A stretch of 61,378 nucleotides of DNA from Chloroflexota bacterium (lineage in GTDB: Bacteria > Chloroflexota > Ktedonobacteria > Ktedonobacterales > Ktedonobacteraceae): positions 1 through 61,378 of the forward strand of contig CADDZH010000016.1 of NCBI GenBank assembly GCA_902812455.1. Direction: 5' to 3'. The notes under the pieces are model-generated. The model worked only from the letters and a program-made list of their open reading frames with translations. It had not been told where the DNA came from and did not search any database. Positions 1-61,378 of the stretch are shown in pieces. Made by a program: the position numbers and the translations under genes. How positions within the stretch are numbered: position 1 is the first letter of the stretch; each line of letters starts with the position of its first letter.

Positions 1-2
1 GG

Positions 3-1499
3 AGTGGGGATGAGGCGTGGTGGGGGCGCTTGCGCCGCCCTCGTCATATTGCGCTGTATGTGCTGGCGGCGTTTGTCTTTGGTACGATTGCGTGTGTGAA
101 TCCCTGGGATATTCCGGTGTATGCGCTGCTGCTGGCTGCCGTCTTGATTGTACGTACACTTTATATGAAGCGGCAGGAGCCAGTGCTCGAAAAGCTTATC
201 GCGCTTGGTTTCTGCCTGGTAGGCATCGCCATCATATGCGGTCTGGGCTATCTCTTCTACTGGCCGTTTTATGCATTTTACCAGGAACTCTATATCAACG
301 GCCTGGGGCTGGTTGCTCAAGGTACTTCGCTCGGAGATTATCTTACGGTGTTTGGCTTCTGGCTGTTTCTCGTGCTCAGTTTCCTGCTTGTGGAGCTGTA
401 TCGCAGGTGGAGAGCGAGAAACAGGTTGCAGTTCAGACCTCTGCCGCAAGCGTGGCGTATTGGCGCATACCTGCTGTTATGCACAGTTGTCCTGGCGTTG
501 CTGGCAGCGCTGGGATTGAAAATATTGCTGTTCTCACTCGTTCTATTGGGTGTGTTCCTGTTTGCCTCCCGCTACGTAGGTAAATATATTGCCGTAGGGG
601 CCCAATTCATTGCGCCCAACCAACCTCTTGCGCCCAACCAATCCCTTGCGCCCAGGAAGGTTTATCCATTCACGGAATCTGTATCTAATCCAGGTTTCAA
701 TGTATCGCTCTTTTTCACGTACCTGTTGTTGCTAATGGGCTTGTGTATCACGCTAGGGCAGGAAATCGTCTACGTGAGGGACTTCCTGGATGGCAGCGCT
801 TACTATCGCATGAATACGGTGTTCAAGTTTTCTATCCAGGCCTGGCTCTGTTTCGGCATTGGTGGAGCTCTCGCGGTGTGGCATATATGGAGGCGCCTCG
901 GGGGAATCGCCCGGCAGGCCCGGTCGGTAGTTCTGGCAGCGCTTATCCTGGCCTGCTCGATCTTTCTTGTGGAAGGCACGGCAGCGCGTATTGGCGATCA
1001 CCAGCTCTGGGTAGAAGTTCAGCCGCCTGTGCAGAGCGACAGCTACACGCCAACCTTGAATGGCTTTGCTTTCGCCTATGCCTGGTACCCTGGCGATGCT
1101 CAAGCCATTGCCTGGCTCAACCAGCATGTTTCCGGTTCGCCGGTGGTGCTGGAAGCCGCCGCTCCGGCATCTTATCAATGGTATAACCGGGTCTCGGTCT
1201 ATACCGGTTTGCCGGATGTCCTGGGCTGGCCCGATCATGAAGAGGAGCAGCGTTACAGCTCTCAGCTTCTCAATCGCAGCGCGGACATTGCGACGATCTA
1301 TATGACTCCCGATCCTTCAGTAGCGATGGCATTATTGCGTTTTTACAATGTGCACTATATTTACGTAGGCTTATTAGAGCAGCAAGTCTATGGGCAACAA
1401 TCGCCGCTGGGCCTGCAGAAGTTTGATCGTATGGTAGTGGACAAGATGCTACGTATCGTGTATCATGCCGGTGGTGTGACCATCTACGAAGTGATATAG
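3..1499 (+). CDS. Chlor_Arch_YYY (DUF2298) family polytopic membrane protein, 5' end missing
   Basis: The reading frame is already open at base 3 with no upstream stop, so the N-terminal part lies outside the window. The visible part has many hydrophobic segments, then a motif resembling NPWDIPVY near the left edge (compare NGWDLPTY in the protein at 2002-4413) and YYRMNTVFKF about residue 265 from the first in-frame TTG. The C-terminal soluble part has AIAWLNQHVSGSPVVLEAA and TIYMTPDPSVAMALLRFY, which parallel the second YYY protein closely. The family is known from Chloroflexi and archaea as large membrane proteins thought to act in glycan transfer; the actual reaction is not established. 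It is the first gene of a set with 2002-4413 and 4678-7083. Confidence 0.85.
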   Translation, partial: SGDEAWWGRLRRPRHIALYVLAAFVFGTIACVNPWDIPVYALLLAAVLIVRTLYMKRQEPVLEKLIALGFCLVGIAIICGLGYLFYWPFYAFYQELYINGLGLVAQGTSLGDYLTVFGFWLFLVLSFLLVELYRRWRARNRLQFRPLPQAWRIGAYLLLCTVVLALLAALGLKILLFSLVLLGVFLFASRYVGKYIAVGAQFIAPNQPLAPNQSLAPRKVYPFTESVSNPGFNVSLFFTYLLLLMGLCITLGQEIVYVRDFLDGSAYYRMNTVFKFSIQAWLCFGIGGALAVWHIWRRLGGIARQARSVVLAALILACSIFLVEGTAARIGDHQLWVEVQPPVQSDSYTPTLNGFAFAYAWYPGDAQAIAWLNQHVSGSPVVLEAAAPASYQWYNRVSVYTGLPDVLGWPDHEEEQRYSSQLLNRSADIATIYMTPDPSVAMALLRFYNVHYIYVGLLEQQVYGQQSPLGLQKFDRMVVDKMLRIVYHAGGVTIYEVI

Positions 1500-1621
1500 C
1501 CACATGGGCTAAAGCGGAACTTACGAGTTAATTTATTCGTTAGTATTGTCGAATGGCTTCGCCTGACATTGATATAACTTAGTATGGAGAGTATCCGGCA
1601 TGAAGAGGGGAGCTTATCATC

Positions 1622-1843
1622 ATGTCCAACCAACCGCAACAGAAAACAGAACAGATAATCAAGACCTATCACGGCAGCATCGGCCTCTTTGGTCTTGGTG
1701 GCCCGGCTGAGAAACTCTTTCAGCGTGATGCCGCTAGATTGGCGCAAGAGGGCTGGCGCGTGCAGAACGTTGCGCAAAGCGGGCAACTTGCAGGTAAGGC
1801 ACGCACCATCACGGTCGTGTACGTGCGAGAGCGACAGGGATGA
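1622..1843 (+). CDS. Small hypothetical protein (73 aa)
   Basis: A short ORF preceded by a GAGGGGAG-type ribosome binding site about ten bases before the ATG. The product has a TYHGSIGLFGLGGPAEKLF segment, then RDAARLAQEGWRVQNVAQSG and a closing TITVVYVRE strand. The aromatic/glycine start, amphipathic helix with EGW, and final beta strand resemble small DUF4177-like proteins, but I cannot assign a family. It lies between two YYY membrane protein genes on the same strand. No signal peptide or membrane segment is visible. Confidence 0.6.
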   Translation: MSNQPQQKTEQIIKTYHGSIGLFGLGGPAEKLFQRDAARLAQEGWRVQNVAQSGQLAGKARTITVVYVRERQG

Positions 1844-2001
1844 GGGTGCCCAGATAGGTATGTTTTATGTAGTATCGTACTGCTCTGTCAAGCTTCATGT
1901 GGCTGGTATTATGTAGTGGCCTCCCTTGTGGGGGCCAGGCAACCATCGTTCACATGAACATTGACAGTGTAATACCCTGCAATATAAAATAAAGAGAGCA
2001 T

Positions 2002-4413
2002 ATGGCTGACCTGTTACAAATGTGGGCGATCGTTGAAGCGCTGGGCTTCATATGCCTTCCGCTCACCGTCACCGTCTTCCACAACCTGCCAGATCGAGGC
2101 TGGGCCTTTAGCAAAGCCATTGGCATGGCCGTGCTGACCTTCGGCGTCTGGCTGCCATTGATGTACTTCCATGCCTTGCCATACAGCCAGCTTTTCATCC
2201 TGGGCGTCTTGCTGATCCTGGTTGCTCTCAATTTGCTGGGCTTTTTGCGACCACAAGTGCGGCAGGCCATTGTCAAAGTGGTGCGCGTTAACCTTGTGTA
2301 TATTGTGGCCTGCGAAGTCGTCTTCATTGGCATGATGTTCTTGCTTGGCTGGATTCGCTCCTATAACCCAAGTATCTTTTCTTTTGAAATGTTTATGGAC
2401 GAGGGCTTTATTGCCGGCATCATGCGCAGTCCCCATTTGCCACCGAACGATATGTGGTACGCCGGCCAGCCGATCAACTACTATTACTATGCCCACTTTA
2501 GTATTGCGACGCTGGCAAAACTGCTTGGGCAAATTCCTTCAGTGGCCTTTAACACTGGAATCTGCACGTTCTTTGGCCTGACCGCCGTCAATCTCTTCGG
2601 TGTTTCCAGTAACATCGTTGCCTGGGCACGCCACCGCAGAGCACGGGCAGAAGCTGGCTTGAATGGAGAATCTGCAGCCGGTCAACAACAGGCCGATACC
2701 GTTTACCCTCCGCTCCTGCGCGCCGCCCCTTATGGTTTGCTGTCTATGTTGATGGGCCTGGTGCTTGGCAACCTGGCAGCAACGCAGCAGTGGTGGGAGA
2801 TTCATGGCGACTGGATCCAGTTTGACTGGTTCAGTCCATCACGAGTGATCCCAAAAACAATCAATGAATTTCCTGCTTTCAGCTTTCTGCTCTCCTGCTT
2901 CCATGCCCACGTGTTAACCCTGGCATTCACGATTGTTGGCATTGCCCTGGCCTTCAACCTGTTTCTAGAGCCCAATGGCAAAGGCCTGTTTGCCTTTGGA
3001 CGAGGTTGGCGCCTGCCCTTTACACTGGCCACGACCGCGTTGATTATTGGCGGCCTGTTTGCTATGAATGGCTGGGATCTGCCGACATATCTGGGGCTGG
3101 CCATCGTTTGTATTGCCCTCCAGCAGTGGATAGCCTACGATTTCACATTTCGCCTGGAGTTGGCGCTGGATGTCTTTACGGCCTGCGCGCTGCTCTCTGC
3201 CTTGTGTTTCTTCCTCTATGCCCCATTCTACCTCAGCTTCATTTCGCCATCGCAGGGCATAGGGATTGTTGGGCCTGCCGATCGCTCGCCGCTCTCCGGC
3301 GAAGTCTTGATCTACGGCCTGTTTGGCTTTGTTTTTCTTTCGTTGCTGCTCGCCGCCGCGCTACGGCACCCATTTTTCGCGAACGCCACAGCCGAGAGCA
3401 CAACCCAGACCGGCCAGGTGGCGTCCTCTAAAACGCTTCGCCTGGGCAAGTTGAGCGCCGGTATGGTCGCGGCATTGCTCGTAATTGCCGCCACCATTTT
3501 CATCTATTTCCTGTTGCCCAATAGCGCAACATTTGTGGTAACCGGCACTATTGCCGCGCTGGGGGCAATCCTGGTATTGAGCAACTTGCGCGAGCGTTCG
3601 CTGGCCTTTACGCTATTGCTGGGTACGCTCGCTTTTGCGCTGGTAGCAGCCTGTGAGATTTTCTTCTTGAAGGATGTCTTTGCGAGCAATTTCCCGCGCA
3701 TGAACACCGTGTTCAAGCTGTATTTCCAGTCGTGGGCGCTGCTCGCGGTGACTTCAGGCGCCGGGCTTTACTTTATCCTGCAAAGCTTTCGTCCTCCCGC
3801 CGTGTTGCCTCGCGGGCAGCGCAGGATGCAGCGTGGAGTGGAAGCGCTGTGGGCCAGTGGGCTGGCGCTTTTGCTCCTGGCCAGCGCGATTTATCCTGTG
3901 GCAGCTTCCTATACGCGCACGAACGAGTTCATGCAGCGCTCGAATAGCCTGGATGGGATGAACTACCTGCAAAACTGCCCCATTGTTCAATGTGGGTATA
4001 ATACTGCTGGCGATTATGCTGCCATTCGCTGGCTCAACAGCCATGTAAGCGGGGACCCAGTGATTGTCGAGGCAGTTGGCGATGATTACAGCATGTATGG
4101 GCGTATTTCGGCCTTTACCGGCCTGCCAACCATTATGGGATGGATAGGCCACGAGTACCAGTGGCGGGTGAACTGGCTCAACAATCCGTACAATGCCGTT
4201 GACTTCAATAGCCGCAAGGCGGATGTGGACACGATCTACACAAGCCCGGATCCGAGCGTTGTCTTGAGCATATTGCATCGTTACCACGCCCAATACCTGT
4301 ACGTTGGGCAGTTAGAACGAGAAGCATATCCGAAGGCAAATCTAGGGCGTTTTAGCGCCTATTTGCCAATTGTCTACTCTGCCCAGGGTGTTACGATATA
4401 CAAGGTCAGTTGA
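2002..4413 (+). CDS. Chlor_Arch_YYY (DUF2298) family membrane protein
   Basis: An 803-residue polytopic membrane protein, full length for the family. The N-terminal third has a string of transmembrane segments, then an external-looking DMWYAGQPINYYYYAHF stretch (about residues 150-165). A NGWDLPTYLGLA motif lies near residue 355 and RMNTVFKLYFQSWALL near residue 565. The C-terminal soluble region has IRWLNSHVSGDPVIVEA and a DPSVVLSILHRYHAQYLYVG block shared with the truncated gene at the window start. The start is the ATG after an AGAGAG stretch. Large transferases of this class are inferred to glycosylate lipid- or protein-linked acceptors outside the membrane; substrate unknown. The downstream neighbour is an Agl23-like protein, supporting a glycan role. 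Confidence 0.85.
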   Translation: MADLLQMWAIVEALGFICLPLTVTVFHNLPDRGWAFSKAIGMAVLTFGVWLPLMYFHALPYSQLFILGVLLILVALNLLGFLRPQVRQAIVKVVRVNLVYIVACEVVFIGMMFLLGWIRSYNPSIFSFEMFMDEGFIAGIMRSPHLPPNDMWYAGQPINYYYYAHFSIATLAKLLGQIPSVAFNTGICTFFGLTAVNLFGVSSNIVAWARHRRARAEAGLNGESAAGQQQADTVYPPLLRAAPYGLLSMLMGLVLGNLAATQQWWEIHGDWIQFDWFSPSRVIPKTINEFPAFSFLLSCFHAHVLTLAFTIVGIALAFNLFLEPNGKGLFAFGRGWRLPFTLATTALIIGGLFAMNGWDLPTYLGLAIVCIALQQWIAYDFTFRLELALDVFTACALLSALCFFLYAPFYLSFISPSQGIGIVGPADRSPLSGEVLIYGLFGFVFLSLLLAAALRHPFFANATAESTTQTGQVASSKTLRLGKLSAGMVAALLVIAATIFIYFLLPNSATFVVTGTIAALGAILVLSNLRERSLAFTLLLGTLAFALVAACEIFFLKDVFASNFPRMNTVFKLYFQSWALLAVTSGAGLYFILQSFRPPAVLPRGQRRMQRGVEALWASGLALLLLASAIYPVAASYTRTNEFMQRSNSLDGMNYLQNCPIVQCGYNTAGDYAAIRWLNSHVSGDPVIVEAVGDDYSMYGRISAFTGLPTIMGWIGHEYQWRVNWLNNPYNAVDFNSRKADVDTIYTSPDPSVVLSILHRYHAQYLYVGQLEREAYPKANLGRFSAYLPIVYSAQGVTIYKVS

Positions 4414-4416
4414 GTA

Positions 4417-4604
4417 GTGACAGAAAAAAGCGGGGGTGCAGGGGGCGCAGCCCCCTGCCGGGGTTTGGGGAACGCGGTCTGGCAGACCGTGTGCCGGGGA
4501 CCCAAATTTCCCTTTTCCTCCACTGGTGACAGAAAAAAGCGGGGGTGCAGGGGGCGCAGCCCCCTGCCGGGGTTTGGGGAGTCCCCAAATTTCCCTTTTC
4601 TTCC
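4417..4604. repeat. Two tandem GC-rich hairpin-bearing repeat units
   Basis: A 55-base sequence at 4417-4471 is repeated exactly at 4526-4580. Each copy contains an inverted repeat (GGGGGC-GCA-GCCCCC type) and each is followed by a CCCAAATTTCCCTTTTC tail (about 4500-4517 and 4583-4600). The first unit carries about 27 extra bases between the hairpin and the tail. The pair fills the gap between the YYY and Agl23-like genes and could act as a transcription terminator or mRNA-stabilising hairpin. Confidence 0.85.
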
Positions 4605-4677
4605 TCCAAATGTTGGTTGATTATATAAATAAGTATGACCTAGGATCATCTTAATAAGGCTGAAAGGCAGGAGTTCG

Positions 4678-7083
4678 TTGAAGAGTTACGAAACTGAGCC
4701 GCGAGACGAAGTAGACGCAACTGAACATCCTCTTGTAAATACAGAAGATATTGAACAAGAGGAAGATTATGCTGTTGCTCAACAGGCAGGATCTGCTGAG
4801 CGCGCGCAAAAACCTGGATTCTCTAAGCCTTCGCGTGAGCAGCTTCTCACCTGGATAGCCTTTGGGGCCGTGATCTTGCTGGGAGCAGTACTACGCTTCT
4901 GGGGGCTGGGCGATAAGCCATTGCATCATGACGAAAGCCTGCATGCCTACTTTTCCTGGCAACTCTTGCTGGATATGGGAAACTGGCTTGGCTGTTACAC
5001 CGGGCAGATTACCTGCTATCGCTATGATCCACTCCTGCACGGGCCATTCCAGTTCCATATCATTGCACTGACCTATAAAATAGCCCAGATTGTGGGCGCT
5101 GCCGATAATGGTATCAATACCACCACTGTGCGCATCCCTGCCGCAACGCTCGGCACAGTTATTGTTGGCCTGCCTTACTTCTTGCGCGGCTATCTTGGAA
5201 AGTGGGGGGCCTGGCTGGCAAGTTTCTTGCTAGCGGTATCCCCAAGCATGGTCTACTTCTCCCGCTTTGCCCGCGAAGACATCTACATGGCCTGCTTCAC
5301 GCTCCTGCTGGTAATCGGGGTGGTTCGCTACGTGCAGAGCCGGCAGATGCGCTGGCTACTTCTCGCAGCGGCTGCTTTCTCGCTCTCCTACGCGACCTCT
5401 GAGGCGACATTTTTGACGATAGCCATCTTTGGCAGTTTCCTCGCCGGTTTGATTGTCTGGGAACTTGGCTTGCGTGTACCGGTACGCTCGCGCTTCAATC
5501 AGGGCAGGGTTCCCTGGTACATTCCTCGCACTGCCGCACCGCTCTTCCTGCTGGCCTACGTGATCATCGGTGGCTTAGCAGCGAAGATGTTCCTCAGCGT
5601 GCTGCAATACCTCGCCGTTTACTCGACCAATCCTCAAACGCAGCCAATTGCCAACCAGTTTGTGGAGAACTTGAAAGCCACAACGGTAGCCATTGTGCCC
5701 TGGCTCGGTATCGCCCTGGGCGTCTTTGTGCTAACTATTCTGTGGCGCGAGATGAGCGGGAAGCTGCCTTATGCTGGGCGCCGTGGTCTGGCCGCTAAAA
5801 TCGACCCGAAGCGCCAGCGTATGCTCGATACGATATTGACGATGCCCTGGACGCACTGGTTTTTTGCTATCCTCATTGGCTGGGCGATTTTCCTGGTCCT
5901 CTTCACCGTGCTCTTTACGAACATCAAGGGCGGCATCGGAGATGGCATCTGGCAGGGGCTTTATTACTGGTTGCAGCAGCAGGAAGTCGCTCGCGGCAGC
6001 CAGCCCTGGTACTACTACCTTATACTCATTCCCCTGTACGAGCAGATCGGTCTCGTCTTCGCTATTGTTGGCATCATTCGCTGCCTGCTGCGCCCAACGC
6101 GCTTCCGCATATTCCTGGTGTACTGGTTCACCGGCAACTTTTTCCTCTATTCCTGGGCGGGCGAGAAAATGCCCTGGCTAATGATTTTCATGACCATGCC
6201 GATGATGCTGCTGGCGGCTGTCGGCCTGGAGCCAGCCGTAGTGACGGTTGCTAACATCATCAAGAGCCGCTTCACACCCTCTACGGCTGTTCAGAAAGAA
6301 GCTGTAAAGGTTGAAGCCGAACGCCGGCAGGATGATGGTGAGATAGTCTTTGCACCATTGCCGGCAGCGACGAAGCCGCGCAAAGCAGGTGTCTCTATGG
6401 GAGCCGGTGCTGCTGCCATCTTCGGTGTAGTCATGGCTGTGCTTCTGCTCCTGCCGACCGTCCATAATATGTACGAAGTTTCGTATGTTCACGCTGCCGA
6501 TGGGCCTCATGAGATGATGGTCTATGTGCAGACGACGTATGATGTCAATACTGTGATGGCGAAGATAGACCAGCTCGACCAGAAGCTCTACGGGGGCAAG
6601 CATCTCCTGCCGATCGGCATTATGAACGATGCCGTGTGGCCTTTCGCCTGGTATGTGCGGGACTATCCCAACATCTGTTTCAACTATCCTACCGGTTGCC
6701 CCCTGCCTGCCAATGAGTATCCCGTCATTATCGTTGGCGGCGATAATCTCTATAGCGCCGAGCTGCAATATGGTGGGCCAAAGGGGAGCTACCTGTTCCA
6801 CCAGTACAACATGCGTACCTGGTGGGATGAAGGTTACAAACCGCCTCCTTGCGTTCCATCGAAGGCGAACAACAATTGTGCTGGCCAGCCGGCATGGGGC
6901 GGAGTTGGCCCCCTCCTCTGGCTCAGTTACGGCGATAATCCGCCGCCCAATGCCACCTTCAATCTGGGGCTGGCCGTCCAGCACATCTGGAACTGGTGGT
7001 GGTACCGTGACGCTATTGGCAGCACCGATGGCGCCTATCCAATGGGTCTGTTCATCAAGAAAGGCCTGGGCGAGGCCCCTTAA
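4678..7083 (+). CDS. Agl23/TIGR03663-like membrane glycosyltransferase-type protein
   Basis: An 801-residue membrane protein starting at TTG, with a ribosome binding site AGGCAGGAG six bases upstream. A charged cytoplasmic N-terminus (about residues 1-55) is followed by a hydrophobic helix and the motif KPLHHDESLHAYFSWQLL (about residues 80-97). That motif has the acidic loop typical of GT39/PMT-like GT-C enzymes and of the TIGR03663 (flippase-associated Agl23) family. About a dozen hydrophobic helices follow, with a soluble C-terminal domain rich in Trp and Tyr. It is co-oriented with the two YYY proteins, a pairing typical of Chloroflexi and haloarchaea. The donor and acceptor are unknown. 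Confidence 0.8.
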   Translation: MKSYETEPRDEVDATEHPLVNTEDIEQEEDYAVAQQAGSAERAQKPGFSKPSREQLLTWIAFGAVILLGAVLRFWGLGDKPLHHDESLHAYFSWQLLLDMGNWLGCYTGQITCYRYDPLLHGPFQFHIIALTYKIAQIVGAADNGINTTTVRIPAATLGTVIVGLPYFLRGYLGKWGAWLASFLLAVSPSMVYFSRFAREDIYMACFTLLLVIGVVRYVQSRQMRWLLLAAAAFSLSYATSEATFLTIAIFGSFLAGLIVWELGLRVPVRSRFNQGRVPWYIPRTAAPLFLLAYVIIGGLAAKMFLSVLQYLAVYSTNPQTQPIANQFVENLKATTVAIVPWLGIALGVFVLTILWREMSGKLPYAGRRGLAAKIDPKRQRMLDTILTMPWTHWFFAILIGWAIFLVLFTVLFTNIKGGIGDGIWQGLYYWLQQQEVARGSQPWYYYLILIPLYEQIGLVFAIVGIIRCLLRPTRFRIFLVYWFTGNFFLYSWAGEKMPWLMIFMTMPMMLLAAVGLEPAVVTVANIIKSRFTPSTAVQKEAVKVEAERRQDDGEIVFAPLPAATKPRKAGVSMGAGAAAIFGVVMAVLLLLPTVHNMYEVSYVHAADGPHEMMVYVQTTYDVNTVMAKIDQLDQKLYGGKHLLPIGIMNDAVWPFAWYVRDYPNICFNYPTGCPLPANEYPVIIVGGDNLYSAELQYGGPKGSYLFHQYNMRTWWDEGYKPPPCVPSKANNNCAGQPAWGGVGPLLWLSYGDNPPPNATFNLGLAVQHIWNWWWYRDAIGSTDGAYPMGLFIKKGLGEAP

Positions 7084-7112
7084 TCCATATCGACACCATC
7101 ATCCACCCATAT

Positions 7113-7253
7113 CTGTGGGGGCCGATTATGAGGATGAACAAAATCATGCGGGAATAGCTGTAGGTTCCCGATTTATCGTGGAACCCGATTGATCGCGCCC
7201 CTCGCCGATTGATCGCTCCATCGTAAATCACTCTAAAGAAGAATAGAGACCCG
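7113..7253. repeat. Dispersed repeat family A copy, with conserved tail
   Basis: Contains GGGGCCGATTATG, then CCCGATTTATCG and CGCCGATTGATCG blocks and a tail AAATCACTCTAAAGAAGAATAGAGACCCG. The same head and tail recur at 17665-17727, 24452-24642 and 50116-50193. It fills most of the gap between the convergent genes at 4678-7083 and 7278-7736. Confidence 0.7.
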
Positions 7254-7277
7254 AAGAAAAACGTGGATCAGCGGAGT

Positions 7278-7736
7278 TCAAGCAGCGAAGGCGGCGGGGA
7301 GCCGCCCGCGTCTATAGAGGATTCTGCCATCGCGCTTCACATTGGCGATGAAGTCCGGGTCCCATTCCTGCGAGGTGCGCGATGAAAACATGACTTTGAC
7401 CTCGCGTGGGGCACCTAAATGACGGTCTTCCGCCAGACCGGCAGTGTGAACCAGGGCCAGCATCTGCGAACGGACAGCATCGCGATTCCCATTTAACACG
7501 ACGAGCAGATCGACATCACTCGGATCAGGCCTGTCCAACGGCCGCTCTTCATGCCGGGCAACTGACCCATAGAGGATAATTGCTAAAACATCTGGATGCC
7601 GCTGAGCCAGCAACTCTACTGTATCTCTGACCAGCGCGCTCGTCTCTTCGTCTAACCAGGAAGGTATCGCTTGAAGGTCGAGTACAATAGTGCTTTCAAT
7701 ATCTTCTGCCGCTTTGCGGTGTGCTTCAGCCAGCAT
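7278..7736 (-). CDS. Nucleotidyltransferase-fold protein (MNT/NTP_transf_2 type)
   Basis: The 152-residue product has the minimal nucleotidyltransferase signature: LYGSVARHEERP (about residues 58-69), followed by SDVDLLVVL with two metal-binding aspartates. The ATG at 7736 is chosen because a GAGGAGGGG ribosome binding site sits about eight bases upstream; a TTG two codons earlier is too close to it. Such proteins often pair with HEPN-domain partners, but no HEPN gene is adjacent here, so it may be a stand-alone enzyme. Substrate unknown. Confidence 0.8.
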   Translation of the reverse strand: MLAEAHRKAAEDIESTIVLDLQAIPSWLDEETSALVRDTVELLAQRHPDVLAIILYGSVARHEERPLDRPDPSDVDLLVVLNGNRDAVRSQMLALVHTAGLAEDRHLGAPREVKVMFSSRTSQEWDPDFIANVKRDGRILYRRGRLPAAFAA

Positions 7737-7821
7737 GCGCAACCCCTCCTCAGTTTAACAGTCAGTTGTGCTGCTTTATGATACCATAAATGGGATTGAG
7801 ATTCACCCATCTGTGTGGAGC

Positions 7822-7951
7822 CCCGAACCATTCGGACTCACCCCTTACTTTTTCAGAAAGAACCGGGCCGGCGTAACCCGGCGAAAGGAGTCGGGAAAAC
7901 CGAGAACCATTGCTTCTGCTCCTTTGCCAGTGCTAAACTTATGCAAGGTTC
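7822..7951 (+). ncRNA. Candidate structured leader upstream of bcp
   Basis: Between the divergent genes at 7736 and 8021 there are several complementary segments. CCGAA/TTCGG lies at 7823-7827/7831-7835 and CCGGG/CCCGG at 7863-7867/7877-7881. GGCGAAAGGAG (7880-7890) pairs with CTCCTTTGCC (7919-7928), enclosing a TCGG/CCGA hairpin (7891-7903). GAACCATTGC (7904-7913) pairs with GCAAGGTTC (7943-7951), which crosses the previous helix and would form a pseudoknot or an alternative fold. I do not recognise a known riboswitch class. Confidence 0.35.
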
Positions 7952-8020
7952 AAAAATGGACGGAGAACTTGACAGTGTGAATAGTCGCACCCGCTAATAT
8001 CCATAAAGAGGCGCTATAGC

Positions 8021-8515
8021 ATGACCGAAAAACAAAGGCACAGCAAAGTAGAGGTAGGCGACATTGCGCCAGACTTTACGCTTCCCGATCAATCAGGCAA
8101 GCCAGTAAGCCTGAGAGACTTCCGGGGAAGCAAAAACATCGTACTGTACTTCTACCCAAAAGACAATACTCCCGGCTGCACGGCAGAAGCAAAGGCCTTC
8201 CGGGATAGCTACGAAGTGTTCAAAGAAGCTGGCGCCGAAGTCATTGGCATTAGCTCCGACTCGGAAGAATCTCACCAGCAGTTTGCTGCACAATGCCAAC
8301 TGCCCTTTATTCTCTTGAGCGATAGGGATAGCGCGGTAAGAAAGCTGTATGGCGTTCCAGCGACGCTTGGACTGTTACCGGGGCGCGTGACGTATGTGAT
8401 CGACAAGCAGGGGGTTGTGCGCCACATCTTCTCCTCGCAGTTTGCCCCTCAGAAGCATATTGCCGAAGCTCTTCAAGTCCTCAGCTCGCTGAACTCAAGA
8501 GAGGAAGCGATATGA
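8021..8515 (+). CDS. bcp: Thioredoxin-dependent peroxiredoxin, Bcp/PrxQ type
   Basis: 164 residues, the usual Bcp length. [21 protein letters not shown] opens the thioredoxin fold, and [18 protein letters not shown] (about residues 46-63) carries the peroxidatic cysteine. The usual second cysteine five residues later (CTxExC) is replaced by Ala, so this is a one-Cys or distant-Cys variant. It reduces hydroperoxides in the cytoplasm using thioredoxin-type donors. The start is the ATG after AAAGAGGCG. It is single-gene, and the upstream gap may hold a structured leader. Confidence 0.93.
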
Positions 8516-8709
8516 AACCTCGGGAAGATAGTGGCTGCGTTATGATCATGCCTCCTCTCCTACTTCATTAACCGGGTTTTTGTAACTATTGCCCAATCAT
8601 GACAGTAGATGTCAGCAATACTATGTTACAATTGCAGGGCAAAACAGTGTAAGCACATGTGTATCTCTTATATCATATCATTTGACCTGTTAGAAAAGGA
8701 GTCCCGTTC

Positions 8710-9597
8710 ATGGACATTGCTACATACTACACTCAGCAGAGCCGCTTTACCGACCCGGGAGAATTTGTTTCCCTTTTCGATAACTTGCCGCATGATATTG
8801 CTGGCTTGTGCCGCGTCGTGCAGGGGTTGATAATTCATTATCGCGATGGGAAGATGTTCAACTATACCATTCCAAGAAAGCGATTGCGGGAGATCGATAC
8901 GCGGTATGTAAACAAAATATTGGAGCGTATTATCGAACTGGACGACAGGCCGCTTACAGAGGAGCGCCCACCGGAGAAACGCTTTGTAGGCTGCTGCCGC
9001 GATTTTGCCACCCTCTTTTGTGTCATGGCCCGGCACCAGGGCGTTCCCACGCGGGTGCGTGTTGGCTTCTCTGCCTACTTCAATCCCGCGTTTAACCATG
9101 ACCATGAGATAGCTGAATGCTGGGATGCTGAAGAACAGCGCTGGCGCCTCGTTGACCCGGAGATGAGCGAGCTGCATATCAGGGAGAACAGGATACAGTT
9201 TGATGTACACGATGTTCCCCGTGACCAGTTCATTGTAGGGGGATTGGCCTGGCAGTGGTATTGCTCTGGCAAAGCGGACCCAGGCAAGTTTGGCGTTGAT
9301 CCTGATGGCGATCTCAAGGGAGCGTGGTTCATCCGCCATAAGCTGGTGCAGGATTTAGCTGCATTGAACAAACAAGAGTTACTGCTCTGGGATAGCTGGG
9401 GCCTGATGCTCAAGGACACGTTGAGCGATGAAGATCATGCGCTGCTGGATAGGATAGCGGAACTTACTCAGGCAGGCAATGCAGCTTTTGCCGAGCAGCG
9501 TATAGTGTATGAACGCGAAGCCGTATTACGTGTGCCACCGGTGGTGATGAAATTTAGCCCCGTGGCCCGGCCCTGTAAAGTAACGCTGGCCGTATAG
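8710..9597 (+). CDS. Transglutaminase-like domain protein
   Basis: A 295-residue protein starting at ATG after AAAAGGAGT. The papain-like transglutaminase core is visible: CCRDFATLFCVMARHQGVPTR (Cys near residue 98), HDHEIAECWD (His near 125) and RWRLVDPEM (Asp near 141), giving the Cys-His-Asp triad. The C-terminal half is mainly helical and family-specific. No signal peptide is seen, so a cytoplasmic amidase or protease-like role is likely; the substrate is unknown. It is convergent with the kinase gene ending at 9606, leaving only eight bases between them. Confidence 0.85.
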   Translation: MDIATYYTQQSRFTDPGEFVSLFDNLPHDIAGLCRVVQGLIIHYRDGKMFNYTIPRKRLREIDTRYVNKILERIIELDDRPLTEERPPEKRFVGCCRDFATLFCVMARHQGVPTRVRVGFSAYFNPAFNHDHEIAECWDAEEQRWRLVDPEMSELHIRENRIQFDVHDVPRDQFIVGGLAWQWYCSGKADPGKFGVDPDGDLKGAWFIRHKLVQDLAALNKQELLLWDSWGLMLKDTLSDEDHALLDRIAELTQAGNAAFAEQRIVYEREAVLRVPPVVMKFSPVARPCKVTLAV

Positions 9598-9605
9598 CTC
9601 TCACT

Positions 9606-10568
9606 TTATGAACTACCTGTGAGCAGTTCATCCAGGCTCACGCAGGCCGTGCCAACCTTGCCGACCACGATACCGGCGGCGTAATTGGCGAGCCGGGCGG
9701 CTGATGGCAAATCCATACCGGCTGCCAGCATCAGCCCAAGCACGGCTACCACCGTATCACCCGCGCCTGTGACATCGTAAATGGTGCGCGCCTCTGCCGG
9801 AATATCTACAGGGGGCGCATCATGGGTGAAGAGGGTCATGCCTTGCGGGCCGCGTGTGATGAGCAGCGCACTGTCGCCGATTTCTCCCTGGAGCCGGTCC
9901 ACAACCTGCTCTAATGTCATCTCCCCTCCGGTGTTTTCCACCGCAAGGTTGGCCTCGCTTGCGTTGGGTGTGACCACTGTTGCCCCACGATAGCGCGAGT
10001 AGTGGAGTCCTTTGGGATCAACAATGACGGGAATACCTGCCTGCCTGCATGTGGCTATCAGCGAACTCAGAAGGCTATCGGTCAGGACGCCTTTGGCGTA
10101 ATCTGAGAGGATGCAGGCCTGGAGGTTCTCTAAGCGTTGCTGAACATACGTGAGGATGCTCTCCTCTGCTTCCGCCCGAATAAAGTGGCGTTCTTCGCGG
10201 TCTGCCCGCAGCATCTGCTGGCTGTGCGCAAGAATGCGTGTCTTGGTAGTCGTTGGTCGATCCTGGCACTGGTAGAAATGCACGGAAATATGCGGCATGG
10301 TAGCGAAAAGCTCATACAATTTGGCCGCCTGCGCGTCCGTTCCCACCACTCCCGTCAAGCAGGCGTTGCAGCCGAGGCAGGCAAGATTTGCGGCCACATT
10401 GCCCGCACCACCGGGCGCATACGTCTGCTGGCGTATCTCCACGACAGGAATAGGCGCTTCTGGTGAGATGCCGCGCACGTTGCCCCAGAGATACTCATCC
10501 AGCATCACATCACCAACGACCATGATATTGAGCGTTGGAATGACTTTCTTCAGGTGCTCGACACGCAT
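9606..10568 (-). CDS. RfaE1/HldA-like sugar kinase (PfkB family)
   Basis: 320 residues. VVGDVMLDEYLWGNVRGISPEAPIPVV near the N-terminus is the signature of D-glycero-manno-heptose-7-phosphate kinases. A substrate GGAGNVAANLACLG motif and the PfkB signature DVTGAGDTVVAVLGL (near residue 270) follow, with Asp as catalytic base. The second, cytidylyl-type domain of bifunctional HldE is absent. The start is the ATG at 10568, with GGGAGAGG just upstream; an earlier in-frame start would overlap the gmhA-like gene. It lies 22 bases after the GmhA-like gene and after four GT9 genes, pointing to phosphorylation of sedoheptulose-derived sugar for ADP-heptose-type donors. The exact sugar is inferred. 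Confidence 0.85.
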   Translation of the reverse strand: MRVEHLKKVIPTLNIMVVGDVMLDEYLWGNVRGISPEAPIPVVEIRQQTYAPGGAGNVAANLACLGCNACLTGVVGTDAQAAKLYELFATMPHISVHFYQCQDRPTTTKTRILAHSQQMLRADREERHFIRAEAEESILTYVQQRLENLQACILSDYAKGVLTDSLLSSLIATCRQAGIPVIVDPKGLHYSRYRGATVVTPNASEANLAVENTGGEMTLEQVVDRLQGEIGDSALLITRGPQGMTLFTHDAPPVDIPAEARTIYDVTGAGDTVVAVLGLMLAAGMDLPSAARLANYAAGIVVGKVGTACVSLDELLTGSS

Positions 10569-10590
10569 AAATACAAACCCTCTCCCGCCT

Positions 10591-11235
10591 CTACAGCATT
10601 TGGGGGCCATCGATCTTGGTTTGCAGCGGCGGTGCTTCGTTGGTCAGGCGATCCTCGATGAGTTCGCAGAACGTGTGCAGGACGGCCATCTGAGCCTGCT
10701 GGATAAAGGCTGTATTGCCACTAGGAATGGGCAGGTGGTGATCGACCATTGCCCCCAGGGGACTGCTCCCTTCGCCGGTCAGGCCGATGGTTCTGATGCC
10801 ACACTTTGTGGCTGCCTGAACAGCAGCGAGGACGTTCTTTGAGCGCCCGCTGGTGGAGACGGCTACCAGGATATCTCCCCCATGTCCCAGGGCTTCCACC
10901 TGGCGCGCAAAAACTTGCTCGAAGCCAAAATCATTGCCCAGGCTGGTAAGGATCGAGGCATCGACTGTGAGAGCGATGGCAGGCCAGCCTGGACGCTCGC
11001 GCCGGAAACGCCCAACTAATTCGGCGGCGAAGTGCTGTGCGTCGGCGGCGCTGCCCCCATTGCCGCAGATCATGATCTTGCCGCCTGCACGCAGAACATC
11101 GATCATGTGTTCCGCTACCACCACAATATCGGTGGCCAGGTATTCTGCCGTCTTGCGAAGGACGTTACTCCCCTCGATGAGTTCTGCGATAGCCCGTTGC
11201 TCGGTCGTCTTCTCTCTGCTTATTGTTTGCTTCAT
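10591..11235 (-). CDS. gmhA: Sedoheptulose-7-phosphate isomerase-like SIS protein
   Basis: 214 residues from the chosen ATG; an upstream TTG at 11307 would add 24 residues with no family similarity that I can see. The SIS fold shows MICGNGGSAADAQHFAAELVGRF (about residues 48-70), the GmhA-type substrate loop, and AVSTSGRSKNVLAA. GmhA converts sedoheptulose 7-phosphate to glycero-manno-heptose 7-phosphate. Its neighbours (an RfaE1-like kinase downstream, GT9 genes upstream) make that role likely. SIS isomerases such as DiaA are close relatives, but the context favours GmhA. Confidence 0.87.
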   Translation of the reverse strand: MKQTISREKTTEQRAIAELIEGSNVLRKTAEYLATDIVVVAEHMIDVLRAGGKIMICGNGGSAADAQHFAAELVGRFRRERPGWPAIALTVDASILTSLGNDFGFEQVFARQVEALGHGGDILVAVSTSGRSKNVLAAVQAATKCGIRTIGLTGEGSSPLGAMVDHHLPIPSGNTAFIQQAQMAVLHTFCELIEDRLTNEAPPLQTKIDGPQML

Positions 11236-11328
11236 GTTGGTAGATCCGCCAGAACAGCTTTGTGAATCACTGCCTATTTGCCTCCAAAGTGTAATACGAC
11301 TTAGCAACAGGATTCGTGTACAACCAGA

Positions 11329-12489
11329 TCAACGGCTTTCGCTTGCTGTTTTACGCAGCAAATTCCTGGCGGCAGCGGCGACGGGATCGACATCGAGTAG
11401 AGCAAGACAATCGCGGGTGGCGCAGCCCTGGGGCATGCCGAGGCTGTGGCCGCGATAGAAACAGGGCATACAGGGGAGATTGAGGCGAACTACTATGACT
11501 TGCCACCCTGGAACACCGCCGGTATATGGCCCCCAGGCCTTGTGATTGGTCAGGCCAAAGATAGCGACGGTGGGTGTGCCTGCCGCAACGGCCAGGTGAA
11601 CGAGCGCGGAATCGTTGCCCACAAAGAGATCAACCTGCTCCAGCAGCGCCGCAGTAACCTTGATGCTGCCCTTGCCTGCCATGCTGCGCACCGGTACAGC
11701 CGGCTGTATCATACCCATGATATGCTGGTGCAGTTCGGCCTCTTCAGGCCCGCCTAAAAGCAGCACCTGCCCGCCAGTATCGTGAAACAGCGTCTCTGCT
11801 AATTGCGCGAAGCGCTCTGGCGCCCAGCGCCGGGCCGTGCTATAGATGCCGCTGCCAGGATGCATGGCGATGATAGGCCGCCGGATGCTCTCCGCTGATT
11901 CGTGCTCGTAAAGGAGTTGCCAGGTCTGTTTGTGATCTTCCTCGCTCAGGGGCACGACCAGGCGCTTGTCGTTCGTCGTGGCGCCAACAGCCCCGGCAAC
12001 TGCCAGGTTATACTCGGCCTCGTGCATGGCGCCGAATCCCTCATCTTTCACGCGCATATTAAGAAACCAGCCATGCCCGTTATCCAGTCCCACGCGGTAT
12101 TTCGCGCCCGTGCTGCGCAGTAAAAGCTGGTATTTCAAGCGCCCGAAGGGAAGCGTCAGGTGATGGAACAGCAGCACGGCATCATAGTGGGCATCTCGTA
12201 GATCGTGCCACAGTGGTTGAAGTTTCAGCAGGTTGCGTGGCTGTTTGAGCACCTGCTGCGGGTAATCGAAGAGGTATTTATCCAGCACGATCACCCGGTC
12301 GATCATATCCCAGCCATCGAGCAGGCCAGCCGAAGCGGGAGTAACGAGCAGATCGATACGCCCCTGTGGGTACGTTTCGCGCAAGGCACGGAGCGCAGGC
12401 GTAGCAAGCAGGAGATCACCAATGCCTGCCAGTTTAACGACCAGGATGCGCGCATTGGATGGTAATGTGATCGGTTGTTTATACTTCAT
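11329..12489 (-). CDS. Glycosyltransferase family 9 protein
   Basis: 386 residues with the GT-B fold of lipopolysaccharide heptosyltransferases. The N-terminal VVKLAGIGDLLLATPALRAL has the conserved Asp, and IAMHPGSGI (near residue 207) opens the donor domain. FVGNDSALVHLAVAAGTPTVAIFG is the ADP-sugar-binding signature. Cysteines near the C-terminus (CMPCFYRGHSLGMPQGC) recall a motif seen in many GT9 proteins. It is the last of four GT9 genes on this strand. A clear ribosome binding site before the ATG is not visible. The acceptor is unknown. Confidence 0.88.
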   Translation of the reverse strand: MKYKQPITLPSNARILVVKLAGIGDLLLATPALRALRETYPQGRIDLLVTPASAGLLDGWDMIDRVIVLDKYLFDYPQQVLKQPRNLLKLQPLWHDLRDAHYDAVLLFHHLTLPFGRLKYQLLLRSTGAKYRVGLDNGHGWFLNMRVKDEGFGAMHEAEYNLAVAGAVGATTNDKRLVVPLSEEDHKQTWQLLYEHESAESIRRPIIAMHPGSGIYSTARRWAPERFAQLAETLFHDTGGQVLLLGGPEEAELHQHIMGMIQPAVPVRSMAGKGSIKVTAALLEQVDLFVGNDSALVHLAVAAGTPTVAIFGLTNHKAWGPYTGGVPGWQVIVVRLNLPCMPCFYRGHSLGMPQGCATRDCLALLDVDPVAAAARNLLRKTASESR

Positions 12490-12537
12490 CGTTATTCTGC
12501 CAAATTATGCACATCAATTAAATACTTCACCAATCGT

Positions 12538-12580
12538 CTGTAGGGGCCGATTTATCGTGCCCAGCGCCGATTCATCGGCC
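12538..12580. repeat. Dispersed repeat family A, short copy
   Basis: CTGTAGGGGCCGATTTATCG followed by a GCCGATTCATCGGCC palindrome. It sits between two GT9 genes. Confidence 0.75.
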
Positions 12581-12607
12581 TCGGGTCGGGCCATACCATT
12601 GGGAGAT

Positions 12608-13939
12608 CTATTCGTTAATGTTCATCATTGCTTCCCTATATTGTCCCTGCCTCAGTTTTTGCCGCGCGGCCTCAAGAACCTGGGCCGGTAAGATGTTTTT
12701 CATGCACTGTGTTGTGTAAAAAGGGCAATCAGCCGGGGCTTTCGCTGTATAGCACGGGCTGCAAAAGATACCGCTGCGCAGCACGGTTGCGTCCTGGCTC
12801 ACTGGCCCATAGATTGACGGGTTTGTTGGGCCATAGATGCCAATGATGGGGGTGCCACAGGCGACGGCCATGTGCAAAGGGCCGCTATCGCCACTGATCA
12901 AAAGATCGGCCTGCTGGAAGAGCGCAATGAGTTGCGTCAAGCTGGTTTTTCCGGCCAGGTTGATCGCGCGCTCGTGCATACGGCTAACCACGCTCTCGAT
13001 TTGTGGCAAATCATTAACCGCTCCGGTCAAGACGACGCTGGCTCCCTCCTGGCGTATCAGGCGGTCGATCAGCATAGCCCAGAAGGGAATGGGCCAGCGC
13101 TTGGATTGCCCATTGTTCGAGTTAATGTGGCAGGCGATCAAGGGCTTGCCGGGCTGCACTTCTTCGACTCCTTCGCGCAGCAGCAATTGCTCTACCTCCT
13201 GCCGCGTCCGCTCATCAACATATAAACGTGGGATGCGATCCAAGGGTGTCAAGGTTGCTCCTGCTGCCCTGGCGAGTTCCAGGCAATAATCGACTTCGTG
13301 CTTGTTATCGAGCGAGGTGTAGCGCTGCCTGCGCCCAGGAACGCTATCGGTCATGAAGCCTGGGAAGCCCTCGCGGCCATACCCCAGGCGTCGCTTTGCC
13401 CCGCTCAATACAGCCAGCACTGCCGCCCATCGTCCATAGAGGCTAATGGCAAGGTCATAGTGGCCCGTGCGCAGCTTGCGCAACAAGGCTCTCAGCTCGC
13501 GCCAGTTTTTAAGCTGGAGCAGCGCTTTGGGGCGGCGCCAGATATTGGGATCATAGGTGATGATTTCGGAAAGATAGGGATCATAAGTAGCAACCTTTGC
13601 GCTGGCCGGAACTGCCAGCAAGTCGATCTCAGCCTCGGGATAGGTGCGTTTCAAAGCGCGAACGACGGTCAGGGATAATACCAGGTCGCCGATGAGATCG
13701 AGGCGGATCACCAGGATGCGTTTTGGCTGAAAGCTCTGCGGCCTCAATGGTGGATACTTTTTCCCCAGCCTGCCTAGCCAGAGCAATGCTCCTACAATGC
13801 TCATGAGCAGGTAAATGATGCTAACGACTATTCCCCTGCTGGCTTGAATGGCTGCTCTACGAGCTTTCCAGCTTGTGGAAGGCGGGAAAGGGTAGCCATA
13901 ATCATCAACGTTGCTTAGTAATTCTTCGTTGTATGTCAT
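12608..13939 (-). CDS. Glycosyltransferase family 9 protein with N-terminal membrane helix
   Basis: 443 residues from the ATG at 13939 (MTYNEELLS). Unlike its neighbours it has a hydrophobic helix (about residues 33-56, VVSIIYLLMSIVGALLWLG) before the GT9 N-domain. LVIRLDLIGDLVLSLTVVRAL carries the conserved Asp. SGDSGPLHMAVACGTPIIGIYG is the donor-binding signature, followed by a Cys-containing FCSPCYTAKAPADC segment. The helix suggests tighter membrane attachment than the other three. The start is not certain, as no strong ribosome binding site is seen. The 270-base gap upstream holds repeat elements and separates it from the other two GT9 genes. Confidence 0.85.
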   Translation of the reverse strand: MTYNEELLSNVDDYGYPFPPSTSWKARRAAIQASRGIVVSIIYLLMSIVGALLWLGRLGKKYPPLRPQSFQPKRILVIRLDLIGDLVLSLTVVRALKRTYPEAEIDLLAVPASAKVATYDPYLSEIITYDPNIWRRPKALLQLKNWRELRALLRKLRTGHYDLAISLYGRWAAVLAVLSGAKRRLGYGREGFPGFMTDSVPGRRQRYTSLDNKHEVDYCLELARAAGATLTPLDRIPRLYVDERTRQEVEQLLLREGVEEVQPGKPLIACHINSNNGQSKRWPIPFWAMLIDRLIRQEGASVVLTGAVNDLPQIESVVSRMHERAINLAGKTSLTQLIALFQQADLLISGDSGPLHMAVACGTPIIGIYGPTNPSIYGPVSQDATVLRSGIFCSPCYTAKAPADCPFYTTQCMKNILPAQVLEAARQKLRQGQYREAMMNINE

Positions 13940-13993
13940 ATGTATCCAAAGTGTCGAATATGTCCAAAGCATCCAAAGTCGAAAGCCTCAACC

Positions 13994-14146
13994 ATGTCAT
14001 GTTGAGCGAAGCGAAACATCCGCTGCCCATCGCTGGAGATCCTTCGCGGAGTTTCCCCTGAGCGAGTAGCCTGTAGGGGCAAGGAGCGGATGTGGCGTGG
14101 TGTGGAGGCCTTGTGCTTGCCCTCGCGCCCGCGTGCTTCCCCTCGT
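13994..14146. repeat. Repeat family C (13994-14069) followed by a family B fragment
   Basis: ATGTCATGTTGAGCGAAGCG begins a MITE-like element ending in CCCCTGAGCGAGTAG. It is directly followed by CTGTAGGGGC and a GGCCTTGTGCTTGCCC block, a degraded family B copy. It occupies the intergenic gap inside the GT9 cluster. Confidence 0.7.
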
Positions 14147-14210
14147 ACCACTTCTTCACCATCATCACCGGTTTTGGTCGGTAACATTCATCGACAGCCA
14201 GACCATCCTC

Positions 14211-15425
14211 CTAATAAACCCTCTTAACTAACGACATGATAGCTTGCTCCACCTGCTGTTCTGAAACCAGCTTTGTGCAGGGGTGGGCTGCCACTTCGCC
14301 TGGAGGGAAGTCCAGGCGACCGCAAGGGATGCAAGGGCATGTTGGACAACGATGCGTAGAGGCAATCACAATATGCTGCTGCGGGTCGCCCCAGGGTCCA
14401 AAGACGCGCGGATCGGTTGGCCCAAAAATCTGGATGGTTGGCGTCCCCTGAGCCACCGCCAGATGCAGCGGCCCGTTGTCAACGCCAAGCACCAGTTGTG
14501 CCCGCTTGAGCAGAGCTGCCAGTTGTCCTACACTGGTATCCGTTACCAGCACGGGAGGGATCGTCATGCCCCGGGCAATCTCTTCCAGCATGGGTCGCTC
14601 GCCCTTGCTTCCAGTAAGGATAATACGAGGAGGCACGGAAGATGTCAATAACACCGGGAGCGCATTGGCACATGCGGCCCAGGCGCTGTTGCGCCACAAT
14701 TTGACGGTTGCGCCCGCCCCTGGATGGATGACCACAATGGGCGTCTCTGCATTGATCCCCTCTTTCTGCAATCGCCCGGCAACCCAGCTATCTTCTTCGG
14801 AGGTAGAAGTGAATTGAAGTGGATAGCACTCTGGCGTATAAGGTTCCTCGAGCGGCGCATGCCCCAGCGCTTCCAGAGCCGCGCTGGCGAGGCGCAGGTT
14901 GGAAACGGTTGACGGTTCGGGCGCTATGAACGGTAGCGCGTGAGTCAGAAATGGCGTGCCGGGATGAATGGCATAGCCAATGCGGCGTGGAATACGCGCC
15001 AGGTAGAGCAGGGCCGCGCCCCACCAGAAATCAGGACGCAGGTTGATGGCCAGGTCATAGTGCTCCCGCCGCAACTGCTTTGCAACGCGGAAGAGTAAGA
15101 TGTAGGGCGCCAGCGGTTTTTGCGGGGCACGTTGAAAGCCGGGAAATGGGCAGGTGAGCAGGTGGTCGATATCCGGGTGGCGCGCTACCACCTCGCCTGA
15201 CCAGGGACCAACCATTACTGTGATACGGGCCTGCGGGATGTGCGTTTTGAGCGCGTGGAAGACAGGCGTGGTCAGCACCATATCTCCCAGGTGATCGGGG
15301 CGGATCAGCAAGATGCGCGGGATAGCAGGGAGCAGTTTACTGGCTTGCCGTCTTGTCAGGAGCGCACCAGGAAGTCCCATAATGCGAATCAGGGTGAGCA
15401 TGAGGGTGCGTAGAAGCTGCCTCAC
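14211..15425 (-). CDS. Glycosyltransferase family 9 protein
   Basis: 404 residues starting at GTG. The start codon overlaps the stop of the upstream GT9 gene (bases 15422-15425), so translation is probably coupled. LLIRPDHLGDMVLTTPVFHAL contains the conserved Asp of the N-terminal domain. VVIHPGAGATVKLWRNSAW opens the donor domain and GVDNGPLHLAVAQGTPTIQIFG is the nucleotide-sugar signature. Cysteines cluster in CPTCPCIPCGR near the C-terminus. It probably adds one sugar in the same glycan as its partner gene. Confidence 0.88.
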   Translation of the reverse strand: MRQLLRTLMLTLIRIMGLPGALLTRRQASKLLPAIPRILLIRPDHLGDMVLTTPVFHALKTHIPQARITVMVGPWSGEVVARHPDIDHLLTCPFPGFQRAPQKPLAPYILLFRVAKQLRREHYDLAINLRPDFWWGAALLYLARIPRRIGYAIHPGTPFLTHALPFIAPEPSTVSNLRLASAALEALGHAPLEEPYTPECYPLQFTSTSEEDSWVAGRLQKEGINAETPIVVIHPGAGATVKLWRNSAWAACANALPVLLTSSVPPRIILTGSKGERPMLEEIARGMTIPPVLVTDTSVGQLAALLKRAQLVLGVDNGPLHLAVAQGTPTIQIFGPTDPRVFGPWGDPQQHIVIASTHRCPTCPCIPCGRLDFPPGEVAAHPCTKLVSEQQVEQAIMSLVKRVY

Positions 15426-16624
15426 CGTGAAACCTCTTTATGCTGCATGCTGGGGATAAGGCGCTGGACGGCATCCCAGGCATCCTCGACCGTCACCGAT
15501 TCTATGCAGGTGCAGTTCGGGTTGCGCATTTTGCCCAGGAAAAAACATGGCTGCCCTGTAGCAGGTCGCCAGAGCGCAATATGCTGTGGATCATCAAGCG
15601 GGTAGGGCCCGTATTCCTGCGGGCTGGTTGGGCCAAAAATAGCGATCACCGGGATGTTGACGGCAGCCGCAAGATGCATGGCGCTGCTGTCGTTGCCGAT
15701 GAAGAGGCTGCACTGTTCGAGCTGTGCCGCCAGCTCGCCGAAAGTGGTTCTCCCTGCAATGTTGATCACGCGGTCAACTGGCGCGTGAAGCTCATCGAGC
15801 AGTTGCTGGTTAAGCGAGGCATCGTCCGGCCCTCCAACCAGCAATATCTCGGCGTCCAGCTCGTCGAGCAATTTTTGTACCAGTTCGCGGTATCGATCCA
15901 GGGGCCAGCGCTTGGCGCTCAATTCCATACCAGGGTTGCTGCCTCCACCGGGAAAGACCGCTACTCTCATTCGCCTGGGAGGATTCACAGTTTGCCTTTC
16001 CGCCTCGGTTGGTAAAAAGCGCATACGAGGAGCATCTACCCGGAGTCCAATGGCGCGAGCAAGATCAAGGTAGATATCTGCCTGGTGCTGCAGGTGCCTG
16101 GGCGAACTGGAGACGTGTACGCGGTCTGTCAGCGAGAAACCGCGACCGAGGCTATCAGGGCCAACGCGCCGGGGAATACCGGCCAGCCAGGGTAAGAGCG
16201 TGAGCATGGGCGAGCGGTCAAGGACGAAGGCCATGTCGAAGTGATGCTTGCGCAGTTGGCGCGCCAGTTTCATATAGTCCCTCAGGCTATAGCGGCCAGG
16301 GATGCCGGTGGTGCCACAATCGATCACGGCATCAACGGCGGGATGGTGCTCCGGTACGACTTTTGACCAGGCGCCGGCAACATAGCTAATGCTGGCGCCA
16401 GGATAGGCATGGCGAATGACATCCAGTAAGGGTGTGGTCATGATGAGATCGCCAATGCAGCATGGTTTGATGACCACGATATGCTCTGGATGTTGCCATG
16501 CGTGCTGTGCAAAATGACGCTGCAACCTGTTCAGAAGCGCAAACGGAATGCGCAGGAGATAACATACGGCGGTGATGATATGCTGGCGCAGGCTCAGGTC
16601 ACGTCCCTCCATCTTGTTTGCCAT
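15422..16624 (-). CDS. Glycosyltransferase family 9 protein
   Basis: About 400 residues. The start is placed at the ATG of MANKMEGRD; it could be the second Met four codons on, and upstream extension into the zinc-ribbon gene is possible but unsupported. VVIKPCCIGDLIMTTPLLDVI gives the GT9 N-domain with Asp; VAVFPGGGSNPGMELSAKRW and FIGNDSSAMHLAAAVNIP mark the donor domain. The start overlaps the end of the zinc-ribbon gene by 26 bases and its stop overlaps the next GT9 start, so three genes form a tight operon. Confidence 0.86.
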   Translation of the reverse strand: MANKMEGRDLSLRQHIITAVCYLLRIPFALLNRLQRHFAQHAWQHPEHIVVIKPCCIGDLIMTTPLLDVIRHAYPGASISYVAGAWSKVVPEHHPAVDAVIDCGTTGIPGRYSLRDYMKLARQLRKHHFDMAFVLDRSPMLTLLPWLAGIPRRVGPDSLGRGFSLTDRVHVSSSPRHLQHQADIYLDLARAIGLRVDAPRMRFLPTEAERQTVNPPRRMRVAVFPGGGSNPGMELSAKRWPLDRYRELVQKLLDELDAEILLVGGPDDASLNQQLLDELHAPVDRVINIAGRTTFGELAAQLEQCSLFIGNDSSAMHLAAAVNIPVIAIFGPTSPQEYGPYPLDDPQHIALWRPATGQPCFFLGKMRNPNCTCIESVTVEDAWDAVQRLIPSMQHKEVSR

Positions 16625-17444
16625 CGCCTGGTGAAGCAGGAGCCGGTGGCGGCGGAGGCGGCATACCGGCGCGAGCGGTTGCGTCAGTATCACTTCCGCC
16701 TGGTTCCATAGTACCGGCGCGCATCGTAGGTTGATATTCCTGGTGGATATCGCGAATGAGCGAACCGCAGTTCTGGCAGAACGAATGTCCAGGCTGGACT
16801 TCAGCCTGGCAAACCGGGCAGCGCTGTATTATGCCTGGAGATAGCGCGTCACCTGTAGGGGCTGTAGAGGCTCGATTTATCGAAGCCGCGGGTGGTGTGG
16901 CGTGGAGTGGGGGCCTTGTGCCTTGTCCTTGTGCCCTCGTCCCTTCCGCCGATCTTCTTTCCTCTTTTGATTGGAAAATTTCAGTAGAGGGGTCCGCACC
17001 AGGCGGCGGAGGCGGCACAGTAAACGGATCAGGGCTATCCAGGTACGTCTGGTAATCTGGCTGCACGGATGGAGGAGGCGGAGCTATGAAAGCCGGATCG
17101 CTCTCTTGATACACAGTAGCGCCGCCGGAACCGGTCGTGTACGGAGATGGAGCGCCTGCCTGCGGCCTGGCCTGAGCAGCCTGGGCTTGCTGGAGCTCGT
17201 TTTGTAGCTGGTTGAACTGTTGTTGCAGGTTGAGAAGTTCCTGGCAAAGCGGTACCAGTTCCGGGTGAGTAATCTGCCCGGCAATAAACAACTCCATCGT
17301 CTTATTCAAGACATTGTTACCCTGGATGCCCATCTGTTGGGCAAGCCCATCGAGCGCAGAGCGCATGCGCTGTGTTCTTGCCATGCGCGCCGCTTCTTGC
17401 GATGCTTTCTCCAGCCCGCGTTGAACCGAATCCCAAAGAGGCAT
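16599..17444 (-). CDS. Zinc-ribbon protein with proline-rich linker and an in-frame repeat insert
   Basis: 281 residues from the ATG at 17444, chosen for the strong GGGGAGGAGGAGA site just upstream. The N-terminal ~110 residues are helical with a coiled-coil stretch (LLNLQQQFNQLQNELQQAQ). A Pro/Gly-rich linker and a C-terminal zinc ribbon (CPVC then CQNC) follow, then a Pro-rich tail. Residues about 168-198 are encoded by a copy of the dispersed family B repeat (16852-16942), read in frame without a stop. It heads the GT9 operon. The function is unknown; the layout suggests an adaptor or scaffold protein. Confidence 0.75.
   Translation of the reverse strand: MPLWDSVQRGLEKASQEAARMARTQRMRSALDGLAQQMGIQGNNVLNKTMELFIAGQITHPELVPLCQELLNLQQQFNQLQNELQQAQAAQARPQAGAPSPYTTGSGGATVYQESDPAFIAPPPPSVQPDYQTYLDSPDPFTVPPPPPGADPSTEIFQSKEERRSAEGTRAQGQGTRPPLHATPPAASINRASTAPTGDALSPGIIQRCPVCQAEVQPGHSFCQNCGSLIRDIHQEYQPTMRAGTMEPGGSDTDATARAGMPPPPPPAPASPGDGKQDGGT
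16852..16942. repeat. Family B repeat copy embedded in a coding sequence
   Basis: CCTGTAGGGGCTGTAGAGGC then CTCGATTTATCGAAGC and a GGGGGCCTTGTGCCTTGTCC block. It aligns with the intergenic copies at 22184-22370, 33481-33623 and 60030-60167 but lies wholly inside the zinc-ribbon gene, antisense to it. Confidence 0.8.
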
Positions 17445-17664
17445 ATATCTCCTCCTCCCCTGTATATTGCATCCTTGCATGTCGTCTAATCCGACCGCCT
17501 CCATTATATCAGAGCTATAGCCGGAAAGTCGAGAGAGGAAATCATCAGGCTCTCTATCCTTGTGGGTGAAGTGTAGTGCACGGTCAATCTTCATTTGTCA
17601 CAAGTGATAGTGCTTCTCAGGCCATTCCGCTCAGAAGCCTATCTGCCAAATGAACATTGACGAT

Positions 17665-17727
17665 GTAGTAGGGGCCGATTTATCGGCCCTTCTTCGGCAA
17701 TCACCCCAAAGGATGCAGACCCGATCG
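17665..17727. repeat. Dispersed repeat family A copy, with tail
   Basis: TAGGGGCCGATTTATCGGCCC followed directly by the tail AATCACCCCAAAGGATG and CAGACCCG. It is a compact copy between the zinc-ribbon gene and the YgiT-type gene. Confidence 0.75.
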
Positions 17728-17731
17728 TCAT

Positions 17732-17959
17732 CTAGGCAGCTCTATAACGTCGTACATCCACCTGTACACCTTCATCCAAAGCTGTTTCCGCAATCTGAGT
17801 CAGCCGTTTGCCCGTTGCTGCATCTACATATTCCTCACCACAAATCGTGCAGATCTCAGCGGGAACATCACGAATGACAACAGTCATTTCACCTCTGGTG
17901 AGCGTAACCGTTGTGGTTCCTGGCTCAGTCTCTCCATATTGGCAGATGACACACTTCAT
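17732..17959 (-). CDS. YgiT/MqsA-N type zinc finger protein
   Basis: 75 residues: CVIC at the N-terminus and CTIC about 35 residues later form the two halves of a YgiT-type zinc finger, followed by a short C-terminal helix. It resembles the zinc-binding N-domain of MqsA antitoxins but lacks the helix-turn-helix domain. The start ATG overlaps the ispE stop (17956-17959) and has a GAGGA site inside the end of ispE. No toxin gene (MqsR or DUF4258 type) is seen next to it, so a toxin-antitoxin role is not supported here. Confidence 0.8.
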   Translation of the reverse strand: MKCVICQYGETEPGTTTVTLTRGEMTVVIRDVPAEICTICGEEYVDAATGKRLTQIAETALDEGVQVDVRRYRAA

Positions 17960-18876
17960 GAATATATTCCTCTATCTTCACTATGCGGGTACGCAGGCCG
18001 TGTGAGAAAAACCTCGTATCCCTGAGATTGCAAGCTAGTTTGCACCTGCATTGCCTGGCTAAGTTCGGGGAAAGGGGCAAAGAGGGTTGGCCCACTGCCG
18101 GAGAGCCGGACCAGGTGAGCTCCCGCTTTCAGCAAGTCTTCTCGCGCATGAGCAACCTCGGGATACTGTTCCAGCACAAGACGTTCCAGCCCGTTATGCA
18201 AGTCTGCCGGGGATGGCATGTTTCCAGCCTCGAGCGCGGCGCGGACAGCCTGGCTATGTGTGCCATTGGTATAAGCGCTGGCAGGCAGAGCATGGAACAC
18301 GGCTCCCGTCGATATGCTGATTGCAGGTTTAAGCAAGAGCAGCCAGCGCATCTCTGCTGGCCAGTAGGGGGCAAGCGGGGTGGCTCGCTCGCCTCGCCCC
18401 TCGCATAGCGCGAGGCCGCCTGTCAGGAAAAAGGGAACGTCTGAGCCGAGCGAAGTGGCCATGTCCAGCAAATCCTGTAGGGAGCATGGAAGCTGCCACC
18501 ACTGCTGGAGGGCAAGCAAAACTGCGGCGGCATCGCTGCTTCCACCGCCCAATCCGGCCGCTGCGGGGATGCGCTTATACAGTTCGATATGCACTCCCCA
18601 TTCGAGACCGAAGCGCTGGCGCACGAGGTGTGCCGCGCGAACAGCCAGGTTTTGATTGTTGCTCAGCTCTGGCTGCGTGCAGGTAATCCGTACCTCTCGA
18701 TCATTCGTGGCAGTGAGGCAGACGGTGTCGTAGAGGTCAATCGCCTGCATGATGGTTGCCAGGTCGTGGTAGCCATCTGCTCGCTTTCCTAACACATCAA
18801 GCGTCAGGTTGATCTTGGCATACGCTCGCACAAAGCAGAACTGGCGAGAGTGTTGTATTTCCTGCGCGTGACTCAT
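17956..18876 (-). CDS. ispE: 4-diphosphocytidyl-2-C-methyl-D-erythritol kinase
   Basis: 306 residues from the ATG at 18876. The GHMP-kinase motifs are complete: AYAKINLTLDVLGKRADGYH at the N-terminus with catalytic Lys, the ATP loop PAAAGLGGGSSDAAAVL (about residues 85-101) and the C-terminal LSGSGPTLFAPF. IspE phosphorylates CDP-methylerythritol in the non-mevalonate isoprenoid pathway. A TTG at 18912 in the same frame overlaps a TTGACA sequence that looks more like a -35 box, so I chose the ATG downstream. The last codon overlaps the YgiT-type gene. Confidence 0.92.
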   Translation of the reverse strand: MSHAQEIQHSRQFCFVRAYAKINLTLDVLGKRADGYHDLATIMQAIDLYDTVCLTATNDREVRITCTQPELSNNQNLAVRAAHLVRQRFGLEWGVHIELYKRIPAAAGLGGGSSDAAAVLLALQQWWQLPCSLQDLLDMATSLGSDVPFFLTGGLALCEGRGERATPLAPYWPAEMRWLLLLKPAISISTGAVFHALPASAYTNGTHSQAVRAALEAGNMPSPADLHNGLERLVLEQYPEVAHAREDLLKAGAHLVRLSGSGPTLFAPFPELSQAMQVQTSLQSQGYEVFLTRPAYPHSEDRGIYS

Positions 18877-19066
18877 GCGAGCATTGTGCATAGAAAGAGC
18901 GTATTTTGTCAAGCTTCAAGAAGTTTTGAACATTTCTTCTTAAGCGATAGCCCAAATTACCCTCTCTGGGTGGCAGCGTAATATGCTTGTGGTATACTAC
19001 CGATACAGATATGAATGTTTCGCTGCATTCACCTGTGTCCCAGCTTAACCCGGATTAGTAGGTGTC

Positions 19067-20011
19067 ATGGATATAACTATCGCGTATTTTCATCCTCTGC
19101 TCCGTCCTGAAGTCGTCAAGCAGGATTTTGAGCAAATTCGTGCGACGGGCGCCGGAAGTATTGTCTACGCTATACACGAGCAAGAAGCTCAGCGGTTTAC
19201 TCGCGACCTGGAACGTGGATTGGGCCAGGCGCAGGATGTAGGGTTGAAGGTATACCTGAGCCTGGGACGTTTTGGGAACCTGTTTGCCGGCCCGTCGCTG
19301 GTACCAAGCTGGTATACCTTCCATCATCCAGACTCTCGCGTGATGGATCGCCATGGGCGCTATCACGATGTCTCGTGTTTCAATCATGAATCCTTTCGCT
19401 CCTGGCTCTTCAAAGAGATAGAGCACTACCTGCGCGCATTTCCCATCAACGGCATCTTGCTCGATGAGCCGCGCGGGCCTGAGGTAACCTGCTTTTGCTC
19501 GGTATGCCGGGCGCTTTGTCCCGATGTCGCCGATCTGCCGCACTTCCGCAGGCGTTCGTTGATTGATTTCCTGGGAGAGTTGTGTGCCTGCGTCAAGCGC
19601 GTGGATGCTCATGCCAAAACCGCTATTACCCTGCTGCCACAGGACCTGGATCTCGTCGAGGAGCTGATTACATTGCCTCATCTTGATACAGTTGGCGGGC
19701 ACCTCTTCTGGCAACTTCTGCACGAGGATGTAGCGGTAGTGGAGGCATGGGGGCGTCGTATTGTGGAAACAACAAGGCAGCATAACAAGCGTAGCCAGCT
19801 CTGGTTGCAGAATTTCCAGTTGGATGAGGTGGGCGAGCAAGAACTGGAAGTTGCCTTCACATATATTCAGCATTGCGAACCGGATGAAATTGCCTGTTAT
19901 TACTACTGGCGCAATAATGAGCGGCCAGCACAGGTATGGCAGGCGACACGCAAGCTCTTGCGGCAGGTGCCGCGCCGCCAACTGCACTGGCAGGTTCCAA
20001 TAACCGGATAG
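19067..20011 (+). CDS. Hypothetical protein, probable TIM-barrel (glycosidase-like)
   Basis: 314 residues with no signal peptide. MDITIAYFHPLLRPEVVKQDF, ATGAGSIVYAI and FPINGILLDEPRGPEVTCFC (near residue 135) look like beta strands of a barrel. The DEP motif at a strand end recalls the acidic catalytic residues of glycoside-hydrolase-like proteins. CFCSVCRALC could bind a metal, and a similar small Cys cluster is common in this type of barrel. I do not recognise a named family. It is divergent from ispE and has a TAGGTG site before the ATG. Confidence 0.65.
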   Translation: MDITIAYFHPLLRPEVVKQDFEQIRATGAGSIVYAIHEQEAQRFTRDLERGLGQAQDVGLKVYLSLGRFGNLFAGPSLVPSWYTFHHPDSRVMDRHGRYHDVSCFNHESFRSWLFKEIEHYLRAFPINGILLDEPRGPEVTCFCSVCRALCPDVADLPHFRRRSLIDFLGELCACVKRVDAHAKTAITLLPQDLDLVEELITLPHLDTVGGHLFWQLLHEDVAVVEAWGRRIVETTRQHNKRSQLWLQNFQLDEVGEQELEVAFTYIQHCEPDEIACYYYWRNNERPAQVWQATRKLLRQVPRRQLHWQVPITG

Positions 20012-20066
20012 CTGGCGAATGACACGCTGAATGCAATGACATGGCATCCGCAAGGGATGCCACTAC

Positions 20067-20130
20067 CATACGACGTTTCGGCCCGCACAGCCGTAGTAGT
20101 GGCAGGGCTTCGCCTCTGGCCATCCCCTGC
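20067..20130. repeat. Dispersed repeat family D copy
   Basis: CCATACGACGTTTCGGCCCG with CACAGCCGTA and a GGCAGGGCTTCGCC block. It matches 60352-60411. It lies between the converging genes 19067-20011 and 20212-20994. Confidence 0.6.
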
Positions 20131-20211
20131 CATAGCATCCACCCCTATCCTACTTACGACGCCGATTCTCCCAATCGCATTCACCAGCAAAGCCATCCAA
20201 TTATTGGCTTG

Positions 20212-20994
20212 CTATGGCTTGATCACTGTGGGTTTATCTTTGTCGTCCTGGTAGACCTTCTCCAGCAGCTCGCGTACCGCCCGGATGCGCTCCCTCGTTG
20301 CGTTGTCGGTGCGGCCGGCGGGCAGGATCACCGCTTGTATCCCCAATGCCGTGAGTGTGTATGCATCGGCCTCGTCCATGCCAGCCTCAATGTTGAGCAT
20401 CGCCGGAAAGCGCACCGCATCGCGCACGGCGCGGTACTGTAGCATATCTTCGATTGTCAGCCTGCTAATATCGCCGGTCAGCCCAAAATCCAGGTAGACA
20501 GCCGCGATAGTATCGAATGTGCTCACGCTGCGTATAAGCAGTGGATACAGCTCTCCTTCGCGCATGGGGACGGTGACTACCGTATCAAAGTCTTTTATAT
20601 GCAGCGCCAGGAGCCTGGCTGGGGCCTGCAGTGGTAGGATGATATAGTTGAACCCCTGATCTTTCAGGTGCTCGATGCTCTCACGGGTGAGTGTATCCCA
20701 GTCGCCTGTAATGTGCAGCCCGCAAACGACATTTTCGCTGCTTGCTCTGGCGGCCTCTATTGCCGGTTTAAGTGCCTCAGGCCCGGCGGTATCTGCGCCA
20801 TCCCATGTAAAGAGGAGGCCATCTGCTCCTGCTTTGACAGCGGATTCCGCGCTGCCAGCATCAGCAGTATGCAATTCAACGATCAAAGCAGCCGCTCGAG
20901 GTTTCCCCTCAGCCCTGTTTTTGCCTAAAAAGCCCATTCCTGCGCCACCTGCTGCTCGCCGCGCCTGCGCAAACATATCTAACAGCTTACTCAT
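20212..20994 (-). CDS. Hypothetical protein, TIM-barrel-like
   Basis: 260 residues. Alternating strand/helix segments such as AALIVELHTADAGSAESAVKAGADGLLFTW, NVVCGLHITGDW, FNYIILPLQAP and VRFPAMLNIEAG fit a (beta/alpha)8 barrel of the phosphate-binding type (compare the late AVILPAGR segment). No family name is clear to me and no catalytic residue can be assigned. An AAAGGAG site lies about 14 bases before the ATG. It is a single gene. Confidence 0.65.
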   Translation of the reverse strand: MSKLLDMFAQARRAAGGAGMGFLGKNRAEGKPRAAALIVELHTADAGSAESAVKAGADGLLFTWDGADTAGPEALKPAIEAARASSENVVCGLHITGDWDTLTRESIEHLKDQGFNYIILPLQAPARLLALHIKDFDTVVTVPMREGELYPLLIRSVSTFDTIAAVYLDFGLTGDISRLTIEDMLQYRAVRDAVRFPAMLNIEAGMDEADAYTLTALGIQAVILPAGRTDNATRERIRAVRELLEKVYQDDKDKPTVIKP

Positions 20995-21273
20995 ATTGCT
21001 TTGTTACTCCTTTAAATTTCATCATCATGTAGTTGTATATATACGTGCAAGGCAGAATATACGTTGCTTCATTGTACCACATGGGGGTTTTCCGTTGTGC
21101 TAAGCCTCATTCCATGCTCGGGTGTAGAATCGTGCATAGCCCAGACCCCTTCTTCCTATTTTGCTTGTCCCGGCTTGCCACATCGCTTATAATGTGCCTC
21201 GTGATGCGCATATGAATGCGTGCAATATGCAATAGTAGTAAGCGAAAATAAAGCTAGATGCGAGGAACATTCT

Positions 21274-22170
21274 ATGTTGCAGGAAGCGGTGGATGAGTAT
21301 ATCTCCTCGATCACTTCGGGAGAAGATGAGCGTGGAAGAAGCAATAAAAATACAACGGCGGCCTATCGCAATGATTTGAATCAATTCTGCATGTATTTGA
21401 ACCAGTATGGGATAGAAGACTGGTCGCAGGTGAATAGCGAGCATATTGCCGGCTATCTCCAGGCGATGCGCGAGAACTATGCATATCGCTCAACGACAAT
21501 AGCTCGCAAGATTGCCGCCCTGAAGTCTTTTTTCCGCTATATGAAAGAAGCGGGGCACGTTGAGGCCAATCCCGTGGAGAACCTAGAGGCTCCTCGCATA
21601 CAAAAAGAGCTTCCCACTGTTTTGAGCCAGGAGCAGATCGAGAGCCTGTTCCGCCAGGTAGATGTGGAGACACCGGTAGGACGACGAGATCTGGCAATGC
21701 TCCATATGCTCTATGCAACAGGTATGCGTGTGAGTGAACTTGTTTCGCTCAATCTGGGTGATTTTGATGCGGAGCAAGCAACGGTGATTTGCCCTGGGCG
21801 CAACGGGCAGGCGAAACGCGAGCGCCTCTTGCCGCTCTCACCTATAGCAGTGGAGGCAACCCTGGAGTATCTCCAGACAGCCCGCCCGCGCCTGATAGAA
21901 CACCACCCGGATGAGCAGGCCCTATTTGTCAATCATCATGGAGAAAGGCTGACTCGACAGGGCTTCTGGTTAATTATTAAGGGGTACGCTCGCCAGGCCG
22001 GCATTACAGAGATCACGCCCCACATGCTGCGACACTCGTTTGCATTGATGATGCTCGAGCAGGGCATGGAACTGCGCTCAGTGCAGGAGCTGCTCGGCCA
22101 TGCCCACATCGCAACTACCCAGGTCTATAGCCAGTTGATCGGCTCAAAAGCAACGTCCCCCGTAAGGTAA
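21274..22170 (+). CDS. Tyrosine recombinase (XerC/XerD-like integrase)
   Basis: 298 residues from the ATG with GAGGA eight bases upstream. The N-terminal SAM-like DNA-binding domain (about residues 1-95) precedes the catalytic domain: Arg in ATGMRVSELVSL, Lys in the NGQAKRERLLPL hairpin, HMLRHSF (HxxR), then GHAHIATTQVY with His and nucleophile Tyr. All the catalytic residues are present. The length and lack of extra domains fit XerC/XerD-type chromosome-dimer resolution or a simple integrase. No phage or integron genes and no dif-like palindrome were found beside it. Confidence 0.9.
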   Translation: MLQEAVDEYISSITSGEDERGRSNKNTTAAYRNDLNQFCMYLNQYGIEDWSQVNSEHIAGYLQAMRENYAYRSTTIARKIAALKSFFRYMKEAGHVEANPVENLEAPRIQKELPTVLSQEQIESLFRQVDVETPVGRRDLAMLHMLYATGMRVSELVSLNLGDFDAEQATVICPGRNGQAKRERLLPLSPIAVEATLEYLQTARPRLIEHHPDEQALFVNHHGERLTRQGFWLIIKGYARQAGITEITPHMLRHSFALMMLEQGMELRSVQELLGHAHIATTQVYSQLIGSKATSPVR

Positions 22171-22183
22171 TACATATCGTAGG

Positions 22184-22370
22184 CCTGATGAACTTGTCCG
22201 ATCACATGAGGGAATGAGGAACGGGATCGTCCCTGATGACCTTGTCCGATCACATGGGGGAATCAGGACCGGGTCGTCGCCTGTAGGGACAGTAGAAGCT
22301 CGATGTATCGAAGCTGTGGGTGGATGGGGGATGGGCGGGGGCCTGGTGCTTGTCCCCGCGCTCCCCTCTC
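22184..22370. repeat. Dispersed repeat family B copy with duplicated head
   Basis: A CTGATGAACTTGTCCGATCACAT head (22186 on) is repeated as CTGATGACCTTGTCCGATCACAT about 46 bases later. TAGGGACAGTAGAAGC and GGGCGGGGGCCTGGTGCTTG follow. It fills the gap before the phosphorylase gene. Confidence 0.7.
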
Positions 22371-22438
22371 TATACCATGGCTCAATCCGATTGGAAAACT
22401 CATCATGGACGGAGCAGCGGCAATTTCGTGTATGGTAG

Positions 22439-22459
22439 TGATAACCCTTGCGGTTATCA
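22439..22459. promoter_or_regulatory. Perfect palindrome upstream of the phosphorylase gene
   Basis: TGATAACC, five bases, GGTTATCA: an 8-base-pair perfect inverted repeat 28 bases before the start codon. It could be an operator for a dimeric regulator or a leader hairpin. Confidence 0.45.
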
Positions 22460-22486
22460 TGAAATGAGAACGTTGGAGAGGTGCAA

Positions 22487-23332
22487 ATGACACCCTACGA
22501 ACAGGTAGTCGAAGCCACCAGCGCAATACAAACTCGTACAAGTATGAAGCCGAGAGTAGCCATCATTCTTGGTTCCGGTTTAGGTGACCTGGTGGCTGAA
22601 CTGCGCGATGCTGTAGCAATCCCCTATGCAGACATCCCGCACTTTGCCCATGCAACCGTAATTGGGCATGCTGGCCGGCTCCTCATTGGATCGCTGGAGA
22701 ATGTCCCGGTTGTGGTGATGCAGGGACGCTTTCACTTCTATGAAGGCCATTCATTGGAAATGGTAACGCTCCCGGTGCGCGTCATGCGCGTGCTTGGCGC
22801 CCAGATACTGATCGTCACCAACGCGGCCGGCGGCATCAATCCCATGTTTCGCCCTGGTGACTTTATGCTGATCCGCGACCATATCAATATACCAGGGCTG
22901 GCGGGCATGAATCCGCTCATCGGCCCTAATGATGAGCGTTTTGGTGAGCGCTTTCCGCCATTAGCGAGGGCATATGACTCTGAGCTTATCGCTCTTGCCC
23001 ATTCGGTTGCTGCCACATTCCCGGAGATTACACTTCGTGAGGGGGTGTATACGATGGTAGCAGGGCCAAATTACGAAACGTGGGCCGAACTCAAGTTCTT
23101 GCGCACCATTGGTACAGATGCAGTTGGTATGTCTACTGTGCCGGAGGTTGTGGTAGCCCGCCATGCCGGGATGCATGTCCTGGGATTGAGCGTGATCACC
23201 AATGCTGCAACGGGCGAGGAGACGGAGCAAGTCGACCACAGCCAGGTCTTGGCGTTGGCTGAAGCTGCTCGTCCCAAATTCGTATCGCTTCTATCCGGTA
23301 TTGTGCGCAAGATACCCGATCTCACTTTATGA
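22487..23332 (+). CDS. Purine nucleoside phosphorylase (trimeric class)
   Basis: 281 residues, starting at the ATG after GGAGAGG; a GTG two codons earlier falls inside that site. IILGSGLGDLV is the phosphate-binding loop. GHAGRLLIGSL, FHFYEGHS and NAAGGINPMFRPGD form the active site, PNYETWAE supplies the purine-binding Glu, and TNAATG has the Asn that contacts the base. It cleaves inosine/guanosine-type nucleosides to base and ribose 1-phosphate in purine salvage. Its 3' end overlaps the converging gene 23322-24020 by 11 bases. Confidence 0.93.
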   Translation: MTPYEQVVEATSAIQTRTSMKPRVAIILGSGLGDLVAELRDAVAIPYADIPHFAHATVIGHAGRLLIGSLENVPVVVMQGRFHFYEGHSLEMVTLPVRVMRVLGAQILIVTNAAGGINPMFRPGDFMLIRDHINIPGLAGMNPLIGPNDERFGERFPPLARAYDSELIALAHSVAATFPEITLREGVYTMVAGPNYETWAELKFLRTIGTDAVGMSTVPEVVVARHAGMHVLGLSVITNAATGEETEQVDHSQVLALAEAARPKFVSLLSGIVRKIPDLTL

Positions 23333-24020
23333 CGATTGCGACCCAGCTCCAGTTGAAATGAACGCCGCTCCAGTCCATCAGGACAACGATATAATATAGC
23401 CCTTTTTCGACGGAGGGGGCTACCGTATAATTCCAGGTTCCCTGGCCATTGTTACAGGTCTGCGTCTGTGGTGTTGTGGAACTAAAGGCCAGCGCGCCCT
23501 GGACTTCATGAGGGAATGGCTGGTCAAGCGTGGCTACCGATTGCAGCCTGCTTAATGTAATGGTTGGGTTGACATTGCCGTCTTTGGTCAGCCAGATTTT
23601 ACAGGTGATGCCAGAGGCATGAATGGGTTGTCCTTGCTTATTAATGGCATGAGCAGTAAATGTATACGTTGTGCTGCCATCTGCGACTTCAACATATTGG
23701 TAGTGGTCTATGGCAGGGAATCCTAGAGGAATGGGCGTCTGTGAGCGTGTTATTGTCACGGTCGGGGTGTGCGCTGAATTTACCTGAGGGGGTTGACGAG
23801 AGACATTGCGTTCTGTCAGCTTGCCAGGGCGCAGGAATGCTCCAACAGCAAAGCCACTGATTAGCCCGGCAAGGGCGAACATGATAATAGCGATGGTAAT
23901 AATGCGTGTAGCCGATTGTGAGCTTTGTACAGGTCTGGGCCTGGATGCTGTGTACATGGGCTTGTGTTGCCGTTCTTTTCTAATGCTCTCAGTTTTAGAG
24001 CTTTTCATACCCTCGTCCAT
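23322..24020 (-). CDS. Single-span membrane-anchored hypothetical protein
   Basis: 232 residues. About 38 charged N-terminal residues precede one hydrophobic helix (IITIAIIMFALAGLISGFAVGAFL, about 40-63). A Thr/Pro-rich stretch and an extracytoplasmic beta-rich domain follow, with SGITCKIWLT and TQTCNNGQGTWNYTV, whose two cysteines could form a disulfide. The pattern suggests an Ig-like or carbohydrate-contacting outer domain. No family recognised. The start is the ATG at 24020, with another possible start four codons on. Confidence 0.65.
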   Translation of the reverse strand: MDEGMKSSKTESIRKERQHKPMYTASRPRPVQSSQSATRIITIAIIMFALAGLISGFAVGAFLRPGKLTERNVSRQPPQVNSAHTPTVTITRSQTPIPLGFPAIDHYQYVEVADGSTTYTFTAHAINKQGQPIHASGITCKIWLTKDGNVNPTITLSRLQSVATLDQPFPHEVQGALAFSSTTPQTQTCNNGQGTWNYTVAPSVEKGLYYIVVLMDWSGVHFNWSWVAIVIK

Positions 24021-24732
24021 TGGACATTCCCCATCATAGCATACTCATGGCTTGATCTCCGCTCTTGCGATGAAATATAGCCTAAAAAGGCCCCCATTTA
24101 ACGCATGGATAAAAAAGAGACCGGTCGTTGTTCTGGGGGGAAACACGACCGGTGGACCCAGATTTAGGGGTGTGTGGGGGAAGTCCTGGGTACAGCATAC
24201 CTCCTACTGCGATCAGGCAAGCCAGCCCAGGTATAAGGGCGACTCTCGTAGTCGTCTCTCCTCACCCTGGGCGACTGCGAGAGCCGCCCCTACATGGCTT
24301 TAAATTCCATATGATGTTTGAGCTAGCCAGCCTTTTCGCGGCTTCTTGTATTACTCTCTATCACACTAAACGTTATCCCCCCCTTTTTTGTGGCAGGGTG
24401 AACCCCCCATTTTCCTTTTCATATAAAAAGGCCCTCTATCCTCGCGGATACGCTGTAGGGGCCGATTTATCGCGCCCACCGCCGATTATGAAGATTAACA
24501 ATTCATGTCGGTATACATGTAGGGGCCGATTTATCGCGCCCACCGCCGATTGATCGGCCAAAAGCAATCCCTTGTAATCCTCCAACTAATTTGTTAAACT
24601 TCATTATCAGCCGCTATAAATCACCTCAAAGAATGGGAACCCTAAAAAAACAGCCAGTAGTGCCACTAGCAGCGATATGGTATGATAAAGAGCGTAGATT
24701 AAGAGGAACTAACAGGTAGAAAGGAGCCTGCC
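24021..24732. other. Repeat-rich intergenic region
   Basis: There is no gene in this 712-base gap. It holds an inverted repeat ACCGGTCGT/ACGACCGGT (24120-24128/24145-24153) and a longer imperfect palindrome (arms 24237-24254 and 24272-24289). Two heads of repeat family A (24452 on and 24518 on) share the tail TAAATCACCTCAAAGAATGG, which ends near 24642. A -10-like TATGAT lies near 24680 before the TatA-like gene. Confidence 0.7.
24452..24642. repeat. Dispersed repeat family A, double-headed copy
   Basis: TGTAGGGGCCGATTTATCGC occurs twice, at 24453 and 24518, with a CGCCGATTATGAAGATTAAC segment between and the tail AAATCACCTCAAAG at the end. Confidence 0.75.
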
Positions 24733-25035
24733 ATGGGATTTCACTTCTTTGACATCCTCATACTCGTTGGCATCGGCCTGCTCATCTTTGGTCCCCAGGC
24801 TCTTCTCAAGATGGCGCGAGACGCCGGGAAAGGCGTCAAGCAGGCCAGCAATGTCAAAGACCAGGTGCTATCCGAACTGCCGGCCAAAGAACTATCCGAT
24901 ATCTCGCAGCGCATTTCGCGTATTCCTACCAGCCCCCAGCAAGCTATACGGATGCTAATCACCCCACCAAAAGAGCAGGAGCAGCACAAACAAGAGCAGG
25001 AACCCGAGACCAAAAGCCAGGGCAAGCAGTCTTAA
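24733..25035 (+). CDS. TatA/Hcf106-family translocase-like protein
   Basis: 100 residues. An N-terminal hydrophobic helix (FFDILILVGIGLLIFGPQALL) ends in the FGP hinge typical of TatA/TatB, followed by an amphipathic helix (KMARDAGKGVKQ) and a Gln/Glu-rich hydrophilic tail. TatA forms the pore of the twin-arginine pathway. No tatC is nearby, so this is a scattered copy. AAAGGAG precedes the ATG. Confidence 0.85.
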   Translation: MGFHFFDILILVGIGLLIFGPQALLKMARDAGKGVKQASNVKDQVLSELPAKELSDISQRISRIPTSPQQAIRMLITPPKEQEQHKQEQEPETKSQGKQS

Positions 25036-25108
25036 GCCGCTACGTCAATGACAAGCGCCTGTGGGTGTTCGCGTTCTTGAGGAACCGGTTTGCCATCAGC
25101 AATGAGGG

Positions 25109-26350
25109 TCAGCCTACCGTTTTCCAAAGCGCCAATAGAGCAAGCACGCCTGAAAGCGCATAGACGCTTCCCTGGATATTCAGCATGAGAATCGGGCCGA
25201 GCCGATCTCCCAGCGCTCCCGCCAGGATCATGCCGAGGAGCACAAGCATCCCTCCCACTGCAAGGAACGTACCAAAAATGCGCCCGCGTAGCTTATCATC
25301 CACAGTGATCTGCAGTAGCGAGTTGAAGCCCACTATTGCGCCTGTGCCGGGGATGCCCACCAGCGCGAAAAGGATCATAACGATCAGCAGGCTTGGAATG
25401 AAGATAGGGATGTCAATGATAAGGAGATCGATAAACCCAAACAGGACGGTGCAGACTCCCAGCAGGCGCGATGGCGTGATACGATTCCCTATTCGCCCGA
25501 TGATTACTCCTCCGAGCAGGCTCCCCACGGCCTGAATTGAGAGCAGCGAACCGTATGCTACAGCCCCGTTTTCCAGCACCTTCTTCACGAAGACGATCAG
25601 GAGCACGCTAAACACGCCCTCGCCCAGGTTTTGCGCTATAGTCATCAGAAAGAGCACTATGAGCACGCGTTGGCGGAAGATCAATTGTAGTCCCTCCAGC
25701 CATTCGTCTCCTAGTCGCTTCCAAGAAGCTGTCAAGGAAATGGCTATGCCTGTTCCGGGGATAGCCTGCGGGACGTGCTGCTTTGTGGGTATGCTGATGA
25801 GCCAGATCATGGCACTGACGAACAGGAAGGACACTGCATCGAGTAAGACTACACCTGAGAGTCCCAGCAATCCTATAAGCAGCCCACCGAGCGCTGCTCC
25901 GGCTAATCGTGCGGTGTTCGTGCTGATAGATATGAGGGCGTTAGCGGGGACAAGCTGTTCCTCGCTTACCAGGTTAGGCAGCAATGCGCGCTCGGCAGGA
26001 CTGACAAATTGGCTGGCACATGACTCAAAGAACTGCACAAGGTACACGATCCATAGAGAGCCTTTATCATGGACTATGAGCAGAGGGAGCAACCCGAACG
26101 CCAGCAGCAGATTACAGATGATCATTGTCCAGCGACGATCCCAGCGATCTACAAAAACGCCAGCAAGGGAGCCGAGCAAGAGGTATGGTACGAATTGGGC
26201 GATGAGCGTGATGCTGGTGGCAAGAGCTGAGCCTGTTAAAAAGTAGACATAGACGGTCAGCCCGATGCCCAGTAGCCAGTCCCCAGTTTGAGAAATCAGC
26301 CCACCAAGCCAGATCAGAGCAAAATTACGCTGCCGCAACGTAGCAATCAT
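25109..26350 (-). CDS. Major facilitator superfamily exporter (EntS/MFS_3-like)
   Basis: 413 residues with 12 hydrophobic segments. LRQRNFALIWLGGLISQTGDWLLGIGLTVYVYFLTGSALATS at the N-terminus and GVFVDRWDRRWTMI (loop 2-3 motif A) identify the MFS_3/EntS-like group of drug or siderophore exporters. It is clearly paralogous to the protein at 28171-29376. It lies next to the ECF sigma factor in the same orientation, 42 bases downstream, so it may be in that unit. Substrate unknown. Confidence 0.87.
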   Translation of the reverse strand: MIATLRQRNFALIWLGGLISQTGDWLLGIGLTVYVYFLTGSALATSITLIAQFVPYLLLGSLAGVFVDRWDRRWTMIICNLLLAFGLLPLLIVHDKGSLWIVYLVQFFESCASQFVSPAERALLPNLVSEEQLVPANALISISTNTARLAGAALGGLLIGLLGLSGVVLLDAVSFLFVSAMIWLISIPTKQHVPQAIPGTGIAISLTASWKRLGDEWLEGLQLIFRQRVLIVLFLMTIAQNLGEGVFSVLLIVFVKKVLENGAVAYGSLLSIQAVGSLLGGVIIGRIGNRITPSRLLGVCTVLFGFIDLLIIDIPIFIPSLLIVMILFALVGIPGTGAIVGFNSLLQITVDDKLRGRIFGTFLAVGGMLVLLGMILAGALGDRLGPILMLNIQGSVYALSGVLALLALWKTVG

Positions 26351-26392
26351 GATTGAGTTTCCTTCTGTTCCGGATGCTATGTCGTGCGGCTA

Positions 26393-27604
26393 TTAGCGCA
26401 TCTGTTCATGGATGCCCAGCACTTTGAGGGCATCGCGCTGGAAGATCACATCGATCTGAGCTGACCTGGTTGTGCTCTGGAAGCTACTCACAAGGGAAGG
26501 CTGACCGTTATATTCGATTTCACCTCCGGGAAGCCAGCGTATTCGTGGATACTTACGCCAGAACTGCTGCGCTTCAGGTGTATCGAGTGTGAGATGGGGG
26601 AGCGTATTAAGATCTTCATACTGGCAGGCAGGACAGAAGATATATACTCCGTGATAGTTCAGTCCTCCCATCTGTGAGCACTCCAGTGGCATGCATATCC
26701 TGGCCTGCGCTGGACGCCCGCATAGTTCGCACCTGGCCTGAAGCGTGTTGATGGCCTGCCAGTAGTAGTTCCCTAAGTAGATCAGTTGGCGGGCAAGAAT
26801 GCATTTCGGACTGTTGAGTCCACTCCATATACCTGAATTGTGTGAATTGATCGGACACGCAATATGCCAGCAATGAGGGCAAATGAAACCTGTTCTGCTG
26901 GTAGAAGGATCATGGAATTTGGTGAGGTGACTTTTGCCACACATAGGGCACCAGATGCGAGTTTCTTGCCGGAGCCTTTCTTCGTCCGGCACAGTTAATC
27001 CATAGGCTTCGGCCTCTTCGCCCATTTGAGTGGTGATTACGCGGCGCAGAGCCAGTTTGCCACGATGTAGGCGTTGGATGAGCGCATCTTCGCTCAAACC
27101 CAGGCGCCCGGCAATTTCGGCATGCGGAGACTCGTGGATATAGCGCTCAATCAGCACATCGCGTGTAGCCGGCGGCAGGAGAGCGAGCGCGCGATCAAGC
27201 AATTGTGCCAGTTCTTCACGCTCCAGCTCGATCTCTATGTTGTAGTCATCTGTGGCGACATCTTCAATTTCAAATTCCGTCTCATAGCCATCTTCATAGG
27301 ATGGAGCGAGGTGGGAAAGGTCACGGCTATGCTTGCGCGCCCAGCGCATACACACATTGCGGGCAATAGCTACAAGCCATTTTGCTCGATGCCCTGGATT
27401 GAGTACATCCTGTTCGCAAAGCTTATGTTGGTTTCTCCACGCCTCCAGCAGCGTCTCCTGGACCAGGTCTTCGGCCACATCAGGATTATGTGTTAGATAT
27501 GCACAGAAGCGTACTAGCCGCGTACGCTCGTTTGCCAGCATGGCTTCGAATCGATAGTCACTGTTCTCAGGTGATGAGATTTCTTTTTCAGCTTGTTGAA
27601 CCAT
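26393..27604 (-). CDS. ECF RNA polymerase sigma factor with C-terminal zinc-binding extension
   Basis: 403 residues, about twice the usual ECF length. Region 2 ([26 protein letters not shown]), a [16 protein letters not shown] segment and region 4 ([45 protein letters not shown]) fill the first ~200 residues. The rest has four CxxC-type knuckles: [30 protein letters not shown] and CPACQ. It then ends with a small beta-rich domain. Such an attached domain could sense zinc or redox and control the sigma part, replacing a separate anti-sigma factor; none is adjacent. The start is the ATG at 27604; an upstream start would add 13 residues. Confidence 0.85.
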
Positions 27605-27809
27605 GATCTTGCCTATACTTTCTCTCATTAATATACAGAACATCCCTTTGTTTTACCAGGAAGCAATTCCTATCTTGCATATCGCACCCCTACATGGAAA
27701 CCTGACACATTTTTTGATGTTTACCGATACCTGGCAAGATATGATAGATTCTTATGCAGAGGGTTTTATCAGAAAGTTTTTGATCACGAGAAAGGAGCGT
27801 GAGAAATAC

Positions 27810-28151
27810 ATGGAACGACTGACACAGATGGAATGTACAGCATGTCGTGGAGACGAGCCAACAGTAACAGATGAGGAAATTGCCGAATACCAGCCGCAGG
27901 TTCCCAATTGGAGACTGGTGGAGATCGATGGCGTCAGGCGTTTGGAGCGCGCCTTCAGGTTTAAGAACTTTGCCGAGGCGCTAGCATTCACAAATCAAGT
28001 GGGCGAGCTGGCCGAGTCTCAGGGCCATCATCCTGCTATCTTAACCGAGTGGGGCAAGGTAACGGTGTGGTGGTGGACGCACGCCATCGGCGGCCTGCAC
28101 CGCAACGATTTCATTATGGCAGCTAAAACAGACGAGTTGTATGAGGAATAA
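27810..28151 (+). CDS. Pterin-4a-carbinolamine dehydratase
   Basis: 113 residues from the ATG at 27810. [27 protein letters not shown], then [32 protein letters not shown] carry the family signature, with the paired His (HHP) and the distal His/Asp that catalyse dehydration of 4a-hydroxytetrahydrobiopterin. In bacteria lacking phenylalanine hydroxylase the protein often has another, less clear role. An AAAGGAG site lies some 13 bases upstream. It is followed 20 bases later by an MFS gene on the same strand. Confidence 0.9.
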
Positions 28152-28170
28152 GCATGAGGAGTGAGCGCCA

Positions 28171-29376
28171 GTGCTCGTTCCCCTGCGACAGCGCAACTTT
28201 GCCCTGCTCTGGATTGGTCAGGTTATTTCAACTATTGGCAACTGGGTCATCCTGGTTGGCCTGCCATTCTATGTCTATAGCCTGACCGGCTCGGCGCTCG
28301 CCACCGGCACCATGTTCATTGCGCAAACGCTGCCCCGCGTATTGTTCGGCTCGCTGGCAGGCACGTTGACGGATCGCTGGAATCTGAAACGAACAATGAT
28401 CGTCACTGACCTGTCGCGGGCCGGGCTCCTGCTTTTCCTGCTCCTGGTTCGCTCGCGTGCAGACCTCTGGATTGTGTACGTCATTGCCTGTGTGGAGATG
28501 CTCATCTCCCTGTTCTTTGATCCCGCCAAAAGCGCTCTCATCCCACGCCTGGTCGCTCAAGAAGACCTGATGGCTGCCAACTCGTTAGATGCTCTCAGCA
28601 CCGGCATTACAACCTTAATTGGGCCGTCAGTGGGCGGCGTACTTGTAGGATTGCTTGGCCTCACCGGTGTAGTCATTGTAGACAGCGCTTCCTATATTAT
28701 CTCCGGGGCCTTGATCTCCTTGATTATGCTGCCAGCTCCTAGAGAAGATGAACACCAGAGCGGGAAACCTCGCATCGAGCAGGCTGTTCCACAAGCAATA
28801 TGGCGCGAATGGGTGGATGGGCTGATGCTGGTGAGGCGCGAGCGAGCGCTGAGCACGGTTTTTATCGTCACCGCCATTGCCATGATAGGCCAGGGAATTG
28901 TTCAGGTGTTCCTTGTGGTCTTCATAGGAGAGAGATTGCACGGCAATGCGCTGGAATATGGCTGGCTACTGGCTGCCAATGGCCTGGGATCACTCGTTGG
29001 GGGCCTGCTTGTTGGGCAGTTGGGGCGTACATTACAGCCACTCCGTCTCACGGGCATAGGGCTGGTAGTGGTAAGCATGGTCACCCTGCTGGTCATTGGC
29101 TTTCCCATCTTTGCATTCGATCTGCTGCTGCTAGCTATAGCAGGGGTAGCAGCAATGGCATATGTGATAAGCGCCCAAACACTGCTGCAAAGCCATACGA
29201 CCGGCACATTCAGGGGGCGCGTTTCCGGCTCGTATTACAATACGGTTTCGTTGATGATGCTTGCCGGCATGGGCCTGGCAAGCCTGCTGGGAAATGCACT
29301 CGGCATCGTGATCATGTTCATTATGGCCGGTGCGCTCTTTTTCCTGGCAGGAGTGGTTGCTTTCTTGAGGGCATAA
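28171..29376 (+). CDS. Major facilitator superfamily exporter (EntS/MFS_3-like)
   Basis: 401 residues, starting at GTG with GAGGAG about ten bases upstream. The opening VPLRQRNFALLWIGQVISTIGNWVILVG and LTDRWNLKRTMIVTD loop match the exporter at 25109-26350, so the two genes are paralogues on opposite sides of the sigma factor and dehydratase. Twelve hydrophobic segments are visible. Substrate unknown. Confidence 0.87.
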   Translation: MLVPLRQRNFALLWIGQVISTIGNWVILVGLPFYVYSLTGSALATGTMFIAQTLPRVLFGSLAGTLTDRWNLKRTMIVTDLSRAGLLLFLLLVRSRADLWIVYVIACVEMLISLFFDPAKSALIPRLVAQEDLMAANSLDALSTGITTLIGPSVGGVLVGLLGLTGVVIVDSASYIISGALISLIMLPAPREDEHQSGKPRIEQAVPQAIWREWVDGLMLVRRERALSTVFIVTAIAMIGQGIVQVFLVVFIGERLHGNALEYGWLLAANGLGSLVGGLLVGQLGRTLQPLRLTGIGLVVVSMVTLLVIGFPIFAFDLLLLAIAGVAAMAYVISAQTLLQSHTTGTFRGRVSGSYYNTVSLMMLAGMGLASLLGNALGIVIMFIMAGALFFLAGVVAFLRA

Positions 29377-29387
29377 TCTCGCAGGTT

Positions 29388-30065
29388 CTATAGATTGCCT
29401 TGCTTCCATATTTCCATGACCTGCTGGTAAGCGTCCCATGTATCGACATCAAAGCTGGCTGTGGCGCTGCCTAACTCAACTGTTTCGAGCCCCTGGCGAT
29501 GCCGCTCGACAACGCTGCGCCCACCTTCATCTCCTGTGACTGCCAGCAGTTCGGGAAAGAGGCTGGCGGCAAACAGGGTTGGGCCGCCGCGTTTCCCCTC
29601 GTAAAGAGGTGCGACAATGGGTTTTCCTGTTGCTCGCCACGTGTTGATAAGTGCATCAATGATTTCCGGTGTTATCAAAGGCTGATCGCCCAGTACAATC
29701 AAGGCGCTGTCAACAGGAAAAGATGGTTGCCCTGATCGCTCATTTCTGGTGTTCATATCGATCAATGCTTGCAGCCCTGCGCGCATTGAGGTGCTCATGC
29801 CCTGCGCATAATAGGGATTTTCCACGATGATAGTATCAGAGTGCCTGATATAAGGAGTTATTGTTGTGCGCACCTGCTCTGCCTGGTGTCCTAGCACAAT
29901 GATAATGGGACGCGCCTGGGAAGCGAGCACAGCTTCGATCACATGCACCAGCACCGGGCGCTCGCCAAGCGGCAACAGTAACTTGTGCTGGCCGCTTCCC
30001 ATGCGGCTGGAACTGCCAGCCGCCAGGATAATAGCCGCCGTAGAGCGAGGGTTCATATTACTCAT
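29388..30065 (-). CDS. Molybdopterin/MocA-like nucleotidyltransferase
   Basis: 225 residues from the ATG at 30065, which has AGGTGG upstream. AAIILAAGSSSRMGSGQHKLL is the nucleotide-binding signature; VENPYYAQGMSTSMRAGL and SALIVLGDQPLIT (metal-binding Asp) fit the MocA/PucB/CoxI-type branch that transfers CMP to molybdopterin or acts on xanthine dehydrogenase maturation. GKRGGPTLFAASLFPELLAVTGDEGGRSVV is typical of this branch. No molybdoenzyme is next to it, so the cofactor partner is unknown. Confidence 0.85.
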   Translation of the reverse strand: MSNMNPRSTAAIILAAGSSSRMGSGQHKLLLPLGERPVLVHVIEAVLASQARPIIIVLGHQAEQVRTTITPYIRHSDTIIVENPYYAQGMSTSMRAGLQALIDMNTRNERSGQPSFPVDSALIVLGDQPLITPEIIDALINTWRATGKPIVAPLYEGKRGGPTLFAASLFPELLAVTGDEGGRSVVERHRQGLETVELGSATASFDVDTWDAYQQVMEIWKQGNL

Positions 30066-30123
30066 TTGATGATCCACCTGCTGATTTATTACCATGCGTA
30101 TGGCTGGGCTTGTGATTGGGCTT

Positions 30124-30216
30124 GTCATCCTGAGCGAAGCGAAGGATCTCTGTCGATCGGCTTAGATGCTTCGCGGAGTTTCCCCTGAGCGAAGCGAATG
30201 GGCTCAGCATGACATG
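30124..30216. repeat. Repeat family C (MITE-like) copy
   Basis: TGTCATCCTGAGCGAAGCGA at the left and CTCAGCATGACAT at the right are near inverted repeats, with a TTTCCCCTGAGCGAAGCG block between them. The copy lies between the divergent nucleotidyltransferase and larE genes. Confidence 0.8.
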
Positions 30217-30376
30217 ATACTCGCTTCCTGCTGCATTCCGTTTTCACAAAGGTCTTGTTCGACAATGGTATAATAGTTGCCAGGTGTGTGATATACGCCC
30301 GGCAGGCGTTATATAACTGTAATATCGTAACATACCAGTATATCTATCATAGCGCAGACCAGGAGAAAACAACACA

Positions 30377-31246
30377 ATGCCATATACTCAACCCGTCGAG
30401 AAAGAAGGTGTTGAGACATTAGACGCCGAGACACAGGCAAAATATGAACACTTGCAGGCCATCTTGCACGAGATGGGGTCTGTGCTGGTAGCCTATTCGG
30501 GTGGAGTCGATAGCGCGCTGCTGCTCAAAGTAGCGCACGATGTGCTGGGCGATCACGCTATAGGCGCAATAGCCGCTTCATCTGCCTTCGCGCCTGAAGA
30601 GACTGAGGGGGCTATCACTGTTGCCCAGCAGATGGGAATCAGGGTAATCAGGCTGGAAACGCACGAACTTGAAGACGAGCGCTATGCCGCCAATGACTTC
30701 AACCGCTGTTACTTTTGTAAAACGGAATTGTTTTCCAGGCTAGAACCACTTGCCAAAGAGCATCATCTCCGCTATATTGCATATGGGGTGAATAAGGACG
30801 ATGATGGCGACTTCCGTCCTGGGCAGCGAGCCGCGCGCGAGTTTCATGTGCGAGGCCCTTTGAAAGAGGCAGGTATGGGCAAGCGCGAGATACGCGCAAT
30901 GGCCCGTTTCCTGGGTGTGCCCGTGTGGAACAAGCCGGCAATGGCCTGCTTCTCCTCGCGCATAGCCTATGGCACCAGGGTTGATGCCGAGTCGCTACAA
31001 ATGGTCTACAAGGCGGAAAAGCTGCTGCACGAGCTTGGCTTTCACCAACTGCGCGTGCGCCATCACGACAAGATTGCCCGCATTGAAGTCGAGCGCTCGG
31101 AGATGGCTCGCTTGCTCGACGAAGAAGTGAGCCGGGTGGTGATAGATGGCCTGCGCAAGATAGGCTATATCTATGTAACTCTTGATCTCCAGGGGTTTCG
31201 CAGCGGTAGCATGAACGAGGTTTTCTTGAAAAAGAAAAAGACTTGA
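30377..31246 (+). CDS. larE: ATP-dependent sacrificial sulfurtransferase LarE
   Basis: 289 residues. YSGGVDSALLLKVAHDVLG (about residues 38-56) is the PP-loop for AMP activation. RCYFCKTELFSRL and PAMACFSSRIAYGTRV (near residues 190-205) are LarE signatures. The Cys of ACFSS matches the sacrificial cysteine of LarE in the lactate racemase nickel-pincer cofactor pathway. The protein activates the pyridinium bis-carboxylate carrier and inserts sulfur from its own cysteine. No larB, larC or larA is in the window. AGGAG precedes the ATG. Confidence 0.92.
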   Translation: MPYTQPVEKEGVETLDAETQAKYEHLQAILHEMGSVLVAYSGGVDSALLLKVAHDVLGDHAIGAIAASSAFAPEETEGAITVAQQMGIRVIRLETHELEDERYAANDFNRCYFCKTELFSRLEPLAKEHHLRYIAYGVNKDDDGDFRPGQRAAREFHVRGPLKEAGMGKREIRAMARFLGVPVWNKPAMACFSSRIAYGTRVDAESLQMVYKAEKLLHELGFHQLRVRHHDKIARIEVERSEMARLLDEEVSRVVIDGLRKIGYIYVTLDLQGFRSGSMNEVFLKKKKT

Positions 31247-31272
31247 ACAGCGTGTGAAATTGATCGCGACAT

Positions 31273-31318
31273 CTGTAGGGGCCGATTTATCGTGCCCACG
31301 CCGATTTATCGCGCCCCT
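31273..31318. repeat. Dispersed repeat family A, short copy
   Basis: CTGTAGGGGCCGATTTATCG followed by a second CGCCGATTTATCGCGCCCC block, downstream of larE. Confidence 0.75.
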
Positions 31319-31379
31319 GCATAACCCCGATGAATTTTTTAAGGCTTATTAATCTCTTCGAGAAGGTAGAGGATTTGTA

Positions 31380-32228
31380 ATGAGTAAGCAAGGCGCAAAA
31401 AACAGGCAAGGCTCTCAGGGTAAGCAAGGCTCTGGAAACAAACAAAACGTCCAGAACAAACAAGGCAATCAGAGCGCTACCAGCAAACAAAATGGCCAGA
31501 ACAGGCAGGCCAATCAGAATACTGCAACCAAACAAAGCGTTCAGAGCAAGCAAAGTGTGCAGAGTAAACAGGCGACGCCCCCTCCTGTAAAACAATCTTT
31601 GAAGCAGACGCGCCGCCAGGAACGCCGGGACCAGCAGATTCGCCGCGAGGCGGAGCAGAAGCAAGCAGCTCGAAGGAAACGCAATACGATCATTGCCATT
31701 GCTGCTGTTGCGGTACTTGTGCTGGCCGTTATCGGTGGTATCGTCTATTATAATCATGTTCAAGCTCAATCCCAGACCGAAACGATTGTGAATCCTTCGT
31801 ATCCTCCGGTCGATGGCATCTATTGTGATACTCTGGAACAGACGGCTTATCATATCCATGCACATGTCTCTATCTATATCAATGGAAAGCAGGTAACGGT
31901 TCCCCAGGGAGTTGGCATTGCGAGCGATACTTCCTGTTACTACTGGCTGCATACTCACGACACGAGCGGCGTCATCCATATCGAAGCTCCGGCGAACCGC
32001 ACATTCACGCTCGGCAACTTCTTTGATGAGTGGGCATCTCCCCAGTTTTCGCAAATGAACTACCCTGTTGAGTTAGATCTGACGAGCGGCTGGCAGGTCT
32101 GGGTAAATGGGAAGCCCTATCATGGCGATTTCCATAAGATTCCTCTAACGGCCCACGAACTCATTACCCTGGCCTATCAAAGCCCTGGCGTGAAGCCGGA
32201 TACAAGCTATGCCTGGAACGGCTTATAA
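31380..32228 (+). CDS. Membrane-anchored protein with Gln/Asn/Lys-rich N-terminus and HIHAH outer domain
   Basis: 282 residues. The first ~100 residues are a low-complexity KQG/NKQ/SVQSKQ repeat followed by basic helices. One hydrophobic helix (IIAIAAVAVLVLAVIGGIVYY, about 103-123) then precedes an outer domain. That domain has AYHIHAHVSIYINGKQV and CYYWLHTHDTSGVIHIEAP, a pattern of histidines that could bind a metal. Both cysteines (GIYCDT, TSCYYW) lie in the outer domain. No named family recognised. GAGGA precedes the ATG. Confidence 0.7.
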   Translation: MSKQGAKNRQGSQGKQGSGNKQNVQNKQGNQSATSKQNGQNRQANQNTATKQSVQSKQSVQSKQATPPPVKQSLKQTRRQERRDQQIRREAEQKQAARRKRNTIIAIAAVAVLVLAVIGGIVYYNHVQAQSQTETIVNPSYPPVDGIYCDTLEQTAYHIHAHVSIYINGKQVTVPQGVGIASDTSCYYWLHTHDTSGVIHIEAPANRTFTLGNFFDEWASPQFSQMNYPVELDLTSGWQVWVNGKPYHGDFHKIPLTAHELITLAYQSPGVKPDTSYAWNGL

Positions 32229-32244
32229 CCCCCGGCTCAGGTGG

Positions 32245-32273
32245 TATAATAAGATTGTTAATAACCGATCTTA
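32245..32273 (+). promoter_or_regulatory. Candidate -10 box and operator-like palindrome before iscS
   Basis: TATAAT at 32245-32250 is followed by an imperfect palindrome TAAGATTG...CGATCTTA (32250-32273) overlapping the start-site region. The iscS-type start codon is 51 bases downstream of the palindrome. A regulator binding there would block transcription. The -35 region is weak. Confidence 0.35.
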
Positions 32274-32323
32274 TATCCTAATTGCAGCACTTTGCAGGAT
32301 TGTTTTGTTCAAAGGAAGTCGCT

Positions 32324-33475
32324 ATGCCGGAGCGCGTAATCTATCTTGATCACGCTGCCACTACTCCGCTCGATCGCCGCGTACTCGATGCCATGCTGCC
32401 GTACCTGACAACCGAGTATGGTAATGCCAGCAGCATCTATACGCTGGGCCGTCATGCTATGCAGGCGATTGATAGCGCGCGCGAACAGGTGGCTGATATC
32501 CTGGGATGCCGTCCCACCGAAATTGCCTTTACAGGCTGTGGTTCTGAAAGCGATAACCTGGCCATTAAAGGGATAGCCTTTGCTGCCCAGAGAAAGGGCA
32601 ACCACATCATTACTTCGTCCATCGAGCACCATGCTGTCCTGCACACCTGCCAGTACCTGGAACGCTTTGGCTTCAAGACCACCTACCTGCCGGTTGATAG
32701 CTATGGACGGGTCAATCCTGAGGATGTAGCTCGCGCAATTACTGATCAGACCATCCTGGTTTCGATCATGTATGCCAATAACGAAGTTGGCACCATCGAA
32801 CCGGTGGCCGAGATCGGGCACATTTGCCGTGCCAGGAACGTACCGTTTCATATCGACGCGGTGCAGGCAGGAGGGGCGCTGCCCCTGGATATCTCAGCGC
32901 TCAATGCCGATCTGCTCTCGCTCTCTGCCCATAAGTTTTACGGGCCAAAGGGTGTGGGTATGCTGTATGTGCGCCAGGGGGTGCGTATATTGCCGCAACT
33001 CCAGGGTGGTTCGCAGGAGCGAGGTCGGCGTGCTGGCACAGAGAATGTAGCCGGTATTGTAGGCGCAGCAGCCGCCTTGCGCCTGGCATATGAGGAACTG
33101 CCGCAGGTAATGCCTCGTATCACAGCTTTGCGCGATCGCCTGATCGAGGGCGTATTGACCATTCCAGGCAGCCATCTCACGGGCCATCCAACCGAGCGCC
33201 TGCCCAACAATGCCAGCTTCTGCTTCGAGGGCGTCGAGGGCGAATCTATCCTGCTCAGCCTCGACCTGCTAGGTATAGCAGCCTCAACTGGCTCTGCCTG
33301 CACCTCAGGTTCCATGGATCCCTCGCACGTGCTGCTTGCTATGGGCCTGCCAGTGGAGCTGGCTCACGGCAGCCTGCGGCTCACACTCGGCAAGGATAAC
33401 ACCGGCGAGGATGTGGATACCGTGCTTGCCGCGCTCCCCGGCATTATCGACAAGCTGCGAGGCTTGCAGAGATAA
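32324..33475 (+). CDS. iscS: Cysteine desulfurase (IscS/NifS family)
   Basis: 383 residues, starting at the ATG after [23 protein letters not shown] opens the fold and [15 protein letters not shown] binds PLP. The lysine of [19 protein letters not shown] forms the Schiff base. The catalytic loop [21 protein letters not shown] contains the reactive cysteine. It supplies persulfide sulfur for Fe-S clusters and tRNA thiolation. No iscU or mnmA follows; the next gene is an insertion sequence. IscS versus SufS/NifS subgroup was not resolved beyond the short loop. Confidence 0.9.
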
Positions 33476-33480
33476 CTGGA

Positions 33481-33623
33481 TCGTCCCTGATGACCTTTTC
33501 CGATCACATGGGGTAATCAGGACCGGGTCGTCGCCTGTAGGGGCTTGTAGGGGCTTGTAAAAGCTCGATTTATCGAAGCTGTGGGTGGATGGGCGGGGGC
33601 CTTGTGCTTGTCCCCGCGCCCCT
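33481..33623. repeat. Dispersed repeat family B copy
   Basis: CTGATGACCTTTTCCGATCACATGG at the left, then GCTCGATTTATCGAAGCTGTGGG and GGGCGGGGGCCTTGTGCTTGTCC. This is the most intact copy together with 60030-60167. A further stretch to 33721 resembles the family A segment GGGCCGATTATGAA...CAAG. Confidence 0.8.
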
Positions 33624-33775
33624 TCTGTACCACTCCTCTCCACCCCAGAACCCGAATCGCCTGGAACAATTCATTAGGGTGAATGATCAGAGCGGGCCGA
33701 TAATGAATTGTTCCAACCAAGACGTTCATGAAAAGGGTTCACCACCCATGATGAAAAAGAGTAGAATGGAGGAGG

Positions 33776-33910
33776 GTGTTCGAACACAGAGATCGAGCCG
33801 ATGTTGTGCTGCGAGCCAGTGACCAAGACTGATCCGGGTGTGTGCAGGGACCACCCATTGTTGCGCTGACGAGACGGCAGTACTCGTGAGCAGCACGCAG
33901 AAGAGAATCT
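33776..33910 (+). ncRNA. Candidate bridge RNA in the left end of the IS110 element
   Basis: The long left end is where IS110-group elements encode their bridge RNA. Here GCCGAT (33797-33802) is the reverse complement of the right flank ATCGGC (35361-35366), and ACCAAGA (33822-33828) equals the left flank plus the first shared bases (33716-33722). The two lie on opposite strands of a possible internal loop closed by GATC/GATC (33791-33794/33831-33834) and capped by TGCTG/CAGTG (33807-33811/33817-33821). A second hairpin (33865-33873/33883-33891) is followed by CAGAAGAG (33898-33905), equal to the element's right end (35353-35360). No counterpart for the left end was found. Confidence 0.5.
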
Positions 33911-33987
33911 TCAGTCATCCACATCCAGGTTGGAGCACCCCTGTGGGAGAGACAGCGCTAGCAACAGATCAGACGAGGTGAGATCAC

Positions 33988-35331
33988 ATGGAAGTGCTCT
34001 ATGAACGGTGTGCAGGATTGGATGTACATAAGAAGACTGTCAAGGTGTGCCTGAAGAAGGCCGGCCGAGGCAGTCGATCGAGTCAGGAGCTTCGCACGTA
34101 TAGTACCAAGACGGCGGATCTGCTCGCGATGGGCGATTGGCTCAAGGAGCAGGGATGTACGCACCTGGCCAGGGAATCCACCGGAGTGTATTGGAAGCCG
34201 ATCTATAACCTGCTGGAAGGGGAGTTTGCGATTCTGGTGGTCAATGCGCAGCATCTCAAGCGGGTTCCCGGTCGCAAAACGGACGTGAAGGACGCCGAGT
34301 GGATTGCCGAGCTCTTGCAGTATGGCCTGCTGGAGGCCAGCTTCATCCCGCCGGCACCCCAACGGGAATTGCGCGACTTGACGCGCTACCGCAGCCGGCT
34401 GGTCGAAGAACGGGCACGAGAAATCAATCGGCTGCAGAAGACGTTAGAGGACAGCAACCTGAAATTGGGCGATGTGGTGAGTGATGTGATGGGCAAAGCA
34501 TCCCAACGCATCCTGCAGGCGATTGTGGATGGGGAGACGGATCCCGTGCGTTTAGCTGCTTTTGCCGTGGGGCGAGTGCAGGCGAGCCAACAGGAGCTGG
34601 AGAGCGCCTTAACGGGGAAGGTGACGGCCCATCATCGGTTCATGCTAGGTGAGCATCTCAAGCAGATTGAGACTTTGACTGCAGCAATTGGGAGAGTGAG
34701 CCAGGAAATTGCCCGGCGGTTCAGCCCTCCTGATGCGCCTGTGGGGGAGGAGTCAGCCCAGGCGCAGGGAATGCAGCAGCGGGAAGCGGAGGGGAAAGAA
34801 CCGAGTCAGCTTCCCTGCACGAAGGAGATGAACTGGCAGCAAGCGCTTGCGCTCATCGATGCGGTCACCGGCATTAGCGAAGAAACGGCGCAAGGCATCC
34901 TGGCCGAAATCGGGATCGAGATGGAGCAGTTTGCCTCGGCCCAGCATTTGGCCTCCTGGGCCGGCGTCTGTCCGGGTAATCATGAAAGTGCGGGCAAGCG
35001 GCTGTCGGGCAAGGCCCGCAAAGGCAATCCCTGGCTGCGTCGGCTCCTGGTGCAGGCGGCGCATGCTGCGGCTCACAGCAAGAACACCTATTTGGCGGCT
35101 CAGTATCATCGCATCGCCAGTCGTCGAGGGGCCAAGAAGGCTGCGCTGGCCGTCGCCCATAGCATTCTGGTGATCATCTACCACATCCTGCGCGACCACA
35201 GCACCTATCAGGATTTAGGCGGCAATTATTTCGACGAGCGGGATCGCCAGGCAGTGCAGAAGCGCCTGGTCCGGCGCCTCGAACAGTTGGGCTATCAGGT
35301 CGAACTCCAGCCGCTGGCTCAGGTGGGATAA
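33988..35331 (+). CDS. IS110-family transposase (DEDD + Transposase_20)
   Basis: 447 residues. The N-terminal RuvC-like domain has CAGLDVHKKTVKVCL (first Asp), ARESTGVYWKPIYN (Glu) and KTDVKDAEWIAELLQ (later Asp). The C-terminal Transposase_20 domain has ITGISEETAQGILAE-like sequence and ASWAGVCPGNHESAGKR, whose Ser is the expected nucleophile, then ARKGNPWLRRLLVQAA. The gene appears intact. In IS110 enzymes these domains recombine a circular intermediate with a target chosen by a bridge RNA. The 266-base upstream region is unusually long for a leader and is annotated separately. Confidence 0.95.
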   Translation: MEVLYERCAGLDVHKKTVKVCLKKAGRGSRSSQELRTYSTKTADLLAMGDWLKEQGCTHLARESTGVYWKPIYNLLEGEFAILVVNAQHLKRVPGRKTDVKDAEWIAELLQYGLLEASFIPPAPQRELRDLTRYRSRLVEERAREINRLQKTLEDSNLKLGDVVSDVMGKASQRILQAIVDGETDPVRLAAFAVGRVQASQQELESALTGKVTAHHRFMLGEHLKQIETLTAAIGRVSQEIARRFSPPDAPVGEESAQAQGMQQREAEGKEPSQLPCTKEMNWQQALALIDAVTGISEETAQGILAEIGIEMEQFASAQHLASWAGVCPGNHESAGKRLSGKARKGNPWLRRLLVQAAHAAAHSKNTYLAAQYHRIASRRGAKKAALAVAHSILVIIYHILRDHSTYQDLGGNYFDERDRQAVQKRLVRRLEQLGYQVELQPLAQVG

Positions 35332-35719
35332 TTCCCTACCGGAGGTCTTTTTCAGAAGAGATCGGCAACACCAATGCGTGGTATGTCATGTTGAGCGAGT
35401 GAGCCGAAGCCCTGAGGAACGAAGGGGAAACATCCGCTGCCCGCCCATGTCATGTTGAGCGCAGCGAAACATCCGCTGCCGATCGACGAAGATCCTTTGC
35501 TTCGCTCAGGATAACAAACCATTCCCGATCCTGGTTGGTAAACATCATTATCGGCCCGCATGGAGTGACAACCATGTCCATAGAAATGTGTCACGATCCA
35601 TTATCGCGCCCTACATTTCTCTTGGCGCATTGTGCATATACCCTGAAATGTGCTACATTTGAAATATGGAATAAGAGAAGACAGAAGGTAAATTCAGAAA
35701 GAAAAGGAAGCAGGCTTTT
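35332..35719. other. Gap between the IS element and the aminotransferase gene
   Basis: After the short IS right end (to 35360), it contains a family C MITE-like copy. A reverse-oriented copy of the GGGCCGATAATGATG...CCAGGATCGGG segment (35521-35560) follows, then an AT-rich stretch before the aminotransferase. No gene is seen. Confidence 0.7.
35383..35513. repeat. Repeat family C (MITE-like), double copy
   Basis: ATGTCATGTTGAGCGAGTGAG starts one copy and ATGTCATGTTGAGCGCAGCG a second about 65 bases later, ending in TTCGCTCAGGATAACA. Confidence 0.75.
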
Positions 35720-36892
35720 ATGGATACGCTCAAACGAGAAGTGTTGTCGCAGCGCGTGCAACAGGTAAAACCCTCTGGAATTCGCAAATTCTTTGATATC
35801 ATCAATACCATGCCGGATGTAATTTCCCTGGGAGTGGGCGAGCCTGATTATGTGACGCCCGTGCATATCCGGCAGGCAGGTATTCGCTCGATTGAACTCG
35901 GCCATACTCACTATACATCGAACTACGGCTTACTTGAGCTGCGTGAAGAGCTGGCTGCCACGTTGCAGCGCCGCTATGGGCTGAACTATGACCCCAAAAC
36001 CGAGTTGCTGATCACGGTCGGTGTTAGCGAGGGGGTGGACTTAACCATGCGAGCGCTCATCGATCCGGGCGACGAGGTTATTTGCCTTGATCCTGGCTAC
36101 GTCGCTTACCAGGCGGATATCGTCTTTGCGGGAGGCGTTGTCGTCCCGGTCCCTGCCTATGCTGGCAACGATTTTGCCGTGCGGGCTTCGGATATTGCCG
36201 CTGCCATTATACCCCGCACAAAGGTGATCTTGCTGGGCAACCCGAACAACCCCACTGGGGCAGTTATCCCGCGCTCAGAGCTTGAGGGCATTGCCAACCT
36301 GGCAAAAGAGCATGACCTGATTGTCGCAACCGATGAAGTCTATAGCTATCTTGTCTATGATACCGAGCATGTGTGTATGGCTGCGCTGCCTGAGATGCGC
36401 GACCGCACCGTCTTGCTGGATGGTTTCTCCAAGGCCTATGCCATGACCGGCTGGCGCGTTGGCTATGTGGCTGCTCCCGCCCATATCCTGGAAGCCATGC
36501 TAAAGATACACCAGTACACAATTATGTGCGCCGGTACGGCTCCGCAGGAAGCTGCCATAGAGGCACTGCGCAATGGCGCGGACGATATCAAGATCATGCA
36601 CGACGACTATGATCGCCGCCGCCGCATGTTTGTTGCCGGCCTCAACAGGATCGGCCTGCCTACCTGCGAGCCGAAAGGCGCCTTTTACGCTTTTCCCTAT
36701 ATCGGCAATACAGGTATGACCGACGAGGTTTTTGCTGAAAAGCTGCTCTTCGAGGAGAAAGTGGCCGTCGTTCCCGGCAGCGCTTTTGGCTCTGCCGGCA
36801 CTGGCTATGTGCGCTGCGCCTACTGCACCGCCTATGACAAGCTAGAAGAGGCCCTCGTGCGCATGGAGCGCTTCCTCAAAAATCACACGTAG
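35720..36892 (+). CDS. Class I/II PLP-dependent aminotransferase
   Basis: 390 residues, with AAAAGGAAG before the ATG. ISLGVGEPDYVTP near residue 35, GNPNNPTGAVIP (about residue 174), ATDEVYSYLVYD and LDGFSKAYAMTGWRVGY (Schiff-base Lys near 235) are fold-type-I aminotransferase landmarks. The C-terminal VRCAYCTAYDKLEEAL contains the Arg that binds the substrate carboxylate. This looks like the aspartate/aromatic/PatA-like subgroup; the exact substrate is not determinable. It is a single gene. Confidence 0.9.
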   Translation: MDTLKREVLSQRVQQVKPSGIRKFFDIINTMPDVISLGVGEPDYVTPVHIRQAGIRSIELGHTHYTSNYGLLELREELAATLQRRYGLNYDPKTELLITVGVSEGVDLTMRALIDPGDEVICLDPGYVAYQADIVFAGGVVVPVPAYAGNDFAVRASDIAAAIIPRTKVILLGNPNNPTGAVIPRSELEGIANLAKEHDLIVATDEVYSYLVYDTEHVCMAALPEMRDRTVLLDGFSKAYAMTGWRVGYVAAPAHILEAMLKIHQYTIMCAGTAPQEAAIEALRNGADDIKIMHDDYDRRRRMFVAGLNRIGLPTCEPKGAFYAFPYIGNTGMTDEVFAEKLLFEEKVAVVPGSAFGSAGTGYVRCAYCTAYDKLEEALVRMERFLKNHT

Positions 36893-36913
36893 GGGCCAGA
36901 TTTATCGCGCCCC
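36889..36913. repeat. Dispersed repeat family A, minimal fragment
   Basis: GTAGGGGCCAGATTTATCGC and CCC immediately after the aminotransferase stop; the repeat start overlaps the gene's last codon. Confidence 0.6.
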
Positions 36914-36917
36914 AATT

Positions 36918-37550
36918 TTACCCCGCAATCGGCTCCCATTTGACATAGCTGCGGTCGCGCTTCAATTCAAAGAGGTTGGGCTGTTGCAGTGCCCATTCCA
37001 GGTGATCCCACCACTGGCCGGCATCTTCGCCGCGCGGCACAAACTGGATGATGGGGCCGTAGAAACCAACATCGCTGCCCTTGAAGGCAATGGTGGGCAC
37101 TCCGAAGGCATGGTAGCGCTGCACAGCCTCTTCGTGATCAGCCTGCACGTCCCGGATGGTGCTCTCGTCAGCAAGCGCCGCATCAACAAGGGTTGGATCA
37201 AGCCCTGCCCGCCGTAAAGCGGCCCGCACTCCGTCAGGCTCGCGTATGCTTTCCTTGCGGCCATGTTGCGCTGCTCCCAAAGCAAGATACACCCGCTCCA
37301 CAGCCTCGTTGCCGCCCCTGCGGCGAGCGAGTGCAAGGGTTCGCAGGGCTGCCCAGCCTGCGCTTTTGTAATCAGGCTGCGCGCCTTCTTTGCGATTGAT
37401 GGTCTCAAGACTGAAGAAACGCCATGTCACATCGACCGGGCGTACCTGGCGCACCTCGCGCATCCAGAGTGCAGTACGCCACGCCAGCGGGCACATTGGA
37501 TCAAAGTGAAAATCGATGCTGGCCGGTGTTGTTGCTTCTTGCGTTGTCAT
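36918..37550 (-). CDS. DsbA-family protein, Rv2466c (mycothiol nitroreductase)-like
   Basis: 210 residues. IDFHFDPMCPLAWRTALWMREV at the N-terminus matches the FDPxCPWAW motif of Rv2466c-type DsbA-fold reductases, although Trp is replaced by Leu and there is only one active-site cysteine. WRFFSLETINRKEG and the late FGVPTIAFKG (cis-Pro) support the fold. In actinobacteria the family uses mycothiol; whether this organism makes a related thiol cannot be told here. AAGGCAG precedes the ATG. Confidence 0.8.
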   Translation of the reverse strand: MTTQEATTPASIDFHFDPMCPLAWRTALWMREVRQVRPVDVTWRFFSLETINRKEGAQPDYKSAGWAALRTLALARRRGGNEAVERVYLALGAAQHGRKESIREPDGVRAALRRAGLDPTLVDAALADESTIRDVQADHEEAVQRYHAFGVPTIAFKGSDVGFYGPIIQFVPRGEDAGQWWDHLEWALQQPNLFELKRDRSYVKWEPIAG

Positions 37551-37627
37551 CAGATAGCTGCCTTTCCGTCTATCATCGATTGTAATACTCGTTATTCATG
37601 AACTTTAACGACCAAGATCGGTAACCC

Positions 37628-37744
37628 ATGTCATTCTGAGCGAATACATGTCATCCTGAGCGAAGCGAAAGATCTCTGTTGATCGGCTGAGATATTTCCC
37701 CTTCACTGCGTTCAGAGCTTCGGCTCACGCGCTCAACATGACAT
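37628..37744. repeat. Repeat family C (MITE-like) copy
   Basis: ATGTCATTCTGAGCGAATAC then TGTCATCCTGAGCGAAGCGA, ending in GCGCTCAACATGACATG. Just left of it (37601-37622) lies the GACCAAGATCGG segment used to rebuild the IS empty site. Confidence 0.75.
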
Positions 37745-37865
37745 GCCCCACACTGCTCTTACCGAACTTGTTTGTTAAACATCATCAATACTTCACTTTA
37801 TGAAGCTACTAATGATAAGATATCTTCTAAGACGGAAATATGTCAAGTTGGAAGCAGGCCGGCCC

Positions 37866-37893
37866 TTGCCTCGCCCCACGATTTCTCTATAAT
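37866..37893 (+). promoter_or_regulatory. Probable sigma-70-type promoter
   Basis: TTGCCT (37866-37871), 16 bases, TATAAT (37888-37893). It places the mRNA start near 37900, about 40 bases before the TTG start of the kinase-like gene. Confidence 0.6.
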
Positions 37894-37938
37894 AAAGATC
37901 ATTGCTACATGTTTATCATCAATCAGGAGAAGACCACC

Positions 37939-38517
37939 TTGCAAAACTCATCTGACATTAAAACACAAATACCCACTCCCCCTGATATATATACCTGGGA
38001 ACCACCCCCGGATATGCAGCATCCGCTTTCCCCTTTTCAAGAGGCGCTGATCCTCTCTGCCTGCCCTCCTGGGTCATATATCCTCTCAGCCCGCTTTCAT
38101 CGCACCGTGCGTTTGCCCGGCCCAATCTGGGTGAACGTTGCTTTACCATCTGGCGACGAACAAATGTTGATTCTTCGTATGGACCAGCGCATAGGCGGTG
38201 TCGAGCGGGAAGCGATGATCTTACCTGTCCTCGCCCAGCATGGTCTGCCTGTGCCAACAATCCTTGCAGGCCCCACCGTTGATCCCTCACGACCGGCATG
38301 GGGCGCAATGACCGTGCTGAATGTCCTTCCCGGCCAGGATTTGTTAACATGGTCATGGAATGCCCCACGTCTCGCTCTTCGCTGCCTCTGGACGCTCCAA
38401 CGTGAGATCGCTGTCACCGGCGGCGAAGATATCCTGGTCGAAGATGAATACGAGACCCACGCCGATTACCGCCATCGTATTTTGAGCCTGATGCAGCGTG
38501 CCATGTCCGAAATATGA
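37939..38517 (+). CDS. Phosphotransferase (APH/choline-kinase-like) N-lobe protein lacking the catalytic lobe
   Basis: 192 residues from a TTG with AGGAG nine bases upstream, fitting the promoter at 37866-37893. The centre reads VEREAMILPVLAQHGLPVPTILAGPT then WGAMTVLNVLPGQDLLTW. This is the small lobe and hinge of an aminoglycoside-phosphotransferase-like kinase, where the hinge 'lPGq' precedes the catalytic lobe. The HxDxxxxN and later DxD motifs of the large lobe are missing, and the protein ends about 55 residues after the hinge. It overlaps the methyltransferase start by four bases. It could be a truncated pseudo-kinase or a partner of an unseen protein. Confidence 0.6.
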   Translation: MQNSSDIKTQIPTPPDIYTWEPPPDMQHPLSPFQEALILSACPPGSYILSARFHRTVRLPGPIWVNVALPSGDEQMLILRMDQRIGGVEREAMILPVLAQHGLPVPTILAGPTVDPSRPAWGAMTVLNVLPGQDLLTWSWNAPRLALRCLWTLQREIAVTGGEDILVEDEYETHADYRHRILSLMQRAMSEI

Positions 38518-39167
38518 AGACTTACTACATCGGAAAACATGCAGTTCACTACAACCGCACGTGGCACTCCTTCTTACAGAAAACGCTTGCAGCCACACTT
38601 GCGAGCATTGATGTTGCTTCTCTCCAGCAAAGAGCAAAGACCTCAGACAAGCCATTGCGTATCCTCGACGCCGCGTGCGGGACGGGACTGCTTTTGGAAC
38701 AACTAAGCCATCTCTTCCCTCGCGCCGAACTGTACGGGGTCGATGCCAGCCAGGACATGCTCGCTCAAGCCACTCACCTGCTTCAAGATCACCCAGGCGT
38801 TCATCTTGTCCAGGCAGTGCTTGGAGGTGGCGAGACGGCCGGACTACCCTATCCGCCAGCTTTTTTCGATCTCCTCACCTGTACCAATACCCTGCATTAT
38901 TTTACCGATCCGGCAGCAACGCTCCGTGGCTTCAAGCGCCTGCTTGCCCCAGGGGGACAGATGATCATCGAGGATTATATCCTGCGAGGCTCTCCCTCTC
39001 TTTGGAGACCATTTGAGCGGCTCATCAGAATCGTCGATCCCCAGCATCGCCATCTCTACACACTAGAAGAGGCAGAGACCTTGTGCCAGTGCGCTGGTTT
39101 CTCAGTGGTGGATGCACATAGCTTTCCAATTAGTATCGTCTGCCGGGGCTGGGTCATTTCAACGTAG
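38514..39167 (+). CDS. Class I SAM-dependent methyltransferase
   Basis: 217 residues. ILDAACGTGLLLEQLSHLFP (about residues 49-68) is motif I. YGVDASQDMLAQA has the acidic residue binding the SAM ribose. LPYPPAFFDLLTCTNTLHYF and FKRLLAPGGQMIIEDYIL are the following motifs. The ATG overlaps the previous stop (ATGA), so the two proteins are probably made together. The substrate is unknown; a pairing with a phosphotransferase-like protein suggests a small-molecule target. Confidence 0.85.
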   Translation: MKTYYIGKHAVHYNRTWHSFLQKTLAATLASIDVASLQQRAKTSDKPLRILDAACGTGLLLEQLSHLFPRAELYGVDASQDMLAQATHLLQDHPGVHLVQAVLGGGETAGLPYPPAFFDLLTCTNTLHYFTDPAATLRGFKRLLAPGGQMIIEDYILRGSPSLWRPFERLIRIVDPQHRHLYTLEEAETLCQCAGFSVVDAHSFPISIVCRGWVIST

Positions 39168-39205
39168 CCAATGATGGACATTAACTTTTTAAGGGCCTTA
39201 TTGGG

Positions 39206-39262
39206 TGTCATCCTGAGCGAGTGAGCCAAAGCCCTGAAAGAAGTGAAGGGGAAGGATCTCTC
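39206..39262. repeat. Repeat family C fragment
   Basis: TGTCATCCTGAGCGAGTGAG plus an AAGGGGAAGGATCTC block; one end only. Confidence 0.6.
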
Positions 39263-39264
39263 GA

Positions 39265-40092
39265 TCACGATCCCGGTGGGCGGTCGAGACCTGTGGTGTA
39301 TTCCTCCACTCGATCCAGCCACTCATGCATGATGGCCTGGCACAGCACATCCTGTTCGATATTCACAAAATGTCCGGCCCGATCCAGCACTGCGAACGTC
39401 GCTCTGGGGTAGTTATCCAGCAGATCCCAGGCGTCGCGGTAGCCACAAAGAGAGTCTTGTCGTGCGGTCACGATGAGCGTGGGGGCACCAAAGGGCACGG
39501 GCAGGCTATCCACGTCAAAGGAAAAGGGGCTGGCCGCCTCCAGCCGATCATTGAAGGGATGATCGGCTATCTGGACCTCCGCCAGCAGCTCGCGCATCGC
39601 CTCAACCACCCTGGGAGTCTGCACCACAACGAGGCCCGCGACCGGCCCTAGCTCAGCCGCCAGCGCCGGATCTTCCACCAGCGCGGTCCCTGGTGGGAGG
39701 TGGGCCTGTGCGGGATCCGCCTTCACCTGGGGCGCACAGAGCAGCAGGCCATCAATCGACGCTGCCCTGTGGTAGACCACACCACGGGCCAGGTACCCAC
39801 CATAGGACAGACCGGCGAGTACGAAGCGCTGACCGGGGATGACTGTGTCGATGAATGCCAGCACCGCCTCGAGCATCTGATTGTGGGTGGCCAGGCGGTC
39901 CACGCCCGGCGTGCGTCCTGTGCCGGGCAAGTCAGGATAGAGGCGCAGCCAGCCGTCTCGCTGCGCGAAGAGAGGTTCCATGAACCGCATCATGACGCGG
40001 TGATCGCTCGGTCGCCCAGGCAACATCACGATGGGCCGGCCGCTGCCATATGTTTCATAGTAGATGGCGATATCTCCAAGATTACATTCCAT
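39265..40092 (-). CDS. Alpha/beta hydrolase
   Basis: 275 residues. VMLPGRPSD begins the fold; FVLAGLSYGGYLAR (near residue 95) contains the GxSxG nucleophile elbow. The acid is probably the Asp of TARQDSLCG and the base the His of DRAGHFVNIEQ. The fold and spacing fit the general alpha/beta hydrolase class (esterase or C-C hydrolase); the substrate is not recognised. GGAGGTAG precedes the ATG. It lies 27 bases downstream of the ABC transporter genes, so may share their transcript. Confidence 0.88.
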   Translation of the reverse strand: MECNLGDIAIYYETYGSGRPIVMLPGRPSDHRVMMRFMEPLFAQRDGWLRLYPDLPGTGRTPGVDRLATHNQMLEAVLAFIDTVIPGQRFVLAGLSYGGYLARGVVYHRAASIDGLLLCAPQVKADPAQAHLPPGTALVEDPALAAELGPVAGLVVVQTPRVVEAMRELLAEVQIADHPFNDRLEAASPFSFDVDSLPVPFGAPTLIVTARQDSLCGYRDAWDLLDNYPRATFAVLDRAGHFVNIEQDVLCQAIMHEWLDRVEEYTTGLDRPPGS

Positions 40093-40119
40093 GTGCTGCT
40101 ACCTCCGTTCATGCGAACA

Positions 40120-41961
40120 CTATCCCCCTTCACTGATCACCGGCGCTCTCACCGCGACAAATCCCTCTCCTGGCTGATAGTCGGGCGACTGGTGACGGAA
40201 GTACGTATTGTACAGGTGAGCATAGTGCCCACCATGGCTCATCAGCGCCTCGTGATTTCCTTCTTCCACAATCCTCCCGTGACTCAATACGATGATCCGG
40301 TCGGCATGCCTGATCGTCGAGAGGCGGTGGGCAATGATAATCGCCGTCCGGCCCTGCAATAGGATATCCAATCCCTCCTGAATCTGTGCCTCGGTCAGCG
40401 GATCGACGCTGGCCGTTGCCTCATCCAGGATAATGATCGATGGGTCTTGCAGAAGCACCCGTGCCAGTGCCACAAGCTGTCGCTGCCCCATTGACAGCGC
40501 CTTGCCCTCTTCACCCACCTCCGTATTCAGGCCATCTGGCAGCGCCTCGATCCAGTCTCCCCAGCCAATTTGCCGTGCGACACGTTCAACTTCCTCGTCC
40601 GTCGCATCAGGCCGTGCATAGCGAATATTATCTGCTACCGTCCCCGAAAACAGGAATGGCACCTGCGGCACAATCCCAAGCTGGCGATGATATGCCTGTA
40701 AATCGAACGAGCGAATATTATGGCCATCTATGAGTATCTGCCCTCCCTGGAACTCGTAGAAACGCGCCACCAGCCTGCCAATGCTTGTTTTCCCCGCACC
40801 TGTATGTCCCACCAGCGCCACCGTCTCGCCCGCCTTGATGGTCAGATTGAAGCCTGCCAGCACCGTCTGCTGCTCCGTATACTGGAAAAACACATCCCTG
40901 AACTCGATCCGGCCTGCTAAGCGTGGTACCGGCTGCCGGTCGATCTGCCGCACTCTCGGCTCCGCATCGATCAGCGCAAACACGCGCTCACTGGCCGATA
41001 ATCCTAACTGGAACTGGCTCCAGAACGAAGCAATACTTGTCAGAGGGTACCACAGGATACCGATACTCTGTACAAAGAGGAACCAGTCGCCTGCTGAGAT
41101 GACATGGCTCAGCACATCCAGCCCACCAAAGTAGATGATAATCGTTGTGCCAATGTTCGCCACCAGGAACAGCAATGGGAAAATGCCATTGTACACGAAG
41201 CCTGAGCGCACATTCACATGGTATGACTGCTCATTAACTTTTTTGAACTCATCATACATGTTCTGTTCCTGGCGGAAGTTCTTCGCCACAGTAATACCAC
41301 TAATCACCTCTTGCACATTCGCGTTGACCCTCGCCAGCGATCGCTGCGATCTTCGCGTTGTGCGGCGGGCCACCCAGCGAAAGCCCAGGGCCAGTCCAAC
41401 AATTGCAGGCGTAATCGTGAGCGCCAGGCACGCCAGCAGGGGATTGATATAGAACAGGACAGCAGCAATCAGCACAAACAATAACAACTGGCTCAAAAGG
41501 TTGAGCGTTAGCGTCACCACTGTGGCAAAATTCTCCGTATCCGATGTCACGCGACTCACGATCTTCCCCGTGGGGAATTCATCGTAGAAAGACATATCGC
41601 GCGAGACGATAGCAGCGAAGGCGTCCTGCTGCAGGTTGAAAACCACGTTCCCAACCGAGCGGGCTGTGTAGCGCTGGCGCAGAAAGTTGAACGTCCACGA
41701 AAGGATGCCGCTGATCAAGAGCGTAACCACCAGGAATACTACCGCGCTCAAAGTCCTGTCGGCAGCCAGCGTATCGAGGCTGTGCGCGATCAAGATGGGA
41801 TACGCTGTGTCCATCAGCGAGTTGAGCACGACAAGCACAGCCACGAGGATCATGATCTTCAATAGCGGGCGGAAGTAGCCAATGATGCGAGCCACTAACT
41901 GCCGGTCGCTATACGTCCGGTCATATGCCTCGGCATCCAGCCCATCCATAATGAAACCCAT
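40120..41961 (-). CDS. ABC exporter half-transporter (membrane + ATPase), subunit with canonical Walker B
   Basis: 613 residues. Six transmembrane segments fill the first ~310 residues, then an ATPase domain with LVGHTGAGKTSIGRLVA (Walker A, about residue 390), signature LSMGQRQLVALARVLL and IIILDEATASVD (Walker B plus catalytic Glu). The signature LSMGQ departs from LSGGQ. That fits a heterodimeric exporter in which this signature faces the degenerate site of the partner. GAGAGGAG before the ATG. The partner gene 41983-43779 is 21 bases upstream on the same strand. Confidence 0.93.
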   Translation of the reverse strand: MGFIMDGLDAEAYDRTYSDRQLVARIIGYFRPLLKIMILVAVLVVLNSLMDTAYPILIAHSLDTLAADRTLSAVVFLVVTLLISGILSWTFNFLRQRYTARSVGNVVFNLQQDAFAAIVSRDMSFYDEFPTGKIVSRVTSDTENFATVVTLTLNLLSQLLLFVLIAAVLFYINPLLACLALTITPAIVGLALGFRWVARRTTRRSQRSLARVNANVQEVISGITVAKNFRQEQNMYDEFKKVNEQSYHVNVRSGFVYNGIFPLLFLVANIGTTIIIYFGGLDVLSHVISAGDWFLFVQSIGILWYPLTSIASFWSQFQLGLSASERVFALIDAEPRVRQIDRQPVPRLAGRIEFRDVFFQYTEQQTVLAGFNLTIKAGETVALVGHTGAGKTSIGRLVARFYEFQGGQILIDGHNIRSFDLQAYHRQLGIVPQVPFLFSGTVADNIRYARPDATDEEVERVARQIGWGDWIEALPDGLNTEVGEEGKALSMGQRQLVALARVLLQDPSIIILDEATASVDPLTEAQIQEGLDILLQGRTAIIIAHRLSTIRHADRIIVLSHGRIVEEGNHEALMSHGGHYAHLYNTYFRHQSPDYQPGEGFVAVRAPVISEGG

Positions 41962-41982
41962 TGAATACTCCTCTCCTGCTTC

Positions 41983-43779
41983 CTATTCGCCGCCAACAGG
42001 TATTGTAGACGTCACTATATCGCGATGAATGAAAATGCGCCGGTACAGCTCGCAGCGCTCCAACAACTCCTCATGCGTCCCCTGGTCAACCAGCTCGCCT
42101 TTGCGCAGCACCAGTATCTTATCCGCCCAGCGTATCTGTGATAGACGATGTGTAATCAACAATGTCGTTCGCCCTTCGAGCACACGCCGGATTGCTTTCT
42201 GGATCTCGTCCTCCGTCGCGCTATCGATAGCGCTGGTTGAATCGTCCAGGATGAGGATGCGTGGATCCGTCAGCAGGGCACGTGCAATAGCGATACGTTG
42301 GCGCTGCCCGCCGGACAGTGTCACACCCCGCTCGCCAATGACCGTCTCGTAGCCGTCCTTGAAGCTCATGATAAACTCGTGCGCCTGCGCATCGTGCGCC
42401 GCCTGCTCAATAGCCGCCCGATCTGCCTTCTGCCCCAACCCATAAGCGATGTTCTCCGCAATCGACCGCGAGAAGAGGAAGACATCCTGCTCAATCGTCG
42501 AAATCTGCGAGCGTAGGGAGTCCAGGTTCCATTCCCGCACATCCACGCCATCGATCAACACTCTGCCCACATCAACATCATAGATGCGGTTCACCAGCTT
42601 CGTCAGCGTACTCTTCCCGGCTCCCGTCTGCCCGACAATAGCAATCGTCTGTCCAGGCTCTGCCCTGAACGAGATATCCTTCAGCACCGGAGCATTGCCA
42701 TAGCTAAACGTCACGTGCTCAAAGACGATCTCACCACGTATTTCTCCCCGGTAGCCACCCTCGTTCTCGTCAAGCTCCGTCTCTTCTTTCAGGATAGCCA
42801 GGATGCGCCCCGCTCCTGCTATGCCCTGCTGCACCAGGTTAAACGACCAGATCGAGATCGACGTGGGGAAGCGGTATATCGCCATCAGGCCCATGAACGC
42901 GACCAGTGTACCGATAGAAAGCTGGCCATGCGTGACAAGATAAAGACCATGCAAGAATCCTCCAACCAGCGCCAGTGCCAGCAAAAGCGTGGGCAGGTAG
43001 CGCGCCTGCACTTCCCCGTTCTGTATGAAGTAATCCCTGTACCGCCGCGCCATTTCCTCAAACTTTCGCTGTTCCTGTTTCTCCTGTGCCGTTCCCTTCA
43101 CCACCTCGATGCCCGAAACCGTCTCGGTCAGAACCGCGTTCATCTTGCCAAATTGATTGCGCAGCCGGTCGGCTACCGGCTGCAAGCGGCGCGAATAGTG
43201 CCGCAGCGCAATAAGAAATGCCACGATGAACACCAGCGGCACTAAGAGCAATCGCGGATCCAACAGCGCGATAAAGATCGTGGTGATCGTCAGGCTGGTA
43301 AACGAATCGAAGACCGTATCAACTCCTGGCACGATCATATCGCTCAAGCGGGTCATGTCGTTCGCTGCCCGCGCCATGATATCACCTACGCGCTGGCGAT
43401 TGTGGAAGGTCTGGCTCTTTCCCAGCAAATTGAGGTAGAGTTCATCGCGAGCATCCGTCGCCAGGTGCTTGCCCAGCATCTCCGATGAAATGCGAGCGCT
43501 CAGGTCAAAGACGCCGCCCGTCAGCACGACGCCCAGAATCATGAACACAATCCCCAGGAGTTGTTCCTGTCCTGCTCCCTTCTGGCTGATCAGGTTAAAA
43601 GCCATACCCGTCAGCACCGGCACGCTGGCATAAAACGAATTGGTAATGATCGAAGACAGCGAGAAGCTCAGCATGAAGCGCTTGTAGCGCAGCAGGTGCG
43701 AGATAATCCAGCGTATCGCGCTTTTCTGATTGTAATGATATGCATGGGCAACAGTAAATTCTCTTTTGCTTTTAGACAA
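41983..43779 (-). CDS. ABC exporter half-transporter with degenerate catalytic site
   Basis: 598 residues from a TTG preceded by GGAGGTG; the next in-frame start is much later. Six membrane segments precede the ATPase domain. Walker A is AIVGQTGAGKSTLTKL, the signature is LSGGQRQRIAIARALL and Walker B is ILILDDSTSAID, where the usual catalytic Glu is Asp. With the partner at 40120-41961 this gives one consensus and one degenerate ATP site, as in TM287/288-type exporters. Substrate unknown. Confidence 0.93.
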   Translation of the reverse strand: MSKSKREFTVAHAYHYNQKSAIRWIISHLLRYKRFMLSFSLSSIITNSFYASVPVLTGMAFNLISQKGAGQEQLLGIVFMILGVVLTGGVFDLSARISSEMLGKHLATDARDELYLNLLGKSQTFHNRQRVGDIMARAANDMTRLSDMIVPGVDTVFDSFTSLTITTIFIALLDPRLLLVPLVFIVAFLIALRHYSRRLQPVADRLRNQFGKMNAVLTETVSGIEVVKGTAQEKQEQRKFEEMARRYRDYFIQNGEVQARYLPTLLLALALVGGFLHGLYLVTHGQLSIGTLVAFMGLMAIYRFPTSISIWSFNLVQQGIAGAGRILAILKEETELDENEGGYRGEIRGEIVFEHVTFSYGNAPVLKDISFRAEPGQTIAIVGQTGAGKSTLTKLVNRIYDVDVGRVLIDGVDVREWNLDSLRSQISTIEQDVFLFSRSIAENIAYGLGQKADRAAIEQAAHDAQAHEFIMSFKDGYETVIGERGVTLSGGQRQRIAIARALLTDPRILILDDSTSAIDSATEDEIQKAIRRVLEGRTTLLITHRLSQIRWADKILVLRKGELVDQGTHEELLERCELYRRIFIHRDIVTSTIPVGGE

Positions 43780-43881
43780 GCAGGCACCTCCAACAGACAG
43801 CTATCTCCCTATCCATTCTTTTTAGCTCTGGGATTTCAGGTTGGCATGGCTATTCTATCACACAATACCTGCCACCTGCTG

Positions 43882-44853
43882 TCAGCATTTGAAAGTTCCT
43901 GCTTGCTTAAGCACATAAAGGGCATCCACGGTCACAAAAGGATTCATCCGTTTTGCGCTCGTGCCTCCCCAATCTACCAGTGAACGACCGTTGCCCATCT
44001 CGCTGGCCAGGGTGTAATGCTTCCACTCTGCCGGAAAACCCCCATCTGGCAGGCGCTTGCTCTCCAGCGCTTCCAGTGCTTCAGAACAACGTGGGTCCTT
44101 GAGAAAACCGGCTTCAGCCATGACTTTGAGGCCAAACAGAATATCATAATGCCAGTAGCAGGGATAGCGCAGCTTGAGAAAGTCATTCGAGATGATCTTC
44201 CCATCGCTTAGGCGTTTGAACAAACGCCGTTCAAGAAAGATTTCAGCGGCGCGCTTGCTTGCTCTTTGCGCTCGCGTGTTCCCGGTCAATTGACCATAGA
44301 GGGCTAATGCTCGCAGGGGAATTAATGTCTCCATAAACGACGAAACATGAGCCTCTGGCTTCTTGTCACAGTTCCAACCGCCATCGGGCCACTGCCATCC
44401 CAGGAGACGTTCGACCAGCTCATCAACGCGCTCGTCTGCCAGCCCCAGCTTGAGCATCGAAAAAATCGCATTGCCTTCCATCGAAGCACACATGCGCGTT
44501 CGTCCGGCGAGCGTATTTCTCTTGCTAGCGCGTATTCGCCCATCCGAAAAGAGCCAGTTATACACCTGTTCGCGCAGTGGGGTAAGCTCCTCATCTCCCG
44601 CCGGATAATCCATATCCGCCAGCATAACCAGCACCCAGTGTGCGCCACACCACTTGCGATAGGGGTGATAAGGAATCTTGCCGCCCACGCCGCGCTCAGA
44701 AAGCAACCGCTGCACTCTCTCGCACGTCTTTATCTCGCTCTGCAACTGCCGCATCGCCGGCGTATCGGGGCTTTCATCCAGCAAATGCGCCCGCACTTTA
44801 TAGCTGATCACCGCTTCCTCTGAATCAAACAGCTTCTCAATCACACTGTTCAT
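43882..44853 (-). CDS. Prenyltransferase/squalene-cyclase-type alpha-toroid protein
   Basis: 323 residues with repeating helical units. LLGWQWPDGGWNCDKKP and LESKRLPDGGFPAEW resemble the QxxDGGW-type repeats of the terpenoid cyclase/prenyltransferase alpha-alpha toroid fold. A catalytic DxDD motif was not found, so it is not a normal cyclase. It may be a structural or binding member of that fold. It sits next to an ABC exporter pair and a luciferase-like gene. The start is uncertain but only one ATG fits the frame near the ORF head. Confidence 0.7.
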   Translation of the reverse strand: MNSVIEKLFDSEEAVISYKVRAHLLDESPDTPAMRQLQSEIKTCERVQRLLSERGVGGKIPYHPYRKWCGAHWVLVMLADMDYPAGDEELTPLREQVYNWLFSDGRIRASKRNTLAGRTRMCASMEGNAIFSMLKLGLADERVDELVERLLGWQWPDGGWNCDKKPEAHVSSFMETLIPLRALALYGQLTGNTRAQRASKRAAEIFLERRLFKRLSDGKIISNDFLKLRYPCYWHYDILFGLKVMAEAGFLKDPRCSEALEALESKRLPDGGFPAEWKHYTLASEMGNGRSLVDWGGTSAKRMNPFVTVDALYVLKQAGTFKC

Positions 44854-44936
44854 ATCATTCTATTCATTCCCTATTCCCTTCAGCTAAGAATGAAGCTCTG
44901 CACCACCAGCATCGTCCCTTGTAGTGGCAGAGCTTG

Positions 44937-44994
44937 CCTCTGCCATCGCCTCCCCCTCCTCTGCCATCGCCTCCCGCCTCTGCCATCGCTTCCT
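44937..44994. repeat. Three tandem copies of CCTCTGCCATCGCCTCCC
   Basis: Units at about 44937-44957, 44958-44976 and 44977-44994 with small differences. They lie in the 219-base gap between two minus-strand genes and downstream of the luciferase-like gene. Confidence 0.8.
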
Positions 44995-45072
44995 ACTGTC
45001 ATATCCCCTACCATGTCGTTGCAAAACAGTAAACCATGTCTTCCCACGAGTATACCATGAAGTGTTTTGCCC

Positions 45073-45909
45073 TTACTCCTCGATACGCGGTGGCCCCTGT
45101 CGTATGCGTTTCCGGTACCCCTCAAATGACTCGCCCTCTGCTTCAAGTTCAACCCACCACGTCGCTCCAGCTTCACTATAGCGTTCGGCAACCTCAGCCC
45201 ATTTGTGTATATCAGCAGAACCTTCGCCATTCACCGCAATATCAAACGGCTCAGTAGATTCCCGGTGGCTTTTGATATATGCCGCGATCTCGCTTATCTC
45301 TTCTGGCGTCAGAAGCTTGCCGGTTTCCTGGTTGACCGTCATGAGATAGATCCCATCCCAATGTGCTGCCCTTCGCAGCGGTTTGCGCTTTGGCCAGCCT
45401 CCCGCGACCCATACAGGAATCCTGGGCGATTGCAACGATTTCGGAAGGAATACCACATTATCGACCTGGTAATGGTTCCCATGAAAGCTGAAAGGCTCGC
45501 CACTCCATAACCCCTTCAAGACTTCCAGGCCCTCATCCAGTTTTTCGGCCAGAAGTTTGAGATCATAATCCTCTCCGAAAGGAGTGAAGTCGAGCGCTTG
45601 AAAGCCCAATGCCGCTCCGAAAATGAGCCGGCCGTTCGACAGGTGATCGAGCGTTACTGTCTCACGAGCCACCTGCCATGGTCGCCGACGCGGCAAGGGA
45701 GTCAAAAACACACCTATTTTGATACGTTGAGTGCGCATCGCAATAGCGCTCAGTGTTACCCACGGGTCTACCAGAGGCTCAGTTGAGAAAAGCACATCCT
45801 GGAGAAAGAAGCCATCCCACCCAGCATCCTCAGCCTCAGCCGCAAGCTCGGCCAATTTACGCGCATCAGCATACGCTCCATTTATTGGTATATCAAGTCC
45901 ATACTTCAT
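45073..45909 (-). CDS. LLM-class flavin-dependent oxidoreductase (luciferase-like)
   Basis: 278 residues. MKYGLDIPINGAYADARKLAELAAEAEDAGWDGFFLQDVLF starts the TIM barrel. RIKIGVFLTPLPRRRPWQVARETVTLDHLSNGRLIFGAALG is the typical bacterial luciferase-like segment binding flavin. These enzymes use FMN or F420; the cofactor cannot be told here. AAAGGAG before the ATG. It is a single gene. Confidence 0.88.
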   Translation of the reverse strand: MKYGLDIPINGAYADARKLAELAAEAEDAGWDGFFLQDVLFSTEPLVDPWVTLSAIAMRTQRIKIGVFLTPLPRRRPWQVARETVTLDHLSNGRLIFGAALGFQALDFTPFGEDYDLKLLAEKLDEGLEVLKGLWSGEPFSFHGNHYQVDNVVFLPKSLQSPRIPVWVAGGWPKRKPLRRAAHWDGIYLMTVNQETGKLLTPEEISEIAAYIKSHRESTEPFDIAVNGEGSADIHKWAEVAERYSEAGATWWVELEAEGESFEGYRKRIRQGPPRIEE

Positions 45910-46118
45910 CGCAATCGCTCCTTTGATTCAAGAAACTCCTCATCTTTAAGTTCTGCTCATAAAGTATACGCTACCCTTCATGACACCTTTTGTCATATTT
46001 ATGTGGCGAAGCCACGATGCCCGCAAGCGGCGGGTAAAGATTGTCTTTCTTGTGAATCTATCTTATACTGGACTGGCAGAACGAAAGGCAAGAAAAGGCA
46101 GGCAGGGACTCTAGAATC

Positions 46119-46679
46119 ATGAAGCAGAGGCGGCCAACAGCAAGCAAAAATACGAAGGGTGGCTCGTCGAAAAGACCATCGAGGGTGATTAGCGGCATCA
46201 TTGGCGGGCTGCTGATCGCTATTGCAGGCATCTGGTTTATCTGGCTGCTACTGCATCAAGCTGGAGCATTGGTAACTGCTCCGCCTAATATCCCAATTAG
46301 CGGGTTGATGCCTGCCTCCAATACACCCGTTGCCCAGATCACGCCTCTTGCAGAGGAAGGAATTACGCTCGGTTATACGAGCCAGGCGCCCAAACTGAAC
46401 AAGCAGGAGGCGTTACTGATAGCAGGACAGCTCGAGCCTGAAGCGGCCACCAAAGCTCAACATGTGATCGCTGAGTATGTGCTACTCACTTATCCCAATA
46501 CGTCCACACCGGCAACGCATGCTAATTTAAGGAATGTGCCTGCCTGGCTGATTGAGTACCAGAAAGTCCCTGTAGCGACTGGCAATTCTTCCTCGTCCTC
46601 TCAATCCCAGTCGTCCTATGACCTCTACGTCTTTTTGGATGCGAATAGCGGCAAGGAACTTCTTGTCGTACAAGTGTAA
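46119..46679 (+). CDS. Membrane-anchored hypothetical protein
   Basis: 186 residues. A basic N-terminus is followed by a hydrophobic helix (VISGIIGGLLIAIAGIWFIWLLL, about 23-45) and an outer region. The end SYDLYVFLDANSGKELLVVQV resembles a PepSY-type strand pair. Ser/Gln-rich NSSSSSQSQSS precedes it. No named family. It converges on the response regulator gene with only three bases between them. Confidence 0.65.
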   Translation: MKQRRPTASKNTKGGSSKRPSRVISGIIGGLLIAIAGIWFIWLLLHQAGALVTAPPNIPISGLMPASNTPVAQITPLAEEGITLGYTSQAPKLNKQEALLIAGQLEPEAATKAQHVIAEYVLLTYPNTSTPATHANLRNVPAWLIEYQKVPVATGNSSSSSQSQSSYDLYVFLDANSGKELLVVQV

Positions 46680-46682
46680 ATA

Positions 46683-47375
46683 TTATGCGTTGTCGTCCAT
46701 TTTGATCCAGCCGCGACGGAGCGCGTGGACAACTGCGGCAGTACGGTCATTTACCGAGAGCTTTTTCAAAATAGAGGTGATGTGGTTTTTGACCGTCTGA
46801 TCGCTAATCTTGAGCGATTTTGCAATCTCCTTGTTGCTATTCCCCTTGGCGATATAGTCCAGGATTTCCACTTCGCGACTGGAAAGTGGAGAATAGAGGT
46901 CTCTGGTCTCTGAATTTTCCTCTTCTACGGTCAGCTCACGGAAGGATTTAAGGACACGGCTGGCGAGCTGGGGCTTAGAAAGGACATCATCGTTGATCAG
47001 GTATTCGCCAACACTTACTCGCCGCACGATATCAACGAGTTGCTCTGGTGTAATATTGCGCGAGTAGTAGGCGGCAGCGCCAACCTTGATAGCCTGGAAA
47101 AGAAGCTCTTCGTCTTCGCTATGCGTCAGCATAACAATGGCGATACCGGGGGCAAGGTGGCGCAGTTGCCTGACGATTTCCAGTGGGTCAGCAGAACTGA
47201 GGCTGGTGCTGACAAGCGCCACTTCGGGGCTGCTGGCGCGAGCCAGATCGAGCACTTCAATGATATCGGTGGTCTCCCCAACGATCACGCAATTTCCCAT
47301 CTGTTCGAGCGTTGAGCGAATGCCCTGGCGAAACAGCGGCTGTTCTTCAACTATGATGACACGTATCGTTTCCAT
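46683..47375 (-). CDS. NarL/LuxR-type response regulator with degenerate receiver
   Basis: 230 residues. The receiver (about 1-120) starts VIIVEEQPLFRQG with EE for the usual DD. The phosphorylation strand reads PEVALVSTSLSS, where Ser takes the place of the phosphoacceptor Asp. The conserved Lys is replaced in AYYSRNITPEQL. The output is a normal LuxR helix-turn-helix: LSSREVEILDYIAKGNSNKEIAKSLKISDQTVKNHITSILKKL. So it probably binds DNA independently of phosphorylation. GAGGGTAGC precedes the ATG. The MglA-like gene lies 13 bases upstream on the same strand. Confidence 0.88.
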   Translation of the reverse strand: METIRVIIVEEQPLFRQGIRSTLEQMGNCVIVGETTDIIEVLDLARASSPEVALVSTSLSSADPLEIVRQLRHLAPGIAIVMLTHSEDEELLFQAIKVGAAAYYSRNITPEQLVDIVRRVSVGEYLINDDVLSKPQLASRVLKSFRELTVEEENSETRDLYSPLSSREVEILDYIAKGNSNKEIAKSLKISDQTVKNHITSILKKLSVNDRTAAVVHALRRGWIKMDDNA

Positions 47376-47388
47376 GCTACCCTCAAAA

Positions 47389-47973
47389 CTAGATACGCTC
47401 CAACCGGCGCAAGGTGGAGTTAATGCCCGTGCGTAAACACTCGATGACGCCCTGGCCCGTTACGGCAACGGCCTCGTAGCTTGGAGCACGGTAGGTGTTG
47501 AGGTACTGCTCCAGCACAGAGACAGGGAGGATGTCATGCAAGTCGCGTTTATTCCACTGCATAACCAGTGGGAAGTCCATAATGTTCTTGTTCATGCGGC
47601 GCAGTTGTTCTTGTAGCTCGTTCCAGCATTCGATATTCTCTTGCAATTTGCTGGCTTGTGAGTCCGCCACGAAGATCACGCAATCGGCCCCCTTAAGGAC
47701 GGAGATACGGGTCTGCTGGTAGAGGATCTGCCCAGGCACAGTGTACAGTTGAAAGCGAATAGTGAAGCCATGCACTTTCCCTAGTTCGAGGGGGAGCAGA
47801 TCGAAATAGAGCGTGCGTTCGGTCTCTGTATCAATCGAGACCATATCACCCACATCCTGGGGGTTGACTGCTTGATGTATATAGTGGAGGTTTGTCGTTT
47901 TGCCCGACAAACCAATGCCATAGTAGACAATCTTACAATTGATTTCTCGTTTAGCCATGTTAATGAGGGACAT
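47389..47973 (-). CDS. MglA-like small Ras-type GTPase
   Basis: 194 residues. VYYGIGLSGKTTNLHYIHQ (G1 P-loop, about residues 16-34), LYTVPGQILYQQTR (G3 region, with Pro instead of the usual Ala) and MQWNKRDL (NKxD) identify the MglA group of bacterial small GTPases, used in polarity and motility signalling. The start ATG at 47973 has GGAGAG nine bases upstream. No MglB-like roadblock gene is nearby; instead it shares an operon with the degenerate response regulator. Confidence 0.9.
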   Translation of the reverse strand: MSLINMAKREINCKIVYYGIGLSGKTTNLHYIHQAVNPQDVGDMVSIDTETERTLYFDLLPLELGKVHGFTIRFQLYTVPGQILYQQTRISVLKGADCVIFVADSQASKLQENIECWNELQEQLRRMNKNIMDFPLVMQWNKRDLHDILPVSVLEQYLNTYRAPSYEAVAVTGQGVIECLRTGINSTLRRLERI

Positions 47974-48185
47974 CTATCGTTTCTCTCCTGCCCATTCAGA
48001 CGCACCACTTCCGGTATACGTTGCTAGCATCTCAACACCTATGGAGCAGTAACTGTTCCATAGCGTTGTGCATCAGTATACCGCATTTTGCCAGAATGTC
48101 AAATGCAAAGGTCTCTGGTAATTACCCGTAAGTCAGTAAAAGCTCCTTTGCTGCACCAAACCACTGAGCGGCCACCCGTCACCAT

Positions 48186-48230
48186 AGTAGGGGCCCGGTT
48201 TATCCCCCCGGCTTGTCCCCGCCCTGCCTC
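48186..48230. repeat. Repeat family A/B fragment
   Basis: TAGTAGGGGCCCGGTTTATCC with a CGGCTTGTCCCCGCCCTG end, just after the PAP2 gene. Confidence 0.55.
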
Positions 48231-48238
48231 TGCTTGAG

Positions 48239-49081
48239 CTAATCTTCTTCATCTCCCGGTTGCTGCAATGGTTTCATGATCTCTGGAGTCTTGCCCTGCG
48301 GTGGGTGAATCCAGGCTTTGATTCTCAAGTATAACGCCATGAGACCGGCAAACCATAGCCCGCCGTAGAGATAACCGGCCATCACATCGCTCGGCCAGTG
48401 TGCGCCGAGGTAGACACGCGACGGACCAATGCTGATGATCATCGCCAGGCAGATGGCGATGAGGAAGTTTCTCAGCCGCCCCGAGCGCCAGTTCGTCGCG
48501 AGCAAGTAGGTGAGCAAGCCAAAGAAGTTCATATAATGCATCACGTGGCCGCTGGGGAAACTCGGTTCGTTGATGACGCGCACGACCGTGACAAGCTCTC
48601 TGGCGGGTCGCGGGCGTTTAATCAGGCGTTTTACCAGGTAGTTGAGCAGGCCGGAAGAGCTGGTCAGGAGCACAAAGATGGCTTCCAGCCGGAAGCGCAG
48701 CGCCCAGAAGATGCCCGCAACTGAGATGGTGATCGGGATAGACAGGTTAGAAAACCCGATCGCAGAGATAGCGAGCATGATGCGCCGGAACCAGGGATTC
48801 TGTCTCTTTTGCAACGTGCGCGTAATCGACATATCGAAAGGGAAAAGGTCGGTATAGCGGGCGATCACAGAGAGCATGAGCGCTCCCGAAAGGAGCCAGA
48901 AGTAGAAGGCCAGAAATACTGTACCACGAGAGACAGCGTGACGACCGGAAACGGAGGTTTGCGCGGCAATACGCTGCGCCTCTGTGACGACCGGCCTGAC
49001 ATTTTGCTCAACCGTCGTAGCCACCGGCGGTACAATTGAAGATAAAGGATCGGGTGTTGATCCAGCATTGCTGCCTGGCAT
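48239..49081 (-). CDS. PAP2-family membrane phosphatase
   Basis: 280 residues. A charged N-terminal region (~50) precedes about six hydrophobic segments. KRLIKRPRPARELV, NEPSFPSGHVMHYM and SRVYLGAHWPSDVMAGYLYG are the three PAP2 motifs, with the phosphatase His residues. It removes a phosphate from lipid pyrophosphate or phosphatidate type substrates at the membrane. The upstream lipid kinase gene ends 28 bases before, so they form an operon of opposing enzymes. GAGGTG precedes the ATG. Confidence 0.9.
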   Translation of the reverse strand: MPGSNAGSTPDPLSSIVPPVATTVEQNVRPVVTEAQRIAAQTSVSGRHAVSRGTVFLAFYFWLLSGALMLSVIARYTDLFPFDMSITRTLQKRQNPWFRRIMLAISAIGFSNLSIPITISVAGIFWALRFRLEAIFVLLTSSSGLLNYLVKRLIKRPRPARELVTVVRVINEPSFPSGHVMHYMNFFGLLTYLLATNWRSGRLRNFLIAICLAMIISIGPSRVYLGAHWPSDVMAGYLYGGLWFAGLMALYLRIKAWIHPPQGKTPEIMKPLQQPGDEED

Positions 49082-49109
49082 AGTTTACACCTCGCTTTCT
49101 GTTGATTAC

Positions 49110-50072
49110 TTACTTATGTACACCTGCAGTGATGGCCTCACGCCTCAGTCCGGGAGCATTTTGTGCATGAGTGCGGACACGTAGAGCAGCAGGCATCACT
49201 GTGATCTCTGCTGGCGTATAGCCATGAGGGAAGCCATCGGCCTGAATTTCCACCGGGTGATCGGCGCTGATGCGCAATGACCTCACACGACGATGGGAAA
49301 TTTTGGGTTGAAAGAGGCGGCGACCCTGGCTGATTGCGATAGCATGCCGGATATATTCGAGTTTGCTAAAGTGCTTGTAAATCAGCACATCCAGCAGGCC
49401 ATCATCCATAAGAGCCTCGGGTGCGGCCTGAAAGTGTATGCCGTAGTAGGGCGCGTTACAGACTGTGATCTGGATAGCTTCATAGCAACGATCTGGTTGC
49501 TCATCGAAGGCAATTTTGAGCTTTGTTGGCCGGAAAGAGAGGAGCGTAATCAGCCCACCAACTACGCCGCGTATGGTCATAAACAATCCAGGAGTTTTAA
49601 ATTCCTCTGATGGTGGAAAAAGTGCGGCCTCCAATCCGGCACCTGCTACCTCAATAAAGATCTCTCCATTCATCTGCCCCACATCTATGGCGCGTGTCTC
49701 TCCCTTTGCAATCACAGCACACGCGGCTTCGATGGGCAAAGGAATACCGAGACTGTGGGCCAGATTGTTCATAGAGCCCATAGGGATGATGCCGAGCGTA
49801 GTTTCCCGGCCAATTAGCCCACCGGCTACCGAGTGAACAGTACCATCGCCCCCGGCGACAATGACCAGGTCAACACCCTCGTCAGCAGCTTGCCTGGCCA
49901 GCCCCTCGCCTGGCTCCTCGACCGTCGTGTACCATACCTCTGGCTCAATGCCATAGGTTTGTAATGCCCTGAGAATTCTCTCTTCGGTTGACTCCAGCGC
50001 CTCGTGTTCTTCGTGCGCTTCTGCAATGATGGATTCCCCTGCCACCGGGTTAAGTATCAGCACGGCTCGCAT
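49110..50072 (-). CDS. Diacylglycerol/lipid kinase (DagK/YegS family)
   Basis: 320 residues. AVLILNPVAGESI at the start, VIVAGGDGTVHSVAGGLIG (about residues 71-89) and LGIIPMGSMNNLAHSLGIP are the ATP- and substrate-binding motifs of lipid kinases. IFIEVAGAGLEAALF and a late beta-rich lobe complete the fold. It phosphorylates a diacylglycerol or similar lipid. AGGA precedes the ATG at some distance. Confidence 0.9.
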   Translation of the reverse strand: MRAVLILNPVAGESIIAEAHEEHEALESTEERILRALQTYGIEPEVWYTTVEEPGEGLARQAADEGVDLVIVAGGDGTVHSVAGGLIGRETTLGIIPMGSMNNLAHSLGIPLPIEAACAVIAKGETRAIDVGQMNGEIFIEVAGAGLEAALFPPSEEFKTPGLFMTIRGVVGGLITLLSFRPTKLKIAFDEQPDRCYEAIQITVCNAPYYGIHFQAAPEALMDDGLLDVLIYKHFSKLEYIRHAIAISQGRRLFQPKISHRRVRSLRISADHPVEIQADGFPHGYTPAEITVMPAALRVRTHAQNAPGLRREAITAGVHK

Positions 50073-50115
50073 GTATGTGATATCCTGTGAACATAAACAA
50101 ATTCATCGGGGATAA

Positions 50116-50193
50116 CTGTACGGGCCGCTGTATCGCGCCCATCGCCGATTGATCGGCCCGCTCTCATAAATTACCTCAAAGGATGGAGACCCG
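50116..50193. repeat. Dispersed repeat family A copy, with tail
   Basis: CTGTACGGGCCGCTGTATCG, CGCCGATTGATCGGCCC and the tail AAATTACCTCAAAGGATGG followed by AGACCCG. It separates the lipid kinase from the divergent dehydrogenase gene. Confidence 0.75.
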
Positions 50194-50241
50194 TTGTTCA
50201 CTTCAGAACACGAACAGTACAATAGAAAAGGATACATATCC

Positions 50242-52008
50242 ATGCCAGAGCCTTCTACTCTCATGCCCGATACCAGCGGCCTCAACTTTTTTACCGCCGA
50301 TCCCGATCTCTCATTTCTCTTGCAGCAGCACCTTACCTCAGAAGCATTTGAACGAGCGCGGGCAATTCTTACCAGGATGGGAGCGGTAGCCTCCGAGAAG
50401 ATGGACAGGCTGGCGGAGATGGCGAATCGCCACGGGCCGGTACTCGTGCAGTACGATAAACGCGGGCGACGAGTTGATGAGGTGATCTTTGACCCGGCGT
50501 ACCATGAGCTTGAGCGCATCGCCTACGAGGAGTTTGCCATAGCAGCCTGCACTCATCGTGAAGGGGCATTGGGCTGGCCAGGAAGAGTGCCCCAGTCCGT
50601 CAAATTTGCCCTGGGCTACCTGGGGATGCAGGCCGAATCCGGCGTATTTTGTCCTGTGGCCATGACCGATGCCCTGGCTCGCGTGCTTGAACATTACGCT
50701 AGCGAGCCACTCAAACAGCGCTTCCTCCCCCACCTGACCGCTCTTCACATGGAGGATTTGATGCAGGGAGCCATGTTTTTAACCGAGAAGCAAGGCGGCT
50801 CAGATGTTGGTCTAACGGAGACTGTAGCGAAACCCCGCCAGGATGGAGAGGCGGCGGGTACGCTCGAACCTGAATGGGAACTCTGGGGGGATAAGTGGTT
50901 TTGCTCGAATGTCTCTGCCGACCTGATTCTCACGCTGGCACGGCCTGAAGGGGCGCCTGCCGGCACGCGTGGCCTGGGCCTCTTTCTGGTGCCAAAACTG
51001 CTGGAGAACGGTACCCATAACGCCTATAGCATCAACCGCCTCAAAGAGAAGCTCGGAACACGCTCGCTGGCAACCGGTGAAGTGACGCTGCATGGAGCGC
51101 GGGCCTACCTTGTTGGCCAGTTAGAGCGAGGCTTTGTGCAGATGACCGAGATGATCAATCTCACGCGCATCTGGGCGGCTATAGGCTCGCTGGCAGCGAT
51201 GCGACGCAGCTACCTGGAAGCGCTGGTACATACGCGCGGGCGCGTTGCCTTTGGGCGCCCGCTGGCCGATCATCCGTTGATGCGCCGGCAACTGGTAGAG
51301 CTGCTCGTTGAGGTTGAGGGCTGCGCGGCTCTGGCTTTCCTGACAACAGCAGTGCTTGAGCGCGTAGACCGGCACGGCGTTGAAGAAGATCGTCGCTTGC
51401 TGCGCATCCTGACGCCGCTCTCTAAATATTACATCCCAAAACGCGGTGAATACGTCACGCTGGAAGCATTAGAGATGCGGGGCGGTAACGGCTATATCGA
51501 AGACTGGGTCAATCCACGCCTGGTGCGTGATGCCATTGTGAATGTTGTGTGGGAAGGTTCCAGCAATATTATCGCGCTGGACGTAGCGAGAGCTATTGCC
51601 AGGGAAGGTGTGGATGCCGTTCTCTTTGCTATGCTGCACGAGCGTTTGCAGACGCTGCAACATCCGCTGGTTGTTCCGCTGGCCCAGGAAGTGCAGACAT
51701 TAGCGAACCGGCTTTCCGAACGGCTGCGCCAGCTCTTTGAGCTTGATATCGACAAAGCGCAGTTGCCCTTGCGCGGGCTGGTTGAGCGCATGGCACAATT
51801 AACGATTATCACGTTGTTGCTGGAGCAGGCGGAGTTGGAGTTGCTACGGGGGCCTGAAGGGACTGGTACGCGCAAGCTTCATATAGCCATGCTCTATCTG
51901 AGGCAGTATATACGCACGCATCCAGAGGAATGGGCCGCCGGTGACGATCCCACGCCAATCGAGCATTTTGCTGCCCTTGTCGATTGGCAGGCTATACCTG
52001 CTGCTTAG
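50242..52008 (+). CDS. AidB-like acyl-CoA dehydrogenase
   Basis: 588 residues from the ATG at 50242 (MPEPSTLMP). The sequence follows AidB: MTDALARVLEHYASEPLKQRFLP, MQGAMFLTEKQGGSDVGLTET (FAD-contacting), WELWGDKWFCSNVSAD, and YITLEALE-like LEMRGGNGYIEDWVNPRLVRDAIVNVVWEGSSNIIALD. AidB-type flavoproteins are linked to alkylation defence or to unusual acyl chains. The start follows a weak AAGG site. Its stop overlaps the converging amine oxidase gene by four bases. Confidence 0.9.
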   Translation: MPEPSTLMPDTSGLNFFTADPDLSFLLQQHLTSEAFERARAILTRMGAVASEKMDRLAEMANRHGPVLVQYDKRGRRVDEVIFDPAYHELERIAYEEFAIAACTHREGALGWPGRVPQSVKFALGYLGMQAESGVFCPVAMTDALARVLEHYASEPLKQRFLPHLTALHMEDLMQGAMFLTEKQGGSDVGLTETVAKPRQDGEAAGTLEPEWELWGDKWFCSNVSADLILTLARPEGAPAGTRGLGLFLVPKLLENGTHNAYSINRLKEKLGTRSLATGEVTLHGARAYLVGQLERGFVQMTEMINLTRIWAAIGSLAAMRRSYLEALVHTRGRVAFGRPLADHPLMRRQLVELLVEVEGCAALAFLTTAVLERVDRHGVEEDRRLLRILTPLSKYYIPKRGEYVTLEALEMRGGNGYIEDWVNPRLVRDAIVNVVWEGSSNIIALDVARAIAREGVDAVLFAMLHERLQTLQHPLVVPLAQEVQTLANRLSERLRQLFELDIDKAQLPLRGLVERMAQLTIITLLLEQAELELLRGPEGTGTRKLHIAMLYLRQYIRTHPEEWAAGDDPTPIEHFAALVDWQAIPAA

Positions 52009-53459
52009 ATAAGGTCCAGAGGTAAAGAAGAGTTCTTGCCGGAAGCCAGGTCCTGTAAGACCTCTCGCGCGGCACGCACTCCTTCGCGCGCCGCCCCCTC
52101 CATATAGCCCTGCATTTCAACAGAACAGTGCTCACCGGCGAAGTGAATCGGCCCCTGGCGCACGCGCTCGTAGCCTGCAAAGCGTGTATATTGTCCTACG
52201 CCCCAGCACGCATAGCTGCCCCGCAGGTAGGGATCGCCTGGGGGGTAGCTGAGGGCCGCGGTCCCGCTATAATGCGCACGAATACCGGGGAAAACGCGCT
52301 CTACCTGCTCCAGGCTGCGCTGCGCATACTGCTCGATCAGTACAGAGTCGCGGGTGGTTGTATAGGGCATGGGTGGGTTGTAGGCGGCGCCGAATGCGCC
52401 ACCCATGTAATCAACCAGCAGGCCACCTGGCCCCTTTTGTCCCAGCGAGCCATCCCAGAGCACCTGGATAGGGAGATCGGTGATAATAAAGCCGCTGTGC
52501 GGGTGAGGCCAGGGCCCATCCTGATCCCAGTAGCGCGTGTCGAACTGCAAGAACAGTTTGGAGATCGTGCCGTAGCCGAGCTGCGTGATTGCGGTTTGCT
52601 TCAAGGCATCAAATCCCGCCTGGCTGTAATCGACGTGTCGCAAGGTGCTGAATGGAAGAGCCAGGATCACATGGTCACAGGTCACGTCCAACGGGCCGCG
52701 CGGGGTGGTGAAGGAGAGCGTGATCATCTCATTGTTGCTGCGCCGGATCGCCACAAGTTGATGTTGTAAGTAGATTCGCTCTTGCGGCAGGCTGCGAGCG
52801 ATGGCCAGCGGCAGGAGCTGGTTGCCTCCCACGATTTTGACGGTGCCCTGCAACGGTCCTGAAGGGCCTGCACTGCCAGGAGCGACTCTCGGAGCATACA
52901 TATAGACGAGGTTGAGGGCGCTCTGCTCCTTCGTTCCCAGCCCGTAGAAGCCCATACAGGCGATGTTGAGCAGGTGGCCGGCAAGGGATTGATGCCCGCC
53001 CGGCACGTAGCGCTCGATCCATTCATAGACGCTCAGGTGATCCAGGCGATATGCCGTCTCGGTATAGGAAGCGTAAGTCGTTGGGAATGGCGCCTCAGCC
53101 GATTGCTGCTTAAGGATGGGGGCGATGGAATCGAGCGCCTCGCTGATCTCCTCTGCGCTGCGATAGTGGTTGAAGAGATAGGTGATGTTTTGCCTCCGGC
53201 GGACGCCTTTGTGTTCCAGATCGACGGCTTTGAGTCCGAAACGCTTGATCAGGCCGTGAAGCACCTCATGATCGCTATCGATGAATTCGCCGCACAACTC
53301 AGCCACCATCTGTCCTCCCCATGTCGTTGCATCAGAATGCATGCGACCGCCAATATGGCTGGATGCCTCGTAGATGCTGGATGAGAGACCGGCGTCGTGC
53401 AGTGTCAGGGCGGCAGTGAGTCCCGCAATACCGGCTCCAACAATAGCAATCTCTGGCAT
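52005..53459 (-). CDS. Flavin monoamine oxidase-family protein
   Basis: 484 residues. IAIVGAGIAGLTAALTLHDAGLSSSIYEAS is the N-terminal dinucleotide-binding fold. GGRMHSDATTWGGQMVAELCGEFID is the flavin-binding loop and HFAGEHCSVEMQGYMEGAAREGVRAA is the C-terminal FAD-contact segment of the amine oxidase family. Substrate unknown. AAAAGGAGC precedes the ATG. Confidence 0.9.
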   Translation of the reverse strand: MPEIAIVGAGIAGLTAALTLHDAGLSSSIYEASSHIGGRMHSDATTWGGQMVAELCGEFIDSDHEVLHGLIKRFGLKAVDLEHKGVRRRQNITYLFNHYRSAEEISEALDSIAPILKQQSAEAPFPTTYASYTETAYRLDHLSVYEWIERYVPGGHQSLAGHLLNIACMGFYGLGTKEQSALNLVYMYAPRVAPGSAGPSGPLQGTVKIVGGNQLLPLAIARSLPQERIYLQHQLVAIRRSNNEMITLSFTTPRGPLDVTCDHVILALPFSTLRHVDYSQAGFDALKQTAITQLGYGTISKLFLQFDTRYWDQDGPWPHPHSGFIITDLPIQVLWDGSLGQKGPGGLLVDYMGGAFGAAYNPPMPYTTTRDSVLIEQYAQRSLEQVERVFPGIRAHYSGTAALSYPPGDPYLRGSYACWGVGQYTRFAGYERVRQGPIHFAGEHCSVEMQGYMEGAAREGVRAAREVLQDLASGKNSSLPLDLI

Positions 53460-53655
53460 GTTGTGCTCCTTTTCACGTCAGCATTTCGCTCTGAGGCAGC
53501 GCTTTCCCACTCCGCGCGTTATTACAGCACTGTACCAGAATCAACCAGGATGCGCAAGGTCGTCGCTTCTCCTAACAATGGGGTGCTGGCTTCTTCATCG
53601 AGGGTAGGGGCCAGGCTTCGCCACCGGCCACCATCGCCCCGGCGTCTGAGGGTAT

Positions 53656-54204
53656 CTATTGCTGGCTCTCCTGCTCCGGCTGGGAGCCTGCGAAGGTCAT
53701 ATAGGTAATCGTATCCCAGGCGTTATGGATGCCGGTGAAGAGAAACAGCACCGTCGCAGCGCCGGTGACGAACATTGCCGGCGTTGCATTGCTCAGCATC
53801 GCCAGCGCCGTGAAAACGAGGGCCGCGTAGGAGAGGAACGGAAAGATCGTATGCCACACCCAGTCTTCCAGCACCGGCTGGTAATCGGTCTGCTGGAGCG
53901 CTCGCCGGGTGACGACGATCATGTAGATCACCCCGGCCAGTCCGCAGATGCCCAGCAGCAGGGCAGCATTCCACAGCGCCGGCCAGGGCGCGCTGAGAAT
54001 GGCGGCGATGAGGAGCGCAGCGCACAGGTGCACGACGGTGGGCGTGCCGAAAGCTCCGATGGCCTCACCCGATCTGTGCATCCCCCTTGAGGCAATTAAG
54101 GTCACGACTACAAACATCAATCCTGTCAGTGCCGCAGATGCGGAGCCAACAATAACATAAAAGTTTTGCCAGGCGGCAAGTGCCGGCAACTGAGCCTCTA
54201 TCAT
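53656..54204 (-). CDS. Four-helix integral membrane protein
   Basis: 182 residues with hydrophobic helices at about 15-38, 57-75, 80-102 and 125-155. YVIVGSASAALTGLMFVVVTLIASRG and HNAWDTITYMTF are distinctive but the family is unknown to me. AAAGGAG precedes the ATG. Confidence 0.7.
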   Translation of the reverse strand: MIEAQLPALAAWQNFYVIVGSASAALTGLMFVVVTLIASRGMHRSGEAIGAFGTPTVVHLCAALLIAAILSAPWPALWNAALLLGICGLAGVIYMIVVTRRALQQTDYQPVLEDWVWHTIFPFLSYAALVFTALAMLSNATPAMFVTGAATVLFLFTGIHNAWDTITYMTFAGSQPEQESQQ

Positions 54205-54257
54205 GATGGTTCTCCTTTCTTATTCAGTATGATTTGTAATAGGATTTCTCAATTGTA

Positions 54258-54958
54258 TCAGCTTTGGAGTGTTTCCTGTTGGGTTCTGACGAAGATCCTT
54301 GCAGATACCAACGCGAGGACGAGGGCACCTCCGGCGATCACAAAGGCGATATGCATGCCCGAGAGGAACGCCTGCTGATTGCTCACCAGCGTTCCCAGGA
54401 TCGCGACTCCTAAGACACCTCCAACTTGCCTGCTCACATTCAGCATGCCCGCTGCTATCCCTGATTGTGCCCTCGGTGCATGCGAAATCGCTGCCTCGGT
54501 CATGGACGGTAAGACAGAGGCCAGCCCGAATCCCAGGACAGCAATGATACAGGCAAGAAGCACGTAGCTGGTTTGAGTATCGACCATCACAAACCCAAAA
54601 CAGGCCAAAGCGGCGAGGAACAGACCAATGAGCATCACGCGTTTTGCCCCGATACGGGCCATGAGCGTGCCAGAGAGCGATGTCGCCAGCAGAGCACAGC
54701 CAAATGACTGCTTCCTCTTCTGTCGCCAAGCGCTCCACCAGTCAGGAGAAAACTGGCAAAGACGAGAGCATAGCCATCCACAATCCATTGCAGCCCTGTT
54801 ACATTCGCACCCAGTTGCTCCTTGATATTGACCAGGGCAAGATTCACGATCGTGACATCGAGAATCGTCATGAAGTAGCCAAGGCAGAGAGCCAGCAGGG
54901 GTATCATCGTCTGTGTTCTTGGCTGTTGAGTTGCCCGCTGAGCTGGTGTTGTGATCAT
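54258..54958 (-). pseudogene. Broken DHA2-type MFS drug exporter (internal deletion and frameshift)
   Basis: The N-part (from the ATG at 54958, overlapping the previous gene's stop) reads LLALCLGYFMTILDVTIVNLALVNI and LQWIVDGYALVFASFLLTGGALGDRRG, the first two helices of an EmrB/QacA-type exporter. After about 54700 the matching reading frame changes. The rest corresponds to the second half, ATSLSGTLMARIGAKRVMLIGLFLAALACFGF onward to the end. Some 200 residues in between are missing and the two parts are in different frames, so a working protein is not expected. Confidence 0.8.
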
Positions 54959-55287
54959 TCGCTTTCGGCTAGGACCTCCATGGCTATGTTGACTGCTGTC
55001 ATCGCGCTCGGCCATCCGGCATAGAAAGCCAGATGCGTGAACACCTCAGCCAGTTCGTCCTTGCTGAGCCCATTCTCCCGGGCGCGGGCAATGTGAAAGG
55101 GTAATTCGTTGATGCGATACAGCGCGACAAGTGCCGCGACGGTAATCAAGCTCCGGTCCCGCTTGGAGAGACCCGGACGTTCCCAGATGTCGCCGAAGAG
55201 CACCTGTTCGTTCAGTTCCATTAATTTCGGTACGAAGTCTTTTCTCTTCTGTATCATCTCTTCTCTGGTGGGTTGTTCTTGAGGCAT
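54955..55287 (-). CDS. Carboxymuconolactone decarboxylase-family protein
   Basis: 110 residues. FGDIWERPGLSKRDRSLITVAALVAL and ELPFHIARARENGLSKDELAEVFTHLAFYAGWPSAM are family landmarks. The Cys pair of the AhpD branch is absent. The role is uncertain: it may be a decarboxylase-like or stress-related protein. It overlaps the exporter pseudogene start by four bases and follows the DUF2255 gene by 17. Confidence 0.88.
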   Translation of the reverse strand: MPQEQPTREEMIQKRKDFVPKLMELNEQVLFGDIWERPGLSKRDRSLITVAALVALYRINELPFHIARARENGLSKDELAEVFTHLAFYAGWPSAMTAVNIAMEVLAESE

Positions 55288-55304
55288 AATCTGTTCTCCT
55301 TCCT

Positions 55305-55688
55305 TTACGCCGATGGCACCAGCTTCAGGGTGGTTGCCCGCGCTTGCGGGGCGATCATCGGGTCAACATACGTTGCGCTGTATCTCCGGTACTTCGATTG
55401 ATAGGCAGCATCGATCTCGTTATTGAGCGCCTCATCATCGCTGACATCTACAAACTGCACATTCTTCGTCACCCCGCCGGCTGAAATGCGTGCCTCGGGC
55501 CGCCGTTCTATGTGACGGAACCAGGCGCCGGTGCGCCCGCGCCAGGATCGGACGTAGAGCTCATCACCGATGCGAACGACCCAGATTGTGACGGGCTTGC
55601 GAAGTGTGCCATCCTTCTTGAAGGTGGCAAGCCGCAGTTCCTCTGCTGCCCCAATTCGTTCGAGGTCATTGTGTGTCCAGCCACTCAT
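55305..55688 (-). CDS. DUF2255-family protein
   Basis: 127 residues from the ATG of MSGWTHNDLERIG. TFKKDGTLRKPVTIWVVRIGDELYVRSWRGRTGAWFRH and ARISAGGVTKNVQFVDV are characteristic of DUF2255, a split-beta-barrel flavin-reductase-like fold. A redox role is inferred only from the fold. It lies between the alcohol dehydrogenase and carboxymuconolactone genes on the same strand. Confidence 0.82.
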   Translation of the reverse strand: MSGWTHNDLERIGAAEELRLATFKKDGTLRKPVTIWVVRIGDELYVRSWRGRTGAWFRHIERRPEARISAGGVTKNVQFVDVSDDEALNNEIDAAYQSKYRRYSATYVDPMIAPQARATTLKLVPSA

Positions 55689-55783
55689 TGCAAAGTCTCT
55701 CTCGTATAACGTTTCAATGCCGTAGAGCATCCCCTTAGTTCACTCGGTTCCATGTCCCATTGCATCACGAGACGCAAAGCGCC

Positions 55784-56806
55784 TTACGGCCAGAGCAGCA
55801 CCTTGATCGCGCGCCGCTCGTCCATGGCGCGGTAGGCCTCGGCAACCTGTGCCAGAGGCAGTTGCAGGTCGAACACCTTGCCAGGGTTGATCTTCCGGTT
55901 CCAGATCAGATCGATCAGCTCGGGCAGGAAGCGGCGCACCGGGGCGGGGCCGCCGTGCAGGTGGATGAGGGAGAAGAACAAGCCCTCGCCGTTCAACTCG
56001 GCTCCGTGCGGGACGCCGACATAGCTCGTGTAGCCGCCCGAGCGAGTGGAATGGATCGCCTGCAGCATGGACTCCTGGGTGCCGACACACTCCAGTACCG
56101 AGTGCGCACCGAGTCCGTCGGTAAGCTCCTTGATCTTGGCTACACCCTCGTCGCCGCGCTCCGTCACGATGTCGGTCGCGCCGAACTCGCGTGCAAGCTG
56201 TTGACGAGCCGGGTGCCGGCTCATGGCGATGATCCGCTCGGCGCCAAGTTGCCTGGCCGCGAGCACGCCCAGGAGGCCGACCGCGCCGTCGCCGACGACC
56301 GCGACCGTCTTGCCGGATCCCGCCTCGGCGGCCACGGCAGCGAACCAGCCGGTGCCGAGCACGTCGGAGGCAGCCAGCAGCGACGGGATAAGGTTCTCGT
56401 TGGGCATGCCCGGCGTGGCCACCAGGGTGCCGTCGGCCAGCGGGATGCGGGCCGCTTCCGCCTGCGTTCCTATGGTGCCCATGAGCACCCGGTGGATGCA
56501 CGCGCTCTGGTAACCGGCCTGGCAGATCTCGCAGGTGTTGTCCGAGGCCCAGAACGAGCCGACGACGAAGTCGCCTACCTTGACGTTCTTGACCTCGCTG
56601 CCGGTGTCCTCGACGATGCCGACGTACTCGTGCCCCATTGGCTGAGGCTGGCTAACCTCTTCAATGCCGCGATAGGGCCACAGATCGGACCCGCACACGC
56701 AGGTGGCCGTGATCCTGATGATGGCGTCCGTTGGTTCGAGAATCGCCGGGTCGGGGCGCTCCACGAAGCGAACGTCCCTGGGGCCGTAAAGTATAGTCCC
56801 TTGCAT
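55784..56806 (-). CDS. Zinc-dependent alcohol dehydrogenase
   Basis: 340 residues. CVCGSDLWPYRG (catalytic Zn), GHEYVGIVEDTG, CEICQAGYQSAC (structural Zn, with three clear Cys) and VAVVGDGAVGLLGVLAARQLGAERII (NAD(P) binding) are visible. The reading frame is much more GC-rich than its neighbours (third positions dominated by G and C), as in actinobacterial genes. The C-terminus AYRAMDERRAIKVLLWP matches the fragment at 58398-58507. GAGGAGA precedes the ATG. Confidence 0.92.
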   Translation of the reverse strand: MQGTILYGPRDVRFVERPDPAILEPTDAIIRITATCVCGSDLWPYRGIEEVSQPQPMGHEYVGIVEDTGSEVKNVKVGDFVVGSFWASDNTCEICQAGYQSACIHRVLMGTIGTQAEAARIPLADGTLVATPGMPNENLIPSLLAASDVLGTGWFAAVAAEAGSGKTVAVVGDGAVGLLGVLAARQLGAERIIAMSRHPARQQLAREFGATDIVTERGDEGVAKIKELTDGLGAHSVLECVGTQESMLQAIHSTRSGGYTSYVGVPHGAELNGEGLFFSLIHLHGGPAPVRRFLPELIDLIWNRKINPGKVFDLQLPLAQVAEAYRAMDERRAIKVLLWP

Positions 56807-56843
56807 CGTTGATCTCCTCTCATGAGTGAAGGTGTGATTACGC

Positions 56844-56967
56844 CTACTTCTTAAAGGTTCCTTTGAGCCGTTCCTGAATGGCGATGTGCGTCATGGTGGT
56901 GGTTGATGCAGCCCCATGCCAATGTTTCTCTCCCGGATGGCTGTGAGCCACTTCTTTTGATCTCCAT
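56844..56967 (-). pseudogene. Remnant of a cupin gene (first copy of the cassette)
   Basis: Starts [12 protein letters not shown] in frame, then continues in another frame with [29 protein letters not shown] and a stop. It thus lacks the middle ~85 residues of the intact cupin at 58535-58930, which reads [30 protein letters not shown] in the same place. The bases before the start also match those before the intact gene. Confidence 0.8.
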
Positions 56968-57104
56968 GTTCTCACATTCTCCATCATGTCTACAAAAGCA
57001 GAGAAGCATATTCTCTCTCCAGGTAAGCGCTTGTTAAAAATTCCCTTTCCGCGTTACCGGTAATACGACGGCTCGCTCTTGTTTGAAGACAGGCAGTTAG
57101 TTCT

Positions 57105-57185
57105 TAACGACTTTGATTATAGACGCTCCGAAGCCCTGGATGGTAGAATAATTAGCGCAAATGATTGTCTGATTCTGCACATCTT
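57105..57185. repeat. Upstream region shared with the intact cupin gene
   Basis: TATAGACGCTCC, then TAGAATAATTAGCGCAAATG and CTGATTCTGCACATCTTCCAGA match 58990-59069 closely (TATAGACGCTCC, TAGAATAATTGTCGCAAATG, CTGATTCTGCAAATCTTCTAGA). It is the promoter side of both cassette copies. Confidence 0.7.
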
Positions 57186-57251
57186 CCAGATGGGCGATGG
57201 AGCAACAAGAGATGAGGCCCTGCAAAGCGCCGGCCTATGAGAAAGACGAAC

Positions 57252-57800
57252 TTAGCTTTCCAATGCTTTGACCATGCGTACGTAAGGCCGTCCATAGAGG
57301 ACGGTCTGCCGGGTGACCACATAGTGCAGATGCGTATACAGCTCCAATGCCTCTTTGTTCCCTTCAGCGACATGCAGGGCGATTTTTGAATAGTGGTGCT
57401 GGCGGGCCTGCCGCTCCGCAGTTTGTACCAGGCGTGTACCGATCCCCTTGCGACCCCAGGGTTTGAGCACAGCGAGCGCATCGATATACCATTCATCGTC
57501 CTGCGCCTCCCGTTCGAGCCAGCTTCCAACGGCGGCGTTGAGCCGTGCCTCCTCTCGCCCCCCAAAGCTCAACACCAACCCGACCACCTCTAAGTTCTGT
57601 TCAGCGAGCTGGCTGTTTTGATAGCTAAAACGATTGCCATCCTGGCGGAAGTAGTGCTCTAAATGCTCGATCCACCCGCTTCCGTGTGCTTCTGGCAGAG
57701 GAAAGGTGACGTGTGTATGTGTATACGCTGAGTAAAGCAGGACTGCCGCTACCTCTGCGTCGGCTGGCTGTGCTGGCCTGATCTTTATCGACTCTCGCAT
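57252..57800 (-). CDS. GNAT-family N-acetyltransferase
   Basis: 182 residues. IKIRPAQPADAEVAAVLLYSAY begins the fold. IDALAVLKPWGRKGIGTRLVQTAERQARQHHYSKIALHV is the acetyl-CoA-binding motif A, and ALELYTHLHY closes it. The substrate is unknown. It sits between the two cassette copies. Confidence 0.88.
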   Translation of the reverse strand: MRESIKIRPAQPADAEVAAVLLYSAYTHTHVTFPLPEAHGSGWIEHLEHYFRQDGNRFSYQNSQLAEQNLEVVGLVLSFGGREEARLNAAVGSWLEREAQDDEWYIDALAVLKPWGRKGIGTRLVQTAERQARQHHYSKIALHVAEGNKEALELYTHLHYVVTRQTVLYGRPYVRMVKALES

Positions 57801-57924
57801 CGTTTCTCATAGGGATAGTGTGTTTGCTGGCTGGACGGCCTGTACTGCTCACTATACCACACTATGCGAGGCCGGTGCTGAAACGATGTTGTCTAATGAT
57901 TTTTGACAACCGCATGGGCAAAGG

Positions 57925-58023
57925 CTGTAGGGACAGTGCCTTGTGCCTGTCCTGCTCGGGGTCCATTCCTCATTCCCTGTTTCGGGTGTCTGTAGGGACA
58001 GTGCCTTGTGCCTGTCCTGCTCG
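57925..58023. repeat. Two direct copies of a 34-base repeat
   Basis: CTGTAGGGACAGTGCCTTGTG and GCCTGTCCTGCTCG at 57925-57958 and again at 57990-58023, separated by a CATTCCCTGTTTCGGGTGTC stretch that also occurs near 60189-60208. They are related to the tail of family B. Confidence 0.75.
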
Positions 58024-58030
58024 TGGTACC

Positions 58031-58387
58031 TCACGCGAGTGGAACTTCGACAGCCACGTCGAACCCGGAGTACAGGCTATTCACTGTTCCCGCGCCGTAC
58101 TTGTCTCGGAACTTCTTCACTACCTCGCCGACCTGCGCCGCGTTAGTGATCGGCGTGGCGCTCGCGGTGAACGTCTTTCCTCTGGCGGTCAGATGAATGG
58201 CCGGGATCTTGAGCACGTTTTTGTACCAGTCGGTCTCTGAACCTCTCACCGGGAGCAGATAGAGTGTGTCTCCTTCCAGGACGAACCACACAGGGTAAGT
58301 AAGGGATCGACCGGACGAGCGCCCGGTCACAGTAATCTCGATTTCATTGCGGCCCTCGAGGGCAGTGCGAAAATCTGCCTGTGCCAT
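58031..58387 (-). CDS. Deazaflavin (F420)-dependent nitroreductase-like protein
   Basis: 118 residues. IEITVTGRSSGRSLTYPVWFVLEGDTLYLLPVRGSETDWYKNVLK matches the split-beta-barrel Ddn-type F420-dependent reductase family (also DUF385). It is shorter than Ddn at the N-terminus. AAGGAGA precedes the ATG. The downstream end of a decayed alcohol dehydrogenase lies 11 bases upstream. Confidence 0.82.
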   Translation of the reverse strand: MAQADFRTALEGRNEIEITVTGRSSGRSLTYPVWFVLEGDTLYLLPVRGSETDWYKNVLKIPAIHLTARGKTFTASATPITNAAQVGEVVKKFRDKYGAGTVNSLYSGFDVAVEVPLA

Positions 58388-58397
58388 AAAGATCTCC

Positions 58398-58507
58398 TTA
58401 AATGTGACTTACTCGAAGTAGTGATTTAATGGCGTGTCGTTCATCCATAGCGGCGTATGCGTCCGCCTCGCTTAGAGACCAGTCCTTCGCTCCAACGCTT
58501 CGGGGTA
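58398..58507 (-). pseudogene. C-terminal remnant of an alcohol dehydrogenase (second copy of the cassette)
   Basis: Translating the minus strand gives SVGAKDWSLSEADAYAAMDERHAIKSLLRVSHI and a stop. AYAAMDERHAIKSLL aligns with AYRAMDERRAIKVLL at the end of the intact dehydrogenase. No upstream part remains; the cupin gene starts directly after. Confidence 0.75.
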
Positions 58508-58534
58508 CCTGGCCCCCTGGATCGTGATCTGTGA

Positions 58535-58930
58535 TCAGGCCTGATATTGTTCATCGCTGACCTTTTCCATCCAGTCGGCGGTCTTGTCGTTGAGCCGCTC
58601 CTGAATGGCGATGTGCGTCATGGCAGTGGTTGGCGTGGCCCCGTGCCAATGTTTCTCACCCGGCTCGAACCAGATCACGTCCCCCGGATGAATTTCCTCA
58701 ATCGGACCACCCCAGCTCTGTGCCAGTCCTCGGCCAGCCGTCACGATCAGGGTCTGGCCTAGCGGGTGGCTGTGCCATGCAGTTCGAGCGCCCGGCTCGA
58801 AGGTGACACTGGCGCCGGCCACACGTGCCGGATCGGGCGCCTCAAACAGGGGGTCAATACGTACCGCTCCGGTAAAGTATTCAGCCGCTCCTTTGCCGGA
58901 AGGCCGTGAACCACTTCTTTTGATCTCCAT
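58535..58930 (-). CDS. Cupin protein of the Granulicella (R)-hydroxynitrile-lyase type
   Basis: 131 residues, starting at the ATG with GGAGGA upstream; an upstream in-frame extension is not needed. [63 protein letters not shown] and [23 protein letters not shown] match the manganese cupins typified by GtHNL. The metal ligands are the two His of WHSHPLGQ, the Gln and a later His (KHWHG). The reaction in this host is unknown. Confidence 0.9.
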
Positions 58931-59119
58931 GTTCTCAATTCCTCCATCATGTCTACAAAAGCAGAGAAGCAGGCTCTCTATCTGACAGTAATTATAGACG
59001 CTCCTGCGCAACGGGTGATAGAATAATTGTCGCAAATGTTTGCCTGATTCTGCAAATCTTCTAGACAGCACCTGCTCAAAATCTGTCGCTTGATGATAGC
59101 GCCATGAAAGGATGAACCT

Positions 59120-59989
59120 TTGGAATCGTTGACCATCGGCCTTGTTCTTGCTCCTGATGCTGCTATTGACCTCCAACTGCATACCGTATACAGTGACGGC
59201 ACATGGACTCCTGAGCAGTTGATCGACTACCTGGTGAGTGAAGGGTTTGGCCTGGGAGCTATAACCGATCATGATCGTGTGGATACCGTTGCATCGCTGC
59301 AACAGCTTGCGGCGGAAAAACAACTATCCATGCTCGCGGCGGTGGAAATGAGCACATCGTGGAGAGGTGAGCCGACCGACATCCTCTGCTATGGGTTTGA
59401 TCCAGAAAACAACGAGTTGCGTGACTTAGCGCAGGATGTTATGCGCCGCCAGCGAGAGAACACCAGGGAAGTCTATGAAACCCTGCGCCAGCAGGGTCTA
59501 TCCTTTTCTCAACCTGATGAACTGGCTGCAATCTTAGAAACACCGAGTGCGCAGCAACTCAATGAATTGATAACGCTCTTAGAAAAATATGGCTATGGAG
59601 CAGACGAGACCTCTCGCTGGAAAATGATCAAGAGTGCAGGTTTCTACTGGGTAACCAACGACATTGCTGCTGTAGTTGATGCCGCTCACCGGAGCGGGGC
59701 TGTGTGTATCATTGCCCATCCTGGCCGCGGTGAAGGATGGACCTGCTATGATGCACATTTGCTGGATGAACTCCGCCAGGAAGTCCCCATCGATGGGTTG
59801 GAGGTCTATTATCCCGCTCATACGCCAGAACAGATTGCGATGTACCGAGAGTATGCCCAGAAGCACCATCTACTTACCAGCTCAGGTTCAGACTCGCATG
59901 GTCCAGAGAAGAAACCAATCAAATACAGGGCAGAGCTGAGCCGCAGCCTCCTGGAACGCCTTGGTATACGGCTGGATGGGACACCATGA
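59120..59989 (+). CDS. PHP-domain phosphoesterase
   Basis: 289 residues from a TTG with AAAGGA upstream. [22 protein letters not shown] (metal-binding HxH near residue 20), [19 protein letters not shown] and CIIAHPGRG, then [13 protein letters not shown] are the PHP metal motifs in order. Members hydrolyse 3'-phospho-nucleotides (such as AMP/pAp) or other phosphoesters. The substrate is not determined. Confidence 0.88.
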
Positions 59990-60029
59990 GGGGCGCCAAT
60001 AGTGGGCATGAACAAAATAATTCACCAAT

Positions 60030-60167
60030 GACCTGATGAACTTTTCCGATCACATGGGGAATCAGGACCTGGATCGTCCCTGTAGGGGCTTGTAGAAGCT
60101 CGATTTATCGAAGCTGTGGGTGGCTGGGGGATGGGCGGGGGCCTTGTGCTTGTCCCCGCGCCCCCCT
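60030..60167. repeat. Dispersed repeat family B copy
   Basis: ACCTGATGAACTTTTCCGATC, CTCGATTTATCGAAGCTGTGG and GGCGGGGGCCTTGTGCTTGTCC in the same order as 33481-33623. Confidence 0.8.
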
Positions 60168-60351
60168 TCGCATCACTCCTCTTCAACCCATTCCCTGTTT
60201 CGGGTGTCAAACATCATTAGGGGCCGATTATGAATTTTAACAATCAAGATCGCTCATACACGTAAGCCGGACGGGCGACCATAAAGACTTTGTTGGCGAA
60301 TGACATCGGGAATGGAATGCCCTTGCAGGGCTCGCGCCTGGGTCGCCCCTC

Positions 60352-60411
60352 CCATACGACGTCCCGGCCCGCGCAGCCGTACCATAGTAGGGGCAGGGCT
60401 TGTCCCTGCCC
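60352..60411. repeat. Dispersed repeat family D copy
   Basis: CCATACGACGTCCCGGCCCG, CGCAGCCGTA and GGCAGGGCTTGTCC. It pairs with 20067-20130. Confidence 0.6.
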
Positions 60412-60692
60412 TGGGTGCGGAGCCGATTCGCCTCCCCATCGCATTCGCCAACAACGTCCCTTGTGCTCGCCCGTCCGCTTCCCTGCAACTCATGTCCCCT
60501 CTCAAACGTGGATTCTAAGGGCTGGAAAGATAGGTTCCAGCCTCTTATGTTTGGTAGGGGAGTTCCCTTTTCAATCCCTCAAGTGGGCTGTGAAAGGACG
60601 CTGCTCCTGTTGCCCTTGGAGGGGGAGCATACACGCTCAACTAGAAAAGGTCAAGTGTACAGGCACTAGGTACTAGAAGGGAAAGGTTTCTC

Positions 60693-61262
60693 ATGCAAGG
60701 AAATAAGTTACATGGAATGCGTGTCGCCATAGTCGCTACGACTGATTTTGAGCAAGCCGAGCTGGCCGAGCCGAAAAAGGCGCTCGAACAGGCTGGCGCA
60801 ACGGTTCAGATCGTTTCACCTCAGGCTGGGCAGATTCAGGGGATGAATCACGATGTGAAGGCCGATACCTTCAAAGTGGATTTGACCCTGGATCAGGCTA
60901 ATCCCGATGATTTTGATGCCGTGATGTTGCCAGGAGGCGCGCTCAATGCCGACAAGCTACGCATGGATATGAACGCGCGCAAGTTTGTGCAGCGCATGAA
61001 TGAGGCGGGTAAGCCAATGGCAATCATCTGCCACGCACCCTGGCTGCTGGTTTCAGCAGGGCTGGTGAAAGGCCGCACGCTTACCAGTTACTATACTATC
61101 CAGGATGATATCCGCAATGCCGGTGGCAACTGGGTAGACCAGGAAGTGGTGCGAGACCACAACTGGGTAACGAGCCGCAGCCCGAAGGATTTGCCGGCCT
61201 TTAATCCGGCCATGATTCAGTTGTTCGCCGAAAGCAAGACGACGGCTTCCAGGCGAAGCTAG
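60693..61262 (+). CDS. PfpI/DJ-1 family protein (YhbO-type)
   Basis: 189 residues. MRVAIVATTDFEQAELAEPKKALEQAGATVQIVSP carries the Glu of the catalytic triad; FDAVMLPGG and KPMAIICHAPWLLVSAGLVKGR hold the reactive Cys. The family repairs glyoxal-type damage or acts as a weak protease/hydrolase in stress. AAAGG precedes the ATG. Nothing else is readable to the window end except GC-rich intergenic sequence. Confidence 0.9.
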   Translation: MQGNKLHGMRVAIVATTDFEQAELAEPKKALEQAGATVQIVSPQAGQIQGMNHDVKADTFKVDLTLDQANPDDFDAVMLPGGALNADKLRMDMNARKFVQRMNEAGKPMAIICHAPWLLVSAGLVKGRTLTSYYTIQDDIRNAGGNWVDQEVVRDHNWVTSRSPKDLPAFNPAMIQLFAESKTTASRRS

Positions 61263-61378
61263 GCAGCCATCCTCGCTCGCCCTTCCATGCTGGTATTCCT
61301 CAACATGCCCCCAATAATGCACCCATGCAACCCTCCGGCGTATATCGTAGGGGCGAGCGGGGAAGCGGGGTGGTTGGG

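Follow-up and report, generated by a model that had tools for sequence, protein, structure and literature searches.

Bridge RNAs are under development as programmable DNA insertion tools, and the rules for reading them come mostly from IS621-like elements. In IS621, as described in the parts of PMC11208160 and PMC11208158 used here, the RNA is encoded in the left end of the element, upstream of the transposase gene, and carries first a target-binding and then a donor-binding loop. According to the sections of PMC11187229 drawn on here, IS1111 elements have the top-strand match first in their guide RNA, while ISEc21, the sole IS110 example in that work, shows the reverse. Here we analysed a stretch of 61,378 nucleotides from a Chloroflexota bacterium (contig CADDZH010000016.1), hereafter the window, in which an earlier note had proposed a candidate bridge RNA. 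In all likelihood, a bridge RNA with target guides in reversed order is encoded by the left end of the element in question; it would bind the DEDD transposase and base-pair with both target and donor DNA. We computed the homology, the conserved fold and the covariation between guides and DNA on which this reading is built. The element and its insertion site comprise the following features:

33722..35360, plus strand: IS110-family element, 1639 bp, counting one core copy
33988..35331, plus strand: DEDD transposase, 447 aa, with PF01548 and PF02371 matches
33716..33721, plus strand: left target ACCA and core AG, read directly and from the alignment of the rejoined flanks
35361..35366, plus strand: right target ATCGGC, read directly

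The D, E, D, D and Ser residues of the transposase align with those of IS621 (8wt6), whose acidic residues and serine are catalytic according to the portion of PMC11208158 used here. The protein has a DEDD RuvC-like domain and a Transposase_20 domain with the catalytic Ser, and the element has the layout of the IS110 family, namely a long non-coding left end (266 nt) and a short right end, which measures 29 nt from the stop codon. The core AG is found at 33720-33721 and again at 35359-35360. When the flanks were rejoined at AG, a shift of zero gave the top score (62 versus 50-57 for shifts of 1-4), and the joined flanks regained homology to the other arm of an inverted repeat (CCAACCA-AG-ATCGG versus CCAACCA-GG-ATCGG). 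Relatives with multiple copies have the same sort of boundaries. GA had been our initial candidate for the core and was replaced by AG because, in our judgement, a core of AG or AA agrees better with the sites of KrIS, L020/L021 and P. brasilensis.

The inverted repeat is 31 nt long (33692-33722 and 35529-35559) and 84% complementary, and the element sits in one of its arms. The two arms are probably the ends of a small palindromic repeat that was hit by the insertion of the element; their end sequence, GCGGGCCGATAATG, was absent from the five related genomes searched. The right flank (35383-35480) contains the short direct repeats ATGTCATGTTGAGCG and GAAACATCCGCTGCC, two copies of each, in the manner of dispersed repeats. 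Among viral contigs, we found three relatives at 40-48% identity and no close sibling.

Within the left end, the following parts of the RNA and its surroundings were delimited:

33774..33943, plus strand: bridge RNA, matched by covariance model R1 at 90.7 bits (E 2.4e-23, as a seed row)
33791..33834, plus strand: target-binding loop, closed by GATC/GATC, with an apical hairpin at 33804-33819, from the model and changes on both sides of pairs
33836..33926, plus strand: donor-binding loop, with an outer stem (33836-33842/33920-33926) and an inner stem (33859-33867/33889-33897)
33762..33767, plus strand: possible -10 box TAGAAT of a bridge RNA promoter, picked out by eye

Twenty-eight related left ends, one of them that of the window, align well, and model R1 was built from them. 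It yielded 102 matches across 94 of the 99 sources, in relatives that span several phyla, and 96 of these matches are followed by a transposase start after 3-59 nt; the remaining six are second matches or have no parsed transposase start. Given that the window itself is among the 28 seed rows, independent evidence comes from the 66 non-seed sources, which hold 72 of the matches. No match was obtained for five sources (L001, L011, L091, L122 and L123), with the left ends of L001 and L011 being incomplete. Some loci hold two bridge RNA matches, for example L087 (1306-1459 and 2931-3099) and L061 (2322-2475 on the plus and 1098-1254 on the minus strand), and likewise L041, L018 and L085, an arrangement pointing to adjacent or nested elements. 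A search of Rfam returned nothing at the gathering score, nor at E values up to 5.

The earlier note had inferred a bridge RNA from guide-like matches to the flanks and the right end, and this identity is now backed by homology, by compensatory changes and by guide covariation with flanks and ends. The covariance model from related left ends, which it had suggested as a check, revealed a conserved RNA with a conserved fold and two internal loops, as in bridge RNAs and seekRNAs. Indeed, changes on both sides were seen at 26 of the 31 base pairs of the fold (two outer stems added). Paired cells amounted to 90.9%, compared with 29.6-41.9% in slid controls, and none of 500 shuffles matched the observed covariation, in an alignment that had been fitted to the model and that favours the inner helices for this reason. 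The single-sequence fold of the window RNA was unexceptional, being marginally better than shuffles (z -1.53). For the donor loop, the inner stem comes from alignment rows and covariation, and the outer stem from direct reading and the single-sequence fold. The stem GATC/GATC (33791-33794/33831-33834) put forward in the earlier note held, with three of its four pairs changing on both sides, but the proposed cap TGCTG/CAGTG found no support, the conserved apical helix being formed by 33804-33809 with 33815-33819 (alignment rows and covariation). By analogy with IS621, transcription would start at around 33774, and the RNA would form a complex with the transposase that carries out the recombination chemistry. 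As the putative -10 box lies within the left end, the bridge RNA may not need a circle-junction promoter.

The target-binding loop holds two guide segments:

33797..33802, plus strand: 5' guide of the target loop, GCCGAT, reverse complement of the right flank ATCGGC at 35361-35366
33822..33829, plus strand: 3' guide of the target loop, ACCA-AG-AC, comprising the left target, the core and two handshake-like bases that also open the left end

Both had been recognised in the earlier note. The complementarity of GCCGAT to the right flank was confirmed as it stood, and the identity of ACCAAGA (33822-33828) to the left flank runs on to 33829, with ACCAAGAC at 33822-33829 being identical to 33716-33723, a segment that spans the left flank, the core and the opening bases of the left end. 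The loop segments complement both target strands, the right side more weakly; in the window, the 5' target guide has a mismatch at one core base. When random stretches of the window outside the element were drawn (60,000 draws per match), the chance of a match was 1.3% for the right flank, 0.05% for the left flank and 0.03% for the left-end copy described below, and the right-end 9-mer gave no hit in 60,000 draws. Taken alone, the right-flank match would be weak.

We then scored each loop segment against the ends and flanks of the element it belongs to, with shuffled elements as the control, using representatives below 70% RNA identity and three redundancy cut-offs, 60% included. The 3' target guide matched the left flank over 7.13 nt compared with 3.99 nt after shuffling (n=30, 0/5000), and the 5' target guide matched the complement of the right flank over 4.41 nt compared with 3.33 nt (n=34, 0/5000). 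In this reversed order, the left-target test gave 0/5000 at all three cut-offs (n=19 at 60%). The right-target test gave 0, 0 and 2 of 5000 (n=21 at 60%), and 19/5000 at the 60% cut-off with the core removed; right targets entered this test for 71 of 74 rows, those with a right-end 8-mer score of 6 or more, and at least one right end chosen in this way, that of L020, is wrong, which weakens the test. Tests for the IS621 order were null at each cut-off (3997/5000 and 4994/5000 below 70% identity). The suspicion voiced earlier, that the order of the guides might be unlike that of IS621, was upheld across the clade.

A covariation map of 44 representatives, with RNA columns on one axis, DNA positions on the other and no preselected segments, showed three signals far above the rest, namely the right end (z-sum 29.9), the left junction (24.7) and the left-end motif (20.6), all in sense. 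The right target in antisense was the weakest signal, with a z-sum of 9.0 and noise of up to 8.9 in its own map. The 3' side of the target loop also matched the core plus right flank in sense (1/2000), perhaps as a result of the shared core.

Copies at different sites gave a mixed picture for the expectation, raised in the earlier note, that sibling flanks should go with their guides: left flanks were consistent throughout, and right flanks were so in P. brasilensis and Paenibacillus HW567 but not in K. robiniae. In P. brasilensis, GTATT-AG lies on the left of 8/8 copies, and AC (8/8) or ACT (7/8) on the right. HW567 has ATATA-AG on the left and AA on the right of 5/5 copies. The ten K. robiniae copies, some of which have common flanks, carry GC(C/T)CG or CTCCCG before the core, and no common right target was found among the nine copies with a right flank, nor any clear match between the KrIS right flanks and the KrIS 5' guide. 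In the P. brasilensis genome G030, the intact composite site ATAAAGTNNTAGACTG occurs at 18 places, in which left target, core and right target are joined, as opposed to one for the reversed pattern. ATAAAGTNNTAGACTG is a dispersed 16-bp motif resembling the insertion sites of eight element copies (L034-L040 and L074). L003, which is 81% identical and has a frameshifted transposase, is the closest relative for which both ends are present, and its right-flank match is one base off register.

The donor-binding loop and the element ends contribute six further features:

33850..33858, plus strand: 5' guide of the donor loop, ACCACCCAT, a direct copy of the subterminal left-end motif
33741..33749, plus strand: subterminal left-end motif ACCACCCAT, located 19 nt into the left end and recurring on the 5' side of the donor loop
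33898..33907, plus strand: 3' guide of the donor loop, CAGAAG-AG-AA, comprising right end, core and two handshake-like bases
33729..33741, plus strand: left-end hairpin TGAA-AAGGG-TTCA, its last base common to the motif; longer in many relatives
33752..33759, plus strand: subterminal inverted repeat, left copy TGAAAAAG, read directly
35347..35354, plus strand: subterminal inverted repeat, right copy CTTTTTCA, read directly

The loop matches the right end directly and the left end through a sense copy of the subterminal motif. The first of these matches, CAGAAGAG at 33898-33905 with the right end at 35353-35360, had been reported correctly before. A fourth match, to the left end, had been expected but not found in the earlier note; it exists, as ACCACCCAT at 33850-33858 equals 33741-33749. 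For the tests, the 102 matches were reduced to 80 unique rows and to 74 with enough downstream sequence; the left-end motif test had n=68, omitting rows without a parsed anchor and L020 (wrong anchor), and left junctions were parsed in 63 of these 68. The donor 5' side matched the left-end motif over 6.59 nt compared with 4.45 nt after shuffling (n=32, 0/5000, and still 0/5000 at n=19). In antisense, this comparison gave an unexplained 56/2000 with all rows and, once redundant rows had been taken out, 408-945/5000. For the donor 3' side and the right end, the match of 7.47/8 against 4.57 (n=34) is biased, as the right end was picked by best match; with shuffles given the same choice, it was 7.54/8 against 6.01 (top of 20 shuffles 6.14, n=74). 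The two donor-loop bases after the core equalled the first two right-target bases at 0.91/2 compared with 0.70 after shuffling (26/5000, n=46), an excess as expected for handshake guides; in the window one of the two matches.

In the 36 elements measured, the motif starts 17-33 nt inside the left end, and the left copy of the subterminal inverted repeat adjoins it on the side away from the core. Of 70 elements, 54 had such repeats with a length of 7 bp or more, a count made without a shuffled control. Between core and motif lies the hairpin, whose pairing is preserved among relatives while its letters vary: arms of at least 5 bp at the fixed start occur in 35 of the 63 parsed left ends, compared with none or one of 63 for starts displaced by 1-6 nt upstream, and by the rule used the hairpin is absent from 15 of 63. 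A canonical left-end guide, complementing the top strand beside the core, was sought in the left-junction and hairpin antisense covariation maps and gave low z-sums (up to 6.2 and 7.7). Past two bases, no RNA pairing with the left-end bases beside the core was detected in the covariation map. Columns 194-197 of RNA alignment A2 showed an unexplained antisense signal with the left-end motif (z-sum 10.9), which may reflect the kinship of the rows.

A probable mechanism is the following. The core and two bases of the incoming end would lengthen the 3' target guide, much as handshake guides do in IS621. On its 3' side, the donor loop would pair with the right end and core, and on its 5' side it would read the left-end motif between the hairpin and the subterminal inverted repeat instead of the core-adjacent bases. 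The donor loop would then read both ends beside the subterminal repeat arms, with the hairpin possibly drawing the motif towards the core. Compared with IS621, the recognition site would be turned round relative to the transposase gene (AG here being CT on the other strand), so that the first-exchanged strand should be the other one.

Distant relatives with large transposases point the same way. In 6/6 of them (L131-L136, from Arthrobacter, Streptomyces, Acetobacter, Agrobacterium and twice Bradyrhizobium), a copy of the left flank was seen by eye on the target loop 3' side, with one mismatch in L134; R1 matched L133 weakly and neither L134 nor L135, so for these the reversed order is a reading by eye. 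The proteobacterial L133-L136 are preceded by a TTAAAAAACG-like run that, by eye, resembles the site at which IS3-family transposases undergo frameshifting. Three copies of IS621 (L128-L130), again read by eye and on the left side, have an RNA 5' side identical to the left flank but for a single mismatch per copy, and in the IS621-like L137 the right-end copy comes first (5'). A tree splits the clade from two IS621-like sequences (moderate support of 90/82, with long-branch warnings). It separates the clade from IS621-like sequences only, because no IS1111 sequences were identified among the matches listed (60 of 830 records and 60 of 1549).

Tentatively, and with slightly less than even confidence, we propose that the large-transposase elements form a third class, in which an upstream RNA of opposite polarity would lead to the other strand being exchanged first and in which donor recognition would be split and its motif positioned by the hairpin. 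Donor recognition would here consist of the right end plus the subterminal left-end motif, with the hairpin kept by pairing and not by sequence.

It is also possible, if unlikely, that the reversed order is real and the left-end copy of the donor 5' segment is not a DNA guide, both copies being constrained by something else, such as a promoter, protein binding or alternative pairing within a longer precursor RNA. By eye, the window's left-end motif shares bases with a possible -35 region, and the parts of the IS621 papers used here describe nothing equivalent to bottom-strand pairing at 17-33 nt from the core. Moreover, the sister elements L052, L067 and L075 differ from L042 and L045 in the donor 5' segment and have the same left-end motif, i.e. 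a change in one copy only, and the antisense signal of the other RNA segment with the same motif also fits this explanation. However, the two copies covary over a continuous diagonal of about eight columns, and do so at the lowest redundancy (n=19, 0/5000), so protein binding is not an easy explanation, and in Bacillota the motif sits upstream of the likely promoter (by eye).

We regard it as doubtful that the element is a displaced IS1111-type element and not an IS110 variant. Its guide order matches that published for IS1111 in the part of PMC11187229 drawn on, and the subterminal inverted repeats counted above are in keeping with such an origin. On the other hand, the RNA lies upstream, the left end is long and the right end short, the distances of the repeat arms from the ends are other than 7 and 3 bp, and the transposases of the 28 clade members in the tree measure 402-460 aa compared with the 330-350 aa given for IS1111 in the same part of that paper. 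That the RNA is of the ordinary IS621 type and the reversed order a chance match is very improbable: despite the 1.3% chance of the window's right-flank match alone and the weak right-target covariation, this is largely contradicted by the covariation map and by guide tests that were null for the IS621 order and positive for the reversed one at three cut-offs, and the three IS621 copies, read in the same way, gave the forward order on the left side.

If the bridge RNA with reversed guides is as proposed, a widespread clade with the opposite order would mean that guide order is not simply tied to the IS110/IS1111 split or to the position of the RNA, and scans presuming the IS621 order would mis-assign the guides of clade elements. 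Guide placement, the first-exchanged strand and the need for the subterminal left-end motif are testable predictions of this reading.

Neither a reversed order with an upstream RNA nor a subterminal left-end guide is described in the parts of PMC11208160, PMC11208158, PMC11187229, PMC12045711, PMC12859917 and PMC12500396 used here; our literature consisted of open-licence papers, with most subscription journals and bioRxiv outside it. The guide panels of ISPpu10, ISAar29 and ISHne5 in PMC11208160 may already display the reversed order. The IS110-like ISArsp3 (NC_008538, 43% identical), for which the portions of the literature examined noted no RNA analysis, resembles the window element in having a weak upstream R1 match (E 5e-4) and, as read by eye, a left-flank copy AAGTGAGTTT on the 3' side of its target loop and a AATGTCAG similar to CATGTCAG at the right end; it differs in being actinobacterial and in its 414-aa transposase. 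With the IS1111-type seekRNA of ISEc11, as covered by the sections of PMC11187229 used, the element shares a top-strand complement 5' of the bottom-strand complement and subterminal inverted repeats. In the IS1111 type, however, the RNA is downstream and not upstream, the transposase is much shorter, with 330-350 aa and not 447, and the repeats extend by 7 bp on the left and 3 bp on the right, compared with an 8-bp repeat at other distances here. The ISEc21 seekRNA (IS110 type), on the same sections, is likewise upstream of the transposase, but has its bottom-strand match first, which is second in the window element. The expectation that the bottom-strand match lies 5' of the top-strand match was generalised from few elements (IS621 and ISEc21), and as a rule for the IS110 type it fails in the large-transposase clade because the guide order there is reversed. 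As far as the parts of PMC11208160 and PMC11208158 used here describe IS621, our element agrees with it in the RNA position, in the succession of target and donor loops, in guides that include the core and in handshake-like bases, and the D, E, D, D and Ser residues are conserved. It departs from IS621 in the opposite order of the target guides, in the right end being read by the donor loop 3' and not 5' side, in a second donor guide that is a sense copy of a subterminal left-end motif, in a core of AG or AA instead of CT, and in a transposase of 447 aa instead of 326 aa.
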